In this document: positions 1 to 57,177 of the stretch, piece by piece | How the letters are laid out: each line of letters opens with the position of its first letter | Position numbering within the stretch: position 1 is the stretch's first letter | Origin: a virus | IMG/VR virus record: IMGVR_UViG_3300020442_001429 | Span: 1 to 57,177 of that record | DNA length: 57,177 nt | Strand: one strand, 5' to 3' | Notes under the pieces: model-generated | What the model saw: only the letters and a program-made list of their open reading frames with translations | Told to the model about the DNA's origin: nothing | Database searches by the model: none | Translations under genes and position numbers: made by a program

Positions 1-1
1 C

Positions 2-466
2 TATTACTACGATACTAGAAAAGAAATAGCATCACAAGGTTACGAAGGAAGTTATACAGGTAACTATACAGGTGGGTACACAGGAGCTAAAAACTACGCA
101 GGAAGTTACGCAGGAGATTATTCAGGAGACTACACAGGTAACTATACAGGAACATCTGCTTACGCAGGCACATACCAAGGAGATTATACGGGTTCTTATA
201 CACCGTTCTTTGCTGGGTATCAAGGTCCTACTTCTTATTCAGGTACATATACAGGATACTATACAGGTTATTACACAGGCGCTAAAAACTACGCAGGTAC
301 ATATTCGGGAACTTACTCAGGTTCATATACTGGATACTATGCGGGCACATCAGCATATTCAGGAACCTATGCAGGTACATATACTGGTTATTATTCTGGA
401 GACACTATACAATCTTCAAGTGAAAATGTGTCTAACGTAGCACTGTGGGTAAAGACTGCAAACTAA
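2..466 (+). CDS. C-terminal part of a Tyr-Gly repeat tail-fibre-like protein (5' partial)
   Basis: This open frame enters from the left edge and stops at 464-466. It encodes 154 residues made almost entirely of four-residue units of the form Tyr-x-Gly-x (YTG, YAG, YSG), broken by short inserts such as TSAYAGTYQG and AKNYAGTY. It ends in a short non-repeat tail, NVALWVKTAN. Such Tyr/Gly repeats are seen at the ends of fibre or adhesin proteins in marine T4-like phages, so a host-contact appendage is the best guess. The start lies outside the window. A frame shifted by one also stays open here, but only as a by-product of the repeat. Fibre role is inference. Confidence 0.75.
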   Translation, partial: YYYDTRKEIASQGYEGSYTGNYTGGYTGAKNYAGSYAGDYSGDYTGNYTGTSAYAGTYQGDYTGSYTPFFAGYQGPTSYSGTYTGYYTGYYTGAKNYAGTYSGTYSGSYTGYYAGTSAYSGTYAGTYTGYYSGDTIQSSSENVSNVALWVKTAN

Positions 467-474
467 TATAAATA
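467..474 (+). promoter_or_regulatory. T4-type late promoter TATAAATA
   Basis: Exact late octamer directly after the stop codon of the fibre gene and 31 bases before the next ATG. It matches the gp55-dependent late consensus of T4-like phages. Confidence 0.7.
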
Positions 475-505
475 ACTTTACATTATTGTTCATTATGGAG
501 ATATT

Positions 506-1024
506 ATGGCAAAGGCGAAAAAGAAGATTGATCTATCAGGCATAGAAATCACTCCCGCACCAAAAGAAAAAGAAGAACCGAAATACATCTTTAAAGATCC
601 CTATTGGTCTAACAAAAAGGCCAAACATATTATAGCGGTAGTAGAATATCCTAACGGTAAAATAGCAACAGCGTCCATTCAGGACTCAGACGGCAAAAAT
701 CCAGACTATAAAAGAATCATTGAAGAGTTCGGTGAAGAACAAATTGATGCTAATACAGAAGAAGGTTTAAAAAGACGTGAAGAAAATATAAAGAAACGTC
801 TAGCTAGAAAAGAAACTGAGGAGATTAGGCGTAAACAAGAAATGCTATTTAATACAAAATTAGAAGCATTTGAAATAGCCGCTGTTAAGGAATCTAAAAA
901 TACAGACTTAAAAAGACTTATACGAAAAGCCAAAACTCCTTTAGAGGTAGGTGCATTAACATCTATACTAATACAAGAAGATTTAATTCAACGAGGAGTA
1001 ATCAGTGGAAAAGAAGATACCTGA
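506..1024 (+). CDS. Charged hypothetical protein
   Basis: A 172-residue protein I do not recognise. The N-terminus is very basic (MAKAKKKIDL) and is followed by a short beta-like stretch around HIIAVVEYPNGKIATASI (residues 41-58). Residues 85-115 are a Lys/Arg/Glu-rich helix likely to form a coiled coil. The ATG at 506 follows a GGAG ribosome site and a late promoter at 467, so late expression with the fibre genes is likely. Its end overlaps the next gene by 20 bases. It may be a fibre assembly or virion-associated protein, but nothing in the sequence proves that. Confidence 0.6.
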   Translation: MAKAKKKIDLSGIEITPAPKEKEEPKYIFKDPYWSNKKAKHIIAVVEYPNGKIATASIQDSDGKNPDYKRIIEEFGEEQIDANTEEGLKRREENIKKRLARKETEEIRRKQEMLFNTKLEAFEIAAVKESKNTDLKRLIRKAKTPLEVGALTSILIQEDLIQRGVISGKEDT

Positions 1025-1742
1025 TAACGGGTTTTTAATTGTAGCGTCCAAACACGAACGCTTTTATCAAGCAGCCATAGAATTATGTGACTCTATAAAA
1101 CTATTTTGGCCTGAGGCACATATCACTTTATTTACATCACATGAAGAATGGATTAAACCTACAGATTGGAATGTAGCAGATAGTATTGTTTGGTGGGAAG
1201 TACCTAACCATATACGAGCTAAATTGTGGGCTCTATCACAAACACCATACAAAGGCATAACTTGTTACTTAGATGCTGATATGGATTGTCAGCATGAAGA
1301 TGTAAAAGATGTATTTGACCAGCTACCAGATGATTTAGATTTAATATTTACACCCACAAGAGAATACAACGCAAAATTAGTACAACTTTCAAATACAGAA
1401 AGAATGACAATGCACTGCGGTATGTTTTTATATAGAAACAAACCCAATGTCTTAAAATTAATGGATAGTTGGTATGGGGAGTTTTTAAAACAACAATTAA
1501 AAGATGAAGAAGGTTATAGCTATGTACATGACATAGGAGATTATCCTGAGGAAGCTAGAAAGTGGGATACCTTTACTATGTGGAAACTTTTAACCTATAG
1601 CGACCATGGAGTCAAATGGGATGAAAACTTAAAAATGAGATGGAATATGATTAACGGTCATTTGCCAGAGGAATTAGAAGGAGAAGAAATAGTTTTTTGG
1701 CATTATTCAATCCCTAGACATGAGATTTATAAAGACAGATAA
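1005..1742 (+). CDS. GT-A-like glycosyltransferase
   Basis: 245 residues beginning at a GTG with a GAGGAG ribosome site six bases upstream, inside the end of the preceding gene. The fold pattern is that of nucleotide-sugar GT-A enzymes: an early strand LIVASKHERF, then a long helix, then the metal-binding Asp-x-Asp in CYLDADMD (D90, D92). After this come CGMFLYRNK and a C-terminal FWHYS that may supply a metal- or diphosphate-binding His. The sugar and acceptor are unknown; a virion protein, host surface glycan or DNA are all possible. It overlaps the oxygenase-like gene by one base, suggesting co-translation. Confidence 0.65.
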   Translation: MEKKIPDNGFLIVASKHERFYQAAIELCDSIKLFWPEAHITLFTSHEEWIKPTDWNVADSIVWWEVPNHIRAKLWALSQTPYKGITCYLDADMDCQHEDVKDVFDQLPDDLDLIFTPTREYNAKLVQLSNTERMTMHCGMFLYRNKPNVLKLMDSWYGEFLKQQLKDEEGYSYVHDIGDYPEEARKWDTFTMWKLLTYSDHGVKWDENLKMRWNMINGHLPEELEGEEIVFWHYSIPRHEIYKDR

Positions 1743-2377
1743 TGAGATTTACTAAAATAGGATCAGAACTTTCAGCAATAATTACACCCTTTTCAGATTG
1801 GTTTTTTCAACAGGACTTAACAGAACTAAATGAACTAGCTAAAGCAAATGAAAAGAATACAGGTGAGAGTATTGATTATTGTTGTGGTGAAGATTATTTA
1901 GATATAATTGTAAAGAAAGACGGACAGCACATAGGTTATCCTGAGATATCTTATTCATACGATATGAATATGGATAGAACTCCAGCGCATTTTAGAAAAC
2001 CATTGTGGGATATGAATACAGAATTGTGTGCATATTTGGGTGCTAGAAACACAGCAGTTTCCGTGTACTATCCGGAAGGTGGATTCATGGGTTGGCACAA
2101 CAATTGGAATGCCCATGGTTATAATATATTATTATCTTACACAAAGAACGGAGGAGGGTATTTTAAGTTTAGAGACCCTGAATCCAGAATAGTCAATACA
2201 ATGTACGATCCTGAGGGTTGGTCCTCAAAAGTAGGGTATTATGGCAGAGGAAGAGAGCCAGATAAAGTATATTACCACTGCGCCGGCACAACGGAACCAC
2301 GTATTACACTAGGATTCGTAGTTCCAGACGAGGATATGTGGTTAATGATGATAGAAGATATTGAATCAGATGCCTAA
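1742..2377 (+). CDS. 2-oxoglutarate/Fe(II) oxygenase-like protein
   Basis: 211 residues. The core GWHNNWNAHGYNILLSY (about 117-133), followed by GGGYFKF and later YYHC...PRITLGF (H179, R187), matches the double-stranded beta-helix layout of phage 2OG-Fe(II) oxygenases: first His, second ligand two residues on, distal His, and an Arg that holds 2-oxoglutarate. The second metal ligand, normally Asp or Glu, is Asn here (H119-x-N121), so activity is uncertain and halogenase-like or inactive variants should be considered. It starts one base inside the previous gene's stop. Substrate unknown. Confidence 0.55.
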   Translation: MRFTKIGSELSAIITPFSDWFFQQDLTELNELAKANEKNTGESIDYCCGEDYLDIIVKKDGQHIGYPEISYSYDMNMDRTPAHFRKPLWDMNTELCAYLGARNTAVSVYYPEGGFMGWHNNWNAHGYNILLSYTKNGGGYFKFRDPESRIVNTMYDPEGWSSKVGYYGRGREPDKVYYHCAGTTEPRITLGFVVPDEDMWLMMIEDIESDA

Positions 2378-2426
2378 GTTATTGTTTTTACAGTAAAAAA
2401 GACTTCAAAAGATTAGCGAAAAAAGG

Positions 2427-2455
2427 TTGACTTTAGGTTCCGTAGATGCTATCAT
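2427..2455 (+). promoter_or_regulatory. Sigma70-like promoter, copy 1 of a dispersed repeat
   Basis: TTGACT at 2427-2432, a 17-base spacer and TATCAT at 2450-2455. The spacer and flanks closely match promoters at 46832-46860 and 49249-49277. It sits 32 bases before the next ATG, in the only sizeable gap of this region, so it probably drives 2488 onward with host RNA polymerase. Confidence 0.75.
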
Positions 2456-2487
2456 ATACAGTATAAAGTAAAAAAGTGAGGTAATAA

Positions 2488-2919
2488 ATGTACTTAGATA
2501 ACGAAGTAAAAATAGCAGGCGAAACAGTAACAAAGCAACGTTACGGAATGGCTAGCGTTCATGATGAGAACAAAACTTTTACAGGTGACGTTCTTTTTAC
2601 AGATCAACTTAGAGCAGATCCTAATGGTAATATTTGGGATAAGAGTATTGAAATGAAGTTTCAAGACACAGCTCAAGTAGATGGTCTTACAGTATGGAAA
2701 TCAAACGGTGAGGTTCCATTCGCAGACATGCTATTAGACTTTGTACAAATTGGTGCAATTACATTTGAACAAGCAGAGTTCTCACTAATACAAAAGGCAA
2801 AAGACGACAAAGCAAGTCTTAGTAATTTAGTGAGAGATCCTGAAACAGGAAATATTTACTTAGGCGAAGGTGCCCTAAGTTACAGAGACGAAAGATTAGC
2901 AAAAATTGAGGCTGCGTAA
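2488..2919 (+). CDS. Conserved-looking hypothetical protein
   Basis: 143 residues with no family I can name. The N-terminal half looks beta-rich (MYLDNEVKIAGETVTKQRYG; DVLFTDQLRADPNGNIW), and the C-terminal half is helical and polar. There is no signal peptide, membrane segment or metal motif. The ATG follows a GTGAGG site and is the first gene after the promoter at 2427. It overlaps the phosphatase gene by one base (TAATG). Early expression is likely from the promoter; function is unknown. Confidence 0.6.
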   Translation: MYLDNEVKIAGETVTKQRYGMASVHDENKTFTGDVLFTDQLRADPNGNIWDKSIEMKFQDTAQVDGLTVWKSNGEVPFADMLLDFVQIGAITFEQAEFSLIQKAKDDKASLSNLVRDPETGNIYLGEGALSYRDERLAKIEAA

Positions 2920-3356
2920 TGATGGATGTAATTTTTGACGTAGACGGAACATTAATGGATATTGAACACAGAAGGCATTTTGTTGTTCAACGTCCAAAAG
3001 ACTTTGACGCTTTTAGAGAGGCAACTAGCCAGGACACTGCTAAGGAAGATATCTTCGCCGTTGCCAAAGCTCTAAAAGCAGCAGGGCACAGAATAATTAT
3101 TTCTTCAGGTAGAAATAAATCTCAACGTGCTGTAACTTTGAAACAGTTAATGGGTGCTGGTTTAGTATTTGACGCATTATACATGAGGTCAGATAAAGAC
3201 TTTAGGCCCGATGACGAAGTTAAATCTCAGATGTTAGACAAAATGATTAAAGATGGATTTAATCCTACTATGGCATTTGATGATAGACAAAGAGTCGTTG
3301 ATATGTGGAGAGACAGAGGTTTAACAGTTGCACAGGTGGCACCAGGTGACTTCTAA
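2919..3356 (+). CDS. PseT-like polynucleotide 3'-phosphatase domain (HAD family)
   Basis: 145 residues of a HAD-superfamily phosphatase. Motif I is FDVDGT (D7, D9), motif II is IISSGRN, and motif III/IV is MAFDDRQRVVDMW. The C-terminus from the DDxVK segment to the final QVAPGDF follows the phosphatase domain of T4 polynucleotide kinase/phosphatase almost position by position, with the same ending VA-x-GDF. T4 PseT is about 301 residues with an N-terminal kinase; that half is absent here, so only 3'-phosphate removal from nucleic acid ends is expected. A deoxynucleotidase role is the alternative. Confidence 0.8.
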   Translation: MMDVIFDVDGTLMDIEHRRHFVVQRPKDFDAFREATSQDTAKEDIFAVAKALKAAGHRIIISSGRNKSQRAVTLKQLMGAGLVFDALYMRSDKDFRPDDEVKSQMLDKMIKDGFNPTMAFDDRQRVVDMWRDRGLTVAQVAPGDF

Positions 3357-4254
3357 CGTTAAAGCACATATCATATCTTATTTCGGTAGTAGAGACTATC
3401 CGGAAGCTAGAAAGGTGAGAGTAGATAACCACCGTAAACAGGTGGAGTTTTGGAAAGAATATTATCCTGATATGCAAATAAAAATACTTGCACAGGATTA
3501 TGATGATGAAGACTATATTGATGGGTGTTCTTACATAACACATCACGGTGGTCTACTCACACCCGGTAAAGCAAGAAATGTCCTATTACAGGACTTTTAT
3601 AATGATGAAACTTATGAATGGGCATTGATGATGGACAACGATGCAGTTCTTAAAATTCATCCAGAGTTTCCTAATATTACAGGTATGAATATTTGTGAGA
3701 CTCTTACAAATTATCCCGAAAACTTTGATGGTATAGATTTGTTTATGCCCCATTGGGACGGACGTCCTGGTGATGGAGCATTTAAGGACAAGTATAATAA
3801 TATTGATCCTAAATATCAGAACATAGATTGGAATAATGAAATGTGTTTTGATAGAAAGTTTGCTAGCTGTAAAGGAACAATTTTCTTCCTTAGGCGACTA
3901 GACAAAAAGATATATTTTAACGAAGAGTTTATGTATATCGACGGACAATTATTAGTAGGTGAAGATGACTTCTTTGCATTAGAAGTAGCAATGAACGGCT
4001 ACAAAACATATATGCTAAGGAATATTATTCTAAAAGAATTCACCTCACCAAGTACACACGCAGGAGCACAAAATACACGAAAAGCAGAAATGTTAAAAGG
4101 TGATGATGTGTTTCGTAAAGCGTATAATTTCCCTGAGGGCAGAGCTAAGTGGTATGCAAGTGCTGGTAAACAGCATGGCATCTACATGGATTCTAGAATA
4201 GTTAGGCCTTATAATAACAAATATGAACCAGCAAGTTTGGAGGACTTATTCTAA
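3346..4254 (+). CDS. GT-A-like glycosyltransferase
   Basis: 302 residues from a GTG at 3346, chosen because AGGTGG lies six bases upstream; a TTG at 3328 is also in frame. Features of a GT2-like nucleotide-sugar transferase are an opening strand AHIISYFGSRDY, the Asp-x-Asp in LMMDNDAVL (D97, D99), a middle CKGTIFFLRRL and a late acidic GEDDFFALE motif typical of the catalytic base region. The start overlaps the phosphatase gene by 11 bases and the stop overlaps the HNH gene by one base. The acceptor is unknown. It is not obviously a paralogue of the minus-strand transferases. Confidence 0.6.
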   Translation: MTSNVKAHIISYFGSRDYPEARKVRVDNHRKQVEFWKEYYPDMQIKILAQDYDDEDYIDGCSYITHHGGLLTPGKARNVLLQDFYNDETYEWALMMDNDAVLKIHPEFPNITGMNICETLTNYPENFDGIDLFMPHWDGRPGDGAFKDKYNNIDPKYQNIDWNNEMCFDRKFASCKGTIFFLRRLDKKIYFNEEFMYIDGQLLVGEDDFFALEVAMNGYKTYMLRNIILKEFTSPSTHAGAQNTRKAEMLKGDDVFRKAYNFPEGRAKWYASAGKQHGIYMDSRIVRPYNNKYEPASLEDLF

Positions 4255-4931
4255 TGCCAAAAACATCTGACCAACGGATACCTAAAAAATATTTAAAAAA
4301 GGCAGGAGCTTACAAAAGAACTAAAAGTGTAAGACGTATAAACAAACATGGACTGCCGGTATTTAATACTACAAATGATGCCTCATCACATCCTGACAGG
4401 CCACAAAAATGTATGACCCCTGGTTGTGATAATAAACCAGATATAAGTGGGGGCAATAAAACAGGATTTGTTTGGAGATTTTGGTGTCAATCTTGTACAA
4501 AGGAAGAAAGAGCTAAGGAACAAGGGTTTGAAACCATGTTAGAGTATGAAGATCATATTGCTAAAAGAAATGGTTGGATAGATAACGCTGATGCTAGTAG
4601 AACAGGATATTTAAGACATAGAAAAGATTATTGTGAGAATAGAGATGGTAGCGTAATAGGTATTCCATGTCCATTAGGTGATAATCCAATTATAAATCCT
4701 GTTAATAATAGGGACGTCTTTATAGATAAGGATAATAAACGTGGTTACTATCATGGTTTAGTAGTACACGAATCTTGGAACGGACTATTACACGTCGACC
4801 ATAAGGACGGAGACCCTAGTAATAATGATCCAGAGAATTTACAAACATTATGCGTTTGCTGTCATGTAATTAAGACAGCACAAGAAGGAGACAACCACAC
4901 AGCTGGTAGAAAAGAATTAGGCATCGCCTAA
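4254..4931 (+). CDS. HNH endonuclease with zinc finger
   Basis: 225 residues. Near the C-terminus the strand-turn-helix LHVDHKDGDPSNND (about 180-193), then ENLQTLCVCCHVIKT, gives the DH...N...H layout of HNH nucleases with a supporting Cys-Cys pair. An upstream pair CMTPGC and a later CQSC form a probable zinc ribbon. The basic N-terminus (KKYLKKAGAYKRTKSVRR) would suit DNA binding. Such free-standing HNH genes in T4-like phages are often mobile homing endonucleases. It is the last gene before a hairpin terminator. Confidence 0.8.
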   Translation: MPKTSDQRIPKKYLKKAGAYKRTKSVRRINKHGLPVFNTTNDASSHPDRPQKCMTPGCDNKPDISGGNKTGFVWRFWCQSCTKEERAKEQGFETMLEYEDHIAKRNGWIDNADASRTGYLRHRKDYCENRDGSVIGIPCPLGDNPIINPVNNRDVFIDKDNKRGYYHGLVVHESWNGLLHVDHKDGDPSNNDPENLQTLCVCCHVIKTAQEGDNHTAGRKELGIA

Positions 4932-4935
4932 TATT

Positions 4936-4988
4936 AAGGCCCTGGGCACCTCACTTACTTTACTTCAATAAGACCCAGGGCCTTTCTT
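4936..4988 (+). terminator. Rho-independent terminator
   Basis: Perfect 11-base-pair stem, 4936-4946 with 4974-4984, a 27-base loop, and then a T-rich tail. It lies between converging gene sets, ending the rightward transcript after the HNH gene. It could also stop leftward reading, though the T run is weaker on that side. Confidence 0.75.
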
Positions 4989-4990
4989 AC

Positions 4991-5143
4991 CTATGAAGTC
5001 CAGTGAACTCCTCGATAAGTGCCTTGTTTCATTTTAGTTGGGGAAACAGGAATGGCGTCGTGTTTAACGCCTCTGTAAATGCCTGGCAAAGACTGTGCTT
5101 TCTCTTTGGCCAGGGCTTTGTAAAATGTACCTCTATAATACAT
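4991..5143 (-). CDS. Small DUF4278-like repeat protein
   Basis: 50 residues from the ATG at 5143, chosen because a perfect AGGAGG lies six bases upstream; a longer in-frame start at 5221 has no ribosome site and falls in the leader. The sequence holds three YRG units: MYYRGTFYKA, GIYRGVKHDA and GTYRGVHW. This [Y]-R-G-x-x-Y/H pattern is that of DUF4278, small proteins common in cyanobacteria and their phages, function unknown. A late promoter at 5233-5240 drives it separately from the genes upstream. Confidence 0.65.
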   Translation of the reverse strand: MYYRGTFYKALAKEKAQSLPGIYRGVKHDAIPVSPTKMKQGTYRGVHWTS

Positions 5144-5232
5144 AATACGCCTCCTTGGTTGAAAGCGCGTTCCTTCGACATCATCGTCTACTTCCGTGTG
5201 TAAGTAAATGAACTTACACATGAACGTAAAAA

Positions 5233-5240
5233 TATTTATA
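5233..5240 (-). promoter_or_regulatory. T4-type late promoter (minus strand)
   Basis: Exact TATAAATA on the minus strand, about 90 bases before the start at 5143. It directly follows the stop of the membrane protein gene and probably gives the DUF4278-like gene its own late transcript. Confidence 0.65.
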
Positions 5241-5241
5241 C

Positions 5242-5490
5242 TTAATCGTACTTAGAAAATTGCAAACGGACTAATGCCTTTCTAATTATTGCTATGACTG
5301 TTAAGAGTGAAAAATTAGCAAAAGCAGCAACTTCTGATGTCGTTTCGAAGTAATCTATGCACGTTTTGATTATAATCACACTCAAGGGGAACATTATTAT
5401 AGCACCTATAAAAGTGTCTACACTAGCTTCGTGTAATGCCCTCTTTACTTTATTATTTTTATTTTTTGCCAATCGCCATAAACCTGTCAT
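5242..5490 (-). CDS. Small membrane protein
   Basis: 82 residues from the ATG at 5490 (MTGLWRLAKN). A TTG at 5472 giving MAKNKNNKVK is an equally good start and overlaps less of the upstream gene. Two hydrophobic helices are visible: TFIGAIIMFPLSVIIIKTCI and, near the C-terminus, AAFANFSLLTVIAIIRKALV. The layout (basic N-terminus, ALxEAxxDTxIG, second helix ending in Arg/Lys) resembles small phage membrane proteins of the DUF7220 type, but I am not sure of that family. Last gene of the overlapping minus-strand operon. Confidence 0.55.
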   Translation of the reverse strand: MTGLWRLAKNKNNKVKRALHEASVDTFIGAIIMFPLSVIIIKTCIDYFETTSEVAAFANFSLLTVIAIIRKALVRLQFSKYD

Positions 5491-6127
5491 AATAAACTTT
5501 TCCATTCCAATCATAATAGAACTGTTTAATTTTACCGCTATAATCAATGTCTTTAAGTCCTGCATTTTCAATTAGTGCTTTCTCACTATCAACGCAATTA
5601 ATACCATACATCTCTTCTATTACATTAGAGTTTTGCACAGCAAATATAGCGTGTTTATTGGCAGTTCTTAAATCATGTAACGGGTACATTTGCTCAGAGC
5701 CCATTGTTATAACTACATCTACTTTCAATTGATTTAATTCATCAAAGGCAAATGGTATATCTAAGTTCCAATGATTAACTTTTATATACTCTTCAGCAAT
5801 ATAATGTTTATTAAAAACTTTAGAAAGTTCTAATGCTTCGTTGTCTATATCTACCAAATGTAATTCTCCTATATCTAAATTTTCACATAGTAAAGGAACA
5901 AGTGGTACACCTAACCAACTATTTAATACTAGAACCTTAAATTGTTCTTCTTTCATATAGCCATCTAAACTATTTTTTAGTTCTTCGACTAGCCATATAG
6001 CCGCTTCCATTGTATTAGGATTTAGAGCCTGTCTAAAGTCGTCGTGTTTATGTTTCATTTCATGTTCAACTTTAGCAAGGCCGTCGCCCCAATGTTGTAG
6101 GTTATTTAAAAAATTAAAATTTAACAT
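5459..6127 (-). CDS. Class I methyltransferase-like protein
   Basis: 222 residues from an ATG at 6127 with a GGAAG-type ribosome site. FKVLVLNSWLGVPLVPLL stands where motif I lies in SAM-dependent methyltransferases, though the usual Gly-rich DxGxG is poorly kept. LHLVDIDNEALEL gives the acidic end of beta-2, and VDVVITMGSEQMYPLHDL fits motif IV. The weak glycine loop means cofactor binding needs proof. Both ends overlap neighbours, so it is part of the glycosyltransferase operon and may methylate a sugar or peptide product of that pathway. That role is inference. Confidence 0.5.
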   Translation of the reverse strand: MLNFNFLNNLQHWGDGLAKVEHEMKHKHDDFRQALNPNTMEAAIWLVEELKNSLDGYMKEEQFKVLVLNSWLGVPLVPLLCENLDIGELHLVDIDNEALELSKVFNKHYIAEEYIKVNHWNLDIPFAFDELNQLKVDVVITMGSEQMYPLHDLRTANKHAIFAVQNSNVIEEMYGINCVDSEKALIENAGLKDIDYSGKIKQFYYDWNGKVYYDRFMAIGKK

Positions 6128-6788
6128 CTTCTTTTCTTCCCATTGAATCAAATAAACAAACATAAGGTATTTGTCTATAAACTTGTAATTCTACATCATG
6201 AGGATAAACATACCCATGATTATAACTATAAAACCAACCTAAAGGAAAGTATTTTATTCTTGCTACACCCTTGTGCATAAAGAAATTATCTATCCCACGG
6301 TAGTACCATAGTATTTTTTCTAAATGTGTTTTAAAATATAGAGTGATATTTTCCTTATCCAAATTATCATTCCATCTTAAAATACTGCTATTTAAATCTG
6401 TGTATTTGTGAGGCACATGACTAGTTTCTTTTTTCATTTTATCTAAATCGTGCCAATGTGTCTGACCAAAACATAAACAGTCTTCAGGATCAAAGTTTGC
6501 TATGTCATCTATATTCTTTTGTATAATAACATCTAAGTCAAAGAATAAATTTTCACCTTTTTGTCTTACAACATTATCATCAAACAGATACATTTTATTC
6601 CACCACTTTTTTAATCTGTTTCCTTTTGGTAGTGGTATGACGGTAATATCTCTATCAATTCCTTTTGGGTTTTCAGTTAGGCAATAGAACTTAAAGTCCA
6701 TAGATAAATTTTCTTTGCACGCTTCGTAGATTTTGTCTACGTGCTGTGCAGAATATTTACTGCCCCATTTTACTGTATAGATATTCAC
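6114..6788 (-). CDS. DLD-motif glycosyltransferase, paralogue 4
   Basis: 224 residues from a GTG at 6788 that overlaps the previous stop as GTGA. It opens with MNIYTVKWGSKYSAQHVDKI and has YCLTENPKGI and then FFDLDVIIQ (D84, D86), the metal-binding Asp-x-Asp of GT-A transferases. A later block LNSSILRW, GIDNFFMH and WFYSYNHG matches the other three paralogues of this operon, where the same positions read SSVMCW/SCQVW, GTDNYH and YSYNRG. Substrate unknown. The four copies probably add successive sugars to one glycan. Confidence 0.7.
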   Translation of the reverse strand: MNIYTVKWGSKYSAQHVDKIYEACKENLSMDFKFYCLTENPKGIDRDITVIPLPKGNRLKKWWNKMYLFDDNVVRQKGENLFFDLDVIIQKNIDDIANFDPEDCLCFGQTHWHDLDKMKKETSHVPHKYTDLNSSILRWNDNLDKENITLYFKTHLEKILWYYRGIDNFFMHKGVARIKYFPLGWFYSYNHGYVYPHDVELQVYRQIPYVCLFDSMGRKEDVKF

Positions 6789-6946
6789 CAGTGTCTTAAT
6801 ACTCCTGATATAATAAAGAAACAAGTAAAGAAGTTTACAAGAACAATTACTGTTCTAAAACCTGCTACTATATCTGCCTCTTTAGAATCATCGCTTGCCT
6901 TTTCTCCTAAAGATTTTGCCCATAATTTCCAATAATAATAAATCAT
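6785..6946 (-). CDS. Tiny membrane protein (53 aa)
   Basis: A 54-codon frame, ATG at 6946, stop at 6785-6787. It starts MIYYYWKLWAKSLGEKASDD and ends with one hydrophobic helix, TVIVLVNFFTCLFIISGVL, and RHW. Its start overlaps the DUF2061 stop as ATGA and its stop overlaps the next GTG start as GTGA, so it fills the gap exactly. This coupling is strong evidence that it is a real gene. It is a single-span inner-membrane protein of unknown role, perhaps a partner for the DUF2061 protein. Confidence 0.65.
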   Translation of the reverse strand: MIYYYWKLWAKSLGEKASDDSKEADIVAGFRTVIVLVNFFTCFFIISGVLRHW

Positions 6947-7131
6947 TCAACTTTGCTCCATGCTCTCTCGTGTAAATAATAAACAATCATTTTAATAAAA
7001 AATTCAACACCACCTATTGCCAATGCTGCACTCACGTCTCCTATAATTAACCAAGCAACCATTATAGTGGTTAAGGTTGCTATAAGTCTCCAGGATAATG
7101 TTTTTAAAAAACTCTTTTGATAACTCTCCAA
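6943..7131 (-). CDS. DUF2061 small membrane protein
   Basis: 62 residues with a TTG start following AGGGG, directly after the stop of the upstream gene. The sequence K-T-L-S-W-R near residue 10, then IATLTTIMVAWLIIG, then AALAIGGVEFFIKMIVYYLHERAW, is the DUF2061 signature: two transmembrane helices with a C-terminal KxxxYYxHERxW. The function of DUF2061 is not known; it occurs in bacteria and marine phages. Its place among glycosyltransferases might point to envelope or glycan work, but this is only context. Confidence 0.8.
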   Translation of the reverse strand: MESYQKSFLKTLSWRLIATLTTIMVAWLIIGDVSAALAIGGVEFFIKMIVYYLHERAWSKVE

Positions 7132-7950
7132 TTATTCCCCTGTCCAATGTTTAAGTAGCTGAGGGTCAACTAATTTATCCTGTTTAGTTTTACCTCTTGT
7201 AGCATCCTCAAACGGTAATAAATCTATATTGAATACGCATAATATACAATTAGGTCTATAGATTTCTGTTGTTAAATCGTCATCGTCCCAGCTACGTCCT
7301 CGATTATATGAGTAAGCATAATCTGCTGGGAAATGATCCCATAATTTTTTACCAAAGTCACCCCATCTCCAGGAGTGATAATTATCTGTTCCGTCTGTAT
7401 ATGTAAACCAAATCTTTTCTTTATGTTCTAATACATCTTCCCATATACATTCTGCTTGATCGTCGGACCATACTTGGCAACTACCATTTGTATATGCTCC
7501 GTGTGCTAATTTAAATCTTCTTGACTTCATAGGACGTGGGTCCTGCCACCAACTTCTTAATTTAGTTGGCCTTTCCATATTGTATGTAAGTAATGGCTCT
7601 ATATCGTCCTGTATAATTACGTCCAAATCAAAGAAGATAAAGCGTCCCGTCGGCTTATCTGCTGCGAAATTGTGAGTATTAAAGACAAATGTTTTAGGCC
7701 TGTCCCAGCATCTAGCCATGCCATACTTAAAGTCATCAGAGCCGAACCAATACTTAGGATGTATGGTATCAATATCGGGAAATGGTATAACTTTAATATT
7801 TGGATCCAAGCCCTCGGCATCATCAGTATAGCAATAAAAATGGAAGTCATGTTTAGGATCAGTATGCCTTCGAGACATATCGTGAAGACGGTTGACAAAG
7901 TGCGGACCATATCTATCTCCCCATTTACTACAAACTACATTTACTCTCAT
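7132..7950 (-). CDS. DLD-motif glycosyltransferase, paralogue 3
   Basis: 272 residues. The N-terminus VVCSKWGDRYGPHFVNRL, then YCYTDDAEGL, then IHPKYWFG, and FIFFDLDVIIQ (D108, D110), define the same family as the genes at 6114, 9618 and 10357. C-terminal marks are SCQVWSDDQAECIW, GTDNYHSW and AYSYNRGRSWDDDD. The closest relative in the operon is the 9618 gene, which shares the HPKYWFG and VFNxHNF stretches. A metal-dependent GT-A nucleotide-sugar transferase is expected; donor and acceptor are unknown. Start overlaps the 73-residue gene as ATGA. Confidence 0.7.
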   Translation of the reverse strand: MRVNVVCSKWGDRYGPHFVNRLHDMSRRHTDPKHDFHFYCYTDDAEGLDPNIKVIPFPDIDTIHPKYWFGSDDFKYGMARCWDRPKTFVFNTHNFAADKPTGRFIFFDLDVIIQDDIEPLLTYNMERPTKLRSWWQDPRPMKSRRFKLAHGAYTNGSCQVWSDDQAECIWEDVLEHKEKIWFTYTDGTDNYHSWRWGDFGKKLWDHFPADYAYSYNRGRSWDDDDLTTEIYRPNCILCVFNIDLLPFEDATRGKTKQDKLVDPQLLKHWTGE

Positions 7951-8168
7951 CCAGCCTTCCTCGCAATGACATAGTCTGTTCCATATTGTTTACCAATATC
8001 AGCCAGCTGTTCTGTTATACGCATACATTTATAATCAAAGTCTGTTAGATCAGATCTAATAATAAGTGTTGCAAATTTGTTACTATTTTTCATCCATGTA
8101 GTATATTCATCTGAGTCGTTGAACTCACCTTCAATAATTAAAGTTTTTTCCGATTTAAGTGTTAGCAT
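7947..8168 (-). CDS. Small hypothetical protein in the glycosyltransferase operon
   Basis: 73 residues starting MLTLKSEKTLIIEGEFND. The pattern looks like alternating strands and helices, with EYTTWMKNSNKFATLII and a C-terminal GTDYVIARKAG. No membrane segment, metal site or known motif. The ATG at 8168 overlaps the stop of the radical-SAM-like gene and has AGGATGG just upstream. Its stop overlaps the next start, so it is translated as part of the chain. Function unknown. Confidence 0.55.
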   Translation of the reverse strand: MLTLKSEKTLIIEGEFNDSDEYTTWMKNSNKFATLIIRSDLTDFDYKCMRITEQLADIGKQYGTDYVIARKAG

Positions 8169-9649
8169 TTTCCATCCTGTTCATTATGTATTATTGTAGG
8201 ATTTAACTTTAACAAATTATTAAAGTATCCTTTATAAAAATCATTTGTAAAAATAGTTTCTAAATCATTATTTACGATACTATTTTTCTCCCAATCATAT
8301 AATAATTCTGTTTTATGTTCTGGACTTTTATATGATGTCGTTATATTTAGTGCAACCGTTTTGCATGGGAAAACCTGTCCCTCTGCACTTAGATAAAATG
8401 AATTATTAACTTTACCTTCGCACATAATATGTGGTGCAAATTTAATTTTCCTTTCTCTATATATGTCGTCCTTTTTTCTTGTTTTTAAAGTTTCAAGTTC
8501 TATAAGTTTATAATCAGGCATTTCCTGTTTTATTTTCTTCTTAACAGTTTTCTTTTCCTCAGGTACTTCGTTATTATAAACAAAACCTGTGAACATATAT
8601 TGTTTGCAAAGTTTCTTTGCTTTTTGTATATCATTGTCCAATTGATTTGTATGTGTATATGCCCAGAATACTCTTACACCTGAGTCTAGTAATACTTTAG
8701 CATTTTGTAATACCTTTTTATCTGGATTGCCTGTGTTTATATTAAAGGTTATATTACCCAACTCCTTAAATAATGTTGCAGTATTTTTCCACCAGACTTC
8801 ATCGTGTGATATACCTTGTGTATCTAAGTCCACACTAATGACCCATTCTTTTACAAAGTAGTGAACAATGTCTACAAAGTCTGGATTATCTGTTGCATCT
8901 CCGTTTAGTCCTTTTAATTTTATTCTTTTTAGTTTTGCCTTTAGTAAAAAGTCTGGATTGAAAGACTCCTTTACTTGTTCATACGATAAGTTATTGTCTC
9001 CATCAGATAATTCTATTTCAACCTTTTGTGGAAGATACGGATAAAGGTCCGTTTCTTTATTGTACATGGCAATTTGATGTTCAGGAGTGTAATCGTCGTA
9101 CCAATGAGGCAATGCGACGACCTCCCCTTCTAATTTTTCTGGATACGTTGCTGTGGTATCTTGTAAAAAGGGTAAAGTTCCTTCTTCGATTAAAAACTTT
9201 TCATGGAACGCATCAAAGTTATATAGTAGGTCATCTTCATTTTCTTCCCACTCCTTTAATATACTTTCTATTTTATTATTACGGTAAATAAAGTAACAAA
9301 GATTACCGTCCTGAAGTCGAACCTTCTTGTTGGCCTTATAAGTCTCTATGTCCTTTATAGAGTTTAATAATATATTAGGAGTTACAAACAAACAACGGTT
9401 ATTAGAATGCGTGTGTTGCATTATATCTATTTCTAACCAATCTAATCCATACTTAGGTACATGAAAGTTTATTCCATCTAAATAACCATCTTTCTTTTTG
9501 GATGATTCAAGCAGATCCATTTCTTCCTTTTGTACAAAGACAATAAAGTCAAAAGGATCCTCAATCAGTTTCTTCGCCTGAGTATAAAAAGCGTTTATCT
9601 GTGTTTGGCTATAATTGTTATCTAGCTGATTTGCTATAAGTGTTACCAT
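8162..9649 (-). CDS. Radical-SAM-like protein lacking the cluster cysteines, with SPASM-like tail
   Basis: 495 residues. Residues 1-170 resemble a degraded GT-A-like region (FDFIVFVQKEEM; CLFVTPNILL at the DxD place). From about 208 the text follows a radical SAM barrel: QKVEIELSDGDNNLSY stands exactly where family members have the CxxxCxxC loop, then LKRIKLKGLNGDATDNPDF, WVISVDLDTQG and ITFNINTG follow the barrel strands. All three cluster cysteines are missing. Near 400-425, MCEGKV and then EGQVFPCK match the start of a SPASM domain. It may be a catalytically dead or repurposed enzyme. Overlaps both neighbours. Confidence 0.55.
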   Translation of the reverse strand: MVTLIANQLDNNYSQTQINAFYTQAKKLIEDPFDFIVFVQKEEMDLLESSKKKDGYLDGINFHVPKYGLDWLEIDIMQHTHSNNRCLFVTPNILLNSIKDIETYKANKKVRLQDGNLCYFIYRNNKIESILKEWEENEDDLLYNFDAFHEKFLIEEGTLPFLQDTTATYPEKLEGEVVALPHWYDDYTPEHQIAMYNKETDLYPYLPQKVEIELSDGDNNLSYEQVKESFNPDFLLKAKLKRIKLKGLNGDATDNPDFVDIVHYFVKEWVISVDLDTQGISHDEVWWKNTATLFKELGNITFNINTGNPDKKVLQNAKVLLDSGVRVFWAYTHTNQLDNDIQKAKKLCKQYMFTGFVYNNEVPEEKKTVKKKIKQEMPDYKLIELETLKTRKKDDIYRERKIKFAPHIMCEGKVNNSFYLSAEGQVFPCKTVALNITTSYKSPEHKTELLYDWEKNSIVNNDLETIFTNDFYKGYFNNLLKLNPTIIHNEQDGKC

Positions 9650-10391
9650 GCCAAAGTCTCAAAAGTTTCTCATCTTGTAATTCATCTATTTTTATTTGTC
9701 CCTCATTGTTGGGTGTCATATCAACATTGAAAAGACAAAACTTACATTCTTCTCTATATTTATGTGCCTCCAAATCATGAGGATGTGACTTTCCTCGGTT
9801 ATAACTATACACCCAATCTAAGGGTATGTTATTCCAAAAGTCTTTTTGTCTCCAAAAGTGATAGTTATCTGTACCTTTATAAAAAGTTCTAAATATTAAT
9901 TGTTCTTCTTGCATTGCGTCCCAGAAAATATGTTCACATTGATCTCTATTCCAGCACATCACACTAGAATTATAATATGTGCCTCTAATATCTATGAAAC
10001 GCCTATTGTGTATATGTTTAGGATTGTCCCATTCTACATTTATGATTCTAGGTTTTAATGATAGTTCATATAAGTCTGAAATATCATTTTGTATAATTAC
10101 ATCTAAATCAAAGTAACACCAATGTCCATCGTAACCTAAAAAGTTATGTGAGTTGAATACTAAAAACTTAGCTCTATCCCAACAATAATTTTCTTTACCA
10201 AACCAATACTTAGGATGTAATGGTTCAACGTCGGGAATAGGTTTTGTATCACAGTTTAATCCTATAGGATCGTCGGTGTAACAAGTAAAGGTAAAATTAT
10301 GCTTGTAGTTCTCCTGTACCATACGATACAGATTGTTTACATAATGTGGTCCGTATTTAGTGCCCCACTTGATGCAGACAAAGTTCATCAT
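9618..10391 (-). CDS. DLD-motif glycosyltransferase, paralogue 2
   Basis: 257 residues from the ATG at 10391 (MMNFVCIKWG); the next codon, 10388, is also ATG. Family marks are KWGTKYGPHYVNNLY, CYTDDPIGL, LHPKYWFGK, the metal site CYFDLDVIIQ (D95, D97), NSSVMCWNRDQ, GTDNYHFW and VYSYNRGKSHPHD. The gene overlaps the 10357 gene by 35 bases and the 9649 start by 32, typical of this operon. A sugar transferase reaction is inferred from the family pattern; no acceptor can be named. Confidence 0.7.
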   Translation of the reverse strand: MMNFVCIKWGTKYGPHYVNNLYRMVQENYKHNFTFTCYTDDPIGLNCDTKPIPDVEPLHPKYWFGKENYCWDRAKFLVFNSHNFLGYDGHWCYFDLDVIIQNDISDLYELSLKPRIINVEWDNPKHIHNRRFIDIRGTYYNSSVMCWNRDQCEHIFWDAMQEEQLIFRTFYKGTDNYHFWRQKDFWNNIPLDWVYSYNRGKSHPHDLEAHKYREECKFCLFNVDMTPNNEGQIKIDELQDEKLLRLWHGNTYSKSAR

Positions 10392-11028
10392 ATTCTTTTG
10401 CAATCTCCGGGTATTGATCCTGTCCGTTTAAAAGACAAATTGTTTTATCTTGATATGTTCTACCGTCAAACATATATGAGTATATCTCCTCTCTTGGGAA
10501 ATGTTCAAATGTAAATCCTTCATGATATAAAAATGTATCATCTCCGAAAGGATATTGTAAATGATATTTATGAGCGTTCATAGCATACTTCTTCCAAATA
10601 TGTGTGGCGTCTTTCCATGCCATAACACTAGAATTAAAATTAGATAGCGGTCCTTTTTTACTATGATATGGGAATTCATGTATATTAATACCTTCTTTCT
10701 CACCTCGTTCTTTCCAATAAGTGTAACATATTACAGGATTATGAGTACAATAATCAAACAAATGGTCTATAGGTTTTTGGATTCTTACGTCTAAATCTAA
10801 ATAAAGTATTGTTTCTCCCTCATTTGCTTTGATTTGGAATAGTTTTAACTTTTCCATATTGCCAGCAGGCTCGTGTTCTATGTTAAGAATGCCTATATCG
10901 GGATGCAAATCGGTGGGGTCATCAGTAACGCAGATGTAATTGAACTTACCCTCGGTGTGTTCGTATATCGCATTTACATCATTTGCACTGTATTTAGTGC
11001 CATATTTTAATGTCAAAATAGTTTTCAT
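10357..11028 (-). CDS. DLD-motif glycosyltransferase, paralogue 1 (operon leader)
   Basis: 223 residues, the first gene after the late promoter at 11042. It starts MKTILTLKYGTKYSANDVNA and has YICVTDDPTDL, then TILYLDLDVRIQ (D78, D80), then FNSSVMAW and IYSYMFDGR. It is the shortest and most diverged of the four paralogues and lacks the HPKYWFG and GTDNYH stretches. The Asp-Leu-Asp metal site is intact, so activity is plausible. Expected late in infection from the shared divergent promoter. Confidence 0.7.
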   Translation of the reverse strand: MKTILTLKYGTKYSANDVNAIYEHTEGKFNYICVTDDPTDLHPDIGILNIEHEPAGNMEKLKLFQIKANEGETILYLDLDVRIQKPIDHLFDYCTHNPVICYTYWKERGEKEGINIHEFPYHSKKGPLSNFNSSVMAWKDATHIWKKYAMNAHKYHLQYPFGDDTFLYHEGFTFEHFPREEIYSYMFDGRTYQDKTICLLNGQDQYPEIAKEYDELCLHQVGH

Positions 11029-11041
11029 ATCAATATCATTT

Positions 11042-11053
11042 TATTTATAAATA
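11042..11053. promoter_or_regulatory. Palindromic bidirectional late promoter
   Basis: The 12-base sequence TATTTATAAATA is its own reverse complement and contains an exact TATAAATA on each strand (11046-11053 on plus, 11042-11049 on minus). It sits between the divergent starts at 11028 and 11082, so one site can serve both the glycosyltransferase operon and the structural genes. Confidence 0.75.
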
Positions 11054-11081
11054 AGATACATAAGAGAAAATAGAGGTATAG

Positions 11082-11408
11082 ATGGCTACTGTACAGAATA
11101 TAGTTATAGATCAGGGAACGACGTTTAGTCTCGATATTACGCTGACTAATGCGGACGGAACTGCTAAGGACTTAACTTCTTACACGCCAACTAGCCAACT
11201 GCGTAAACATTACTCCAGCACAACAGCAACCGACTTTACAGTAGCCAAGGTTGACAATACAGGAGAAATTACGCTGTCTCTATCGGCAACACAAACTGCT
11301 GGACTTAAAGAAGGCAGATATGTGTACGATGTCGAAATAGCAAGCTCATCTGAAACATTAAGAGTTTTAGAAGGGCTAGTAACAGTAACGCCAAACGTAA
11401 CGAGGTAA
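11082..11408 (+). CDS. Virion structural protein, BppU-N-like domain
   Basis: 108 residues, beta-rich. VIDQGTTFSLDITLTNADGT, then a tail ending in RVLEGLVTVTPNVTR, is the layout of small phage domains found at the base of fibre or baseplate appendages (GTTF; AxTG.ITLSLSA; YVYDVE; G.V.V.P.VTR). It follows AGAGGT and the shared late promoter. It is followed after four bases by another small structural gene. Virion location is inferred from the context of fibre-type genes. Confidence 0.6.
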   Translation: MATVQNIVIDQGTTFSLDITLTNADGTAKDLTSYTPTSQLRKHYSSTTATDFTVAKVDNTGEITLSLSATQTAGLKEGRYVYDVEIASSSETLRVLEGLVTVTPNVTR

Positions 11409-11412
11409 GTAA

Positions 11413-11643
11413 ATGGGAGTAAAAGTAACAGTAGGAACTAGCGCCAATAGGGTAGTAACTTCAACGACTTCGCAATCCCGTACTCAAACATCTACAACAC
11501 TAGATGGATTAGAAGGAGTAGATACTACTGGCGTGCAAAACGGTTACACATTAGTTTATGACAGCACTAACGGTAAATGGGAAGCGGCTCCGGCCAGTAA
11601 TCTTTCTGTAAACGTTACTGCAATTGATGGTGGAACATTTTAG
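11413..11643 (+). CDS. Small virion-associated protein ending in DGGTF
   Basis: 76 residues rich in Ser and Thr (VVTSTTSQSRTQTSTT). The middle GYTLVYDSTNGKWEA resembles the short repeats found in fibre proteins of marine phages. It ends IDGGTF, a C-terminal motif shared with the 11679 and 13709 genes. Probable short fibre or fibre-adapter protein; the exact role is unknown. The ATG follows GAGGTAAGTAA. Its low complexity means database hits should be read with care. Confidence 0.55.
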   Translation: MGVKVTVGTSANRVVTSTTSQSRTQTSTTLDGLEGVDTTGVQNGYTLVYDSTNGKWEAAPASNLSVNVTAIDGGTF

Positions 11644-11678
11644 TATAAAATTGACCAATATTCAATAGGAGAAAATAA

Positions 11679-12995
11679 ATGGCAACAACTATTCAGATAA
11701 AAAGAAGTACTGGATCAACAGCTCCAGGTACTTCCGATTTAGTTGAAGGCGAATTAGCGTATGCTGAGGATCGTACTGGAGACGGTGCGTCCGCCAAGTT
11801 ATACATCTCATCTATAGATAGTGGCGGTAACGAGGTTATTCAAGAGATTGGTGGTAAATATTACACTGATTTATTGGATAACGCTACTAATGCTAATACA
11901 GCATCAACAATCGTAAAAAGAGACGGCAGTGGTAATTTTTCCGCAGGCACAATATCTTACGGTTCACTTAGCGACGGTACTATTACAGTAACCGCGTTCG
12001 TTGATGAAGATAACATGGCTTCTGATAGTGCCACAATGGTACCTACTCAGCAGTCTGTTAAAGCATACGTAGACTCACAAGTCACAGCACAAGATGTTGA
12101 TGTAGCAGGTGACTCTGGAACAGGAGCAATTACTGATTCAGAAACCTTTACTATTGCAGGTGGTACAGGTATCACAACTGCAATGTCTGGCAATACACTT
12201 ACAGCGACATTGGATGATACAGCAGTTACAGCAGGATCATATGGTTCTACAACAGCTGTTCCTATCTTAACTATTGACGCACAGGGACGTATTACAGCAG
12301 CTTCTACAGGAACAATTGCAACTTCATTTACAGTTGCAGCGGACTCAGGTTCAGACGATGTAGTCGCAGGTGGTGAAACACTAACATTCGCTGGTACAGC
12401 TAACGAAATCGAAACAACGGTTTCAAACAATCAGATACAAATTGGATTACCTAGTAACGTAACAGTTGGAAACAACCTTACAGTTTCAGGTAACTTAACT
12501 GTATCAGGAACAACTACAACAGTTGATTCCACAACATTATCCGTAGCAGATCCGCTAATTTCATTAGCGACAGGAAACAATTCAACTGACGCAGTTGACA
12601 TTGGTTTGTTCGGATTGTACGACACTTCAGGATCACAAGACTTGTATGCAGGTTTCTTTAGAGACGCATCAGATTCTGGTAAGTGGAAACTATTTAAAGA
12701 CTTACAAGCAGCTCCAACAACCACAGTTAATACAAGTGGAACAGGTTATGCAGTAGGTACTTTGGTAGCCAACATTGAAGGTAGTGTATCAGGCGGTACT
12801 GTATCTGGCTTGTCATCAGACATAGCAGTAGCAGACGGTGGTACAGGAGCAGGTACGTTTACAAGTAATGGTATCCTTTACGGTAACGGAACAGGTGCTC
12901 TTCAAGTAACAGCAGCAGGTTCTGAAGGACAAGTTCTTCAAGCAGGCTCAGGTGGTACTCCAGAATTCGGCGGAATTGACGGAGGTACATACTAA
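11679..12995 (+). CDS. Tail-fibre-like structural protein
   Basis: 438 residues. The N-terminal domain (about 1-60, IQIKRSTGSTAPGTSDLVEG, then AKLYIS) is a common capsid/fibre anchoring module. The long remainder is Thr/Ser/Gly-rich beta-repeat sequence with LTVSGNLTVSGTT, SLATGNN and VADGGTGAGTF units typical of trimeric phage fibres. It ends GIDGGTY. AGGAG lies upstream of the ATG. It shares fibre-shaft style repeats with the 13975 gene and its N-terminal module with the 13379 gene. The receptor-binding role is inferred. Confidence 0.65.
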   Translation: MATTIQIKRSTGSTAPGTSDLVEGELAYAEDRTGDGASAKLYISSIDSGGNEVIQEIGGKYYTDLLDNATNANTASTIVKRDGSGNFSAGTISYGSLSDGTITVTAFVDEDNMASDSATMVPTQQSVKAYVDSQVTAQDVDVAGDSGTGAITDSETFTIAGGTGITTAMSGNTLTATLDDTAVTAGSYGSTTAVPILTIDAQGRITAASTGTIATSFTVAADSGSDDVVAGGETLTFAGTANEIETTVSNNQIQIGLPSNVTVGNNLTVSGNLTVSGTTTTVDSTTLSVADPLISLATGNNSTDAVDIGLFGLYDTSGSQDLYAGFFRDASDSGKWKLFKDLQAAPTTTVNTSGTGYAVGTLVANIEGSVSGGTVSGLSSDIAVADGGTGAGTFTSNGILYGNGTGALQVTAAGSEGQVLQAGSGGTPEFGGIDGGTY

Positions 12996-13016
12996 TTTAT
13001 TGTAAGGTAACGTGAA

Positions 13017-13361
13017 ATGGATGAAAAATTAATTAATGAATATATTAACAATCTTGTTTTACAGGTTAATACTGTAACTCAAGAATCTATAGTATTGAAA
13101 ACTAGATTACAGGTAATGGAAAAGGAAAAGAATAGATTGGCAGAGACTAATAAGGATTTAGCAGAAGAACTCGACGCTCTAAAGTTTCAACAACAAGAGG
13201 AAGAGAAAGAAAATAAACCTGAAATAGAAAATGTCATAGAGGAAGAACCAAAGGTAGAGAAAAAAATTCCTAAATATGTTAGGGAACCTAAACCTAAAGG
13301 TTATAATCCGAAAGTGGATGGTCCTCGTAAACTTATGCCTAATCCAGAATTTACAAATTAA
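13017..13361 (+). CDS. Coiled-coil hypothetical protein
   Basis: 114 residues. Residues 1-65 form an obvious coiled coil (NNLVLQVNTVTQESIVLKT; then KNRLAETNKDLAEELDAL). The second half is Glu/Lys-rich and likely disordered, ending PKGYNPKVDGPRKLMPNPEF. It lies between fibre genes and may be a fibre chaperone or a rod-forming structural part. No known family recognised. Spacing to both neighbours is under 25 bases, so it belongs to the same late transcript. Confidence 0.6.
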   Translation: MDEKLINEYINNLVLQVNTVTQESIVLKTRLQVMEKEKNRLAETNKDLAEELDALKFQQQEEEKENKPEIENVIEEEPKVEKKIPKYVREPKPKGYNPKVDGPRKLMPNPEFTN

Positions 13362-13378
13362 ATCAGAGGAGCAATTAA

Positions 13379-13699
13379 ATGGCAACAGTAATTAAACTCA
13401 AGAAGTCAGAAACAGCGAGTAGCGTACCTACTACATCTGACATCGTTGTAGGTGAAGTTGCTATTAACACAGCCGATCAAATAATGTATGTCAGAAATTC
13501 AACTGACTCTATTGTTAAGGTTGCAAACTTTACTGAAAAGGATCAATCGTTGGTGTTCCCAACAGGCGATTACGGTTCAGTAGCGTCAGCACTTTCAACA
13601 GATGCATTTGGGCAATATTTAGATCAAATATATGATTTGAATACTGCTATAAAATATAGGCTAGCGACTGAAGATTTAGGTTCAGATAGTTCAATATAG
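13379..13699 (+). CDS. Virion structural protein, fibre N-terminal module
   Basis: 106 residues. The first 50 (VIKLKKSETASSVPTTSDI, then VGEVAINTADQIMYVRNS) match the N-terminal module of the 11679 gene and of many phage fibre proteins. The tail DQIYDLNTAIKYRLATED is helical. It has no shaft, so it may be an adapter or a trimming piece of a fibre assembly. GAGGAG lies before the ATG. The virion location is inferred. Confidence 0.6.
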   Translation: MATVIKLKKSETASSVPTTSDIVVGEVAINTADQIMYVRNSTDSIVKVANFTEKDQSLVFPTGDYGSVASALSTDAFGQYLDQIYDLNTAIKYRLATEDLGSDSSI

Positions 13700-13708
13700 G
13701 AGACGACA

Positions 13709-13963
13709 ATGGCAGTAACAGTACAATTTAGAAGAGGCACAGCAACACAAAACAATGCCTTTACAGGTGCAGTTGGTGAATTGTCGGTCAATACTACCAA
13801 CAATACAATTAGAGTACACGACGGCAGTACACAAGGTGGACATGAGCTTATGAAAGCTGATGCCACAAACATTGATGGTAATATAGCATCTAGCCGTATT
13901 ACTGGAACAATAGTAGCAGATTCCATGGAAGATGGATCTAGCATAGACGGTGGAACTTTTTAG
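13709..13963 (+). CDS. Short Mtd-N-like structural protein ending in DGGTF
   Basis: 84 residues. The segment VQFRRGTATQNNAFTGAVGE, followed by TIRVHDGSTQGG, is the domain found at the N-terminus of phage tropism determinants and many tail fibres (RFRRGT...FTGA.GE...VHDGST.GG). The next gene carries a second copy of the same domain. It ends SIDGGTF. Probably a minor fibre protein or a decoy for the longer paralogue. AGGAG precedes the ATG. Confidence 0.65.
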   Translation: MAVTVQFRRGTATQNNAFTGAVGELSVNTTNNTIRVHDGSTQGGHELMKADATNIDGNIASSRITGTIVADSMEDGSSIDGGTF

Positions 13964-13974
13964 AGGAGAAATAA

Positions 13975-14967
13975 ATGCCAACACAAGTACAATTTAGACG
14001 TGGTACAACCACTCAAAATAATAACTTTACAGGTGCTGTTGGAGAGATTTCAATTGATACAGATCTAGATACCATCCGCGTCCATGATGGTAGCACTGCT
14101 GGTGGGATTAGACTCGCCAAATATTCTGAGATTACATCAGGGGATATTACAGGTGTTACAGCAGGAACAGGCCTCTCAGGAGGTGGTTCGTCAGGTGACG
14201 TAACTGTCAATTTATCACATTTAGGATTGGAAAGTTTATCCGATCCTGACGCAGATAGATTATTCATGTGGGACGATAGTGCAGGCGCAGCAGCATTTGT
14301 TGCTGTAGGTACTGGTATTAATTTATCAGGAACTAGCATGACTATCGGCCAATCAGTTGGTACATCAGATAACGTACAATTTCAGAACCTAGTTCTCTCA
14401 GGAGACTTAACGGTTAATGGAACAACAACATCCGTAAATACAACAAATACGAACGTTACTGACGCATTACTAGAATTAGGAAACGGAACAACCGGTTCAC
14501 CCAGCAATGATGCTGGTATTGTAATAGAAAGAGGAGACTCAAACAACGCATTCATAGGATTTGATGAAAGTGCAGACAAGTTTATTGTAGGTACTGGAAC
14601 ATTTACAGGTGCAAGTACAGGTAATCTTTCAATTACAACAGGAACCCTTGTAGCGAACCTAGAAGGTGATGTAACAGGTGACGTTACAGGTAACGCAGAC
14701 ACGGCGACTACGTTAGCTACAGCAAGAACAATCTCATTAGGTGGGGACCTTAGTGGTTCAGCATCATTTAATGGGTCAGCCGATATAACTATAAGTGCAA
14801 CAATAGCAGCTAATAGCGTTGCACTAGGTACGGACACAACAGGTAATTATGTTGCAAGTCTAGTAGCAGGAACAGGTATTACACTTGCCAACAATAGTGG
14901 CGAGAACGCAACACCTACTATTACAGGATTAGCAGTATATGATTCTTCAGGGTCTTTACTTAACTAA
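13975..14967 (+). CDS. Tail-fibre protein with Mtd-N-like domain
   Basis: 330 residues. Residues 1-50 repeat the domain of the preceding gene (VQFRRGTTTQNNNFTGAVGE; TIRVHDGSTAGG). The shaft has Gly/Thr/Ser beta repeats, with LSGDLTVNGTTTSVNTTNTN, EGDVTGDVTGNADTATTL and GTGITLANNSG units. This is the style of fibres that attach to the baseplate or neck and reach the host surface. It is the last gene before the neck genes. No lectin-like or hypervariable tip domain is visible. Confidence 0.65.
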   Translation: MPTQVQFRRGTTTQNNNFTGAVGEISIDTDLDTIRVHDGSTAGGIRLAKYSEITSGDITGVTAGTGLSGGGSSGDVTVNLSHLGLESLSDPDADRLFMWDDSAGAAAFVAVGTGINLSGTSMTIGQSVGTSDNVQFQNLVLSGDLTVNGTTTSVNTTNTNVTDALLELGNGTTGSPSNDAGIVIERGDSNNAFIGFDESADKFIVGTGTFTGASTGNLSITTGTLVANLEGDVTGDVTGNADTATTLATARTISLGGDLSGSASFNGSADITISATIAANSVALGTDTTGNYVASLVAGTGITLANNSGENATPTITGLAVYDSSGSLLN

Positions 14968-14977
14968 GGAATGAATT

Positions 14978-15955
14978 ATGGCATTAGCGAGTAGACAAGA
15001 TTTACAGGACTACGCACTGCGTAGATTAGGACACCCTGTAATAGAAATAAATGTTGATGAAGGTCAACTCTCAGATCGTATGGACGATGCTCTACAGTTT
15101 TTTCAAGAGTATCACTTCGATGGTGTAGAAAAGACTTATGTTAAACATGAGATAACAGGATCTCAGTTAAAACTAACTGCAAATCTTGCTACAAACTTTA
15201 CCAAAGGTGAAACAATCACAGGCGGAACGTCCGGTGCAACTGCAATAGTCGACGGTGCAGATTCCACGGGACAGTTCATATTAATCGAGCAGGTTAAATC
15301 CGGCACGTTCCAAGCCTCTGAGCAACTTACAGGTTCAGACAGTGGCGCAACAGCAACATTAGGTGCCACTGATTTTTACACTAAAGGGGATATAGAAAAC
15401 GGATATATTCCTATCACCGACCAAATATTAGGTATTACAAGATTATTTAATTTTGGTGGGGCAGCAACAAACAATACAAGAGACGGACAACTATTTGATC
15501 TAATGTATCAATTTAGAATGAACGACTTGTATAACTTAATGGGCGCAGATATGATATACTATTCTGTGGTCCAATCTCACTTAACAACGTTAGAAAAACT
15601 TCTAACAGGTGATAGACAAATTAGATTCAATAGAAAAACTAATAAACTTCATGTAGATACAGATTGGGATAAGACATTTAATGTAGGAGATTATATTGTA
15701 GCAGAAGCATACGCTATTGTAGATCCTGCAACATACGCAGAAGTGTATGATGATATGTTTCTTAAAAAATATGTAACTGCATTATTTAAAAGACAATGGG
15801 GCGAGAACTTGAAAAAATTCCAAGGTATTCAAATGCCAGGTGGGGTAACTTTAAATGGAGAAAGTATATATCAAGAAGCCGTACAGGAGATACAGCAAAT
15901 CGAACAAGAAATGCAACTCAAATACGAACTTCCGCCCTCATTTATGATAGGGTAG
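14978..15955 (+). CDS. 13: Neck protein gp13
   Basis: 325 residues. The start MALASRQDLQDYALRRLGHP, then DRMDDALQFFQEYH, and later DMFLKKYVTALFKRQWGENL and GGVTLNGESIYQEA, follow gp13 of T4-like phages, which with gp14 seals the filled head and gives the tail joining site. The gene order 13-14-15-16-17 confirms it. Residues about 60-130 carry an inserted pair of Gly/Thr-rich repeats (GETITGGTSGATAIVDG and SEQLTGSDSGATATLGA) inside the helical core. ATG follows AAGGAA. Confidence 0.85.
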   Translation: MALASRQDLQDYALRRLGHPVIEINVDEGQLSDRMDDALQFFQEYHFDGVEKTYVKHEITGSQLKLTANLATNFTKGETITGGTSGATAIVDGADSTGQFILIEQVKSGTFQASEQLTGSDSGATATLGATDFYTKGDIENGYIPITDQILGITRLFNFGGAATNNTRDGQLFDLMYQFRMNDLYNLMGADMIYYSVVQSHLTTLEKLLTGDRQIRFNRKTNKLHVDTDWDKTFNVGDYIVAEAYAIVDPATYAEVYDDMFLKKYVTALFKRQWGENLKKFQGIQMPGGVTLNGESIYQEAVQEIQQIEQEMQLKYELPPSFMIG

Positions 15956-15959
15956 ATAG

Positions 15960-16703
15960 ATGCCAGTAAACAACTTTTTTCAAAATGGTAAAGGAGTAGG
16001 CTCACTAGGCGAACAGCGCTTGGTTGAGGACCTTGTCATTGAGAGTTTAAAAGTATATGGTCATGATATCTTTTACTTACCCAGAACAATAGTAAACAAA
16101 GACACAATATTTGATGAGGATGAACTATCAAGGTTTACACAAGCATATCCTCTAGAAATGTATATTGAAAATGTATCAGGCTTTGAAGGACAAGGCGATA
16201 TATTTGGTAGATTTGGTTTAGAAGTAAGAGACCAAGTAACATTTACATTGGCCAAACGTAGATGGGAAGACATGGTATTTACCCAAGACGGTACTTTTAC
16301 CCAAGAAGCTAGGCCTAGTGAAGGCGATTTATTGTATATGCCTTTAACTAAATCTCTGTTCGAGATTAAATATGTAGAATTTCAAAATCCATTCTTTCAA
16401 CTTAATAAAATTTATGTTTATAGGTTGGTATGTGAATTGTTCGAATACAGTTCAGAAGATTTGGATACAGGTATAGCAGAAGTAGATGCAATTGAAACTA
16501 AATACTCACAAGACTTATTAGAGTATCAATTCCAATTAGAGGACGACACTTTATTCTTATTAGAAGATGGTGGTTCTTTAATTAAAGAGGACTTCTCTAC
16601 AACAATAGAACCAATAGACAACACAGACTTTAGTAGTTTATTAACAGTCGAAGGAATATTAGACTTTAGTGAGAGTAATCCATTTGGAGAAATAGGCGGA
16701 TGA
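15960..16703 (+). CDS. 14: Neck protein gp14
   Basis: 247 residues beginning MPVNNFFQNGKGVGSLGEQR, then VYGHDIFYLPRTIVNKDTIF and FGRFGLEVRDQVTFTLAKRR. These are conserved in T4-type gp14, the partner of gp13 in the neck. Later IKYVEFQNPFFQLNKIYVYR also fits. The C-terminal 60 residues are acidic. The gene starts four bases after gp13 and its end overlaps the small membrane gene by four bases. Confidence 0.85.
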   Translation: MPVNNFFQNGKGVGSLGEQRLVEDLVIESLKVYGHDIFYLPRTIVNKDTIFDEDELSRFTQAYPLEMYIENVSGFEGQGDIFGRFGLEVRDQVTFTLAKRRWEDMVFTQDGTFTQEARPSEGDLLYMPLTKSLFEIKYVEFQNPFFQLNKIYVYRLVCELFEYSSEDLDTGIAEVDAIETKYSQDLLEYQFQLEDDTLFLLEDGGSLIKEDFSTTIEPIDNTDFSSLLTVEGILDFSESNPFGEIGG

Positions 16704-16903
16704 AGATAGAACATTTAGAAAAAATAAATGCTAGTTATTTTAAGCATTTTAAATATTCTATATATTTAGGTTCTATATCATTACTTGTAGGAGTTATGAG
16801 TATTGTACACGCAATTATACCCTGGTGGTTTGTGGAAACGCCTTATAAATTAACTAAGTATCAAATAAAATTAGCAGAAGAGGCATTTGGTTTAGGAAAG
16901 TAA
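16700..16903 (+). CDS. Small DUF6356-like membrane protein
   Basis: 67 residues. One transmembrane helix IYLGSISLLVGVMSIVHAII, followed by PWWFVETPYKLT, matches the DUF6356 pattern (HxxY..H...; GxxxxxHAxxPxxF). Similar small proteins occur in marine bacteria and phages with unknown function. It sits between two neck genes in a four-base ATGA overlap, an unusual place for a membrane protein. Late expression with the neck genes is expected. A lysis- or envelope-linked role is possible but unproven. Confidence 0.65.
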   Translation: MKIEHLEKINASYFKHFKYSIYLGSISLLVGVMSIVHAIIPWWFVETPYKLTKYQIKLAEEAFGLGK

Positions 16904-16904
16904 T

Positions 16905-17693
16905 ATGTTTAAAGATACAACATTTTATCACAGTCATATAAGAAAAGCTATTATTGCCTTTGGAACTATATTCAACAACATAAACATTGAACGTAAAAAT
17001 AGTTCAGGTGCTGTTGCACAAACATTAAGAGTACCCTTAGCGTACTCTACTAAACAAAAATTTATGACAAGAATTAATCGTGTTCCTGATTCAACAACAA
17101 GAGGGGAAGTTGCAATGACACTTCCTAGAATGGGATTTGAAATTGATGGAATACAATATGATCCTACTAGAAAAACAACTGCCATACAAAAGAACAAAGC
17201 AGTTGGTGTAGGAGATGATACAAATACAGTTAGAACCGTATTTAATTCTACGCCATATAACATGAATTTATCGTTATATATATTTGCGAAGAATCAAGAA
17301 GACGGGCTACAAATTGTAGAACAAATTTTGCCTTATTTTAATCCTGACTTTAATGTAACAGTTAATGATTTACCAGAGTTAGGAATAAAAAGAGACATAA
17401 AAATAACATTAGATAACGTAACGTATGAAGATGATTATGAAGGAGACTTTGCTAGTAGGATAGCAATTATTTGGACACTTAATTTTAAGATGACACTTAA
17501 TTTCTATAGCAATGTTAATAATGTGGGAGTGATAAAGAAAGCTATTGCAGACGTATTTAACGATCCGGCAATGGCATTAGTTAGAACGAATACATCTAAC
17601 AGGGAACGACTTACTGTTTCCGTAAATCCAACCTCGGCTACACCTTCAGACGATTATACGTTCCTGGAGGAGTTTGATGCCGAATTCGAATAA
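16905..17693 (+). CDS. 15: Tail sheath stabiliser / tail completion protein gp15
   Basis: 262 residues, close to the 272 of T4 gp15. FYHSHIRKAIIAFGTIFNNI, RVPLAYSTKQKFMTRINR, LPRMGFEIDGIQYD, DGLQIVEQILPYFNPDFNV and IKRDIKITLDNV follow T4 gp15 in order. gp15 forms the ring that caps the tail and joins it to the neck. The ATG comes one base after the membrane gene. Its end overlaps the small terminase start by 17 bases, with that gene's ribosome site inside it. Confidence 0.9.
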   Translation: MFKDTTFYHSHIRKAIIAFGTIFNNINIERKNSSGAVAQTLRVPLAYSTKQKFMTRINRVPDSTTRGEVAMTLPRMGFEIDGIQYDPTRKTTAIQKNKAVGVGDDTNTVRTVFNSTPYNMNLSLYIFAKNQEDGLQIVEQILPYFNPDFNVTVNDLPELGIKRDIKITLDNVTYEDDYEGDFASRIAIIWTLNFKMTLNFYSNVNNVGVIKKAIADVFNDPAMALVRTNTSNRERLTVSVNPTSATPSDDYTFLEEFDAEFE

Positions 17694-18168
17694 CCCTTTT
17701 GACTCTTTAGATAAGACATTTAATACTAAAGAAGTTACAAAGGCACTAGAAAAAAATTTAAAAGAACTAAAGGATAAGGAAAATCTTCCTGATGTAGCTA
17801 TGTCTGACGATGATAAAGCAAAATTAAGAGTAAAACAAAGAGATCAGGACTATGAATATGCCAGATCAATATTAAAACAAGCAGAGCAATACAATGCTGA
17901 GGCAATAGAAGGTATATTACATATAGCAAGAAACTCTGACCAACCACGTGCGTATGAGGTTGCTATTACGGCAATTAAAAATTTACAAGACAATGCAAAG
18001 GATATGATTGCAGTACAAGAGGCACAGAAAAGAATAGAAAATGAGGACAGTAAAGGTAAACCCATACAAACACAAAACAATTTATTCGTAGGAAGCACAA
18101 AAGATTTATTGAAGGCAATTAAAAAAGAACAAGAACCAATTGATATAACACCTAATGACACAGACTGA
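17677..18168 (+). CDS. 16: Small terminase subunit gp16
   Basis: 163 residues from the ATG at 17677, which has GGAGG six bases upstream. The middle YEYARSILKQAEQYNAEAIE, then SDQPRAYEVAITAIKNLQD, is the helical oligomerisation region of T4-type gp16. The C-terminus QTQNNLFVGSTKDLLKAIKK is conserved and likely binds gp17. This subunit recognises concatemeric DNA and regulates packaging. It overlaps gp17 by 14 bases. Confidence 0.85.
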   Translation: MPNSNNPFDSLDKTFNTKEVTKALEKNLKELKDKENLPDVAMSDDDKAKLRVKQRDQDYEYARSILKQAEQYNAEAIEGILHIARNSDQPRAYEVAITAIKNLQDNAKDMIAVQEAQKRIENEDSKGKPIQTQNNLFVGSTKDLLKAIKKEQEPIDITPNDTD

Positions 18169-19813
18169 GCAAACATCATATCACGGTAATCCCAATCTAA
18201 AACCATTAGCATATCAACATGATTTCTCTGAGGAAGAAATTAAAGAGTATGTAAAATGTAAGGAAGATCCTGTATATTTTATAGAAAACTATGTAAAAAT
18301 TATTACACTTGATAAAGGATTACAACCATTTAAATTATATGACTGCCAAAAACAAAAGGTAGAATGTATAATGAACAACAGACGTGTGGTGTTAATGGAA
18401 GGTAGACAGCAAGGTAAAACAGTTACATCAGCAGCGTGTATATTACATTATACAATCTTTGAGGAAGACAAAACAGTAGCTATTATGGCAAACAAATCCT
18501 CAGCAGCAAGGGAAGTATTAAACAGATATCAAATAATGTATGAGAACTTACCTATATGGATGCAACAGGGTGTTAAAGTATGGAACAAAGGTGACGTAGA
18601 ACTAGAAAACAATAGTAAAGTTCTCACAGCAGCAACAACAGCAGCAGCCATCAGGGGTAAATCTGTAAACTGGCTCTATATTGATGAGGCAGCAATCATA
18701 CCTAACAACATAGCAGACGAGTTCTTTACATCTGTTTATCCTACTATTTCTGCTGGTGAAACAACAAAGATACTTCTAACATCAACTCCGTTAGGTTATA
18801 ATCACTTTTGGAAGTTCTGGAATGAGGCAGAAAAAGGAGAGAACGGTTTTGAAAGTATGTTTATTCCTTACTATGAGATACCAGGAAGAGATGAAAAGTG
18901 GTTAGAAGAACAGAAACAATTACTAGGAGATGTAAAATTTAACCAGGAGGTTATGTGTGAATTCCTAGGATCTACCAATACATTAATTAATGCACAAACA
19001 ATTGGTAGGTTAAGCACACTAGATCCTGAATATCAAAATAATCATTTGGATATATATGAGAGTCCACAAGAAAATCATTACTATGCAATAACAGTGGACA
19101 CAGCAAGAGGTATAGGTGGAGATTACTCTGCCTTTATAGTAGTTGATATCACAGAAATGCCATACAAAGTAGTGGCAAAGTATAGAGACAATAATATAGC
19201 CCCTATGTTGTTTCCAGATGTTATAGGAAAAGTAGCAAGGGACTTCAATGACGCCTTTGTATTAGTAGAGGTAAATGATATTGGACAACAGGTAGTAGAA
19301 ATACTACATCAGGAACTAGAATACGAAAATATTTTAAGTACGGTAACCGAAAAACAAAGACAATTTATTAGCCCAGGTTTCGGTAAAAGTACAAAATTAG
19401 GAGTAAATACATCTAAAGCAGTAAAAAGGCAAGGGTGTTTTACATTTAAGTCCTTATTAGAGGAACAAAAACTGTTGGTATTTGATGAACATATAATACA
19501 TGAAATATCAACTTTTATAGAAAAAGGCAACACTTATCAAGCAGATGAAGGCTATCATGATGACTTGGTTATGTGTATGGTGTTGTTTGGGTGGTTATCT
19601 TCACAGGCATTCTTTAAAGATATGACTGATATTAACACTAGAGAAGGTTTGTATAAACAACAAAGTGCTGATATAGAACATAATTTAACACCATTTATTC
19701 GTAATGATGGACAGGAACCGGAAGCAGAAGTAATTGGAGGAGATCTTTGGTTATTAGACGATGATTATAAGAAAAACCTGCAACAAAAGCTCCGGGACAT
19801 GGTAAAAAATTAA
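18155..19813 (+). CDS. 17: Large terminase subunit gp17
   Basis: 552 residues. The ATPase domain has Walker A MEGRQQGKT (about 80-88), Walker B NWLYIDEAA (about 172-180) and the coupling motif LTSTPLG. The C-terminal nuclease has AITVDTARGIGGDYSAFIVV, with the first catalytic Asp, a VEVNDIG strand and HDDLVM near the end with the last Asp. It packages and cuts genome concatemers at the portal. No intein or intron interrupts it. The length is a little short of T4 gp17 (610). Confidence 0.95.
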   Translation: MTQTEQTSYHGNPNLKPLAYQHDFSEEEIKEYVKCKEDPVYFIENYVKIITLDKGLQPFKLYDCQKQKVECIMNNRRVVLMEGRQQGKTVTSAACILHYTIFEEDKTVAIMANKSSAAREVLNRYQIMYENLPIWMQQGVKVWNKGDVELENNSKVLTAATTAAAIRGKSVNWLYIDEAAIIPNNIADEFFTSVYPTISAGETTKILLTSTPLGYNHFWKFWNEAEKGENGFESMFIPYYEIPGRDEKWLEEQKQLLGDVKFNQEVMCEFLGSTNTLINAQTIGRLSTLDPEYQNNHLDIYESPQENHYYAITVDTARGIGGDYSAFIVVDITEMPYKVVAKYRDNNIAPMLFPDVIGKVARDFNDAFVLVEVNDIGQQVVEILHQELEYENILSTVTEKQRQFISPGFGKSTKLGVNTSKAVKRQGCFTFKSLLEEQKLLVFDEHIIHEISTFIEKGNTYQADEGYHDDLVMCMVLFGWLSSQAFFKDMTDINTREGLYKQQSADIEHNLTPFIRNDGQEPEAEVIGGDLWLLDDDYKKNLQQKLRDMVKN

Positions 19814-19817
19814 GACT

Positions 19818-19825
19818 TATAAATA
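19818..19825 (+). promoter_or_regulatory. T4-type late promoter before gp18
   Basis: Exact TATAAATA, 60 bases before the gp18 ATG, in the gap after gp17. Consistent with strong late expression of the sheath. Confidence 0.75.
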
Positions 19826-19884
19826 ATACGATGATAAAACTTGTGTCATTCATAAGATAATATTTAAAAACCGAGGAGAAAAAC

Positions 19885-21798
19885 ATGGCATTTCAGCTAT
19901 CACCAGGTGTACTCGTTAAAGAGGTAGATTTAACCAGTGTGGTACCAGCAGTAGCATCAACAATTGGTGCGTTTGTTGGTAACTTTCAGTGGGGACCTGT
20001 AGACGAGATCACAACAGTAAGTTCTGAGAATAATCTTGTTGAAAGATTTTTTAAACCGGACAATGACACCTTTGTGGATTTCTTTACAGCAGCTAGTTTC
20101 CTAGCTTACGGTAATAATCTTAAGTTAGTCAGAGCAGCAGGCGACGCAGCACGAAACGCGGTCGCATCAGGAACTGCTATAGTAGTAGATAATGAAGATG
20201 ACTACGACCTAAACCATTCAACTGGTTCAGGTTCCAATGGTATGTGGGTAGCTAGATACCCTGGAGCTTTAGGAAACTCTCTTAAAGTTTCATTTGCAGA
20301 TTCTAGTACGTTTGACAGCAACTCTGTTGCTTCAACAACTATTACTGCAGGAGGTTCTGGTTACACATCAGCAACTGTTACATTTAGTGCAGCACCAGCA
20401 GGCGGTATTACTGCTACTGGTACAGCAACAGTATCAGGTGGTGCAGTTACAGCTATCACTATTACTAATCCAGGTAATGGTTATACATCAGCACCAACAG
20501 TTACTATTGGAGGAGATGGTTCTTCAGCAACAGCTACAGCAACGCTCGCATCAGATTGGACATACAAAACACAATTTGATAGAGCTCCACTTTCATCAAG
20601 CACAGTATTAGCAAAAGGTGGTTCAAACGACCAATTGCACATTATTGTTATAGACGAAGATGGTTTATTCTCTGGACAACAGGGAACAGTTCTTGAGAAA
20701 TTTGAAAACGTTTCAAAGGCTTCTGACGCCAAAGGTTTAGAAGGCGGTTCAATTTATTATAAAGACGTGATTAATTCTCAATCAAAATATATTTGGTGGA
20801 GTGATCATCCAGCATCTGAAAAATCAACAGGTGGTTGGGGTTCTGTTTCCACTACAACATTTACATCAAACTATACATCATCAGAAGCAACTGTATCACT
20901 AACAGGTGGTGTTTCAGAAGCACCTACTTCAGGTAATATCCAAACAGGATATTCCTTGTTTGCAGATTCAGAAAGTGTTGATATTAGTTTGGTTTTAACT
21001 GGCGGACATAGTTCTACAGATGTTGATTATGTTATCGATAATATTTCCCAAGTCAGAAAGGACTGTATTACATTCCTTTCACCTCAAAGAGCTAGCGTAG
21101 TAAACAACGCAGGTTCAGAGGTAACTTCAATGATTGCTGATAAAGCAGCATTAGCAGGTACTTCGTTTGCGGTAATGGACGGTAACTGGAAATATCAATA
21201 CGATAGATATAACGACGTTTATAGATGGGTTCCACTTAATGGAGACGTTGCAGGTCTTTGTGTAGCAACAGACTTAAGCACTGATCCGTGGTTCTCACCT
21301 GCTGGTTATAACAGAGGACAAGTAAGAAACGCAGTAAAACTTGCATTTAATCCTACTAAAACAAACAGGGACGATATGTATAAAAACGGTATCAACCCTA
21401 TTGTTAATACACCAGGTACAGGAATTATTCTGTTTGGTGATAAAACAATGTTGGCAGCACCTAGTGCATTCAACAGAATTAATGTTAGAAGATTGTTTAT
21501 CATTCTTGAGAAAGCAATTAGTACAGCAGCTAAATTCCAATTGTTTGAATTTAACGATGCGTTTACTAGGTCGCAATTTACTAGCTTGCTTACACCGTTC
21601 TTGAGAGACGTTCAAGGACGTAGAGGTATATATGACTTTAAAGTTATTTGTAACTCTAGCAACAATACACCCGAAGTTATTGACAGAAACGAATTTGTAG
21701 CAGATATTTTTATTAAACCTGCTAGAGCAATTAACTTCATACAACTTAACTTTATCGCTACTCGAACAGGCGTAAGCTTCGAAGAGATTGGTGGGTAA
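19885..21798 (+). CDS. 18: Tail sheath protein gp18
   Basis: 637 residues, near T4 gp18 (659). [40 protein letters not shown] and [14 protein letters not shown] at the N-terminus, and [54 protein letters not shown] at the C-terminus, are the conserved contractile core. Between about 150 and 220 lies an inserted, surface-type domain with repeats [14 protein letters not shown] and [20 protein letters not shown] precedes the ATG. Confidence 0.92.
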
Positions 21799-21806
21799 TA
21801 TAAATA
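21799..21806 (+). promoter_or_regulatory. T4-type late promoter before gp19
   Basis: Exact TATAAATA that begins in the last base of the gp18 stop region and lies 18 bases before the gp19 ATG, with an AGAGGAG ribosome site between. The leader would be very short. Confidence 0.75.
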
Positions 21807-21824
21807 GGTAAAGAGGAGAAATAA

Positions 21825-22355
21825 ATGAATATCGAAGAGTTTAGAAGTAGATTAGGGGCAGGCGGAGCTCGTCCCAATCAGTTCAGAGTCACTCTTAATT
21901 TCCCGACTATTGCTGAAAGCGACAATACCTATAGTATTTTAGTTTCAGGTGCAGCTATCCCAGCTTCAACTGTTAACCCAGCAATTATTCAATACAGAGG
22001 TAGGGAAATTAAGTTAGCTGGCGAGCGTATATTTGATCCGTGGACAGTAACAATTATTAACGATACTAATCAATCGTTAAGAAGACCTTTCGAACAATGG
22101 TTAGATTCTATGAACCAGAAAGATGACAATAGAGGTAATTTAAACCCTGTTGACTACTTCCAGGACATTGAAATCGAACACCTAGATAGGAACGACGCAG
22201 TATTACCAGGTGGTAAATACATTTTATACGATGCGTTCCCAATTAATATGTCAGAAATTGCATTACAATATGCACAGAACGACATTATCGAAGAGTTTAC
22301 AGTTACATTCCAGTATCAGAGATACGAGAACGTTGGCGTAGACGTATCCGTTTAA
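21825..22355 (+). CDS. 19: Tail tube protein gp19
   Basis: 176 residues, close to T4 gp19 (163). MNIEEFRSRLGAGGARPNQF, SILVSGAAIPASTVNPAIIQ, YRGREIKLAGERIFDPWTVT and NDIIEEFTVTFQYQRYE follow the family in order. Stacked hexamers form the tube inside the sheath through which DNA passes. It has its own late promoter immediately upstream, so the tube may be made in excess over the sheath. Confidence 0.92.
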   Translation: MNIEEFRSRLGAGGARPNQFRVTLNFPTIAESDNTYSILVSGAAIPASTVNPAIIQYRGREIKLAGERIFDPWTVTIINDTNQSLRRPFEQWLDSMNQKDDNRGNLNPVDYFQDIEIEHLDRNDAVLPGGKYILYDAFPINMSEIALQYAQNDIIEEFTVTFQYQRYENVGVDVSV

Positions 22356-22390
22356 CGGATATGATCTTACAATTAAGGTAAGAATAAATT

Positions 22391-23986
22391 ATGGATATAT
22401 TTGGATTTGAAATAAAGAGAAAGGAACAGGCTACGAACGAGAAATCGTTTGTAGCACCTTCCGAGGACGGCGCTGTTGAAAGTATTAGAGCCGGCGGTTA
22501 TTATGGTACCTATTTAGATTTAGATGGCATTAGTCAAACTGAATCTGAACTAATTAAAAGGTATCGTGATATAGCTATGATGGCAGATGTTGATACAGCG
22601 ATCGAAGACATTATTAATGAGGGAATAGCTCAATTGGAAAACGAAAGTCCAGTTGAAATTAACTTAGATAAAGTTGAATTGTCCGCTTCTATTAGAAAAA
22701 GTATATCCAGAGAGTTCGAGGAAATAAAAGCTCTCATGTCCATCCAAGATATGGCACAAGACTATTTCAAGAGATGGTACGTAGACGGCAAAATATATTT
22801 CCATAAGGTTATCGATATAGATAACCCTAAAGATGGGATTAAAGATATAAGATATATTGATCCCAGAAAAATTAGACGTGTTCGAGAAGTTAAGAAGGAA
22901 AAGAATGCGTCAGGTGTGCAGTTCGTTAAAGATGTAGAAGAATACTTCATCTATAACGATAAAGGTGTTACTACAAAACCCGGTGCATATGTAGCTCCTG
23001 AAAATCAACAGGGCTTAAAAATTGTAAAGGATGCAATTGCATATGCGCCAAGCGGTTTGGTAGATCATGATAAGAAAATTGCACTTTCTTATCTACACAA
23101 AGCCATTAGGCCTGCAAACCAACTTCGTATGATGGAGAACGCAGTAGTCATTTATAGGATTACAAGGGCTCCTGAAAGACGTATTTTTTATGTGGATGTT
23201 GGTAACTTGCCAAAGATGAAGGCAGAACAATATCTAAAAGACATTATGGACAGGTATAGAAATAAACTTGTTTATGATGCTAACACAGGAGAGATACGTG
23301 ATGATAAAAAGTTTATGTCTATGTTGGAAGACTTCTGGTTACCTAGAAGGGAAGGCGGGACAGGAACTAACATTGATACATTGCCAGCAGGACAAAACCT
23401 AGGGCAGATTGAAGATGTACAATATTTTCAACAAAAATTGTATCAAGCGTTAAACATTCCGATGTCACGTTTAGAACAACAGGCAGGACTTAACTTTGGT
23501 AGGGCAGCTGAGATAAACAGAGACGAGATGAAGTTCACAAAGTTTATCGATAAACTAAGAAGAAAATTCTCAGTTCTGTTTATGGATTTACTCAAATCTC
23601 AGCTTTTACTAAAGAATGTTATTACTATGGAAGATTGGGATAACATTAAAGATGATATCTTTTTTGAGTTTGCTACTGATGCATACTACACAGAATCTAA
23701 AGAACAAGAGATTCTAAGAAGTAGAGTAGAAGTATTAAACGGATTATCCGCATATATAGGAACATTTTTTAGTAAGCGCTGGATACAGAAAAATGTATTG
23801 AGCCTTACTGATGAAGAAATTGAGGCAATAGAAACAGACTTGTTAAAAGAACCTCAGTTACAAAGACAGTATCAATGGAGTCCTCTTACTGCTGTTGAAC
23901 AACAACAAGATGGCGGTGGAGGGGATATAAATAATGGTATGCCTGGTGAAGGAAACCCGGTACCAGGACCTGAAGAAGGAGCATAA
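22391..23986 (+). CDS. 20: Portal protein gp20
   Basis: 531 residues, similar to T4 gp20 (524). DLDGISQTESELIKRYRDIA, DVDTAIEDIINEGIAQ, RYIDPRKIRRVREVKK, RMMENAVVIYRITRAPERRI, FYVDVGNLPKMKAEQYLKDI and FWLPRREGGTGTNIDTLPAG are conserved portal blocks. Twelve copies form the DNA entry ring at one capsid vertex. Its acidic, Gly-rich C-terminus overlaps nothing and stops one base before the next start. This is the gene widely used as a marine myovirus marker. Confidence 0.95.
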   Translation: MDIFGFEIKRKEQATNEKSFVAPSEDGAVESIRAGGYYGTYLDLDGISQTESELIKRYRDIAMMADVDTAIEDIINEGIAQLENESPVEINLDKVELSASIRKSISREFEEIKALMSIQDMAQDYFKRWYVDGKIYFHKVIDIDNPKDGIKDIRYIDPRKIRRVREVKKEKNASGVQFVKDVEEYFIYNDKGVTTKPGAYVAPENQQGLKIVKDAIAYAPSGLVDHDKKIALSYLHKAIRPANQLRMMENAVVIYRITRAPERRIFYVDVGNLPKMKAEQYLKDIMDRYRNKLVYDANTGEIRDDKKFMSMLEDFWLPRREGGTGTNIDTLPAGQNLGQIEDVQYFQQKLYQALNIPMSRLEQQAGLNFGRAAEINRDEMKFTKFIDKLRRKFSVLFMDLLKSQLLLKNVITMEDWDNIKDDIFFEFATDAYYTESKEQEILRSRVEVLNGLSAYIGTFFSKRWIQKNVLSLTDEEIEAIETDLLKEPQLQRQYQWSPLTAVEQQQDGGGGDINNGMPGEGNPVPGPEEGA

Positions 23987-23987
23987 T

Positions 23988-24311
23988 ATGGCAGAAGAAC
24001 AAAACGACGTAACAGTAAATGATCTAGTAGATAATATTATCGCTGGACAAAATGCTGATGCACAAGATCAGTTCAACGCTCTAATGCAACAACGCACTGG
24101 CGAGGCATTAGATAATTTGAAACAACAGCAGGCAGCTTCTACATTTGGTAATCAAATTGCTGGCAAAGAAGGTGCTGATATAGGTGAATTTGAGAAAATG
24201 GGACTTGTCCCTGATCAAGAGCCTGTAGGTGACAGTCTCGAGGACGCAGTCGTCGACGTTGACACAGAAACCGGAGTGCCAGTAGACAAACAAGATAACG
24301 AGGAAAACTAA
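23988..24311 (+). CDS. Probable prohead core protein (gp67 position)
   Basis: 107 residues from the ATG at 23988; a longer frame reading back into gp20 is only overlap. The segment DLVDNIIAGQNADAQDQFNA, followed by QQRTGEALDNLKQQQA, resembles the small helical prohead core proteins that sit between portal and protease genes in T4-like phages (T4 gp67). The rest is acidic and probably disordered. Its place directly after gp20 supports a core role. The match is by pattern and position, so a different internal scaffold protein is possible. Confidence 0.55.
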   Translation: MAEEQNDVTVNDLVDNIIAGQNADAQDQFNALMQQRTGEALDNLKQQQAASTFGNQIAGKEGADIGEFEKMGLVPDQEPVGDSLEDAVVDVDTETGVPVDKQDNEEN

Positions 24312-24616
24312 TGAAAACTTTCAAGCAATTTAGAGAAGGTGTTGAAAACGTAACTGAAGCTCCTGTAGATGGAGTTGCAAAAGGATCACTTCCAAAAGAT
24401 GATCATATGTGTGCAACTAAAATTTTCCACAAGGAGTGGAACGAAGGAACACCTATTTTTGGAGAACACGCTGACCCTGATGAACAAGGTAACGTGTCTT
24501 GGTATAAAGTAATGTTCGAACATGGTATCGAACAAGTTGAAGTGGATGACCCTAATGTTGAGGTACTTGAAGAAGGATCTCACGGATCACATAAAAAAGC
24601 TAAAAAATCATACTAA
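24311..24616 (+). CDS. Hypothetical protein between portal and protease
   Basis: 101 residues starting MKTFKQFREG, a leader common on small T4-like phage proteins. The middle NVSWYKVMFEHGIEQVEVDD, and WNEGTPIFGEHADPDEQG before it, read as a small beta domain. The C-terminus is Ser/His/Lys-rich. It occupies the gp68 slot of T4 but shows no clear likeness to gp68. The MKTFKQF start might be a prohead targeting peptide. Function unknown. Confidence 0.55.
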   Translation: MKTFKQFREGVENVTEAPVDGVAKGSLPKDDHMCATKIFHKEWNEGTPIFGEHADPDEQGNVSWYKVMFEHGIEQVEVDDPNVEVLEEGSHGSHKKAKKSY

Positions 24617-24635
24617 TTTTTAAAGGAAAACCAAA

Positions 24636-25061
24636 ATGGCAGTAACAGTAAACAATCTCAAATTAACACAAGTCCAAGGTGTTGTGAGTGTTAGGGGTAC
24701 TGCTGCTACAGGGACAATCGACTTAGATGTAACACTAAAGAAATCTACCGAGACAGCTAGCAGCCCAACAGTAAATATTAAAGGATTACATTGGACACTA
24801 TCAAGCGGCGCTAGTGCTAAGGTGCAACGTAACTCCGTTGTACTTTACGAATTAGCAGAAAGTGGTAGCTTAGATATGTATGGATTTAACGACAATTCAG
24901 AGAACACATCAAACATCGAGGTAGTAATCGCCGGCGGTGACGGTGGTACTGTTATTTTAGATTTAGCTAAAGTAGCAGGATTTGGTTCTCAACAACACCA
25001 GGATGCACCATTAGATACTAATGATGCAGGTAACGTATATAACGGAGGTAGCTTAGGATAA
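24636..25061 (+). CDS. Beta-rich structural protein, possible head decoration
   Basis: 141 residues made of short strands (MAVTVNNLKLTQVQGVVSVR; GTIDLDVTLKKSTE; NIEVVIAGGDGGTVILDLAK). No motif that I recognise. It lies inside the head morphogenesis block between the portal and the protease and overlaps the protease start by one base. A capsid decoration or vertex protein is a fair guess from size, fold style and position, but this is inference. An AAAGGAAA site precedes the ATG. Confidence 0.5.
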   Translation: MAVTVNNLKLTQVQGVVSVRGTAATGTIDLDVTLKKSTETASSPTVNIKGLHWTLSSGASAKVQRNSVVLYELAESGSLDMYGFNDNSENTSNIEVVIAGGDGGTVILDLAKVAGFGSQQHQDAPLDTNDAGNVYNGGSLG

Positions 25062-25720
25062 TGAGACTAATTAAAGAATTTAATGAGGAAATACGATACC
25101 TCACAGAAGAGAGTAAGGACCCTAAGAAACCTAATGTATATATTGAAGGTGTATTTTTACAATCAGATTTAAAAAACAAGAACGGCAGGATATATCCTAA
25201 AGAAGTCATGCAGAGAGAAGTCAACAGATATGTTGAAGAAGCAGTCAAGACTAAAAGAGCGTACGGTGAATTAGGACACCCGGACGGTCCAACAGTTAAT
25301 TTAGACAGAGTTTCCCACATGATTACAAGTCTTAAAGAAGACGGCTCTAATTATATTGGTAGAGCTAAGATAATGGATACCCCAATGGGCCGTATTGTAA
25401 AGGAACTTATTAGCGAAGGTGCTCAACTAGGCGTTAGCTCTAGAGGATTAGGTTCGTTAAAAGAGAAGGGTGGCATAAATGAAGTACAAGATGACTTCAT
25501 GTTAGCAACTGCAGCAGATATTGTTGCGGATCCTTCGGCTCCGGATGCCTTTGTACAAGGAATTATGGAGGGTAAAGAATGGGTTTTTGTTAACGGAAGA
25601 TGGACTGAACAGGACATAGAAGAGGCACAGAGCGTTATTAAACGTGCTAGTAGCCAAGAGCTAGAAGAGGCAAAGATGTCTCAATTTAGCAAATTCCTGT
25701 CTAAACTGTCTGAAATTTAA
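25061..25720 (+). CDS. 21: Prohead maturation protease gp21
   Basis: 219 residues, close to T4 gp21 (212). It opens MRLIKEFNEEIRYLTEES and has GELGHPDGPTVNLDRVSH with the catalytic His (H73). QLGVSSRGLGSL carries the catalytic Ser (S126 or S127) and DFMLATAADIVADPSAPDAF is conserved. The enzyme cuts scaffold and capsid proteins after a Glu in Leu/Ile-x-Glu sites during head maturation. The order 20-x-x-x-21-22-23 is that of T4-like genomes. Confidence 0.93.
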   Translation: MRLIKEFNEEIRYLTEESKDPKKPNVYIEGVFLQSDLKNKNGRIYPKEVMQREVNRYVEEAVKTKRAYGELGHPDGPTVNLDRVSHMITSLKEDGSNYIGRAKIMDTPMGRIVKELISEGAQLGVSSRGLGSLKEKGGINEVQDDFMLATAADIVADPSAPDAFVQGIMEGKEWVFVNGRWTEQDIEEAQSVIKRASSQELEEAKMSQFSKFLSKLSEI

Positions 25721-25730
25721 CAGAAAACTG

Positions 25731-25744
25731 TATAAATATAAATA
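25731..25744 (+). promoter_or_regulatory. Tandem overlapping late promoters before gp22
   Basis: Two overlapping exact TATAAATA octamers, at 25731-25738 and 25737-25744, about 55-65 bases before the gp22 ATG. The doubled site may raise scaffold expression. Confidence 0.75.
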
Positions 25745-25796
25745 ATATTGATGTTTTATTATTTAAAATAATCCTAATAAACAAAAGGAGAGAAAA

Positions 25797-27107
25797 ATGG
25801 GAGTAGAATCCAAAATCAGAGAACTTCTAGAAGGCAAACAAATTGCTGAAGAAGTTATAGATGAAGTTGCTGGTAATCAGCAGCCGACGTCTTCTGCGGA
25901 TGCACATCGTCCATTAGATAAAAAGCAAGGTGATGCTACCCCTCCCCTACAAGGCAGTTCAAATCCTAACCCAGAACAACAAGACCTAAGTGGTACTAAC
26001 AACCCTGAAGGTGGATTAACAAGCGAAGTAGGAAAGGCAGCATCAGCAAAAGCTGGCTCAGCCCCACGTCCACAAAACAGTGGTGCTGGACAGGCTCCTA
26101 ACTACACAGACGGTACAGACCCACGTAGCGTTGTTAACCAATCATCTTCTAAAGGTAATGTACACCAAGAAGAAGACGAAGTTGAGTTGGAAGACGAACA
26201 AGAAGTTTTAGATGAAGTCGAAGAGACTGAAGAAGAAGCTATCGTTGAAGACGAATACGTTGACGAAGGTCTTGAAGAGTTAGAAGAAGGAGAGGAGGAG
26301 TCCGAAGAAGTAGTAGCTGAAGAAACTGAGGAAGAAGTTGAAATGACTGAAGACGAAGTAGAAGCAGAAACACTATTCGAGGATGACATTGCTAATTTAT
26401 TTGAAGATGAAGAGCATCTTTCCGAAGAATTTAAAACAAAAGCAGCCTCACTTTTTGAGTCTGTTGTTGTTGCTAGAGTAAATCAACAAATTTCTCAAAT
26501 CGAGGATGAACTTGTTGAGGAAGCTAGCAAAGCTTTTGATGAAGCTAAAGAAAATCTCGTTGAAAATGTCGACAAGTATCTGTCATACGTGACTGAGCAG
26601 TGGATGAAGGAAAACGAGCTTGCTATTGAAAATGGTTTAAGAAATGAAATCACTGAGTCCTTTATTAAAGGGATGAAAGACGTTTTCGTTGAACATTATA
26701 TTGACGTTCCAGATGAGAAAGTTGATGTATTGGCTAACCAACAGCAAGAAATTGACGAACTAAAATCTAAGTTAGACGAAGAAATTGGTAAGTCAGTAGC
26801 GATCAGCGAAGAAAAAGAGCAACTACAAAAAGAGAAAGTATTCTCTTCCGTGGTTGGCGATCTAGCTGAGACAGAGGTTGAAAAGTTTGCTACTCTAGTC
26901 AATGATGTAACATTCGGAGACGAAGAGGAGTACGCTCAGAAACTAAACGTTATTAAGGAAAATTATTTTCCTAAAGCGAAAGCGGAAACTTCTGGCGATA
27001 AGCTAGATGATAGCGTTGACCAAGGAGCCTTAGTTGAAAATACTGTTATGGCTAGATATGCCGAAAGCATTTCTAAAGCAGCTAAATTCGACAAGGTTAA
27101 AAGTTAA
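25797..27107 (+). CDS. 22: Prohead scaffolding core protein gp22
   Basis: 436 residues. The N-terminus MGVESKIRELLEGKQIAEEV is followed by a Pro/Gln/Ser-rich linker and then a very acidic tract (about 120-200, mostly Glu/Asp/Val). A long helical coiled coil from about 205 includes FKTKAASLFESVVVARVNQQ and QQEIDELKSKLDEEIGKSVA. The end, VMARYAESISKAAKF, is conserved in gp22. It forms the internal core that shapes the capsid and is digested by gp21. It is longer than T4 gp22 (269), the extra length being the acidic tract. Confidence 0.88.
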   Translation: MGVESKIRELLEGKQIAEEVIDEVAGNQQPTSSADAHRPLDKKQGDATPPLQGSSNPNPEQQDLSGTNNPEGGLTSEVGKAASAKAGSAPRPQNSGAGQAPNYTDGTDPRSVVNQSSSKGNVHQEEDEVELEDEQEVLDEVEETEEEAIVEDEYVDEGLEELEEGEEESEEVVAEETEEEVEMTEDEVEAETLFEDDIANLFEDEEHLSEEFKTKAASLFESVVVARVNQQISQIEDELVEEASKAFDEAKENLVENVDKYLSYVTEQWMKENELAIENGLRNEITESFIKGMKDVFVEHYIDVPDEKVDVLANQQQEIDELKSKLDEEIGKSVAISEEKEQLQKEKVFSSVVGDLAETEVEKFATLVNDVTFGDEEEYAQKLNVIKENYFPKAKAETSGDKLDDSVDQGALVENTVMARYAESISKAAKFDKVKS

Positions 27108-27113
27108 TTTTTT

Positions 27114-27121
27114 TATAAATA
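27114..27121 (+). promoter_or_regulatory. T4-type late promoter before gp23
   Basis: Exact TATAAATA, 46 bases before the gp23 ATG, just after the gp22 stop. AAAGGAG lies directly before the ATG. Confidence 0.78.
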
Positions 27122-27166
27122 ATTAGGTTATTAAACATATAACAAACGTAAATAAAGGAGCAACTA

Positions 27167-28432
27167 ATGTATCTTTCAGAAGAACTACAGAAAAAGTGGC
27201 AACCAGTTCTAGAGCATCCTGAACTTGATGATATCAAGGATCCTTATAGAAAGGCTGTTACTACCGTGGTACTCGAAAACCAGGAAAAAGCTCTCCGTGA
27301 GGAGAAGGAAGCCCTGTTCGAAGCTACACACGCAAACCAAACTGGTTCTAACATTGATAACTATGATCCTATTTTAATTTCGTTAGTTAGACGTGCGTTG
27401 CCAAACTTAATGGCATATGACGTATGTGGTGTACAACCTATGTCTGGACCAACTGGTCTTATCTTCGCAATGAAGTCACACTTCACTTCACAAAGTGGAA
27501 CTGAGGCATTATTCAACGAAGCGGACACAGACTTTTCAGGCGCAGGTACACACGCTGGATCTAACCCAGTAGACGGTACTTATACAACAGGTACTGGCGT
27601 AAGCACATCTACTGCAGAAGGATTTGGTGATTCAACTACACTTAACGAAATGGCTTTCTCTATTGAGAAAACAACTGTTACTGCTAAATCAAGAGCATTG
27701 AAAGCAGAATACACAGTTGAACTTGCTCAAGACTTGAAAGCGGTTCATGGTTTAGATGCGGAATCAGAACTCAGCAACATTCTTTCTCAAGAAATTTTGG
27801 CTGAGATTAACCGTGAGGTTATTAGAACGATTTATAAAGTCGCAAAGACTGGATCTGCAAGCACAGCAACTGCTGGAACATTCGACCTAGACGTCGATAG
27901 TAACGGTAGATGGTCGGTAGAAAGATTCAAGGGTCTTCTCTTTAACATTGAGAGAGACGCTAACGTAATTGCACAAGACACAAGGCGTGGTAAAGGTAAC
28001 TTCATCATCTGTTCATCAGATGTTGCAAGTGCTTTAGCGATGGCTGGTGTTCTTGATTACGCCCCAGCATTATCAACTAACTTAAATGTTGATGACACAG
28101 GTAATACATTCGCTGGTGTGTTAAACGGCCGTTACAGAGTCTACATTGACCCTTATTCAGCAAACACAGGAGCTGCTAGCCAGTTCTACGTTGTTGGATA
28201 TAAAGGTACTAGCCCATATGACGCTGGTATTTTCTACTGTCCATACGTTCCACTACAAATGGTAAGGGCTATTGACCCAAGCACATTCCAACCTAAAATT
28301 GGTTTCAAAACTAGGTATGGCATGATTGCTAATCCATTCGTAATGCAAGCGGACGGTACAACTGATGCTGACACATTCACAGCAGACAGAAACCAATACT
28401 ACAGATCAGTTAAAGTTACAAACTTAATGTAA
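27167..28432 (+). CDS. 23: Major capsid protein gp23
   Basis: 421 residues. PILISLVRRALPNLMAYDVC, GVQPMSGPTGLIFAMKSHF, YTVELAQDLKAVHGLDAESE, LSNILSQEILAEINREVIRT and the C-terminal FYCPYVPLQMVRAIDP and KIGFKTRYGMIANPF blocks are diagnostic of T4-type major capsid proteins. A likely gp21 cut site is LFE/A at residues 50-53, which would leave a mature chain of about 369 residues. It has its own late promoter and a strong terminator after the stop. Confidence 0.96.
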   Translation: MYLSEELQKKWQPVLEHPELDDIKDPYRKAVTTVVLENQEKALREEKEALFEATHANQTGSNIDNYDPILISLVRRALPNLMAYDVCGVQPMSGPTGLIFAMKSHFTSQSGTEALFNEADTDFSGAGTHAGSNPVDGTYTTGTGVSTSTAEGFGDSTTLNEMAFSIEKTTVTAKSRALKAEYTVELAQDLKAVHGLDAESELSNILSQEILAEINREVIRTIYKVAKTGSASTATAGTFDLDVDSNGRWSVERFKGLLFNIERDANVIAQDTRRGKGNFIICSSDVASALAMAGVLDYAPALSTNLNVDDTGNTFAGVLNGRYRVYIDPYSANTGAASQFYVVGYKGTSPYDAGIFYCPYVPLQMVRAIDPSTFQPKIGFKTRYGMIANPFVMQADGTTDADTFTADRNQYYRSVKVTNLM

Positions 28433-28451
28433 TTAGATCTTTTTTTATTGT

Positions 28452-28480
28452 AAAGGGGGCTAGATTTAGCCCCCTTTTTT
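28452..28480 (+). terminator. Rho-independent terminator after gp23
   Basis: A GC-rich stem of AAGGGGGCTA with its complement, six-base loop, and a run of six T residues. It starts 20 bases after the gp23 stop and ends the capsid transcript. Confidence 0.9.
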
Positions 28481-28498
28481 GCCTAGGATATAATATAA

Positions 28499-28660
28499 AT
28501 GAAAAACTTATATATCATACCACTTGTACTTTTAGGAGTATTACTAGCAACAGGATGTGCGGGTAGAATTTATTTAGATGCTACTTTGCCTAATGATAAG
28601 GACGTTGACATCCGTATAACTACTAATACAGAACCTAAAGAGTACATTGTCGAAAAGTAA
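28499..28660 (+). CDS. Small lipoprotein (53 aa)
   Basis: A 54-codon frame from the ATG at 28499 to TAA at 28660. MKNLYIIPLVLLGVLLATGC is a textbook lipoprotein signal: basic start, hydrophobic core and a lipobox ending in Cys20. The mature part is about 33 residues (AGRIYLDATLPNDKDV and so on), acidic. It would be lipid-anchored in the host envelope. It may act in lysis as a spanin-like piece or in superinfection exclusion; neither is shown. The ribosome site is weak. It lies between the gp23 terminator and a minus-strand gene. Confidence 0.7.
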   Translation: MKNLYIIPLVLLGVLLATGCAGRIYLDATLPNDKDVDIRITTNTEPKEYIVEK

Positions 28661-28663
28661 CAG

Positions 28664-28903
28664 TTAGTCTGTTTCTTTTACGAAAGCGTTCAGCTCCCTA
28701 GCTACTGCTATTACTTCCTTAGCAGTAATAGGTTCTAAACAACTTGTTGGAAAATCTGGATAAGCAACATCTCGTTGTTCCAAACTTCTTTGAACGTTAT
28801 TGTGATAAGCATCTAGTTTAAAGCTTCTATTTTGCTCTAAAATACATTGTGCTTGGTTGAGTAAATCGGCTCTAATTTCAAAGCCATTTCTATTATTTGA
28901 CAT
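28664..28903 (-). CDS. Conserved small phage protein, minus strand
   Basis: 79 residues from the ATG at 28903, which has AGGAG upstream; an earlier in-frame start at 28942 lacks a ribosome site. MSNNRNGFEIRADLLNQAQC, then a long polar helix, then ITAKEVIAVARELNAFV, resembles short proteins common in marine T4-like phages (GFEIR..LL.QA...; EVI..A..LN.FV). Function unknown. It is the only minus-strand gene in the right two thirds of the window and converges on the lipoprotein gene with three bases between stops. Confidence 0.6.
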   Translation of the reverse strand: MSNNRNGFEIRADLLNQAQCILEQNRSFKLDAYHNNVQRSLEQRDVAYPDFPTSCLEPITAKEVIAVARELNAFVKETD

Positions 28904-28998
28904 ATTTTTCTCCTGTGTGTGTGTCTTGTCCTTTGTGGACAAAATTATTTATTCCTTTGGTTGTCTACCTAATTGACATCTGGTTAGATAGAAAGTAT

Positions 28999-29006
28999 TA
29001 TAAATA
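28999..29006 (+). promoter_or_regulatory. T4-type late promoter before iscU-like gene
   Basis: Exact TATAAATA, 20 bases before the ATG at 29026, with AAGGAGG in between. It places the Fe-S genes under late control. Confidence 0.75.
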
Positions 29007-29025
29007 CTATTGCTAAGGAGGAAAT

Positions 29026-29493
29026 ATGGCATATTCGAAAGAAGTAGTAAAAAGATTTGAGGAAGTAACAAACAATCCTGCTGCACATGGTGTAGGACGC
29101 TTTGATCCTAAAGACCCTAATGTAGCTACAGGACTTACAGGCGCCCCAGCGTGTGGTGATGTAATGAAGTTAGATCTAAAATTAAATCCTGATACTGACG
29201 TTATTGAAGATGTTAAATTTAAAACCTATGGCTGTGGTAGTGCTATTGCTAGCTCTAGTATGTTCGTTGAAATGCTAACAGGACTTACAATAGAAGAAGC
29301 AAAACAAATAAAAGATAAAGACATTGCCACTGCATTGGATTTACCACCAATCAAAATACATTGTTCTGTATTAGCAGAGGATAGTATTAAGAAAGCAATA
29401 GAAGATTGGGAAGAAAAGAAAGCAGGACGTAACTCTACTTGGATGGAAAAAATGGGTGCTAAACCTAGAGAGGGAGAAACTATTGCAAGCTAG
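29026..29493 (+). CDS. iscU: IscU-like Fe-S cluster scaffold
   Basis: 155 residues. All IscU landmarks are present: the three cluster cysteines C43 (PACGD), C70 (YGCGSAIASS) and C113 (IHC), the conserved Asp45, and LPPIK just before C113, which in bacteria is the HscA chaperone-binding site LPPVK. This protein holds a nascent 2Fe-2S cluster for transfer. The C-terminus is extended by about 25 residues. It overlaps an IscA-like gene by 11 bases. No cysteine desulfurase is seen here, so it probably uses the host's IscS and HscA/B. Confidence 0.9.
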   Translation: MAYSKEVVKRFEEVTNNPAAHGVGRFDPKDPNVATGLTGAPACGDVMKLDLKLNPDTDVIEDVKFKTYGCGSAIASSSMFVEMLTGLTIEEAKQIKDKDIATALDLPPIKIHCSVLAEDSIKKAIEDWEEKKAGRNSTWMEKMGAKPREGETIAS

Positions 29494-29857
29494 TCAATTT
29501 GACCCTAACAGTTTAATTGCTACATCTAGACCACCTTTAGTGGACTTTACAGATGAGGCACTTCAACAAGTTATGGAAAGATTAGAAAAGAATAATTCTA
29601 AAGGTATTCACTTTGGATTGACAGGCGGAGGTTGTGCAGGATTTTCTTATGTTTTTAATTATGCTAATGGACCAGCATCAGAAACTGATATAGAAATTGA
29701 TTTCGGAAAATTTAAAGTATGGATGGATGTAATGTCTGAGATGTACTTAGCAGGGACAATTATATCATGGAAAGTGGAAGGACTTAATGAAGGATTTGAA
29801 TTTATAAATCCTGCTGAACAATCTGCTTGCGGATGTGGAGTTAGCGTATCGTTTTAG
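29483..29857 (+). CDS. iscA: IscA/HesB-like A-type Fe-S carrier
   Basis: 124 residues from a TTG at 29483, picked because GGGAG lies six bases upstream; it overlaps the iscU-like stop. VDFTDEALQQVMERL, HFGLTGGGCAGFSYVF with C51, and the C-terminal SACGCGVSVSF with C116 and C118 give the three-cysteine site of A-type carriers. These move clusters from IscU to client proteins. Clients in this genome could include QueE, the radical SAM protein at 55549, or host photosynthetic or respiratory enzymes. Translational coupling to iscU suggests a joint role. Confidence 0.88.
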   Translation: MQASQFDPNSLIATSRPPLVDFTDEALQQVMERLEKNNSKGIHFGLTGGGCAGFSYVFNYANGPASETDIEIDFGKFKVWMDVMSEMYLAGTIISWKVEGLNEGFEFINPAEQSACGCGVSVSF

Positions 29858-29866
29858 GAGTATATA

Positions 29867-30022
29867 ATGGCGAGAACGTGGGCGAAAATAACGCACAGAG
29901 CAACAAAAAAGGCATCATCACAAGGTGTTGGTGGAAGAGGTAGAAGTGTAAAATGTTCTACTTCATCAATGAACAAACATAAAAAGAGAAGTTATAAAAA
30001 ATACAGAGGACAAGGTAGATGA
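29867..30022 (+). CDS. Very basic 51-residue protein
   Basis: A 52-codon frame, ATG at 29867 with TTAGGAG upstream, stop TGA at 30020-30022 that overlaps the next ATG as ATGA. The sequence MARTWAKITHRATKKASSQG ends in NKHKKRSYKKYRGQGR; nearly a third of residues are Lys or Arg, with one Cys. It could bind DNA or RNA, or be packaged with the genome. The ribosome site and overlap support it as real. No family recognised. Confidence 0.65.
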   Translation: MARTWAKITHRATKKASSQGVGGRGRSVKCSTSSMNKHKKRSYKKYRGQGR

Positions 30023-30612
30023 CACTTACAAATATTAACAACATTACGGAAGCTTCATTCACAGCAAATAATCCAGGTGAGTTGGATTATCTAAAACCTA
30101 ATGGATTTAAATTTCAAATACATAATATCCCTAATGTTAGTTATTTTTGTCAAGCGGCAAATATACCAGAAATTAATTTGCCCCCAGCAGATCAACCTAC
30201 ACCACTTGTAGATGTCCCTTTACCAGGTGACAAGCTACAGTTTGGTACGTTGATGATTAGGTTCCTTATACAAGAAGACATGACAAATTATAAGGAACTA
30301 TATGATTGGTTAATTGGATTAGGGTTTCCAAGTGACCATAAACAGTACGCAAGTTATGGTACTCAACAGGAATATAGATTTCCTGATATAGATCCTAAAA
30401 AACAACAAGCATTGGGACAATTCTCAGATGCTACTTTATTTGTATTGGATTCTAATAATAACCCTATTGTTCAGTTTACATTCAGAGACTTGTTTCCTGT
30501 TAGTTTACAGGGATTAGACTTTGAGATATATACAGGAAGCACAGAGTATATGACAGGTGTAGGTATGTTTAGGTACAAAGACTACACAATTACAACGGCT
30601 TCTGGTATATAA
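30019..30612 (+). CDS. Tail-tube-fold structural protein (gp54/gp3-type)
   Basis: 197 residues. FKFQIHNIPNVSYFCQAANI, PLPGDKLQFGTLMIRFLIQE, DMTNYKELYDWLIGLGFPSD and the closing YMTGVGMFRYKDYTI follow the pattern of tube-fold proteins (strand, NIPxI, PG..L.FG.L...F...E...NY.E...W). In T4 the tube gp19, tube initiator gp54 and tube terminator gp3 share this fold. gp19 is already at 21825, so this is probably an end-of-tube protein. Which of the two cannot be settled from sequence reading alone. Confidence 0.6.
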   Translation: MTLTNINNITEASFTANNPGELDYLKPNGFKFQIHNIPNVSYFCQAANIPEINLPPADQPTPLVDVPLPGDKLQFGTLMIRFLIQEDMTNYKELYDWLIGLGFPSDHKQYASYGTQQEYRFPDIDPKKQQALGQFSDATLFVLDSNNNPIVQFTFRDLFPVSLQGLDFEIYTGSTEYMTGVGMFRYKDYTITTASGI

Positions 30613-30617
30613 AATAC

Positions 30618-30646
30618 TTGACATTTACTTTACTAGGTCCTATAAT
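30618..30646 (+). promoter_or_regulatory. Consensus sigma70 promoter before uvsY
   Basis: TTGACA at 30618-30623, a 17-base spacer and TATAAT at 30641-30646: a perfect consensus. The uvsY ATG is at 30655, only eight bases after the -10 box, so the transcript would start at or next to the start codon. Confidence 0.85.
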
Positions 30647-30654
30647 ACTATATT

Positions 30655-31101
30655 ATGAAAATATCACTTGAATATCTACAAGAAGAATGGCAAAAGGATT
30701 GTAAGTTAGACGAACTTAACTTAGGTGGCGACTCTACGAAACAACCAGAACTCCATGCCAAATATCTTAATTACTTAACAACTTTAAAGCTCCAGGCAAG
30801 AAAGGCTAAGAGTACATTGTTGTCTTTGAGACGTTTGAAGTGGCAATATTATAGAGGTGAATTGGACCAAAGACAACTTAATGAATTGGGTTGGGAACAG
30901 TATTTAGGTAATGCGCCTCTTAACAATCAGATGAATGATTATTTAGACACAGATCCAGATGTAATAAAACAAACAGACAAAGTAGAGTATTTAGACACTT
31001 GTTTACTACAATGTGAAAGTATTCTTAAGGCAGTTGGTAGCAGAGGGTTTGATATTAGAAACGCAATAGAATGGACTAAGTTTACAAATGGATTACTATA
31101 A
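30655..31101 (+). CDS. uvsY: Recombination mediator UvsY
   Basis: 148 residues, near T4 UvsY (137). LEYLQEEWQKDCKLDELNLG at the start, KYLNYLTTLKLQARKAK, LKWQYYRGELD and the C-terminal QCESILKAVGSRGFDIRNAI, with the conserved A-x-x-SRGF-x-I, match UvsY. It loads the UvsX recombinase onto gp32-coated single-stranded DNA. No Shine-Dalgarno is visible, in line with a leaderless message. It overlaps the next gene by 14 bases. Confidence 0.88.
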   Translation: MKISLEYLQEEWQKDCKLDELNLGGDSTKQPELHAKYLNYLTTLKLQARKAKSTLLSLRRLKWQYYRGELDQRQLNELGWEQYLGNAPLNNQMNDYLDTDPDVIKQTDKVEYLDTCLLQCESILKAVGSRGFDIRNAIEWTKFTNGLL

Positions 31102-31567
31102 ACCAAGACCTCTACCAATGGCGATATTTACAGATAAATTTGCTGTATTAGCAGGACCTCGTTCAGGTTCAACAAAATTACAACACGAATTTCCAGACGC
31201 ACACATAGGTACATTTGATGAGTGGAAAGAAACAAACTTAAGACGTATCGCTATATTAAGACAGCCTATACATAGATATTTTAGCGTTAAAAGAATGGAA
31301 AAACACGCAGAACATTTAAAAGCAACAGAATGGTGGGTTCCTAATTACTGTGAACAATTACAAGATGTTAATTTTGAATACATAATGTTTGGAGAATTTT
31401 CAGATTATGTAGGAGACGTAAAAGTAGGAACAACATTAACAACAGGTGTCAATCTTAATGACATGATTGACGATGAAATGATGAGACCAGAAATGGATGC
31501 GTATCATAAACTTATAACAACAAGACAAAAAATAAGCGTAAAGGATTGGCGTGATCTCTGTAAGTAA
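31088..31567 (+). CDS. Short sulfotransferase-like protein
   Basis: 159 residues. KFAVLAGPRSGSTKLQHEFP holds a P-loop-like 5'-PAPS binding motif of sulfotransferases (GxxRSGST), and RRIAILRQPIHRYFSVKRME matches the 3'-phosphate binding strand (LRxPxxRyxS). At 159 residues it is roughly half the length of full sulfotransferases and lacks clear C-terminal parts. It could be a trimmed active enzyme acting on a phage or host glycan, or a PAPS-binding remnant. It is wedged between uvsY and uvsW, overlapping both. Confidence 0.55.
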   Translation: MDYYKPRPLPMAIFTDKFAVLAGPRSGSTKLQHEFPDAHIGTFDEWKETNLRRIAILRQPIHRYFSVKRMEKHAEHLKATEWWVPNYCEQLQDVNFEYIMFGEFSDYVGDVKVGTTLTTGVNLNDMIDDEMMRPEMDAYHKLITTRQKISVKDWRDLCK

Positions 31568-33020
31568 AAAGAACGAAGTACATTTAAAAGTACAAACAGA
31601 TCCTGGTATTGCTCAGGAACTATCTGACTTCTTTACATTTGAAGTGCCAGGCGCTCGCTTTATGCCTATGTATAAGAATAGAATGTGGGACGGCAAGGTT
31701 AGATTGTTTAGTATGTACACCAACGAACTATATGTTGGACTGCTAAAGTATTTAATTGACTTTGCTAATACATTAGAATATGATGTAGATGTAAAAATAG
31801 ATGACTTAGGAGAAGATGTAGACGTTGCAGGGTTTACAAAACTATTAAAGTTACAAAGTGGCGGTAAAGATATACAAATAAGAGATTATCAAATAGATGC
31901 TATACGACATGCACTAAAAAATACTAGGTCACTTTTATTAAGTCCTACGGCTAGTGGTAAATCATTAATTATTTACAGTTTAATTAGATACCATCAGTCA
32001 AGAGGACGTAGGCAACTCATAGTAGTACCAACAACTTCATTGGTAGAACAAATGTATGGAGACTTTCAGGACTACGCAACAGCAGATGAATGGAAAGCTC
32101 CTGAAAACTGTCATAGAATATATGGTGGTAAAGAAAAATCTAATGAATATCCTATTACTATTTCTACATGGCAATCTATATACAAGTTTCCTAAAAAATG
32201 GTTTGAAAAATTTGATGTTATCTATGGTGATGAAGCACACAATTTTAAATCGAAATCATTGACAACATTAATGAATAAATGTACTAATGCTCCTTATAGA
32301 ATAGGAACAACAGGAACATTAGACGGAACACAGACACATAAATTAGTATTAGAGGGTGTGTTTGGCCCTGTGTACAAAGTAACAACTACCAAGAAGTTAA
32401 TGGAGGACAAACAATTAGCAGATCTAAAAATCGTGTGTTGCACACTAAATTACAGCAAGGACGAAGAGCGCAAGTTTATTACCAAATCCACATATCAGGA
32501 AGAGATAGATTGGATAGTAACAAATCCAAAGAGAAACGAGATAATAAAAAATCTGACAATAGCTCAGGAAGGTAATACACTTGTTTTATTTCAATATGTA
32601 GAGAAACATGGTAAGGTTTTACATGAAATAATTAGTAAAGCAGTTAAAAAAGGCAGAAAAGTATTCTTTGTTTATGGTGGAACTGATACAGAAGTTAGAG
32701 AAGAGATACGTGCAATAACTGAGAAAGAAGATGACGCTATAATTATAGCATCATACGGCACATTTTCCACAGGCATAAATATAAGGAACCTACATAATAT
32801 TGTCTTTGCATCTCCAACAAAGAGTAGGATAAGAAATCTACAAAGTATAGGTAGAGGACTTAGAAGAGGAGATCAAAAGGTACAATGTAAATTATTTGAT
32901 ATAGGAGATGATTTGTCCTGGAAGTCCAAGAAAAATTATACATTAAATCACTTAATAGAAAGGGTAAAAATTTATAACGAAGAAGGTTTCGATTATAAGT
33001 TAGTAAAAATAGATGTCTGA
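31551..33020 (+). CDS. uvsW: Recombination helicase UvsW
   Basis: 489 residues, close to T4 UvsW (503). GTG start with AAGGA. Walker A LSPTASGKS (about 130-138), VVPTTSLVEQM, DEAH box YGDEAHN (about 225-231), the Ser-Ala-Thr-equivalent GTTGTLDG, and motif VI QSIGRGLRRGD are all present. The N-terminus MISVSKKNEVHLKVQTDPGI, then FMPMYKNRMWDGKVRLFS, is the UvsW DNA-binding region. It unwinds branched DNA and R-loops and promotes the switch from origin to recombination-dependent replication. Confidence 0.93.
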   Translation: MISVSKKNEVHLKVQTDPGIAQELSDFFTFEVPGARFMPMYKNRMWDGKVRLFSMYTNELYVGLLKYLIDFANTLEYDVDVKIDDLGEDVDVAGFTKLLKLQSGGKDIQIRDYQIDAIRHALKNTRSLLLSPTASGKSLIIYSLIRYHQSRGRRQLIVVPTTSLVEQMYGDFQDYATADEWKAPENCHRIYGGKEKSNEYPITISTWQSIYKFPKKWFEKFDVIYGDEAHNFKSKSLTTLMNKCTNAPYRIGTTGTLDGTQTHKLVLEGVFGPVYKVTTTKKLMEDKQLADLKIVCCTLNYSKDEERKFITKSTYQEEIDWIVTNPKRNEIIKNLTIAQEGNTLVLFQYVEKHGKVLHEIISKAVKKGRKVFFVYGGTDTEVREEIRAITEKEDDAIIIASYGTFSTGINIRNLHNIVFASPTKSRIRNLQSIGRGLRRGDQKVQCKLFDIGDDLSWKSKKNYTLNHLIERVKIYNEEGFDYKLVKIDV

Positions 33021-33435
33021 GATAACGGTACTAAAATTAATAGACGGCTCCACGGTTGTGGGAAGAGTAACTCAGGGTGTAGATGTTTACGAAATAGAAC
33101 ACCCTATTGAAATAGTAAGTCATATGAGTATTAGTAGGGGAGTTATAGGAGAACAATTAAGTTTACGTCCGTGGATAGCGTTCTCAGATACAGGAGTTTT
33201 TACAATAGACAGAATTAATGTGTTAGCGATAACAGGTTTAGATCAAAAGTATGAGGCAGGTTACACAAATATAGTAGAGGCCACATATTTAAATGAAAAT
33301 GTTTATGTCGAAGAATTACCTAAAGCGGCAGATTTACCAACAAATGCTGACATGGGTTATGATCCAATGGACGATATAGATTTAGAAACATTAGCAGAAT
33401 ACGCTGACGCACACATAAAGAAAAAGATACATTAG
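33013..33435 (+). CDS. Hypothetical protein, possible Sm-like fold
   Basis: 140 residues. VLKLIDGSTVVGRVTQ, then VYEIEHPIEIVS, and SLRPWIAFSDTGVFTIDRIN, LAITGL give five short strands in the style of an LSm/Hfq beta barrel (LxDGSxVxGxV). The C-terminal 50 residues are acidic and likely flexible. The assignment is by pattern only. It starts inside the uvsW stop and is followed by gp55, so it may relate to transcription or RNA; that is inference. Confidence 0.5.
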   Translation: MSEITVLKLIDGSTVVGRVTQGVDVYEIEHPIEIVSHMSISRGVIGEQLSLRPWIAFSDTGVFTIDRINVLAITGLDQKYEAGYTNIVEATYLNENVYVEELPKAADLPTNADMGYDPMDDIDLETLAEYADAHIKKKIH

Positions 33436-33444
33436 GAGTATATT

Positions 33445-34032
33445 ATGGCAAAAAGACGTGATCCAAATTCATCACACTATATAAACAATAAGGAATTTCT
33501 ACAAGCTATGACAGAGTTTAGAAAAATCCGTATTGAAGCAGAAGATAGTGGAGATGACAGACCGCAAGTACCTAATTATATTGGTGAGTGCTTTGTTAAA
33601 ATAGCAAATCACTTGGCATATAAAGCAAACTTTGTAAATTATACATTTAGAGATGAAATGATTCTAGATGGTATTGAAAATTGTCTTACATATATGGACA
33701 ACTTTGATCCTGAAAAATCTAACAATCCTTTTGCGTACTTTACACAAATCACATACTATGCTTTCATTAGACGTATCCAGAAAGAGAAACGTCATATGGA
33801 AACAAAGTTCAAATACATTCAAAGTTTGGATATAGAGCAACTTCTTGAAGAAGGTGAAGGAAGTACAGAGTATGTTACTTATATGAAAAATATAATTGAC
33901 CAAGCTCAAGCAGACGAGAAGAAAGCTAATGAGGCAAACAAAGGCAAAAAGATGCCTAAGCGTAGGCCAAAATATTTGGATGAAAAAATCAAAGCAGAAG
34001 AAGCGGCTGCTAAGAAAAAACAAAACGGTTAA
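33445..34032 (+). CDS. 55: Late-transcription sigma factor gp55
   Basis: 195 residues, near T4 gp55 (185). The core NYIGECFVKIANHLAYKANF, DEMILDGIENCLTYMDNFDP and NPFAYFTQITYYAFIRRIQK corresponds to sigma region 2, which binds core polymerase and melts the TATAAATA box. The C-terminus is Lys-rich. It explains the many TATAAATA boxes in this window. In T4 it needs gp33 and the gp45 clamp as coactivators; gp45 is encoded at 52185. AGGAG precedes the ATG. Confidence 0.93.
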   Translation: MAKRRDPNSSHYINNKEFLQAMTEFRKIRIEAEDSGDDRPQVPNYIGECFVKIANHLAYKANFVNYTFRDEMILDGIENCLTYMDNFDPEKSNNPFAYFTQITYYAFIRRIQKEKRHMETKFKYIQSLDIEQLLEEGEGSTEYVTYMKNIIDQAQADEKKANEANKGKKMPKRRPKYLDEKIKAEEAAAKKKQNG

Positions 34033-34040
34033 ATTGACTC

Positions 34041-34070
34041 TTGATTATAGCTTCTATAATCATATATAAT
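34041..34070 (+). promoter_or_regulatory. Sigma70-like promoter before queE
   Basis: TTGATT at 34041-34046, 18-base spacer, TATAAT at 34065-34070. A second pair (TTGACT 34034-34039, TATAAT 34055-34060) overlaps it with a 15-base spacer. The ATG at 34078 is seven bases after the -10, again suggesting a leaderless message. Confidence 0.7.
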
Positions 34071-34077
34071 ACTCAAC

Positions 34078-34959
34078 ATGGCAAAACTTAGATATAGCGA
34101 AGCATTTTATTCAGTACAAGGTGAAGGAAGATTTGTAGGTGTTCCTAGTATTTTCCTTAGGGTGTTTGGTTGCAACTTTGAATGTAGAGGTTTTGGTCAG
34201 GAACGAGGTAAACTTATTCCTGTAGAAGAAATGCCCTATATGACAGATCCTAGAGCAGAAAAGGATAATGAAATAGCATATAAAAGTATCGAAGAACTTC
34301 CTGTTACGCCTATAGGTTGTGATAGTTCAGCATCTTGGGCGATGAAATACAAACATTTACAATTAACAAAGACAATAGACGAGGTGTTCGAACATATCGT
34401 TAGTTTACTTCCTAATGGTAAATTTGATGAGAGAGAAGATATACATTTAGTTATTACAGGTGGCGAACCTTTATTAGGTTGGCAAAGAGTTTGGCCTGAA
34501 CTATTAGAAATGTGTAAAGAAGTAGGTTTAAAGAATGTAACATTTGAAACAAATGGAACACAGAACTTACAACAACAATTTATAGATTATTTAAATGAAG
34601 ATGGAAAAGACATTCATATTACATGGTCAACATCTCCTAAATTATCTATCTCAGGTGAGGATCAATTCGATGCCCTTATTCCTGAAGCACTATTAGATAT
34701 GAACAAGGTAACTAACAGTCATTTATATAATAAATTTGTCGTTAGAGACTATATAGATTTTGAAGAAGTAGATTTATTTGTTGATGAATATAAATCTGCT
34801 GGTGTTGTTCTGGATGCAGTTTATTGCATGCCAGAAGGCGCAACATTGGAACAACAAGCCCTAACAGAAAAGGATGTTGCAGAAGCCTGTATGAAAACAG
34901 GTTACAAGTTTAGTCCAAGGTTGCATATTACATTATTCGGGAACGCATGGGGAACATAG
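34078..34959 (+). CDS. queE: QueE-like 7-carboxy-7-deazaguanine synthase
   Basis: 293 residues. YSVQGEGRFVGVPSIFLRVF and GCNFEC at 31-36, then VITGGEPLLGWQ and FETNGTQNL, are QueE marks. QueE is a radical SAM enzyme that contracts 6-carboxytetrahydropterin to CDG. The third cluster cysteine is not at the normal place (C-R-G-F); the likely partner is C81 in IGCDSSASW after an insertion of about 44 residues. The enzyme feeds the preQ0 pathway, with folE at 35450 and queD at 39905. It overlaps the PRTase gene by 13 bases. Confidence 0.88.
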   Translation: MAKLRYSEAFYSVQGEGRFVGVPSIFLRVFGCNFECRGFGQERGKLIPVEEMPYMTDPRAEKDNEIAYKSIEELPVTPIGCDSSASWAMKYKHLQLTKTIDEVFEHIVSLLPNGKFDEREDIHLVITGGEPLLGWQRVWPELLEMCKEVGLKNVTFETNGTQNLQQQFIDYLNEDGKDIHITWSTSPKLSISGEDQFDALIPEALLDMNKVTNSHLYNKFVVRDYIDFEEVDLFVDEYKSAGVVLDAVYCMPEGATLEQQALTEKDVAEACMKTGYKFSPRLHITLFGNAWGT

Positions 34960-35372
34960 ACGTAACTTGGAATACAATAAACGAACAAGTAGAACACATT
35001 AGTGATTTGGTAAAACAGAATAATATTGACATGATTGTTGGTATTGCAAGAGGAGGACTGGTACCAGCAGTAATGGTATCCAACAGAACAAAGGTTCCTA
35101 TGCAAAGTTTAGAGTGGCAAACAAGAGACGGAAACGGAACAGACAGGAAGAAACTTATAGAATTACAACTTGATAAATATAATTGTCTGTTCATAGATGA
35201 TATATGTGATACAGGTAAAACAATTTTTGGTATCCGAGAAGTATTTCCTGGTGCTAAGTTTGCTGTTTTATTTAACAAAATGGTTGACATGGAGCTTGAC
35301 TTTGAAGGAGTAAGACTCTATAATAATACACAATATCAAATAAAGCAATGGATAAACTTTCCGTGGGAATGA
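34947..35372 (+). CDS. Phosphoribosyltransferase-like protein
   Basis: 141 residues of a type I PRTase fold. The PRPP loop is CLFIDDICDTGKT (80-92) and the pyrophosphate loop is IVGIARGGLVPAVMVSN (30-45). Such proteins exchange a purine base with PRPP, for example in hypoxanthine or xanthine salvage. Its place between queE and folE suggests a link to purine or deazapurine use, but a general salvage role is equally possible. The hood that sets base choice is too short to judge. Confidence 0.7.
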   Translation: MGNIDVTWNTINEQVEHISDLVKQNNIDMIVGIARGGLVPAVMVSNRTKVPMQSLEWQTRDGNGTDRKKLIELQLDKYNCLFIDDICDTGKTIFGIREVFPGAKFAVLFNKMVDMELDFEGVRLYNNTQYQIKQWINFPWE

Positions 35373-35380
35373 ACAGAATG

Positions 35381-35388
35381 TATAAATA
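35381..35388 (+). promoter_or_regulatory. T4-type late promoter before folE
   Basis: Exact TATAAATA, 62 bases before the folE ATG at 35450, in the only gap of this block. GGAAGGAG precedes the ATG. Confidence 0.65.
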
Positions 35389-35449
35389 TAAGGCAACACA
35401 AAGGTTGCAAATTTTAAAAACTATATCCGTGTTAGGAAGGAGAAAATAA

Positions 35450-36124
35450 ATGGCTTTTAATAAGACAAAAACTGACCCTGAATTGGGTCTTAAAATTCAC
35501 GAACACTTAGTCAAGTGTGGAGTAGAAACCCCCGTAGTAGATAATGGACTCACTCGTACAGAGAAGATTGAGATTATCAAAGATAAATTTACTGACATTA
35601 TGAATGTTATGGGACTAGATTTATCTGATGACAGTCTTATGGACACACCTAATCGTGTCGCTAAGATGTATATTAACGAGATCTTTTGGGGTCTAGATTA
35701 CGAGGCGTTTCCTAAATGTACAGCAGTTGAAAACAAAATGGAATATGAAAGTATGGTTGTTGAACGTAACATAAATGTTCAATCCAACTGTGAACATCAT
35801 TTTGTAGTCATTGATGGCGTAGGAACTGTGGCGTATATTCCAAACAAAAAGGTTTTAGGATTAAGTAAACTTAATCGTATAGTAGAATACTTTGCTAAGA
35901 GACCACAAATACAAGAACGTTTGACAGAACAAGTATATTATGCACTACAATACATTCTCGATACAGATAATATTGCAGTAGTTATAGATGCTCAACATTA
36001 TTGCGTAAAGAGTCGTGGTGTAGAAGACGTAGGTTCGTCTACTATTACAAGTAAACTAGGTGGAGGGTTCAAAGATGACCCAGCACTTAGAGCAGAGTTT
36101 ATGAACTTGATTGCTAGAAAGTAA
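35450..36124 (+). CDS. folE: GTP cyclohydrolase I
   Basis: 224 residues. TPNRVAKMYINEIFWGLDY, NVQSNCEHHFVVIDGVGTVA, YIPNKKVLGLSKLNRIVEYF, QIQERLTEQV and AQHYCVKSRGVED are the family signature, with zinc ligands in CEHH and HYC. It turns GTP into dihydroneopterin triphosphate, the first step to folate and to preQ0. With queD and queE here the preQ0 use is the more likely. A late promoter lies upstream. Sequence is complete with no missing catalytic residue. Confidence 0.95.
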   Translation: MAFNKTKTDPELGLKIHEHLVKCGVETPVVDNGLTRTEKIEIIKDKFTDIMNVMGLDLSDDSLMDTPNRVAKMYINEIFWGLDYEAFPKCTAVENKMEYESMVVERNINVQSNCEHHFVVIDGVGTVAYIPNKKVLGLSKLNRIVEYFAKRPQIQERLTEQVYYALQYILDTDNIAVVIDAQHYCVKSRGVEDVGSSTITSKLGGGFKDDPALRAEFMNLIARK

Positions 36125-36142
36125 ATTACAAAATTTTATATT

Positions 36143-36676
36143 ATGGACATTAATAAACCTCATATAGTCGTTGATTTGGAAACATTAAGCACACGCTCTA
36201 ATGCGTGTATAGTTTCTATTGGCGCTGTTAGAATAGAAAACTTAGAAATAGTAGATGAGTTTTTTGTGAACGTAGATCCTATGACTTGTAAAGAAGCAGG
36301 ATTACACATACAAAAAAGCACAGTAGATTGGTGGGCAGAACAACCAAAAGATATTAGACAGGCGTGGCAAAAAGATCCTGTTCCATTAGATGAGGCATTA
36401 GATAAGTTTCAAAAGTTTTATGGTTGGGATAGTATTCCTATTTGGGGATATGGTGCCAACTTTGATGTTGTAATATTAGAAAATGCTATGACACTATCAG
36501 GTTGGAATGAAAACAAAAGTGAAATGGAACGTTACCCCTGGAAATTTTGGGACATTTATTGTTTAAGAACATTAATGAACGTGTTGAATAAAAAGTTACC
36601 TAAGGCAAACAATCATAATGCTTTAGATGATGCAGTAGCAGAAGCTAATATGCTTATAGAGATATTAAAATCATGA
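36143..36676 (+). CDS. DEDDh 3'-5' exonuclease (DexA-like)
   Basis: 177 residues. HIVVDLETLSTRSNACIVSI gives the first D-x-E pair, GYGANFDVVILENAM the second Asp, and NNHNALDDAVAEANML the His and last Asp of the DEDDh exonuclease group. T4 exonuclease A (DexA, 227 residues) is similar in design and degrades single-stranded DNA; this copy is shorter. DNA repair or nucleotide recycling is likely. No Shine-Dalgarno is evident. It overlaps the next gene by four bases. Confidence 0.78.
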   Translation: MDINKPHIVVDLETLSTRSNACIVSIGAVRIENLEIVDEFFVNVDPMTCKEAGLHIQKSTVDWWAEQPKDIRQAWQKDPVPLDEALDKFQKFYGWDSIPIWGYGANFDVVILENAMTLSGWNENKSEMERYPWKFWDIYCLRTLMNVLNKKLPKANNHNALDDAVAEANMLIEILKS

Positions 36677-37938
36677 ATAAAAAATTAGAATATGTAGTAT
36701 CAGGCACAAGTTATATGCGCCTAAGTAATCCACAAATTGCTAATGATGAAACCAATTCAGGTATTGTTAGAACACTGATAGAAAAATTAGTACAGGACAA
36801 ACATCATCACAAATTTAGCATGCTATACAACGGACATACAGAGTCAGGCTTTGGTGAACGATTTAAATCTTACAGAGAATCTATACACCAAGTTCATGTT
36901 GACTCAGGTGGTCTTCAGGTTGTTACACAAGGACTAGATTTAACTGATGAACTAAAAGAAAAGGTATATCGAAACCAAGCACAGTTTGGAGATATCGGTA
37001 TGTGCTTTGATGAGATTCCTGTAATACTTACAGGCGAAAGGTCAGAACGTAATGATGTAAAACAAAGGTTCTTTGACTTTGAAAACTATGAGGAGATGGC
37101 AAGAGCTACAGGTAGAAACATTAAAAGGCAATTAGAAATATTTGATGAAGAAGAAAGTAATTGTAAGCCCTTTATTATTCTACAAGGTAATTGTGTTGAT
37201 ACATATCTTCGTTGGTATGAATGTTTGCTATCAGAAATACCTGAACAATGGCATGATAGATTAGGCGGTATTGCAATGGGAGCAGCAGGACTAGGAACAG
37301 GTCCATTAGAAGATGTAAAAAGAGCTTTTATTGCTAGTGAAATAGAAAAAGTTTGGACACAAGATAAAATGCACTTACACGTCTTAGGAGTAGGAAGTAT
37401 TAGACGTATGTTGCCTTATTTGGTGTTCACACAGAATGGTTTATACAAAGATGTAGATATATCATATGACTCTACAACACATAGTAGAGCTGTAGAAACA
37501 GGTTTATTTTATATGGGTACAGGTACAACTAAGTTTTCCAGACAAATGAGTAATTTGTATAGAGAAATGTACGATAATTGCACACAGGAAGTCAATTTAG
37601 GTGTAGATCTTGACACATTTTACAAGATGTTGAACACACCAAGCACAAAGGCAAAAGAAGAATGGGGCGACTTACATCAATGGATATATGTAAGAACAGC
37701 ATTTACACTTATGTCTATCAAAAACTTTATGTCACATTTAGAAACAATGTTATTGGATAAAGATACCCTAATTAAGTTTACGGGTAAAATGAAACTTGAC
37801 GGACAGTTCCGTAATCTCTATAATGTAAACAATAGACAGGACTTTGACTATTGGGAGAACAATCAATACTTAGGAGGTATGATGAAGTCAATGTCCGTGG
37901 CGAAGGAAGCGCCAATTAATTTGGAGGAACTATTTTGA
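36673..37938 (+). CDS. dpdA: TGT-family DNA transglycosylase-like protein (DpdA-like)
   Basis: 421 residues. VHVDSGGLQVVTQG has the TGT catalytic DSGG motif (about 77-80), GDIGMCFDEIP follows the second aspartate block, GIAMGAAGLGTG matches the Gly-rich binding loop and LHVLGVGSIRRMLP the late strand. tRNA-guanine transglycosylases swap guanine for a 7-deazaguanine. The CxCxxC zinc site of tRNA enzymes is absent, and preQ0 genes lie on both sides. The DpdA group, which acts on DNA, is therefore the better fit. A tRNA-acting enzyme remains possible. Confidence 0.72.
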   Translation: MNKKLEYVVSGTSYMRLSNPQIANDETNSGIVRTLIEKLVQDKHHHKFSMLYNGHTESGFGERFKSYRESIHQVHVDSGGLQVVTQGLDLTDELKEKVYRNQAQFGDIGMCFDEIPVILTGERSERNDVKQRFFDFENYEEMARATGRNIKRQLEIFDEEESNCKPFIILQGNCVDTYLRWYECLLSEIPEQWHDRLGGIAMGAAGLGTGPLEDVKRAFIASEIEKVWTQDKMHLHVLGVGSIRRMLPYLVFTQNGLYKDVDISYDSTTHSRAVETGLFYMGTGTTKFSRQMSNLYREMYDNCTQEVNLGVDLDTFYKMLNTPSTKAKEEWGDLHQWIYVRTAFTLMSIKNFMSHLETMLLDKDTLIKFTGKMKLDGQFRNLYNVNNRQDFDYWENNQYLGGMMKSMSVAKEAPINLEELF

Positions 37939-38495
37939 ATATCTTTATGTTACATGAGAACCAACAGAAATGTGTAGAATCACATTGTGATAAGCACGTT
38001 GTTAAGATGGTTATTGAATACGCGCAATTATTGTCCACAGCACATCGTGTACTAGACGGTGTAATGTACATGGACAAAACTGCTAACGGTAGAAACATTA
38101 AACGCTGGCGTATTGAAGGCGATGAAGTTAAAGAGTGGGGCTTATACAAAGCATCTCACATCAATCATCCATGTGGTATATGGGTAAGGGAAAGTAATGC
38201 TAATTATATGTACTTGCATAACTTGTGGTATAAACTTTGTAAAGAATATACTCATAGGTATGGCAAATTACATTTGACTGAGGCAAAACTTAGAAGCATT
38301 CTTTGTAACCCACCAAAAAATATTCCTTATGCGCCAATGGCAGACGTACATAATATGCCACAAGCAATGCCCGATGATGCAAAAATACCAAATGATGTTG
38401 TATCTGCATATCGAAGGTATTATAATATGTACAAATTGGACTTTGCTAAATATACAAACAGAGAGGAACCACAATGGTTAAGAACAGGTACATAA
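37935..38495 (+). CDS. Conserved phage protein of unknown function
   Basis: 186 residues. ESHCDKHVVKMVIEYAQLLS, then TAHRVLDG, later HINHPCGIWVRESNANY, LCKEYTHRYGKLH and PQAMPDDAK form a pattern I have seen in many tailed phages (CDKHVVK...; HPxxxWVReS; EYthRYgK; AMPd). It is rich in His, Cys and aromatic residues and probably helical. It often keeps company with nucleotide and DNA modification genes, but no activity is known to me. It overlaps both neighbours, within the deazaguanine gene block. Confidence 0.65.
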   Translation: MNIFMLHENQQKCVESHCDKHVVKMVIEYAQLLSTAHRVLDGVMYMDKTANGRNIKRWRIEGDEVKEWGLYKASHINHPCGIWVRESNANYMYLHNLWYKLCKEYTHRYGKLHLTEAKLRSILCNPPKNIPYAPMADVHNMPQAMPDDAKIPNDVVSAYRRYYNMYKLDFAKYTNREEPQWLRTGT

Positions 38496-38857
38496 AAGTA
38501 AAATTTACTAAAGAGGGTATTCACAAATTCCCAGGAGCAGATAAAGATCCTAAATACGCAACAGGTAACTGGGACGACGTCTCATTTTTAGGATACCCTC
38601 ACCGTCATATGTTTTACTTTTATGTAACTCTCGGTGTTACGCATAATGATAGAGACGTGGAGTTCATACAATTTAAGCGTGAACTAGAAAGACTCTTTAC
38701 TAAGAACGTTTTACATTTAGACTACCAGTCCTGTGAAATGATAGCAGAGAATCTTATAAATTATATTGAAAACAAATATCCTAATCGTGCAGTTCGTGTA
38801 GAAGTGTATGAAGATGATGAAAACGGGGCTATACTAGATAATGATTTATTTAATTGA
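38474..38857 (+). CDS. Conserved phage protein, possible T-fold
   Basis: 127 residues. PHRHMFYFYVTLGVTHNDRD, EFIQFKRELERLF, SCEMIAENLINYI and VRVEVYEDDENGA follow in an order that recalls the tunnelling fold of 6-pyruvoyltetrahydropterin-type enzymes: strand with His, strand, helix, then an xxAEnxAxxI helix and a final strand ending in Glu. The zinc and catalytic residues of QueD are not clearly present. It could be a partner of QueD or an unrelated protein. The fold is a tentative reading. It overlaps both neighbours. Confidence 0.5.
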   Translation: MVKNRYIKVKFTKEGIHKFPGADKDPKYATGNWDDVSFLGYPHRHMFYFYVTLGVTHNDRDVEFIQFKRELERLFTKNVLHLDYQSCEMIAENLINYIENKYPNRAVRVEVYEDDENGAILDNDLFN

Positions 38858-39908
38858 TTTAGAATATGTAGAAACTCGTTACACTGCACAATGGAAAACA
38901 GAATTACCCCAGGCAATTGCAGACGCTAACGACACTTCAGTTACAATTATTGAAGGTACACATCAGGAACAAGATGTTTCGTCAGGAACATTCTTAGATT
39001 TCTCAGCGACTAACATATACAAAGCAGAACAAGTCCAAAAGATTGCACAACTGTTTAAGAACGGTGATGTAAAAGATGGAGACCACTTTGTATTTGCAGA
39101 TGCCTGGCACCCTGGTATTATTAATTTAAAATACATGGCAGACTTGCAGAATATTAAAATTATTACACATGGTCTGTGGCACGCAGGTAGTTATGATCCA
39201 CAGGACTTTTTAGGTAGGCAAATAGGTGATAAGCCCTGGGTTAGACATTCAGAGTATGCAATGTTTGATGGGTATGATAAAAACTATTTTGCTAGTCAAT
39301 TTCATATAAGTTTATTTGCACAGGAAATGTTTAATGATCCTGATAGCCAGGAGTATTTACAAAAGAAAATTGTAAGAACAGGTTGGCCTTTTGAATATCT
39401 ACAAAATGTTATTAGAAATGATACAATAGGTGTTGAAAAGGATAACTTAATATTGTTTCCTCACAGAAACGCACCAGAAAAACAGTTAAAAATATTTGAG
39501 GACTTAGCTTTACAACTCCCAGAATATGAATTTATTAACTGTGCAGATTATGACTTGAAGAAACAGGACTATCACAAACTATTAGGACAGGCAAAGATTG
39601 TGTTTAGTGCTAATCTACAAGAAACATTAGGTATATCATGTTATGAAATACTATTAGCGGGTGGCTATCCACTTGTTCCTAATAGATTGTCTTATAGTGA
39701 GATGTATCAATCGGAGTTTTTGTATCCTAGTGAATGGACATTGAGTTATGAAGATTATCAGAGTAACAAACAATATCTAATAGATAGGATACGATATATT
39801 ATGGAAAACTTTAATTCAAATGAATTGAGAAATGCAGCAGAAGAGAACACTGCATCATTAACGCAGCAGTATTTCTCTGCTAATAACTTATATCAGGAGT
39901 TAAAATGA
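38841..39908 (+). CDS. GT-B glycosyltransferase
   Basis: 355 residues. The C-terminal half has the family 1/4 pattern: NLILFPHRNAPEKQLKIFED, then LGQAKIVFSANLQETLGISC followed by YEILLAGGYPLVPNRLSYSE, with the E-x7-E donor-binding motif in ETLGISCYE. The N-terminal half (MIYLIDLEYVETRYTAQWKT) is a diverged Rossmann domain. It is unlike the GT-A enzymes elsewhere in the window. Its place among deazaguanine genes raises the idea that it glycosylates modified DNA or a queuosine-like base, but this is inference. Confidence 0.7.
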   Translation: MIYLIDLEYVETRYTAQWKTELPQAIADANDTSVTIIEGTHQEQDVSSGTFLDFSATNIYKAEQVQKIAQLFKNGDVKDGDHFVFADAWHPGIINLKYMADLQNIKIITHGLWHAGSYDPQDFLGRQIGDKPWVRHSEYAMFDGYDKNYFASQFHISLFAQEMFNDPDSQEYLQKKIVRTGWPFEYLQNVIRNDTIGVEKDNLILFPHRNAPEKQLKIFEDLALQLPEYEFINCADYDLKKQDYHKLLGQAKIVFSANLQETLGISCYEILLAGGYPLVPNRLSYSEMYQSEFLYPSEWTLSYEDYQSNKQYLIDRIRYIMENFNSNELRNAAEENTASLTQQYFSANNLYQELK

Positions 39909-40369
39909 ATATGAAAACATTTAAATATTATTCTACAAAAACTTATGGACACGAAGAAGGTTTGTCTTGTGTATTTAGACAACCTAATGCTACACATAGC
40001 CATTGCAGTTTACTACATGGTTATTCTTTGTCCTTTAGTTTTGAATTTGCATGTCAAAGTTTAGACGACAAAAATTGGGTTGTAGACTTTGGTGGATTAA
40101 AAGAACTAAAACAATGGTTGAAGGACAATTTCGACCACAAATTTGCAGTTGCAAAGGATGATCCTGCACTACAAGATTTTCTAGAACTAGAACAAAAAGG
40201 ACTAGCAGATGTTGTTGTAATGAATGGTGTAGGTTGTGAAAAGTTTGCAGAACAAGCATTTCACTTTGCCAGTGACTTAGTAAGTAAAAAAACTAATGGC
40301 AGATGTTACGCAACACAATGTGAAGTAAGAGAACACGGGGCTAATTCAGCGATATATAGGGCAGTCTAA
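39905..40369 (+). CDS. queD: QueD-like 6-carboxytetrahydropterin synthase
   Basis: 154 residues. SHCSLLHGYSLSFSFEF gives the metal-site His residues and the catalytic Cys, NWVVDFGGLKELKQWLKDNF the conserved VDF strand, and DHKF the catalytic Asp-His. The normal His-Gly-His reads His-Gly-Tyr, as I recall for other marine phage versions; the nearby HSH may supply the missing ligand. It converts dihydroneopterin triphosphate to 6-carboxytetrahydropterin, linking folE and queE. AGGAG precedes the ATG. Confidence 0.85.
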   Translation: MNMKTFKYYSTKTYGHEEGLSCVFRQPNATHSHCSLLHGYSLSFSFEFACQSLDDKNWVVDFGGLKELKQWLKDNFDHKFAVAKDDPALQDFLELEQKGLADVVVMNGVGCEKFAEQAFHFASDLVSKKTNGRCYATQCEVREHGANSAIYRAV

Positions 40370-41431
40370 ATGAAAGTCGCCCTAGTAACTGATACGCACT
40401 TCGGTGCGAGACAAGATAATTTACAATTCGACGCTTACTTCGAGCAGTTTTACACAGATTTTTTCTTTCCGTATTTACAAGAACACGGAATAAAAACAAT
40501 ATGTCATTTAGGTGATATATTTGACAGGCGTAAGTACATAAACTTCAACACTCTAAAATCCTGTAAAAGATATTTCTTTGCCAAGGCAGCAGAGTTAGGT
40601 ATTGAAATACATATGATACCTGGTAATCATGATACTTACTTTAAAAATACAAATGATGTTAATTCGCCTAATCTATTATTAGGAGAATATGATAATATAA
40701 CATTATACGAAGAACCAACTGAAATAATGTTGGACAGACACAAGGTATTATATTTACCTTGGATTTGTGGAGAAAATTATGACAGGACTATGGCCAAAAT
40801 TGAAGAGTCAGATGCAAGAACTGTATTCGGACATTTCGAATTCGCCGGTTATGACATGCTTCCTGGAATGCCTAATCTTCATGGCATGGATCCTAACACT
40901 TTTACTGGTTATGATCTTGTGGTCTCTGGCCACTTTCACCATCGTCATAGCAGAGGCAATATTACATACATGGGCAACCCTTACGAAATCACTTGGTCTG
41001 ACTATGGAGACCCTCGTGGATTCGCCGTATTCGACACGGTTAAAGGAGATTTGGAATATCATGACAACCCGTTTAGAATCTTCCATAAAATTTATTACGA
41101 CGATTCAACTTTCGAGGGCGTCAATGATATTAGGAACTTCGATTTTACTACTATTATTGGTGGTGTGGTTAAGCTTATAGTAAATAAGAAATCTGATTAC
41201 AAACTATTCGACAACTTTGTAGATAGATTATATCTTAATAACTTATTAGATTTAAAAATTATTGAGGACTTCTCAGAATTTGAAGATGAGGCATTAGGAG
41301 ATGATATTAACTTAGAAGATACAATGACACTTCTAAAAGAATATGTTGATGTAGTTGAAACAGACTTGGATAAACAAAAAATTAAAAATTTATTGCAGAC
41401 GCTTTATTTAGAAGCACAAGACACAGTATGA
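40370..41431 (+). CDS. 47: Recombination endonuclease subunit gp47 (Mre11-like)
   Basis: 353 residues, near T4 gp47 (339). Phosphodiesterase motifs are VTDTHFGARQ (D8, H10), CHLGDIFDRRKY, MIPGNHDTY and VVSGHFHHRH, all with the metal-binding residues in place. With gp46 it resects DNA ends for recombination-dependent replication and helps degrade host DNA. It starts on the base after the queD stop and overlaps gp46 by four bases. Confidence 0.95.
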   Translation: MKVALVTDTHFGARQDNLQFDAYFEQFYTDFFFPYLQEHGIKTICHLGDIFDRRKYINFNTLKSCKRYFFAKAAELGIEIHMIPGNHDTYFKNTNDVNSPNLLLGEYDNITLYEEPTEIMLDRHKVLYLPWICGENYDRTMAKIEESDARTVFGHFEFAGYDMLPGMPNLHGMDPNTFTGYDLVVSGHFHHRHSRGNITYMGNPYEITWSDYGDPRGFAVFDTVKGDLEYHDNPFRIFHKIYYDDSTFEGVNDIRNFDFTTIIGGVVKLIVNKKSDYKLFDNFVDRLYLNNLLDLKIIEDFSEFEDEALGDDINLEDTMTLLKEYVDVVETDLDKQKIKNLLQTLYLEAQDTV

Positions 41432-43131
41432 TACATTTTAAAAATATCAGATGGAAAAACTTTCTGTCTACAGGAAATGCTTGGACAGAAATAGACTTCG
41501 GAAGATCTCCTAGTACACTTATTATAGGTGAGAATGGTAGTGGAAAATCCACTTTGTTAGATGCTTTGACTTATACATTGTTTAACAAACCCTTTAGAAG
41601 TGTAACTATACCTCAACTTGTCAATTCTATTAATGGCAAGAACATGATGGCAGAGATTAACTTTCAAATAGGAAGTAAAAATTATTTGATTAGACGAGGG
41701 TTTGGACCGAGAGTATTTGAAATTGAAATAGATGGAGAGAAGTTAGATAGTGATGCTAATATTAGAGATATGCAAAAGTATCTTGAGGAAAATATTCTTA
41801 AACTAAATTACAAATCATTCACACAAATTGTTATGCTAGGAAGTACATCATTTACTCCGTTTATGCAGTTACATTTAGGTGCTCGACGTGAAATTATTGA
41901 GGACTTACTAGACATTAGCATATTTTCATCTATGAATCAGGTCCTAAAGACTAAGTATGTACAACTTGAAAACCAACAAAGAGTTATTGAAGGTGAAATA
42001 GAAGTAGCTAAGCAGAAAGCAAAAGTTCAAGAGGAATATATACAAACATTAGAGACTGATAAACAAGCGAAAGTCGATGACATTCTTAAACAACTAACGG
42101 AGGAAAAAGATGCGGTCCAGACAAACCAGGAAACGGCAAATGACCTTCATGAGGAGAAGGCGGCGCTTGGTGATGTTTCAAAAACAAAAAGCCAACTCGA
42201 CAAGTACAGAGACAGATTCCTCAGACAAATTGAACAACACGAAAAACAACTAGCATTCTTTGAGCATAATGATGAATGTCCTACTTGTCAGCAAGGCATA
42301 CCACACGAACACAAGAACGAATTATCCTCAAAGGATAAAGAAAAACTTACAGAAATAAAATCAGCACTAGAAGATTTAGAAACAAAATATGAGGAAGTTT
42401 CTATTTTATGTGATAAAGTAATTGACATTGATGAAAAGATAATGGATGCCAACAATGAAATTATTACTCATCAAAGAATTGTCCAACGTCTACAGTTAGA
42501 GCTTAATGATACTGAAACAAAAGTAGGTAATATTACAGAAGAAAAGGCAAAGTTAAAGAAACTAGCAAAAACAACTTTGTCTAAAGTAGAACAAAAGACA
42601 GAACTTACACAAGAAGAACATTATTACAATGTTGCCAGAGCTATGTTAAAAGATTCTGGTATAAAAACTAAGATTATTAAGGAATATTTACCTATCATTA
42701 ATAAATTAGTTAATAAATATCTACAGGCTATGGACTTTTTTGTTCAATTTGATTTAGATGAAACATTTAAAGAAACAATTAAGTCTAGACACAGAGATAA
42801 ATTTAGTTATTCTTCATTCTCTGAAGGTGAAAAACAAAGAATAGATCTCGCGCTAGTTTTTACATGGCGAACAATTGCTAAAATGAAAAATAGCGCTAGC
42901 ACAAACATTTTATTATTAGATGAGGTGTTTGATAGCTCTTTAGATGTAAACGGTACTGACTATGTTATGTCCTTATTGAATACAATAGGCGAAGATACGA
43001 ATGTATTTGTTATATCTCATAAAGGAGACCAACTGTTTGACAAATTTAGAAGTGTAATTAGATTTGAGAAACGACAAAACTACTCTGTCCTTGAGAATAG
43101 GAAAAGAGAAAATGAAATGGAAACACAATGA
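41428..43131 (+). CDS. 46: Recombination endonuclease subunit gp46 (Rad50-like)
   Basis: 567 residues, near T4 gp46 (560). The N-terminal P-loop is GENGSGKST (34-42), and two coiled-coil arms flank the zinc hook CPTCQQG (about 284-290). The C-terminal ABC signature is YSSFSEGEKQRIDLALVF and Walker B is ILLLDEVFDSSLD. This is the ATPase partner of gp47. The stop overlaps the glutaredoxin start by four bases. Confidence 0.95.
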   Translation: MIHFKNIRWKNFLSTGNAWTEIDFGRSPSTLIIGENGSGKSTLLDALTYTLFNKPFRSVTIPQLVNSINGKNMMAEINFQIGSKNYLIRRGFGPRVFEIEIDGEKLDSDANIRDMQKYLEENILKLNYKSFTQIVMLGSTSFTPFMQLHLGARREIIEDLLDISIFSSMNQVLKTKYVQLENQQRVIEGEIEVAKQKAKVQEEYIQTLETDKQAKVDDILKQLTEEKDAVQTNQETANDLHEEKAALGDVSKTKSQLDKYRDRFLRQIEQHEKQLAFFEHNDECPTCQQGIPHEHKNELSSKDKEKLTEIKSALEDLETKYEEVSILCDKVIDIDEKIMDANNEIITHQRIVQRLQLELNDTETKVGNITEEKAKLKKLAKTTLSKVEQKTELTQEEHYYNVARAMLKDSGIKTKIIKEYLPIINKLVNKYLQAMDFFVQFDLDETFKETIKSRHRDKFSYSSFSEGEKQRIDLALVFTWRTIAKMKNSASTNILLLDEVFDSSLDVNGTDYVMSLLNTIGEDTNVFVISHKGDQLFDKFRSVIRFEKRQNYSVLENRKRENEMETQ

Positions 43132-43352
43132 TAGAAATTTATGGAAAGACTAGATGTACATTTTGCAATTCAGCAAAAGCATTAGCAGAATCAAAAGGAC
43201 GTGACTACAAGTATTATCTTTTAGACGCGGATTATACAGAAGAGGAGTTTTTTGAAAAATTCCCTGGAGCGAGAACGTTCCCACAGATTGTTGTAGAAGG
43301 AAAAGCAATTGGCGGCTTTAATGAACTACAACAGGTACTTGGTGGCGGTTAA
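43128..43352 (+). CDS. grx: Glutaredoxin
   Basis: 74 residues of a compact thioredoxin fold. The active site is CTFC (C10, C13), followed by the cis-Pro segment RTFPQIVVEGKAIGGFNEL, which is the glutathione-binding part. It reduces disulfides using glutathione and could serve ribonucleotide reductase or the phage peroxiredoxin at 53026. The gene is joined to gp46 by an ATGA overlap. Confidence 0.92.
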   Translation: MIEIYGKTRCTFCNSAKALAESKGRDYKYYLLDADYTEEEFFEKFPGARTFPQIVVEGKAIGGFNELQQVLGGG

Positions 43353-43706
43353 TTGGAATTCGATATGGAAACATATAGGCCCTTACCACAGGGTTTGACT
43401 ATTAAACCATCTAGAATAGATGGACTAGGACTACATACAGAAAAGTCCTTCGATGCGGGTACAGTATTTGGTGAGACGCACGTTTTAGTACACAGCAGAG
43501 ATAGACACGAATGGATTAGAACACCTCTAGGAGGTTTTATAAATCATAGTGATAATCCTAATTGTTTTATTACAACGGATGCGGGAGACAGAACTTTATA
43601 CGCAATAAAGCCCATTAAAAAAGGCGAAGAGATAACAGTATTTTATAGATTTAAAGGGTACGATGGAATCATTGGTGATACAGGTACTCCAGACGTAGGA
43701 TGTTAA
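43353..43706 (+). CDS. SET-domain protein
   Basis: 117 residues. IDGLGLHTEKSFDAGTVFGE, then GGFINHSDNPNCFI (the NHSxxPN pseudo-knot strand, 64-70), and LYAIKPIKKGEEITVFYRF form a minimal SET fold, which in other organisms transfers methyl groups from SAM to protein lysines. The pre-SET and post-SET zinc parts are missing. The first codon is a TTG right after the glutaredoxin stop; an ATG at 43365 is an alternative. A phage or host target protein is expected but unknown. Confidence 0.75.
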   Translation: MEFDMETYRPLPQGLTIKPSRIDGLGLHTEKSFDAGTVFGETHVLVHSRDRHEWIRTPLGGFINHSDNPNCFITTDAGDRTLYAIKPIKKGEEITVFYRFKGYDGIIGDTGTPDVGC

Positions 43707-43707
43707 T

Positions 43708-44283
43708 ATGGAAGAAGCAGTAATAACAGAAACAGAAGCAACAGAGTTAGATGAATTAAAATTAATTGATCCAGACTCAGAAATGTTGAAACGTGCACCT
43801 GGTGCGTTTGATTTTGAATTGGACAATGCTGAAGAGTTGAGTGAACAACTTATAGACGCTATGAAAAAACTAGGAGGCGTTGGACTTTCTGCTAATCAAG
43901 TAGGAATTGATAAATCAGTTTTCGTTATAGGTGATGGCGCAGACTTTACTAAAACATTTTTCAATCCATTGGTTGTAGGTGTTAGTGAAGAAACAGAAGT
44001 AATGAAAGAAGGTTGTTTATCTTTCCCTGGACTATGGTTAATGGTGTCTCGCCCTAAACAAGTTTCCATTAAATATACAGACATCAAAGGTGAAGAAATT
44101 ATTGAAACTTATGAGGACGTAACAGCGAGAGTTATATTACACGAATACGACCACATGCTAGGTTTTAATTTTACACAAAGAGTTTCTCGGATCAAATTAG
44201 AACGTGCTATCAAAGCATTCAACAAGAAACTTAAAAAACACCAAAGACACTTAGCTCTACAAGCAGCTAACATAAATAAGTAA
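43708..44283 (+). CDS. def: Peptide deformylase
   Basis: 191 residues. All three motifs are present: GVGLSANQVG (57-66), EGCLS (101-105) with the metal Cys, and HEYDH (145-149). The N-terminus carries about 20 extra acidic residues and the C-terminus about 25 basic ones. It removes the formyl group from new proteins. Marine phages often carry it, and it may speed processing of host proteins made during infection. Confidence 0.94.
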   Translation: MEEAVITETEATELDELKLIDPDSEMLKRAPGAFDFELDNAEELSEQLIDAMKKLGGVGLSANQVGIDKSVFVIGDGADFTKTFFNPLVVGVSEETEVMKEGCLSFPGLWLMVSRPKQVSIKYTDIKGEEIIETYEDVTARVILHEYDHMLGFNFTQRVSRIKLERAIKAFNKKLKKHQRHLALQAANINK

Positions 44284-44300
44284 AAGAACAGGAGAACAAC

Positions 44301-44654
44301 ATGGCAGACGATACTTTTGATTTCGGTTTCACGGCTGTAGATGAACCAAGTGATAATGTACAGCAGCCTCAACCTGCTCTAAATAATGACGAAGTCCTAG
44401 ATAAACTTGCACAACTAGAAGCAAAGATTATCCAAGCGGACAATTCAAATATGGTGAATGAACATAGGGCTCTTATTGAGTCAGATGTTGCAGGCAAACT
44501 TCGCGATGTAGAAGATCTTGTACTACCTTTACTATATAATTTACAAAAGAATCCTGAAAAGGAATATATCCATTGGCCAAATAGAACGGCTATTATTGAT
44601 AAACAAATTGAAAAAATTAAGGCGGTAACAAGATTTTATGAGCGAGTCAACTAA
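44301..44654 (+). CDS. Conserved hypothetical phage protein
   Basis: 117 residues. The first 40 are acidic and low complexity (MADDTFDFGFTAVDEPSDNV). Two helices follow, and EYIHWPNRTAIIDKQIEKIK near the C-terminus is a conserved-looking signature with IHWPNR. I know of similar short proteins in T4-like marine phages but no function. AGGAG lies before the ATG. It overlaps the ClpP-like gene by 17 bases. Confidence 0.6.
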   Translation: MADDTFDFGFTAVDEPSDNVQQPQPALNNDEVLDKLAQLEAKIIQADNSNMVNEHRALIESDVAGKLRDVEDLVLPLLYNLQKNPEKEYIHWPNRTAIIDKQIEKIKAVTRFYERVN

Positions 44655-45240
44655 ACCAATAAACAATCCACAGCAACAGGGCAACGCTTTTGAACGTCCT
44701 GTTGCTAGAATATTTGATCTGTATCTATCAGGACCGATAGAATCAGCAGAAAAATACCAAGACTGGAACCAAATACTAAGGTCATCAAGTGAAAATGATG
44801 TAATAATATTGCACATCAATAGTAATGGTGGCAATATATTTTCATGTATTCAATTGATGCGTAGTATAAGAGAGTCTCAAGGAACAGTCGTAGCTTCAGT
44901 AGAAGGTATGTGTTTCTCAGCAGCAACTCTCTTATTTTTAGTTTCCGATGTATGTGAAGTAAGCGATCATTCGCATTTTATGTTTCATACATACAGTTCG
45001 GGAGCATGGGGAAAAGGGAACGAACAATTAGAATCAGTTATGGCTGATGATAAATGGGCACGGGCTCTTTTTAAAGACGTATATAAGGACTTTTTATCAG
45101 CAGAAGAACTAAAAGAAATGATGCAAGGCAGAGACTTTTGGTTATCAGCAGATGATGTTACAAAGCGTCTCGAGGCAAGGAATAAGAAAAACGCAAAAGC
45201 TAAACCTCGTAAAAGACTTTTGCAAAAACAAGGAAAGTAA
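44638..45240 (+). CDS. ClpP-like serine protease
   Basis: 200 residues. IFDLYLSGPIESAEKYQDWN, ILHINSNGGNIFSCIQLMRS and ASVEGMCFSAATLLFLVSD give the crotonase-like ClpP fold with a nucleophile Ser in CFSAA, and HFMFHTYSSGAWGKG the active-site His. The helix FLSAEELKEMMQGRDFWLSA carries the likely Asp region. A Lys/Arg-rich tail (KNAKAKPRKRLLQKQGK) replaces the usual end. Possible roles are prohead processing or host protein turnover. It ends in a TAATG overlap with the receptor gene. Confidence 0.82.
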   Translation: MSESTKPINNPQQQGNAFERPVARIFDLYLSGPIESAEKYQDWNQILRSSSENDVIILHINSNGGNIFSCIQLMRSIRESQGTVVASVEGMCFSAATLLFLVSDVCEVSDHSHFMFHTYSSGAWGKGNEQLESVMADDKWARALFKDVYKDFLSAEELKEMMQGRDFWLSADDVTKRLEARNKKNAKAKPRKRLLQKQGK

Positions 45241-46790
45241 TGAGAAATATATTATGGGTGCTTTTATTCACCACACTATCTACCACGGTAGCAGCTTCTA
45301 ATTCAGATTATGATGTAGAAGAAATAATTGTAGTAGGAGCATACATCGTTGAAGGACGATCAGATGCAGAATATGATGATAATTTATTGGAATCTATTAT
45401 GCCTACTAAGAGTTATGTTGCAGGAGGCCCTGGAGCATTTCAAGGTATCATGTTAAATGGTACAGACACGAAACATACAGCCGTTTACAAAAACGGAGTC
45501 CCTGTAAATGATCCTAGTTCTGGATGGTTTGATTTTGGAACAGAATTAATTTCAGGGCAAAATACAAAACTTATATCAGGACCTAATAGTGTCCAATTTG
45601 GTAGTGGTTCTATGGCAGGAGTCGTACTTATTGATGACGATTTATCAATAAGAGAAACTATTATTAAAGGAGCTAATGATAAAGCATACGTCTTTACATC
45701 TCTTGAAGGACTTCAACTGATACATTATAAAGGAACAAACGGTTCTGCTAGGAGTGATAACACAGAAGAAGATTGGTATGAAAATACAACTTTAAAATTT
45801 GGTGGTGATGTAAATGATTGGATTATTAGAGGTGAATTTACAGATTACACTTATGATTATGATAATTGTTGGACTGAAACACCTAATAATTGTGTACAAG
45901 ACGGAGAGAAAACTTTCTTCTCAGCAAGAAATGATAAAATTACTCTAGGTTATATGGGTAATGAAGCAACACATAACACAGGTTTTGAATTAGACACAGA
46001 GAGATTTTATCTTGATGCAACAGTTTACGAAGCCTATGGTATGAAAGTAGGAATCACAGGACAGAAAGAAACATACAACGAACTAGATAGAGATATTGGT
46101 GCTGTATGGTTTACTTGGACAGACGACAGAGGAGTTTCAGTAGGTTTGAGATACGAAGATGACGCAGAGATTATTAGAGTAGGATACGAAAATGATGATG
46201 TGAAAGTTTCTGTAGGTAATAGTTACAGACGTCCTAATCTATATGAGGAAAATGGTGACGATTGGGTAGCAGCTAATCCTAATTTATTACCTGAAGAAGG
46301 CATAGGTGCTGAGGTAACTTGGAATAAATTTTCAGTATTTTATAATGAATTTAGCGAAGGTATTGAATTTGATATGTCAGCATATCAATATGTGAACACA
46401 GGATCTTATGATGCTCATGGTGTTAAATATATGAACCAATGGCTAATGGATACAGGATCTATCTTTTTCTCTACTACATATACGCAAACAGATAAAATTA
46501 GAGTGCCTGATTGGATGACTAAAATCTCATATTGGACAGCAGGAAATATAGGTGGCATGACTTGGACAGGAGAGATTGCATACATCTCAGAACTTAATAA
46601 AGGAAAGGACTTTGATGGTAGAGAAATCGACGATGTAGACAACTTTGATATCCGTTGGAGTATAGAACCTGCCCCTAGACATACATTAATGTTCGCGATA
46701 AACGATGTTTTCGACAATAATTTTGAGGTTTTACCCGATTATCCAGCAGGAGGACGTGAATTTTCTCTTAGCTACCGCGTAAGTTATTGA
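45240..46790 (+). CDS. TonB-dependent outer membrane receptor (BtuB-like)
   Basis: 516 residues. Residues 1-20 are a Sec signal peptide. EEIIVVGAY (28-35) resembles a TonB box. The plug domain reads GTDTKHTAVYKNGVPVNDPS, then GWFDFG, then GPNSVQFGSGSMAGVVLI (114-131), as in BtuB-type receptors. The rest alternates beta strands and loops of a barrel (for example FYLDATVYEAYGMKVG). The end, NDVFDNNFEVLPDYPAGGRE and a final SYRVSY, has the closing aromatic of outer membrane proteins. It is shorter than BtuB (about 594 mature). Gene frame is intact. Substrate unknown. Confidence 0.85.
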   Translation: MRNILWVLLFTTLSTTVAASNSDYDVEEIIVVGAYIVEGRSDAEYDDNLLESIMPTKSYVAGGPGAFQGIMLNGTDTKHTAVYKNGVPVNDPSSGWFDFGTELISGQNTKLISGPNSVQFGSGSMAGVVLIDDDLSIRETIIKGANDKAYVFTSLEGLQLIHYKGTNGSARSDNTEEDWYENTTLKFGGDVNDWIIRGEFTDYTYDYDNCWTETPNNCVQDGEKTFFSARNDKITLGYMGNEATHNTGFELDTERFYLDATVYEAYGMKVGITGQKETYNELDRDIGAVWFTWTDDRGVSVGLRYEDDAEIIRVGYENDDVKVSVGNSYRRPNLYEENGDDWVAANPNLLPEEGIGAEVTWNKFSVFYNEFSEGIEFDMSAYQYVNTGSYDAHGVKYMNQWLMDTGSIFFSTTYTQTDKIRVPDWMTKISYWTAGNIGGMTWTGEIAYISELNKGKDFDGREIDDVDNFDIRWSIEPAPRHTLMFAINDVFDNNFEVLPDYPAGGREFSLSYRVSY

Positions 46791-46831
46791 AATAAATAAA
46801 GAAAAGATTTCAAAAGATTAGCATAAAGTGC

Positions 46832-46860
46832 TTGACTTTAGCTTCTATAGGTGCTATCAT
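46832..46860 (+). promoter_or_regulatory. Sigma70-like promoter, copy 2 of the dispersed repeat
   Basis: TTGACT at 46832-46837, 17-base spacer, TATCAT at 46855-46860, then AAAAAAGTGAGG as in copy 1. It drives the CobT-like gene at 46896. Confidence 0.78.
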
Positions 46861-46895
46861 ATACACATAAACTAAAAAAGTGAGGAATTTTAGTA

Positions 46896-49220
46896 GTGAA
46901 TGAGATACAACAAAAATCAACATTAGCAAAGTTACTGGCAACAGAAGATATTTCTGTTGTACACGATGCTAAAATGCCAACTGCAGCATTTGATGTAAAA
47001 GAACGTACATTATATTTGCCAGTATTTAAGAAAATGTCTAATGAACTATATGATTTGTTTATTGGACACGAAGTAGGACATGCACATTTTACTCCTGAAG
47101 AAGGATGGCATGACGCAGTATGTGATACACCTGAACTTAAGCACTTCTACAACATTATAGAAGACGCACGTATTGAACGTAAGGTTAAGGCAAAGTATCC
47201 TGGTTTAGCTTCCTCATTTTACAAAGGTTACAAAGAATTATTCGACAAAGACTTTTTTGGTATTAGAGGTCGTGACGTAAATAGTTTCCCATTCGCAGAC
47301 AGAATTAACTTACACTTCAAATTAGGCCACATGGCAGGTGTAGAGTTCTCAGAAACAGAACAAGTTTTCATAGATCGTATTGCAAAAGCAGAAACTTGGG
47401 ACGATGTTAAACAACTTTCACAAGAACTAGCAGTTACTTCCAAGAAAGAAGCTGAGGAACGTGCTGACGAAGGCAACGATTTACAAGAAATGCTAGATGA
47501 TCTTCAGAAACAACTAGCACAATCTCAAGAATCACAAACAGAAAATCCTGAGGACAATGAGTTGGATTCTTGGGAGCAACGTTACCAAATGGAAAAAGAA
47601 GATCGTGAAGAACACGAAGACGAAGATGGTAACGTCCCAGAAGATTACGAATTTGATCGTTACAGCGATGAAGTTACTGAAGAAGTTGACAAGCGTGTTG
47701 AAAAAGCAAAGGCACAGCGTCAGCAACACGAAGAAGAACAAAAAGAAATCGAGGACTTAGAAGAACAGATTGAGAAAGTCAAACAAGATTTAGAATTTCA
47801 CAATCAAGACGGTCAACATTCTCAAACAGACGCAGCGTTTAGAAAAAACGAAACTCAACTTGTTGATATGGATGCAGCAGAAAGAGTATATGTAGACTTA
47901 GACGGTCCTAGTGGTCCAGAAGATGTTATTGTCCAAATGGACGATCTATATAATTGGGAAAACTGCGTAACTCGTGAACAATATTACGAACCATACAAAA
48001 CTAGCCCTGAAGAACTTAAAAAATGGGGCTTAGAAATGGGTCGTAAGTATGAGGCAATGAACAGGCCAATCATTAATCAAATGGCTCAACAGTTTGAACT
48101 TAGAAAAGCAGCAACAGGTTTCAAGAAAGCACGTATTTCTAAAACAGGTAAGTTGAATGAGGACAAATTGTGGGCATACAAACTGACTGAGGACTTGTTC
48201 CAACAGACACAGGTTGTTCCTAACGGTAAGAATCACGGTATAATTATGTACGTTGATTTATCAGGTAGCATGCACTATCATATGAAAGGTACATTAGAAC
48301 AAGCAATCAATGTTGGTATGTTCTGTAGAAAAGTTGGTATCCCTTTTGATGTGTATGGTTTTAGCGACAACGGTAAAAGAGAACAATCTCTTAAAACTAA
48401 ATATAATACTCATAATTTTAAAGTAGGACAGTTTATGGACTATGGTAATGTCAAACTTGTCCATATGCTAAGTTCTAAGTCTAAGAAATCACAATGGGAT
48501 AACGCACTTGCATACTTAATGTGCATGATCAAAGGTTACGAGCGTAGTTCATATGATGAATACATCTACATTATGAACGAATACTTTAGACTTTCAGGTA
48601 CACCACTTAACCATTGTTTAGCATACGCTCCTAAAATAGCAGCGCAATTTAAAAAGCAATACAATGTTGAGATACTTTCAACAATATTCTTAACAGATGG
48701 TGGTGCAACTGACCAACTAGCTTTCTTTAAAGAAAGAAAAGAAGATCATAACTACGGCGAGCGTACACGCGGTAAGCAATTGGTTGCACGTATAGGTGCT
48801 AGCACAGTAGAAGGTCCTAGGTTAAACGGTAGTTATTACAGTAACGAAGCAGAAACTAGATTCCTTGTAGATTACTACAAAAAGGTAACAGGTTCCAGAA
48901 CATTTAACTTCCATATTGTAGGAGTTAAGCGTAGAGACTTCGAGAATGAGTATCACAGACGTTCAGATAACTATTCTTACACCCACTTTGATAACTGGTA
49001 CAAAAATGTACTTAAAAACAAGTTCGGTCTATTGACAGAGGACGCAGGATGGGATGCAACTATGCTCATCAAAGGACAAAGAGATCTACAGATTGAGGAC
49101 AAAGAATTAGAAGTTAAATCCAATAAAAGAGGTGATTTACTTCGAGGATTTAAGAAGTTTAATGGTGATAAGAAAACATCTAGGACTTTTGTTAACCAAA
49201 TCATAGAGTTAGTAGCGTAA
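46896..49220 (+). CDS. CobT-like VWA protein with an HExxH motif
   Basis: 774 residues from a GTG. The N-terminal domain has IGHEVGHAHF (HEVGH at 58-62) and FYNIIEDARIERKVKAKYPG, the layout of zinc-peptidase-like domains that precede VWA domains. Residues about 185-310 are a Glu/Gln-rich coiled coil. GIIMYVDLSGSMHYH (about 448-462) is a MIDAS motif (DxSGS), and TIFLTDGGATD follows. The whole resembles CobT of aerobic cobaltochelatase and general MoxR-partner VWA proteins. It probably works with the AAA+ protein at 49323. Cobalt insertion itself is not proven. Confidence 0.75.
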   Translation: MNEIQQKSTLAKLLATEDISVVHDAKMPTAAFDVKERTLYLPVFKKMSNELYDLFIGHEVGHAHFTPEEGWHDAVCDTPELKHFYNIIEDARIERKVKAKYPGLASSFYKGYKELFDKDFFGIRGRDVNSFPFADRINLHFKLGHMAGVEFSETEQVFIDRIAKAETWDDVKQLSQELAVTSKKEAEERADEGNDLQEMLDDLQKQLAQSQESQTENPEDNELDSWEQRYQMEKEDREEHEDEDGNVPEDYEFDRYSDEVTEEVDKRVEKAKAQRQQHEEEQKEIEDLEEQIEKVKQDLEFHNQDGQHSQTDAAFRKNETQLVDMDAAERVYVDLDGPSGPEDVIVQMDDLYNWENCVTREQYYEPYKTSPEELKKWGLEMGRKYEAMNRPIINQMAQQFELRKAATGFKKARISKTGKLNEDKLWAYKLTEDLFQQTQVVPNGKNHGIIMYVDLSGSMHYHMKGTLEQAINVGMFCRKVGIPFDVYGFSDNGKREQSLKTKYNTHNFKVGQFMDYGNVKLVHMLSSKSKKSQWDNALAYLMCMIKGYERSSYDEYIYIMNEYFRLSGTPLNHCLAYAPKIAAQFKKQYNVEILSTIFLTDGGATDQLAFFKERKEDHNYGERTRGKQLVARIGASTVEGPRLNGSYYSNEAETRFLVDYYKKVTGSRTFNFHIVGVKRRDFENEYHRRSDNYSYTHFDNWYKNVLKNKFGLLTEDAGWDATMLIKGQRDLQIEDKELEVKSNKRGDLLRGFKKFNGDKKTSRTFVNQIIELVA

Positions 49221-49248
49221 ATGATTGCAAAAGAATGCAAAAAAAAGG

Positions 49249-49277
49249 TTGACTTTAGGTTCCAAAGGTGCTATCAT
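49249..49277 (+). promoter_or_regulatory. Sigma70-like promoter, copy 3 of the dispersed repeat
   Basis: TTGACT at 49249-49254, 17-base spacer, TATCAT at 49272-49277, followed by the same ATACACATAAACTAAAAAA as copy 2. It gives the CobS-like gene its own promoter. Confidence 0.78.
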
Positions 49278-49322
49278 ATACACATAAACTAAAAAATTAA
49301 CTATATTTTGTGAGGAAATATT

Positions 49323-50519
49323 ATGAAAGCAATTGATAGAGAAAACTTAGTAGCAGCACTTAAAGACTGTGATAACGGTACAGGTGTTTTTACTAGGAAA
49401 CAAATAATTGAAACTGCCCAATCTATTGGTGTTGGTTTCCCAGCCTGGTTAGTAAACAAGCCAGACTATAAAGTAGACAGAGGTGTCTATAACTTGACTG
49501 CAATGTTCGGAGGAACAGCACAGGCAATTGAACTTCCAAAGGCAGCCCCTAAGGCTCCAATTATGGAGGTACAATCCCAGGCTCCAGCCCCCGAGGTATT
49601 GACTCAGGCTATCCTGAATGTAACCGTTGATAACTTAGTCCCATTCAAAGATGAGACTTATGTTCCATATGGTTTCTTCAAGGACTTGAAAAAAGTTCTA
49701 ACAAGTTCTATGTTTTACCCAATATTCATTAGCGGTTTATCTGGTAATGGTAAAACTACAATGGTAGAACAAGTATGTGCGAACCTGAAACGTGAGGCGG
49801 TTCGTGTAAATATTAGTATTGAAACTGATGAAGATGATTTGATCGGTGGCAATACTCTAGTTGACGGTAACGTCGTGTATAGAGAAGGGCCCGTCCTCAC
49901 AGCGATGAAACGCGGGGCTGTTCTTATCCTTGATGAAGTGGACAGAGGTTCCAACAAGCTGATGTGCTTACAAGCTATTCTAGAAGGTAAGCCCTACTTC
50001 AACAAGAAGACTGGCGAAACCGTAACTCCTGCTCCCGGCTTTAACATTGTTGCAACAGCCAACACAAAAGGTCGAGGTTCTGATGATGGCAAATTTATTA
50101 GCGCCAACATACTCGACGAGGCATTCCTAGAAAGGTTTGCAATCACCGTGGAGCAGGAGTACCCTACTTTAGCAACCGAGAAGAAGATTGTTCTAAACAA
50201 AATGAACAAGGCAAATTGTGTAGACGAAGATTTCGCACTGCACTTGGTTACTTGGTCAGATGTAATTCGTAAAACATATTACGAAGGTGCAATTGATGAA
50301 CTGATCTCAACTCGTAGGTTAGAGCACATTGTAAACGCATACGCAATGTTTACAGATAAAACTAAGGCAATTGAACTATGTGTCAACAGGTTCGATGAAG
50401 ATACTAAGGCAGCATTTATAGACTTGTATGCCAAAGTTGATCCTAGTGTACAAATTAATGAAGGTGACGATGAGATCCTTGATAACGAAAAAGCGGAGGA
50501 AGAACTTGGCGAAGAATAA
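49323..50519 (+). CDS. cobS: CobS/MoxR-like AAA+ ATPase
   Basis: 398 residues. The N-terminal 70 form a small winged-helix-like domain (FTRKQIIETAQSIGVGFPAW). Walker A is SGLSGNGKT (about 137-145), Walker B LILDEVDR (about 200-207), sensor 1 VATANTKGRG, and the arginine-finger region AFLERFAITVEQEYP. It matches phage CobS-like proteins, AAA+ partners of VWA proteins. The CobT-like neighbour supports a two-part remodelling machine. The acidic C-terminus is disordered. GTGAGG precedes the ATG. Confidence 0.85.
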   Translation: MKAIDRENLVAALKDCDNGTGVFTRKQIIETAQSIGVGFPAWLVNKPDYKVDRGVYNLTAMFGGTAQAIELPKAAPKAPIMEVQSQAPAPEVLTQAILNVTVDNLVPFKDETYVPYGFFKDLKKVLTSSMFYPIFISGLSGNGKTTMVEQVCANLKREAVRVNISIETDEDDLIGGNTLVDGNVVYREGPVLTAMKRGAVLILDEVDRGSNKLMCLQAILEGKPYFNKKTGETVTPAPGFNIVATANTKGRGSDDGKFISANILDEAFLERFAITVEQEYPTLATEKKIVLNKMNKANCVDEDFALHLVTWSDVIRKTYYEGAIDELISTRRLEHIVNAYAMFTDKTKAIELCVNRFDEDTKAAFIDLYAKVDPSVQINEGDDEILDNEKAEEELGEE

Positions 50520-50814
50520 AATAGACTACAAGTTTAACGAAGGAGCTCTTATTCAAGAGCTCCAGGCGTATATCGACGAAACATATGGTGGTCATTACAG
50601 TAGAAATAAATTCCAATCAACGGAATTTATCAGTGATTGTGGACACGGTATTGGTTTCGCAATAGGAAACATTTTAAAATATGCACAAAGGTATGGCAAA
50701 AAAGGTGTTGCCGAGGACCATAGAAAGGATCTACAAAAGGTTCTACACTATGCAATTATTGCACTAAATGAGCATGATAAAAGTACCGTGAAACACTATT
50801 TGGATGAAGACTAA
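50506..50814 (+). CDS. DUF3310-like protein
   Basis: 102 residues from a TTG at 50506, with GGAGG six bases upstream; a longer in-frame reading starts inside the ATPase gene and has no ribosome site. YIDETYGGHYSRNKFQSTEF, then GHGIGFAIGNILKYAQRYGK, is the DUF3310 signature (Y..HY....Q..EF...GF..GN..KY..R.GKK), a common phage protein sometimes fused to nucleotide kinases. Function unknown. It overlaps the protease start by one base. Confidence 0.78.
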   Translation: MAKNKIDYKFNEGALIQELQAYIDETYGGHYSRNKFQSTEFISDCGHGIGFAIGNILKYAQRYGKKGVAEDHRKDLQKVLHYAIIALNEHDKSTVKHYLDED

Positions 50815-51683
50815 TGGACTTTGTAGAAGCCGATTATGTTGAATGTAATGTAGTTGACTACAAATCATGCCATGGTATGGACTCCAACTATCGCAATTTT
50901 AATCTAGTATATCGCCCAGGTATTAATACAATACGTCTGGGCATCTACATGGATGATAGAATGGAAAGGCGTAGAGTGTTTGGTTATGTAAAACAACTGA
51001 ACGAAATATTTAAAATCAACGGTATTGATATTCATATTGAGACTGCTTTTGTAGAGCCTGTTGATATTGAAAACACCTATGATAGTTTAGGAAATATTGA
51101 ACTAGCATATGATTTAAAAGATTGGGATCAGTATTCTCCCTTCTATGAGAAAGCTTGGTTAGTAGACAAGTATGAAGTAGATATGATTCACGTCATGTTA
51201 GACAGTGAACAAGATTGGGAAGTATGTGGTGCCGGTTGGGTATGGAAAGGTGAAGGTATGACAGCAGGATTGACTGCCTGTTATACTAAGAATGATATTG
51301 CCACAGTAGATCCTGAACAAGATACATCTACTGAATATATTTTTGCACATGAAATAGGACACCAACTAGGGTTAGCACATTCTAAAGATGACGCAGGCGA
51401 GAAACCAACCTTTAGTGTAGGACATGGCTTCATGGCATCTGATGGTACAGGAACAATTATGTCTTATGCTAAAAATAGAGTGCCTTATTACTCTAATTGC
51501 TGGACAGAGATCAATGGTATTAAATATGGTAATTCAGAACATAGAGCAGACATGGCAATCAACGCATCTGCTCCTTCGATATCATTAACTTATGAAAACT
51601 ATGGTCCCTATAATTATCCTGTTATTGATCCTGAGATAGGAGCAAATAACGACAGGTTTATTAACACCGTATTTAGAAATTAA
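50814..51683 (+). CDS. Metzincin zinc metalloprotease
   Basis: 289 residues. The zinc site is HEIGHQLGLAH (179-189) and the Met-turn is TIMSY (M216), the two marks of metzincin proteases. The N-terminal 170 residues are beta-rich (GINTIRLGIYMDDRM, IDIHIETAF) and form the usual upper domain. No signal peptide is seen, so it would act in the cytoplasm or in the virion. Peptidase on a capsid, tail or host surface protein is possible. The gene ends before a late promoter. Confidence 0.85.
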   Translation: MDFVEADYVECNVVDYKSCHGMDSNYRNFNLVYRPGINTIRLGIYMDDRMERRRVFGYVKQLNEIFKINGIDIHIETAFVEPVDIENTYDSLGNIELAYDLKDWDQYSPFYEKAWLVDKYEVDMIHVMLDSEQDWEVCGAGWVWKGEGMTAGLTACYTKNDIATVDPEQDTSTEYIFAHEIGHQLGLAHSKDDAGEKPTFSVGHGFMASDGTGTIMSYAKNRVPYYSNCWTEINGIKYGNSEHRADMAINASAPSISLTYENYGPYNYPVIDPEIGANNDRFINTVFRN

Positions 51684-51696
51684 AAGACAAAATTAT

Positions 51697-51704
51697 TATA
51701 AATA
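51697..51704 (+). promoter_or_regulatory. T4-type late promoter before 51737
   Basis: Exact TATAAATA, 33 bases before the ATG at 51737, with TTAGGAG between. It separates this small gene from the upstream early-type group. Confidence 0.7.
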
Positions 51705-51736
51705 AGAGTATAGAAAAGTTAATTTAGGAGAATTTA

Positions 51737-52108
51737 ATGGCATATTCTAAAACTAGCACATTCGTCAGACCTAATACAGGCACCGCTTGGACATCAGTTA
51801 AAGACCATGGCGAAGGTAGTGACTATTGGGAATGGAGAAGACAATACCAAGCAGATAATGGTATAAGTGTTTCTTTTGATTTATCATCGGACGAACTAAC
51901 ATTAACTGTCACAGAAACTTGCGCAGATGAGGCAACTTATGATGCGTTCAAAGCAGCAGATGTAGCAGATGGTAGATACAACGCATTAAGAGCTGACTTA
52001 TCAGCAGCAATGGCATCGGCAGGTATTACATTGTCGATAACAGAAAACAACGACGGTTCGGTACAAACTTTAATGGAAGCTGCTTCAGTATCACCTGAAC
52101 TTACATAA
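51737..52108 (+). CDS. Hypothetical, probably late structural protein
   Basis: 123 residues. FVRPNTGTAWTSVKDHGEGS and GISVSFDLSSDELTLTVTET are beta-type; SAAMASAGITLSITENNDGS follows a helix. No known motif. A dedicated late promoter and a good ribosome site suggest a virion protein made late. Similar small late proteins are often minor capsid or fibre parts. Function unknown. Confidence 0.55.
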   Translation: MAYSKTSTFVRPNTGTAWTSVKDHGEGSDYWEWRRQYQADNGISVSFDLSSDELTLTVTETCADEATYDAFKAADVADGRYNALRADLSAAMASAGITLSITENNDGSVQTLMEAASVSPELT

Positions 52109-52125
52109 AACGGTACTCTTACCAC

Positions 52126-52154
52126 TTGATTTTTAGTATGAAAGATCCTATAAT
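52126..52154 (+). promoter_or_regulatory. Sigma70-like promoter before gp45
   Basis: TTGATT at 52126-52131, 17-base spacer, TATAAT at 52149-52154, in the gap before the clamp gene. The leader to the ATG is about 30 bases and includes TTGGAG. Confidence 0.8.
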
Positions 52155-52184
52155 AGTAGGATAATATTTGGAGAAAATTATATT

Positions 52185-52838
52185 ATGAAACTATCTAAAA
52201 ACACAATTGAAGTTCTCAAGAACTTCGCTACTATCAACACCAACATTCTAGTTCGTGAAGGTAGTACACTTTCTACAATTAGCACAGGTAAAAATATATT
52301 TGCACGTGCAGATATTGAGGAAAGTTTTCCACAAGAATTTGCAGTCTATGATTTGAATAGCCTGCTATCTTTATTAACCGTAATAGAAGATCCTGATGTA
52401 GTATTTGAGGAAGAAAGACTCCTCGTATCTAAAGGCGCTTCTAGATTCGAATATTACTTTGCAGATCCTAACATCATTGTTAGCGCTCCTGATAAAACAA
52501 TTGAAGTAGACAACTTCTTTGAGTTTGAACTTAACAAGGATAACGTTGAAATGATTCTTAAGGCTGCAGGTATTACAGGCGCACCTATGTTATCTATTAA
52601 AGGTGATGGTGAAAATATTAGAGTAGAAGTAGGCGATCCGAATACACCTAAGTCTAACGCATACAGAACAGATGTTGTAACATCAGACGTTACATTTGAT
52701 GCGAGACTTGCTATTGAAAACTTCAAGGTTATTCCTGACACTTACAAAGTTATTATCTCTAAGAAGAAATTTATGTATCTTGAAAGTAAGACTGGCCGTA
52801 AGTATTGGTTAGCACTTGAAAGATCCTCAGATATATAG
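52185..52838 (+). CDS. 45: Sliding clamp gp45
   Basis: 217 residues, near T4 gp45 (228). MKLSKNTIEVLKNFATINTN, STISTGKNIFARADIEESFP, FAVYDLNSLLSLLTVIEDPD and SRFEYYFADPNIIV are clear gp45 blocks. The trimer tethers DNA polymerase and, in T4, activates late transcription with gp55. It opens the conserved 45-44-62-regA replication group, here with two inserted genes. Confidence 0.93.
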   Translation: MKLSKNTIEVLKNFATINTNILVREGSTLSTISTGKNIFARADIEESFPQEFAVYDLNSLLSLLTVIEDPDVVFEEERLLVSKGASRFEYYFADPNIIVSAPDKTIEVDNFFEFELNKDNVEMILKAAGITGAPMLSIKGDGENIRVEVGDPNTPKSNAYRTDVVTSDVTFDARLAIENFKVIPDTYKVIISKKKFMYLESKTGRKYWLALERSSDI

Positions 52839-52846
52839 GAGTAACT

Positions 52847-53026
52847 ATGGACGAGAGTAAATTAGAAGTAACAATCCGAGAAGCGACTAACGGCTGGATT
52901 GTTGAAATTAATCTGGATGGTGAAACAGTAGAATACATTTTTACTAGACCCAACCCAGCAATTAATTTAGTTAGAAAAGTAATGAAGGGAGAATTAGATC
53001 CTTTCAATTCAGGGGAGGATGAATAA
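52847..53026 (+). CDS. Small acidic protein (59 aa)
   Basis: A 60-codon frame from the ATG at 52847, with AGGAG upstream, to TAA at 53026. MDESKLEVTIREATNGWIVE, then INLDGETVEYIFTRP, is a three-stranded beta sheet followed by a helix (AINLVRKVMKGE). The stop overlaps the peroxiredoxin ATG as TAATG. The ribosome site and overlap make it a real gene. It sits inside the replication group and may be a small regulator; no family recognised. Confidence 0.7.
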   Translation: MDESKLEVTIREATNGWIVEINLDGETVEYIFTRPNPAINLVRKVMKGELDPFNSGEDE

Positions 53027-53637
53027 TGGGAGAGCATGTCTTTACAGAAACAGCGCAAATCGCAGATACTATCCCACCCTTTAAACTAATCAAGCAGGTT
53101 AAAACAACCTCAGGCGTATCTAAATTTGTGGACATGGATAACGATGTCCTATTTACAGGTAAAAGAGTAATTATATTTGGATTGCCTGGTGCGTTTACAC
53201 CTACTTGTTCTAGTAAACAACTACCAGGGTTTGAAACTCAATATCATTTGTTTAGAAACTTGGGTATTGATGACATCTATTGTATTAGTGTCAACGATAC
53301 TTTTGTTATGAACGAGTGGGCAAAGGATCAAGGATTGGTAAATGTAAAACTTATTCCAGATGGTAGCGCCCAACTTACAATTAAACTTGGTATGGATGTT
53401 CGTAAGGACAACCTACAGTTTGGTGTTAGGAGTTGGAGATATGCTGCAATCTATGATGATGGCAAACTCGTACAGAGTTTTATTGAAGAAGGGTTTGGTG
53501 ATAACTTTGAGGAAGATCCTTATGTTGTTAGCACACCCGAAAATGTGATGAAATGGATTAGAGAAAATCCTTTTGAAGGGAAAGATATTAAACTTGATAT
53601 CTCAGATTCGACAGATATTAAGGAAGATATTTCCTAA
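53026..53637 (+). CDS. Peroxiredoxin (Prx5-type)
   Basis: 203 residues. VIIFGLPGAFTPTCSSKQLP carries the PxxxTxxC active site with peroxidatic C61, followed by DIYCISVNDTFVMNEWAKDQ. This is the Prx5/hybrid peroxiredoxin type, which is usually reduced by glutaredoxin or thioredoxin; a glutaredoxin is encoded at 43128. It removes peroxides, which could protect infected cells. It is inserted between the clamp and clamp loader genes. The C-terminal 30 residues are an acidic extension. Confidence 0.9.
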   Translation: MGEHVFTETAQIADTIPPFKLIKQVKTTSGVSKFVDMDNDVLFTGKRVIIFGLPGAFTPTCSSKQLPGFETQYHLFRNLGIDDIYCISVNDTFVMNEWAKDQGLVNVKLIPDGSAQLTIKLGMDVRKDNLQFGVRSWRYAAIYDDGKLVQSFIEEGFGDNFEEDPYVVSTPENVMKWIRENPFEGKDIKLDISDSTDIKEDIS

Positions 53638-53648
53638 AACCTTTTTCT

Positions 53649-53678
53649 GTGCCAAAATTTTTTACGATATTTTGGTGC
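53649..53678 (+). other. Hairpin between peroxiredoxin and gp44
   Basis: A 10-pair stem with two G-T pairs (core CCAAAAT with ATTTTGG) and a 10-base loop. No T run follows, so it is not a standard terminator. It could shape the gp44 leader or protect the mRNA end. Confidence 0.35.
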
Positions 53679-53718
53679 AAAAAAAGTTGGTTAAATTATA
53701 TTATGATTAGGAGTGAGT

Positions 53719-54657
53719 ATGGAACCAGCACAATTCTTATGGGTTGAAAAATATAGACCCAAGCGTATAGATGATTGCATCCTTCCTGAGGATGTTAAGA
53801 AACAATTCAAACAGTTTATATCTAAAAAGGAAGCCCCTAACTTATTACTAGCAGGTACTGCTGGGACAGGTAAGACAACGCTCGCGCGTGCTCTCTGTGA
53901 GGAGTTAGGATGTGACTATATAGTAATCAATGGTAGTGATGAGGGTCGTCAGATCGACACTCTCAGGACCAAGATCAAGCAGTTTGCATCAGCAGTTTCC
54001 TTTGAGGGTGCTACAAAGGTAGTTATACTAGACGAGGCGGACTATATGAATCGTGATAGTGTACAACCAGCACTTAGAGCGTTCATAGAGACGTTCTCAG
54101 AGAACTGTAGATTCATCTTTACTTGTAACTATGCTAATAGGCTTATAGAGCCCTTACATAGTAGAACTACTGTCATAGACTTTAAGATAGCGCCTAAGGA
54201 CCGTCCTAAGATGGCTAAATTGTTTATGGAACGTATGGCATACATCTTAAATACTGAAGGTGTGACGTACAATGAGAAGGTCCTAGCAGAGCTATTGATG
54301 AAATACTTTCCAGACTACCGTAGGGTTATCAATGAACTCCAGAGATACTCTGTGGCAGGTTCTATAGACGAGGGTATATTAAGTAACTTCCAGGAAATTA
54401 ACGCTAAGAACCTCATAGAGAGCCTTAGAGAGAAGGACTGGAAGAAGATGAGACAGTGGGTTGCCAATAACGTAGACACTGATCCTCAGGGTGTATTTAG
54501 ACAAATATACGACACATTATTGCCTGAGGTTAAGGGTATTCCACACTTGGTATTGCTCATAGCAGATTATCAGTACAAAGCGGCGTTCGTAGCAGATCAA
54601 GAGATCAACCTTACTGCCTGTTTAACTGAGATTATGGCTAATGTGGAGTTCACATGA
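53719..54657 (+). CDS. 44: Clamp loader large subunit gp44
   Basis: 312 residues from the ATG at 53719, with AGGAG five bases upstream; a GTG at 53713 is in frame but too near the ribosome site. Walker A GTAGTGKT (46-53), Walker B VVILDEADYM (101-110) and sensor 1 FIFTCNYANR are in place, with PALRAFIETFSENCR between. T4 gp44 is 319 residues. With gp62 it loads gp45 onto primed DNA. The stop overlaps gp62 by four bases. Confidence 0.95.
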   Translation: MEPAQFLWVEKYRPKRIDDCILPEDVKKQFKQFISKKEAPNLLLAGTAGTGKTTLARALCEELGCDYIVINGSDEGRQIDTLRTKIKQFASAVSFEGATKVVILDEADYMNRDSVQPALRAFIETFSENCRFIFTCNYANRLIEPLHSRTTVIDFKIAPKDRPKMAKLFMERMAYILNTEGVTYNEKVLAELLMKYFPDYRRVINELQRYSVAGSIDEGILSNFQEINAKNLIESLREKDWKKMRQWVANNVDTDPQGVFRQIYDTLLPEVKGIPHLVLLIADYQYKAAFVADQEINLTACLTEIMANVEFT

Positions 54658-55115
54658 GCGATGGAATACTAGAAGGGTTTGGAGACCCTATTGAGGAGAT
54701 AAATGAAGAGGACTTTCAACAGAAACTGAAAAAGATCTCTCCGTTTGATTTTGCTAACAGCATAAACTTCACAAAAGAAAACCTAATAGTAGATGAGAGA
54801 ACAGAAAAGGAATACAATCCTTTTATTGTAAATCGTGCTATGGGTTTTGGTAAAGATACAGTTATTGCTGGTAACGAAATGAATTCTCGTCCACACTTAG
54901 ACAACAAAATGCAATATGATTTTCTCCGTGAGGTTGTGAGAAAGTCTAAGCGCTATAATAAGTGGCTGAAAAATGAAGAAGAGAACATAGAAGCTGTACA
55001 AAAGTTCTTTGGTTACTCTTTTAATAAGGCAAAAGAGGCGTTGTCTATATTAACTGAAACAGATCTTGATCGGATCAAGCTGTACCAAACCACATCAAAA
55101 GGTGGGAAGGTATAA
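54654..55115 (+). CDS. 62: Clamp loader small subunit gp62
   Basis: 153 residues, somewhat shorter than T4 gp62 (187). PFDFANSINFTKENLIVDER, then YNPFIVNRAMGFGKDTVIAG, NEMNSRPHLDNKMQYDFLRE and RYNKWLKN are the family signature. It lacks ATPase motifs and completes the loader ring with gp44. The ending TSKGGKV overlaps the late promoter of regA. Confidence 0.88.
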   Translation: MSDGILEGFGDPIEEINEEDFQQKLKKISPFDFANSINFTKENLIVDERTEKEYNPFIVNRAMGFGKDTVIAGNEMNSRPHLDNKMQYDFLREVVRKSKRYNKWLKNEEENIEAVQKFFGYSFNKAKEALSILTETDLDRIKLYQTTSKGGKV

Positions 55116-55118
55116 ATA
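55111..55118 (+). promoter_or_regulatory. T4-type late promoter before regA
   Basis: Exact TATAAATA overlapping the gp62 stop, 31 bases before the regA ATG. It would allow late supply of a repressor usually made early. Confidence 0.6.
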
Positions 55119-55148
55119 GTTCAGTAATTATTAACAGGCTATATTGAA

Positions 55149-55568
55149 ATGAATGATCAAGAGAATTTCTTTAATATTGACTTTCCAGGTTATACACCCA
55201 TCGAAGTCTCATTAAAAGATCCCGAAGACTTTTTAAAAGTTAGGGAAACCCTATCTCGAATCGGCGTAGCGTCTAAAAAAGAAAAAGTTCTTTATCAATC
55301 ATGCCACATCCTACACAAGAAAGGACGTTACTTTATCGTACACTTCAAAGAACTATTTGCTTTGGATGGTAAGGACGCAGATTTTTTAGAGAATGATTTA
55401 CAACGTAGAAATACTGTTGCTAAACTCTTGTCGGATTGGGGACTGATTGAAGTAAAAGGAGAACTAGGTGAACAGGCTCCGCTCAGTCAGATAAAAATTA
55501 TATCTTTTAAAGAGAAAGGTGAATGGAATTTGATTCCGAAGTATAACATTGGAAAGAAGACAAAATAA
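55149..55568 (+). CDS. regA: Translational repressor RegA
   Basis: 139 residues, near T4 RegA (122). IEVSLKDPEDFLKVRETLSR, then IGVASKKEKVLYQSCHILHK and GRYFIVHFKELFALDG, match T4 RegA nearly residue for residue; RRNTVAKLLSDWGLIEV follows. It binds AU-rich start regions of early mRNAs, including the clamp and clamp loader genes, and blocks ribosomes. The N-terminus has about 15 extra residues. Its end overlaps the radical SAM gene by 20 bases. Confidence 0.95.
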   Translation: MNDQENFFNIDFPGYTPIEVSLKDPEDFLKVRETLSRIGVASKKEKVLYQSCHILHKKGRYFIVHFKELFALDGKDADFLENDLQRRNTVAKLLSDWGLIEVKGELGEQAPLSQIKIISFKEKGEWNLIPKYNIGKKTK

Positions 55569-56859
55569 AGACTTAGAATACCTAGAACTTATTAAAACAA
55601 AACAGGATGCTATTGGTCCTGGATTTTGTGTCCTCAAATGGTATCATCAAGAAATGCATCTAGCAGAAGGCATGAACCATTCATGCTATCATTGTCCTCA
55701 ACATAAAATACCTTTGGGATCTGATTTACATAACACACCTTTTAAAGTAGAACAACGAGCGAGAATGTTAAATGGTGAAAGGCCAGAGGAATGTTCTTAT
55801 TGTTGGAGTGCAGAAGATTTAGGTTTAGTAAGTGATAGGCAAACATTAGCAGTACAATTTTTCCAAGATGCCAACAATGTGGTAGAAACTGCCGTTGAAG
55901 CAGGATTAGAATATGTGTATCCAAGATACTTAGAAATATCCTTTACAAATAAATGTCAAATGTCCTGCAGTTATTGTACTCCTGCTAAGTCTAGTATGTG
56001 GCAAAAGGAAATAGATAAGTTTGGTGAATACGATTTAGAACATGGACCTTCTAAAGCACAGTACAATAGCAGAGATGATATTATAGCAGTAGATGATAAT
56101 CCTTATATCACAAAGTTTTGGAAATGGTTTCCGCAGGCATACAATCATTTATTCGTATTAAGAGTTACAGGTGGGGAGCCGTTACTAGATAAAAACACAT
56201 ATAAACTGCTGGAGTATGTCAAAGAACACCCGAGAGAAAGGTTAGGATTCCATGTTAATTCAAACTTAATGGTCACAGAAAAGCGTGTGCAGAGGTACAT
56301 AGATTTAGTCAAAGATAATCCTAAGAATAAAACTTATGTAAGTATAGATAATTGGGGCAAAAGAGCTGAGTGGATTAGATTTGGATTAGAAATGCAGCAC
56401 TTTGAAAAGAACTTATACAAAGTATTAGAAGCGGGCCTGAATGTAGGATTGATGGTTACATATTGTCTTTTATCTATACCTCATTTTGAGGATTTTCTAA
56501 CAAAGGTAGCATATCTAAAAAGAAGATATCCTGGGCAGTTGACTATTGATACACCTCATATGGTACAACCAGAACACCTAACGGCGATGATTGCTGATGA
56601 TTATACAATAAATAATATGATATCACAGTTAGACTATATGAAAAATTTTATTGGTAGTGATATGTTTACAATAGGAGAATATAAAAAGTTTGAACGAACT
56701 GTAAACTGGATTTACAACAATAGATTTAAAGGCGAAGAACTTAAACTACATAGAAAAGACTTTGCTAAATTTGTAACAGAACATGATAAAAGGAGAGGTA
56801 CTAATTTTTTAGAAGCCTTCCCTGAATTGAGAGATTTTTATGAGAGCGCACGTTCATAG
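55549..56859 (+). CDS. Radical SAM protein with N-terminal cysteine pairs
   Basis: 436 residues, TTG start inside regA. The cluster motif is C136-x3-C140-x2-C143 in NKCQMSCSYC. LRVTGGEPLLDK and FHVNSNLMV, TYVSIDNWG follow the barrel. Two further pairs, CYHC (46-49) and CSYC (82-85), with LNGERPEECSYCWSAEDLGL between and after, look like a SPASM/twitch-type auxiliary cluster domain placed before the core. Substrate unknown; a peptide or protein is likely. The start codon is uncertain because no clear ribosome site is seen. Confidence 0.8.
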   Translation: MERRQNKDLEYLELIKTKQDAIGPGFCVLKWYHQEMHLAEGMNHSCYHCPQHKIPLGSDLHNTPFKVEQRARMLNGERPEECSYCWSAEDLGLVSDRQTLAVQFFQDANNVVETAVEAGLEYVYPRYLEISFTNKCQMSCSYCTPAKSSMWQKEIDKFGEYDLEHGPSKAQYNSRDDIIAVDDNPYITKFWKWFPQAYNHLFVLRVTGGEPLLDKNTYKLLEYVKEHPRERLGFHVNSNLMVTEKRVQRYIDLVKDNPKNKTYVSIDNWGKRAEWIRFGLEMQHFEKNLYKVLEAGLNVGLMVTYCLLSIPHFEDFLTKVAYLKRRYPGQLTIDTPHMVQPEHLTAMIADDYTINNMISQLDYMKNFIGSDMFTIGEYKKFERTVNWIYNNRFKGEELKLHRKDFAKFVTEHDKRRGTNFLEAFPELRDFYESARS

Positions 56860-57177
56860 GGTATTTAATCCCACACTAATAGAAATATATGATTTTATGA
56901 CACCAGAAGAATGTGCTCAAATGATTGAGGACATAAAACAATTTGGCACATTAAAAGATGCCGAGGTTGTAGATAGAAATCCAGAAACAGGTGATGACTC
57001 AGCTAGTAGAATAGATAAAGAGGCAAGGTCAAATAGTAATTGTTTTCTACCATATAAAGAAAGTTGGTGTGCCAGAGAGTTCCTAAGAAAGGCAAGTATG
57101 CTTACACAAATACATTGGAGCCAGGCAGAAAATATACAAGCAGTTCATTACAAAGAAGGAGAGTTTTATAAGGCACA
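56840..57177 (+). CDS. Prolyl-4-hydroxylase-like 2OG-Fe(II) oxygenase (3' partial)
   Basis: The frame begins at the ATG at 56840 and runs off the window after 112 codons. VFNPTLIEIYDFMTPEECAQ, then DAEVVDRNPETGDDSASRID, KEARSNSNCFLP and ENIQAVHYKEGEFYKA match the first half of phage prolyl-4-hydroxylase-like proteins. The iron-binding HxD should come within a few residues after the window edge. It overlaps the radical SAM gene by 20 bases, suggesting the two act together on a peptide or protein. Confidence 0.8.
   Translation, partial: MRAHVHRVFNPTLIEIYDFMTPEECAQMIEDIKQFGTLKDAEVVDRNPETGDDSASRIDKEARSNSNCFLPYKESWCAREFLRKASMLTQIHWSQAENIQAVHYKEGEFYKA

Follow-up and report, generated by a model that had tools for sequence, protein, structure and literature searches.

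The SET gene and its surroundings

The window, that is, the whole stretch of DNA analysed here, is a virus record of 57,177 bases with T4-like genes, a fragment from a marine T4-like phage, whose gp23-like capsid protein shares 71% identity with that of Methylophilales phage Melnitz and 69% with that of Pelagibacter phage HTVC008M, and in which no tRNA genes were found. A SET-domain ORF occupies positions 43353-43706 of the plus strand (117 codons from a TTG start), between genes for glutaredoxin and peptide deformylase as the first-pass annotation had placed it, in the following neighbourhood.

40370..43352 (+): genes ahead of SET and packed closely against it: gp47-like, gp46-like, glutaredoxin (ORFs, Pfam, PHROGs)
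43128-43352 (+): glutaredoxin (PF00462, E 8.3e-13)
43353 (+): alternative SET start, TTG, 117 aa
43365..43706 (+): SET-domain protein gene of 113 aa, with ATG as the likelier start (Pfam SET, homologue starts, model)
43708-44283 (+): peptide deformylase (PF01327, E 6.5e-36)
43708..45240 (+): peptide deformylase, a 117-aa protein of no assigned function and a ClpP-like protease downstream (ORFs, Pfam, PHROGs)

Judged by its matches to PF00856 (SET; E 3.5e-11, 43.9 bits against a curated cut-off of 22.4), to phrog_28741 (E 1.4e-17; residues 7-100 on profile positions 2-95 of 100) and to PBCV-1 vSET, the top PDB sequence match of the single window protein (E 3.6e-6), the ORF is a real gene and not a chance reading frame. 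By sequence, phrog_28741 is the same family as the window protein, and it has no function assigned in PHROGs. A 66-row family profile (alignment A2) matched KMT2D (8e-11) and vSET (3e-10) in the PDB, and Pfam SET matches all 66 members of that alignment, while the NCBIfam profiles gave no match to the window protein. The NCBIfam model of a SET-bearing Dot/Icm effector weakly matched 17 of the 66 members (best E 0.00025); this was read as no more than a SET domain in common, and kinship to that model was dropped. The motifs GLGLHT, NHSDNPN and ITVFYRF listed in the first-pass annotation are all present in the ORF. Its length of 117 residues holds from the TTG at 43353, but the true start is probably the ATG at 43365, giving 113 aa, because homologues begin with M(E/D)TYRPLP or MYKPLP at the position corresponding to this ATG.

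Several further genes of the window were recorded alongside.

6946-7131 (-): DUF2061 membrane protein (PF09834, E 6.1e-22)
34078-34959, 35450-36124 and 39905-40369 (+): GTP cyclohydrolase I (PF01227), PTPS (PF01242) and a QueE-type-looking radical SAM ORF
45240-46790 (+): protein of 516 aa that has a signal-like N-terminus and the plug domain of a TonB-dependent receptor (PF07715, E 2.3e-6)
53026-53637 (+): peroxiredoxin (PF08534, E 2.8e-24; phrog_2281)

A 7-deazaguanine pathway in the window is possible, the QueE-type identity being a reading of the ORF sequence and the other two Pfam matches. The TonB-plug protein found no PHROG match, and 17 of 81 loci have a relative of it in this position (cluster 17); an outer-membrane-receptor-like protein is an odd thing to find in a phage. 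A small protein resembling the DUF2061 protein adjoins the SET gene in two bacterial loci (L088, L091), and a peroxiredoxin-like gene adjoins the chromosomal SET gene in seven Porticoccaceae loci.

Predicted fold, cofactor site and selection

An AlphaFold2 model of the window protein, built from alignment A2 (pLDDT 84.6, pTM 0.72; tail 104-113 disordered), has a SET fold. Foldseek ranked vSET (3kma) first (E 3.2e-6), and VIA-align gave Z 12.3 against 3kma (rmsd 2.6 A over 89 residues, 32% identity) and Z 12.6 against MLL1. The GxG, NH and Tyr of the window protein align with those of vSET and KMT2D; we take GxG and NH to be the cofactor motifs and the motif-IV tyrosine to be the catalytic residue, as in SET enzymes. 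Conservation was counted over the 138 distinct ORFs of the family that reach 85 aa (2 of 140 were shorter and were dropped). Among these relatives N60, H61, G22, G36, R52, T53, G56 and E89 are invariant (138/138), and Y94 and N66 are each found in 137 of 138, the sole exception at Y94 being a truncated ORF.

43374..43385 (+): Y-R-P-L, codons 4-7, the YRPLP N-terminal subfamily signature (Y4 in 135, P6 in 129 and L7 in 134 of 138)
43422..43430 (+): G-L-G, codons 20-22, SET motif I, predicted SAM site (G20 in 135 and G22 in 138 of 138)
43470..43481 (+): G-E-T-H, codons 36-39, subfamily signature GxxH (G36 in 138 and H39 in 137 of 138)
43518..43535 (+): RTPLGG, codons 52-57, subfamily signature before the NH motif (codon conservation counts, partly circular: R52, T53 and G56 138/138, P54 136/138, G57 132/138)
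43542..43562 (+): NHSDNPN, codons 60-66, SET motif III, predicted SAM site (N60 and H61 in 138 of 138)
43629..43646 (+): E-I-T-V-F-Y, codons 89-94, SET motif IV with the putative catalytic Y94 (E89 in 138 and Y94 in 137 of 138)

The conservation of RTPLGG-type and GEE..Y residues is partly circular, because RTPLGGF or TPLGGF and a GEE..Y-type pattern served as search patterns in two of the searches for relatives; NHSDNPNC was one of six patterns in the first IMG/VR scan. Since GxxH and RTPLGG replace other residues at their places, specificity may differ from that of canonical SET proteins. Loss of the SAM-binding residues, raised in the first-pass annotation as an argument against a methyltransferase, was looked for and not seen, both N60-H61 and G22 being kept throughout. 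The SET gene gave dN/dS values of 0.058-0.120 against 8 of 9 homologues and of 0.058-0.213 over 43 of 45 pairs (the remaining 2 without a value, and dS near saturation in most pairs), and the protein is therefore under purifying selection. Fold, cofactor motifs, catalytic tyrosine and selection thus all bear out the earlier description of a minimal SET-domain methyltransferase in a phage, with its activity as a prediction, and the window protein is most likely an active SAM-dependent protein-lysine methyltransferase.

Distribution in phages and relation to known SET proteins

The first-pass annotation had called lysine methylation by a phage enzyme unusual; the gene itself is not rare. A relative is encoded in 371 of 393 candidate IMG/VR stretches, from which 80 loci were retained, and with an alignment query in at least 593 stretches (593 of 600 among the matches listed); on this similarity the window gene belongs to a common phage family. 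Relatives also occur in isolates of cyanophages, pelagiphages and podophages. A tblastn search of 50,697 phage records, made without patterns, matched only 8 (P-SSM7, P-RSM6 and P26218 with two records each, Kolga and AG-345-P14); in P-SSM7, P-RSM6, Kolga and P26218 the gene sits at differing genome positions and is annotated as a hypothetical protein. Two SET ORFs stand in tandem in 9 of the 80 IMG/VR loci, with motifs intact in both for the 8 uncut loci. The second, divergent gene lies directly upstream of the first (L013:5585-5989, L014-L017, L019, L021, L022, L027) and has NHS..PN and the tyrosine. In L072 a 2OG-Fe(II) oxygenase gene (6295-6849; phrog_81, E 3.4e-14) directly follows SET, and a gene of the same cluster follows it in L068.

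SET enzymes are known as eukaryotic chromatin writers and, in some bacteria, as effectors delivered into eukaryotic hosts; to our knowledge, phages are not usually part of this picture. vSET has proven H3K27 activity, and the bacterial host of the phage has no histones. This chlorovirus H3-Lys27 methyltransferase (PBCV-1 A612L; PDB 1n3j, 3kma) is likewise a small stand-alone viral SET protein and is clearly similar to the window protein at about 30% identity, but the phage protein has fewer residues between GxG and NH, where the alignment has a gap of about 16 residues (82 query versus 98 vSET residues aligned). Two proteins of uncultured Caudovirales phages, UniProt A0A6J5PTS6 and A0A6J5L8Y2, are named SET proteins and show 23-29% identity in a fold alignment, and ORF62 of Stenotrophomonas phage Ps15 is given as a SET domain protein, likened here by its description only (PMC9025141). 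Phage SET proteins are thus already known as a kind, through UniProt names and one phage paper. A figure legend places a SET domain gene in a genomic island of HIMB59 (PMC10734472), and the main-text passages of a review of bacterial SET proteins hold no match to 'phage' (PMC3980110). Passages of PMC9022992 use the term for Ig I-set domains. The literature search, judged by listings and passages, found no characterised phage SET enzyme.

An accessory and mobile gene

With the window deformylase as bait, 46 loci were obtained, in 41 of which gp46 is visible upstream. It directly abuts deformylase in 27 of the 41; glutaredoxin lies between them in 11 and SET in 7. The sister phage Melnitz has one other gene in this slot and no SET match. 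Two contigs, one bearing L220 and L006 and the other L227 and L128, have glutaredoxin but no SET in the slot and carry SET elsewhere, in the former after a family B DNA polymerase gene. The neighbourhood of glutaredoxin and deformylase is an insertion slot with variable content, and in the lineage of the window SET is an accessory gene that moves but is retained. For such a gene, having glutaredoxin and deformylase as neighbours reveals little of the target, and a function read from adjacency to glutaredoxin, deformylase and ClpP was dropped. Across phage groups, neither a fixed partner gene of SET nor a fixed link to structural genes was found.

Bacterial relatives and tree

A scan of bacterial genomes gave 28 loci of the SET subfamily, 19 chromosomal and 9 phage-like as judged by their flanking genes; a few marine bacterial chromosomes encode relatives. 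Members at E up to 1e-15 were found in 3 of 80 genomes in the family of genome G001, 1 of 53 in that of G003 and 6 of 149 in that of G002, and in the class of G001 51 of 274 genomes matched at E up to 0.001, with only G001 itself above 47 bits. The subfamily thus appears rare among the sampled bacterial genomes. Small bacterial SET proteins are stand-alone domains of about 95-120 aa, as in the phage family, but 50 of the 274 genomes of that class have only generic matches (at most 47 bits), and the four short bacterial proteins viewed are without YRPLP/RTPLGG. By gene names read from sequence, seven Porticoccaceae/HTCC2207 loci (L092, L093, L094, L096, L100, L101, L111) have the order fabB-SET-peroxiredoxin-ssb, and three Bacteroidetes loci (L097, L098, L107) have SET between argC-like and proC-like genes, inside an arginine-type biosynthesis operon.

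In a tree of 114 columns, which is poorly resolved, with many forks open and a bootstrap that had not settled, the window belongs to a clade made up of phage rows only (97/88), the bacterial rows need at least three switches by starred branches, and the SAR11 copy L106 is sister to two cyanophage copies (100/96). A recent acquisition from a known host was dropped, the window standing among phage rows and the bacterial rows requiring those switches.

Late promoters and expression timing

The sequence TATAAATA, which we take to be a T4-type late promoter core, occurs 14 times in the window.

467, 5240(-), 11046, 11049(-), 19818, 21799, 23926, 25731, 25737 and 27114: presumed late promoter cores at or just before ORF starts
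28999, 35381, 51697 and 55111: further presumed late promoter cores at or just before ORF starts

The number of sites is not unusual (14 versus a mean of 9.0, sd 3.1, with at least 14 in 9 of 100 shuffles); only their position is, since each of the 14 stands at the start of an ORF or just ahead of it (mean 1.9 and maximum 8 in 2000 random placements). No such site was found on the plus strand between 35388 and 51697, a stretch of about 16 kb that holds the gp47, gp46, SET, deformylase, ClpP-like and peptidase genes. This suggests that the window SET gene is expressed early or middle rather than late, with read-through possible. The stretch therefore points to a host target more than to a capsid target, and the capsid, which the first-pass annotation had listed among possible substrates, is disfavoured in the window phage. 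Direct support was seen neither for the capsid nor for the ribosomal proteins and RNA polymerase listed with it. A match to (N)ATAAATA near the SET start occurs in 6 of 188 loci, and a late promoter at SET starts was dropped as a general feature.

SET domains fused to tail-fibre-like proteins

Rhodoferax phage P26218 has SET as the C-terminal portion of a protein of 291 aa; the N-terminal portion of this protein is a match to short tail fibre proteins (phrog_12032, E 2.9e-28). Both parts are spanned in 66 of 74 IMG/VR loci, and GxG, RT, NH and Tyr are kept in 53 of 53 fusion SET domains (52 distinct proteins and P26218).

L085:5455-6330 and L256-L325: SET as the C-terminal domain of a podophage protein resembling short tail fibres (motifs 53/53)

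One GenBank podophage record names the fusion after the PBCV-1 methyltransferase, and the Vibrio phage matches listed for a fusion query cover at most half of it, its N-terminal part. The fusions (phrog_34170, P26218) have RTP-G, NHS and Tyr in common with the window SET but differ from it in the tail-fibre-like N-terminal part, in a distant sequence (29%) and in having no H39 equivalent in the printed rows. They suggest a tail target only for this sibling podophage subfamily.

Discussion

The reading that we favour, with somewhat better than even confidence, is that the window encodes a competent stand-alone mini SET lysine methyltransferase that acts on a host protein during takeover and is carried as accessory cargo; within it we infer the activity, lysine as the acceptor, the timing and a target in the host instead of the virion. 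Graded by part, an enzyme is very probable, a lysine methyltransferase probable and a host target possible. SAM would bind at GLG (20-22) and Asn60-His61, and a lysine of the substrate protein would enter from the other face, beside Tyr94, to receive methyl groups. The gene would probably be transcribed together with the gp47-gp46 recombination block, in the early or middle phase and not in the late one, and most likely an accessible lysine of a host protein would be modified during takeover, the gene being kept as accessory cargo.

An active lysine methyltransferase could instead modify a virion protein (tail, baseplate or capsid) and so alter assembly, stability or adsorption, as the podophage fusions with their intact motifs and the P-RSM6 gene, which adjoins gp25 and a baseplate wedge gene, would have it. 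We consider this unlikely for the window phage, whose SET gene lies in the stretch without T4-like late promoters; the P-SSM7 gene comes after nrdA-nrdB, and no constant association with structural genes is seen across phage groups. Distinctly less probable is a methyltransferase of another acceptor (a protein N-terminus or a small molecule) or a SAM-consuming counter-defence protein. The subfamily's own invariant residues H39, R52 and T53 (H39 in 137 of 138) would fit another acceptor, but the nearest relatives of known structure, both in sequence and in fold, are protein-lysine methyltransferases, and against a counter-defence role PADLOC-DB anti-phage defence profiles gave 0 families at E up to 0.1 for the window protein. 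That the protein has no catalytic role and is a remnant of the SET fold or a binding module seems very improbable: the beta-clip fold class, to which the SET fold is assigned in a passage of PMC5344890, also holds non-enzymes, and the window protein is shorter than vSET, but its cofactor and catalytic positions are nearly invariant (138/138; 137/138) and dN/dS is near 0.1.

Returning to the favoured reading of a lysine methyltransferase aimed at the host, the family is conserved in hundreds of marine phage contigs and kept despite moving, which suggests that protein methylation pays off in infection. Cultured phages (P-SSM7, P-RSM6, Kolga, P26218) encode such proteins, which are about 100 residues long, and this makes the question directly testable. 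A broader idea, which we put forward only tentatively, is that a large family of protein-lysine methyltransferases serves tailed phages in taking over the host, as the counterpart of vSET in bacteria. If so, some T4-like phages would make one or two SET proteins early that act on a host protein of chromatin, transcription or translation by methylating it, the podophage SET domain on its tail-fibre-like protein could travel with the particle, and lysine methylation would be a general layer of phage-host interaction.

Follow-up and report, generated by a model that had tools for sequence, protein, structure and literature searches.

The window, that is, the whole 57,177-nucleotide stretch of DNA that was analysed, is an IMG/VR virus record (IMGVR_UViG_3300020442_001429) carrying T4-like terminase, portal, protease, capsid, tail sheath and helicase genes. 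It represents a T4-like marine myovirus, whose capsid protein is 71% identical to that of Methylophilales phage Melnitz and 69% identical to that of Pelagibacter phage HTVC008M. A glutamine riboswitch (RF01739, 51.5 bits) lies at positions 5164-5228 on the minus strand; Melnitz-like phages have been reported with a glutamine riboswitch (PMC9004378). Amid the replication and recombination genes, outside the structural module, an open reading frame that begins with ATG and ends with a Tyr codon before its stop encodes a TonB-dependent receptor. The features of this gene and of its neighbours are as follows.

44638..45240, plus strand: ClpP-like protease gene, upstream of the receptor (PF00574, phrog_1827)
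45240..46790, plus strand: coding sequence of the BtuB-lineage TonB-dependent receptor, 516 aa (from profile, fold and relatives)
45240..45296, plus strand: putative signal peptide, residues 1-19, VAA/S cleavage, assigned by eye
45315..45341, plus strand: TonB box VEEIIVVGA, residues 26-34
45342..45635, plus strand: plug domain, residues 35-132 (Pfam Plug in 30/30 members, four modelled strands)
45654..46784, plus strand: predicted 22-strand β-barrel, residues 139-515 (AlphaFold2, fold comparison with 2gsk)
45765..45863, plus strand: acidic residues E176 and D178 (loop 2) and D208 (loop 3), which align with BtuB D193, D195 and D230
45867..45893, plus strand: Cys pair C210/C218 in extracellular loop 3, invariant in 30/30 phage proteins
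46896..49220, plus strand: 'peptidase' gene of phrog_459, with a DLSGSMH motif seen by eye
49323..50519, plus strand: CobS-like AAA+ ATPase gene (TIGR01650 at 2e-21, below the cut-off; phrog_249)

The signal-like N-terminus of the receptor, MRNILWVLLFTTLSTTVAA/S, is clear by eye, and the N-terminus is hydrophobic in all of the aligned relatives displayed. In the TonB box, which follows the pattern EExxVxG (residues 27-33), E27, E28 and G33 are invariant and V31 is nearly so among the 30 phage proteins. Within the plug lies the segment GPNSVQFGSGSMAGVV (residues 114-129). The open reading frame, the TonB-box-like segment, the BtuB-like plug with this segment and the terminal Tyr had all been described in the first-pass annotation, and all of them are present. 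The invariant cysteines of loop 3 form a probable disulfide; the bacterial relative L071 carries a similar Cys pair. A profile search against the TonB-dependent receptor families, which the annotation had also proposed, detected Pfam Plug (PF07715) in the window receptor at 28.5 bits, as compared to a cut-off of 23.9. The only NCBIfam match below E 0.01 was the B12 receptor family TIGR01779 (E 4e-10), and this stayed far from the equivalog cut-off of that family (38.7 bits versus 599.7); among the 30 relatives, 23 match TIGR01779 at E<=0.01. The PHROG families gave no match to the window receptor.

The structure was predicted with AlphaFold2. The model built from 11 phage sequences contained exactly 22 strands in residues 139-515 and no plug, while the model built from 30 sequences (mean pLDDT 81.8, pTM 0.83) contained the same 22 strands together with a plug, which forms a four-stranded sheet (residues 35-40, 80-84, 108-113 and 127-132) with pLDDT values mostly of 70-90. 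In a Foldseek search of the PDB, the top match was the BtuB:TonB complex 2gsk (E 1.5e-18, TM 0.73), and BtuB entries made up most of the top 15. The predicted fold of the receptor is thus a plugged 22-strand barrel, contrary to the refuting outcome named in the first-pass annotation, a fold without one. A search of BFVD returned a single significant viral match, the 805-aa SusC protein A0A8D9FQQ5 from an uncultured marine phage.

The receptor is widespread among related viruses. At least 37 viral loci with relatives were recovered in one scan and more in another, amounting to about 40 viral contigs, with proteins 40-98% identical to the window receptor and frames open throughout wherever the contig is not cut. 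All eight of the records tested carry one copy. The gene is found in three genomic contexts: between the ClpP-like gene and the phrog_459 gene, as in the window; before an SbcD-like gene (L010, L011, L014 and L015); and between two unrelated open reading frames (L004, L034, L037 and others). Where the record includes the capsid gene, the capsids are 89-98% identical across all three contexts, indicating that close phages keep the receptor at different sites. The receptor is just downstream of the ClpP-like gene in 30 of 31 usable contigs, the exception being L202, and it is near-core, being present in nearly all of the close relatives examined. In the GenBank phage collection, no phage matched the receptor protein. 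When BtuB itself was sought in the GenBank phage records, the best matches were bacterial contigs filed as phage, along with short unannotated contigs; in AFYI01000005.1 and AGRM01000004.1, both filed as phage, BtuB stands beside 16S rRNA, and the records look bacterial.

The coding sequences are under purifying constraint, with dN/dS of 0.15-0.31 in 13 pairs. The median identity of the receptor (45%) is nevertheless lower than that of most neighbours (60-80%), the phrog_459 protein diverging similarly fast. The TonB box is the most conserved of the regions compared (0.82), followed by the plug (0.79), the extracellular loops (0.73), the strands (0.63) and the periplasmic turns (0.46). Within the barrel, the extracellular loops rank first, ahead of the strands at p 0.0004. 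The receptor is a host-type gene on a genuine phage genome and is maintained by selection, and in these respects it fits a phage auxiliary metabolic gene.

In the window, the ClpP-like gene ends in a TAA stop that overlaps the receptor ATG by one base. The TAATG junction noted in the first-pass annotation is accordingly real as an overlap, but the two genes are not fused, and most relatives do not share the junction, having the gene of a 140-160-aa exported protein, or some other gene, in between. We therefore rejected the ClpP-receptor pair as a general functional unit, and the link between the two genes is positional only. The exported protein, which has a glycine-rich segment (L012, 9537-9977; L032, 9569-9982; L202, about 5700-6140), is absent from the window, yet it is kept in L202, which lacks the receptor; the L012 protein, the only one tested, had no Pfam or NCBIfam match. 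Downstream of the receptor, the phrog_459 gene occupies the place of the peptidase gene that precedes cobS in pelagimyophage HTVC008M. The syntenic peptidase-CobS pair of HTVC008M is preceded by an unrelated 380-aa gene and stands without a receptor. Since the receptor also occurs in two other contexts, and since the HTVC008M pair lacks it, the neighbouring CobS-like and peptidase genes were set aside as evidence for a link to the B12 pathway. Further downstream in the window, a metzincin (reprolysin-like) metallopeptidase of a kind that is usually secreted is encoded at 50814-51683, and is missing from that place in L002 and L003. Genes for an enoyl-CoA hydratase-like protein (PF00378; L012, 17657-18415) and, by eye, a ferredoxin-like protein (L032, 16118-16441) were seen in relatives.

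To place the receptor among known families, a profile of 30 phage proteins was compared with all PDB sequences, and it matched BtuB only (E 9e-21). Two scans of 84,980 genomes yielded no close bacterial copy, and hence no close bacterial donor, but only remote relatives. For this reason, we turned to a profile search of bacterial genomes, covering 399 genomes from the phylum of a Rhodobacteraceae genome and then two orders within that phylum. The best bacterial relatives are about 23% identical over the full length, and the nearest ones are mostly 610-690 aa long, as compared to about 490-530 aa for the phage receptors.

When Rfam was run on the surroundings of the nearest bacterial relatives, a cobalamin or AdoCbl-II riboswitch was found beside 41 of 47 (18/20, 16/20 and 7/7). 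Of 20 other receptors taken from these genomes as a control, a single one had such a riboswitch. The sole riboswitch-bearing control receptor groups with the B12 receptors on the tree, and the riboswitch is present in both L093 and L112. Ten genomes that encode 7-63 receptors each contain one match to the phage profile at E<=1e-12, and this match is always the riboswitch-bearing receptor. On the phage side, no cobalamin riboswitch was found in the window or in the six phage loci scanned.

The acidic residues of the barrel point in the same direction. We take the calcium-site aspartates of BtuB to be D179, D193, D195, D230 and D241. E176, D178 and D208, at the positions of D193, D195 and D230, are all invariant in the 30 phage proteins. 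The position of D195 is the most discriminating, with Asp in 30/30 phage proteins, in 27/28 members of the B12 group and in 1/16 of the other receptors (plus two with Glu). An acidic residue is found at the 193 position in 24/28 of the B12 group and 9/16 of the others, and at the 230 position in 26/28 and 7/16, respectively. The positions of D179 and D241 are not conserved in the phage proteins, and most of the riboswitch-controlled bacterial relatives likewise lack both. In BtuB, the calcium sites are near the B12 pocket, in a five-aspartate cage (PMC7360065). With an acid at three of the five positions, the cage was dropped as proof of B12 binding and lends partial support.

On the tree, the 30 phage proteins form one clade (support 100), which is placed on a long stem within the riboswitch-bearing B12 group (support 94) and nearest to the receptors of a streamlined AT-rich order. 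However, a topology in which the phage clade joins non-B12 receptors was not rejected by the AU test (p 0.35), and the tree position was dropped as proof of a B12 lineage. Given this result and the long stem, the main support for the claim about the ligand comes from the profile, the riboswitches and the conserved residues. By profile, fold and riboswitch association, the phage receptor is a compact relative of BtuB, and BtuB is the closest to it among known receptors.

Seawater offers little vitamin B12, and many bacteria have to import it. We consider it reasonably probable, on the evidence above, that the phage gene raises corrinoid uptake during infection. The host would probably export the phage receptor and insert it into the outer membrane, where the host TonB-ExbBD system would probably energise it through the conserved TonB box, and the receptor would then probably take up cobalamin or a similar corrinoid. 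This would supply cofactor to B12-dependent enzymes of the host, among which methionine synthase may be another sink for the corrinoid. In some phages, the imported corrinoid may also serve phage-encoded radical SAM enzymes that have B12-binding-like domains. Such a protein is encoded directly downstream of the receptor in L013 and nearby in L012 and L032, although the matches to PF02310 are mostly below the cut-off. Eight or nine radical SAM genes were counted per record in L012, L034, L004 and L022, some of them with a B12-binding-like N-terminus.

A B12-dependent class II ribonucleotide reductase was considered as the reason for uptake and rejected, since the phage enzyme is of class I, with a large and a small chain. 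The gene at 27054-28877 of MZ577097.1 is annotated as a vitamin B12-dependent ribonucleotide reductase, yet a small chain follows it, and the annotation is probably an error.

A bolder proposal, which is possible but which we hold only tentatively, is that these proteins constitute a dedicated class of viral corrinoid importers, a deep and near-core clade coupled to B12-using radical SAM enzymes of the phage, by which an infected cell would out-scavenge its uninfected neighbours for B12. If corrinoid import is correct, infection would alter who takes up B12 in the sea, and this would be, as far as our searches show, the first phage lineage with an outer-membrane vitamin gate. The compact plugged barrel would also offer a model for a minimal TonB-dependent transporter.

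The first-pass annotation had offered cobalamin import, iron import and a surface decoy as functions. Cobalamin import is the one favoured here, and the other two are possible but less likely. With respect to iron, or any other scarce ligand such as a siderophore, heme, a metal complex or a cofactor, the BtuB scaffold could have been kept while the ligand changed on the phage branch. The long stem, the identity of about 23% to bacterial relatives, the AU test and the two absent calcium-site aspartates all allow for such a change, and iron would help the class I ribonucleotide reductase, an enzyme that normally requires iron or manganese. On the other hand, the PDB profile finds BtuB only, the nearest relatives are associated with riboswitches, and the acidic residue characteristic of the B12 group is retained, so that we regard a change of ligand as unlikely. 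Phages and colicins commonly dock on BtuB and other TonB-dependent receptors, and some phages are known to encode surface proteins that keep rivals out. A surface copy of the receptor, or the overloading of TonB, might block the entry of toxins or of rival phages relying on BtuB or TonB, and the faster divergence of the receptor family relative to most of its neighbours would fit such a role. Changing rivals, however, predict variable loops, whereas the extracellular loops vary less than any other part of the barrel, which favours ligand uptake over a decoy; moreover, the TonB box is almost invariant, though a decoy needs none. We judge this explanation to be improbable.

A virion-associated or lysis-stage pore, in which the barrel would play some other structural role, seems very improbable. 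Related phages do encode a curli pore for which a part in lysis timing has been proposed (PMC9004378), but the receptor gene lies among replication and recombination genes instead of the structural module, and the plug, the TonB box and the other receptor signatures are all kept. The idea that a host receptor ended up in a phage contig through bacterial contamination or misassembly has the bacterial origin of the gene family as its sole point in favour, and its probability is close to negligible. Phage genes flank the same gene in about 40 viral contigs, which come from many samples; the GC content of the gene resembles that of the rest of the contig, the phage proteins form one fully supported clade, and the genome scans produced no close match. 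In view of the viral relatives, the flanking phage genes, the clade and the Melnitz/HTVC008M-like capsid, we rejected this explanation. The suspicion of a bacterial misassembly, raised at the outset, has thus given way to a genuine phage contig whose gene is conserved across relatives, and the original identification of a phage-encoded TonB-dependent outer-membrane receptor is borne out by profile search, structure prediction, fold comparison and the viral contigs.

Corrinoid uptake, the reading that we prefer, can be set beside several known systems. Pelagimyophages and Melnitz encode the curli pore CsgG/CsgF (PMC7029224, PMC9004378), which resembles the receptor in being an outer-membrane channel in the same phage group, but is of an unrelated fold and family. 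The cobS and cobT genes of cyanophages and pelagimyophages have been proposed to play a cofactor-related role (PMC7029224, PMC9599517). The neighbourhood of the receptor shares cobS-like, peptidase and peptide deformylase genes with these phages, but cobS and cobT are not uptake genes. The pelagimyophage papers describe cobS, cobT, peptide deformylase, radical SAM cassettes and curli pores, and TonB is not mentioned in PMC7029224 or PMC9599517. In the open-licence literature searched, the only claim of a phage-encoded TonB/BtuB receptor concerns a megaphage SusC, the remaining papers being about receptors of the host or about other subjects, and an earlier report elsewhere is possible.

Compared with E. 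coli BtuB (2gsk; TIGR01779), which is its best counterpart by both profile and fold, the phage protein shares the plug, the 22-strand barrel, the TonB box and an acid at three of the five calcium-site positions. It differs from BtuB in being phage-encoded and shorter, in lacking D179, D241 and a cobalamin riboswitch, and in its remoteness, both from its nearest bacterial relatives and from the TIGR01779 equivalog cut-off. The closest viral parallel is the marine megaphage Mar_Mega_1, for which a putative SusC-type TonB-dependent receptor was described and a role in nutrient uptake proposed (PMC9723777); judging by name and source, this is probably the protein A0A8D9FQQ5 recovered in our fold search. 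Both are TonB-dependent receptors of marine phages, but the SusC protein is of the carbohydrate type, is 12% identical to the window receptor and occurs in Mar_Mega_1 and one further megaphage record, whereas the receptor described here is of the BtuB type and is found throughout a myovirus lineage.
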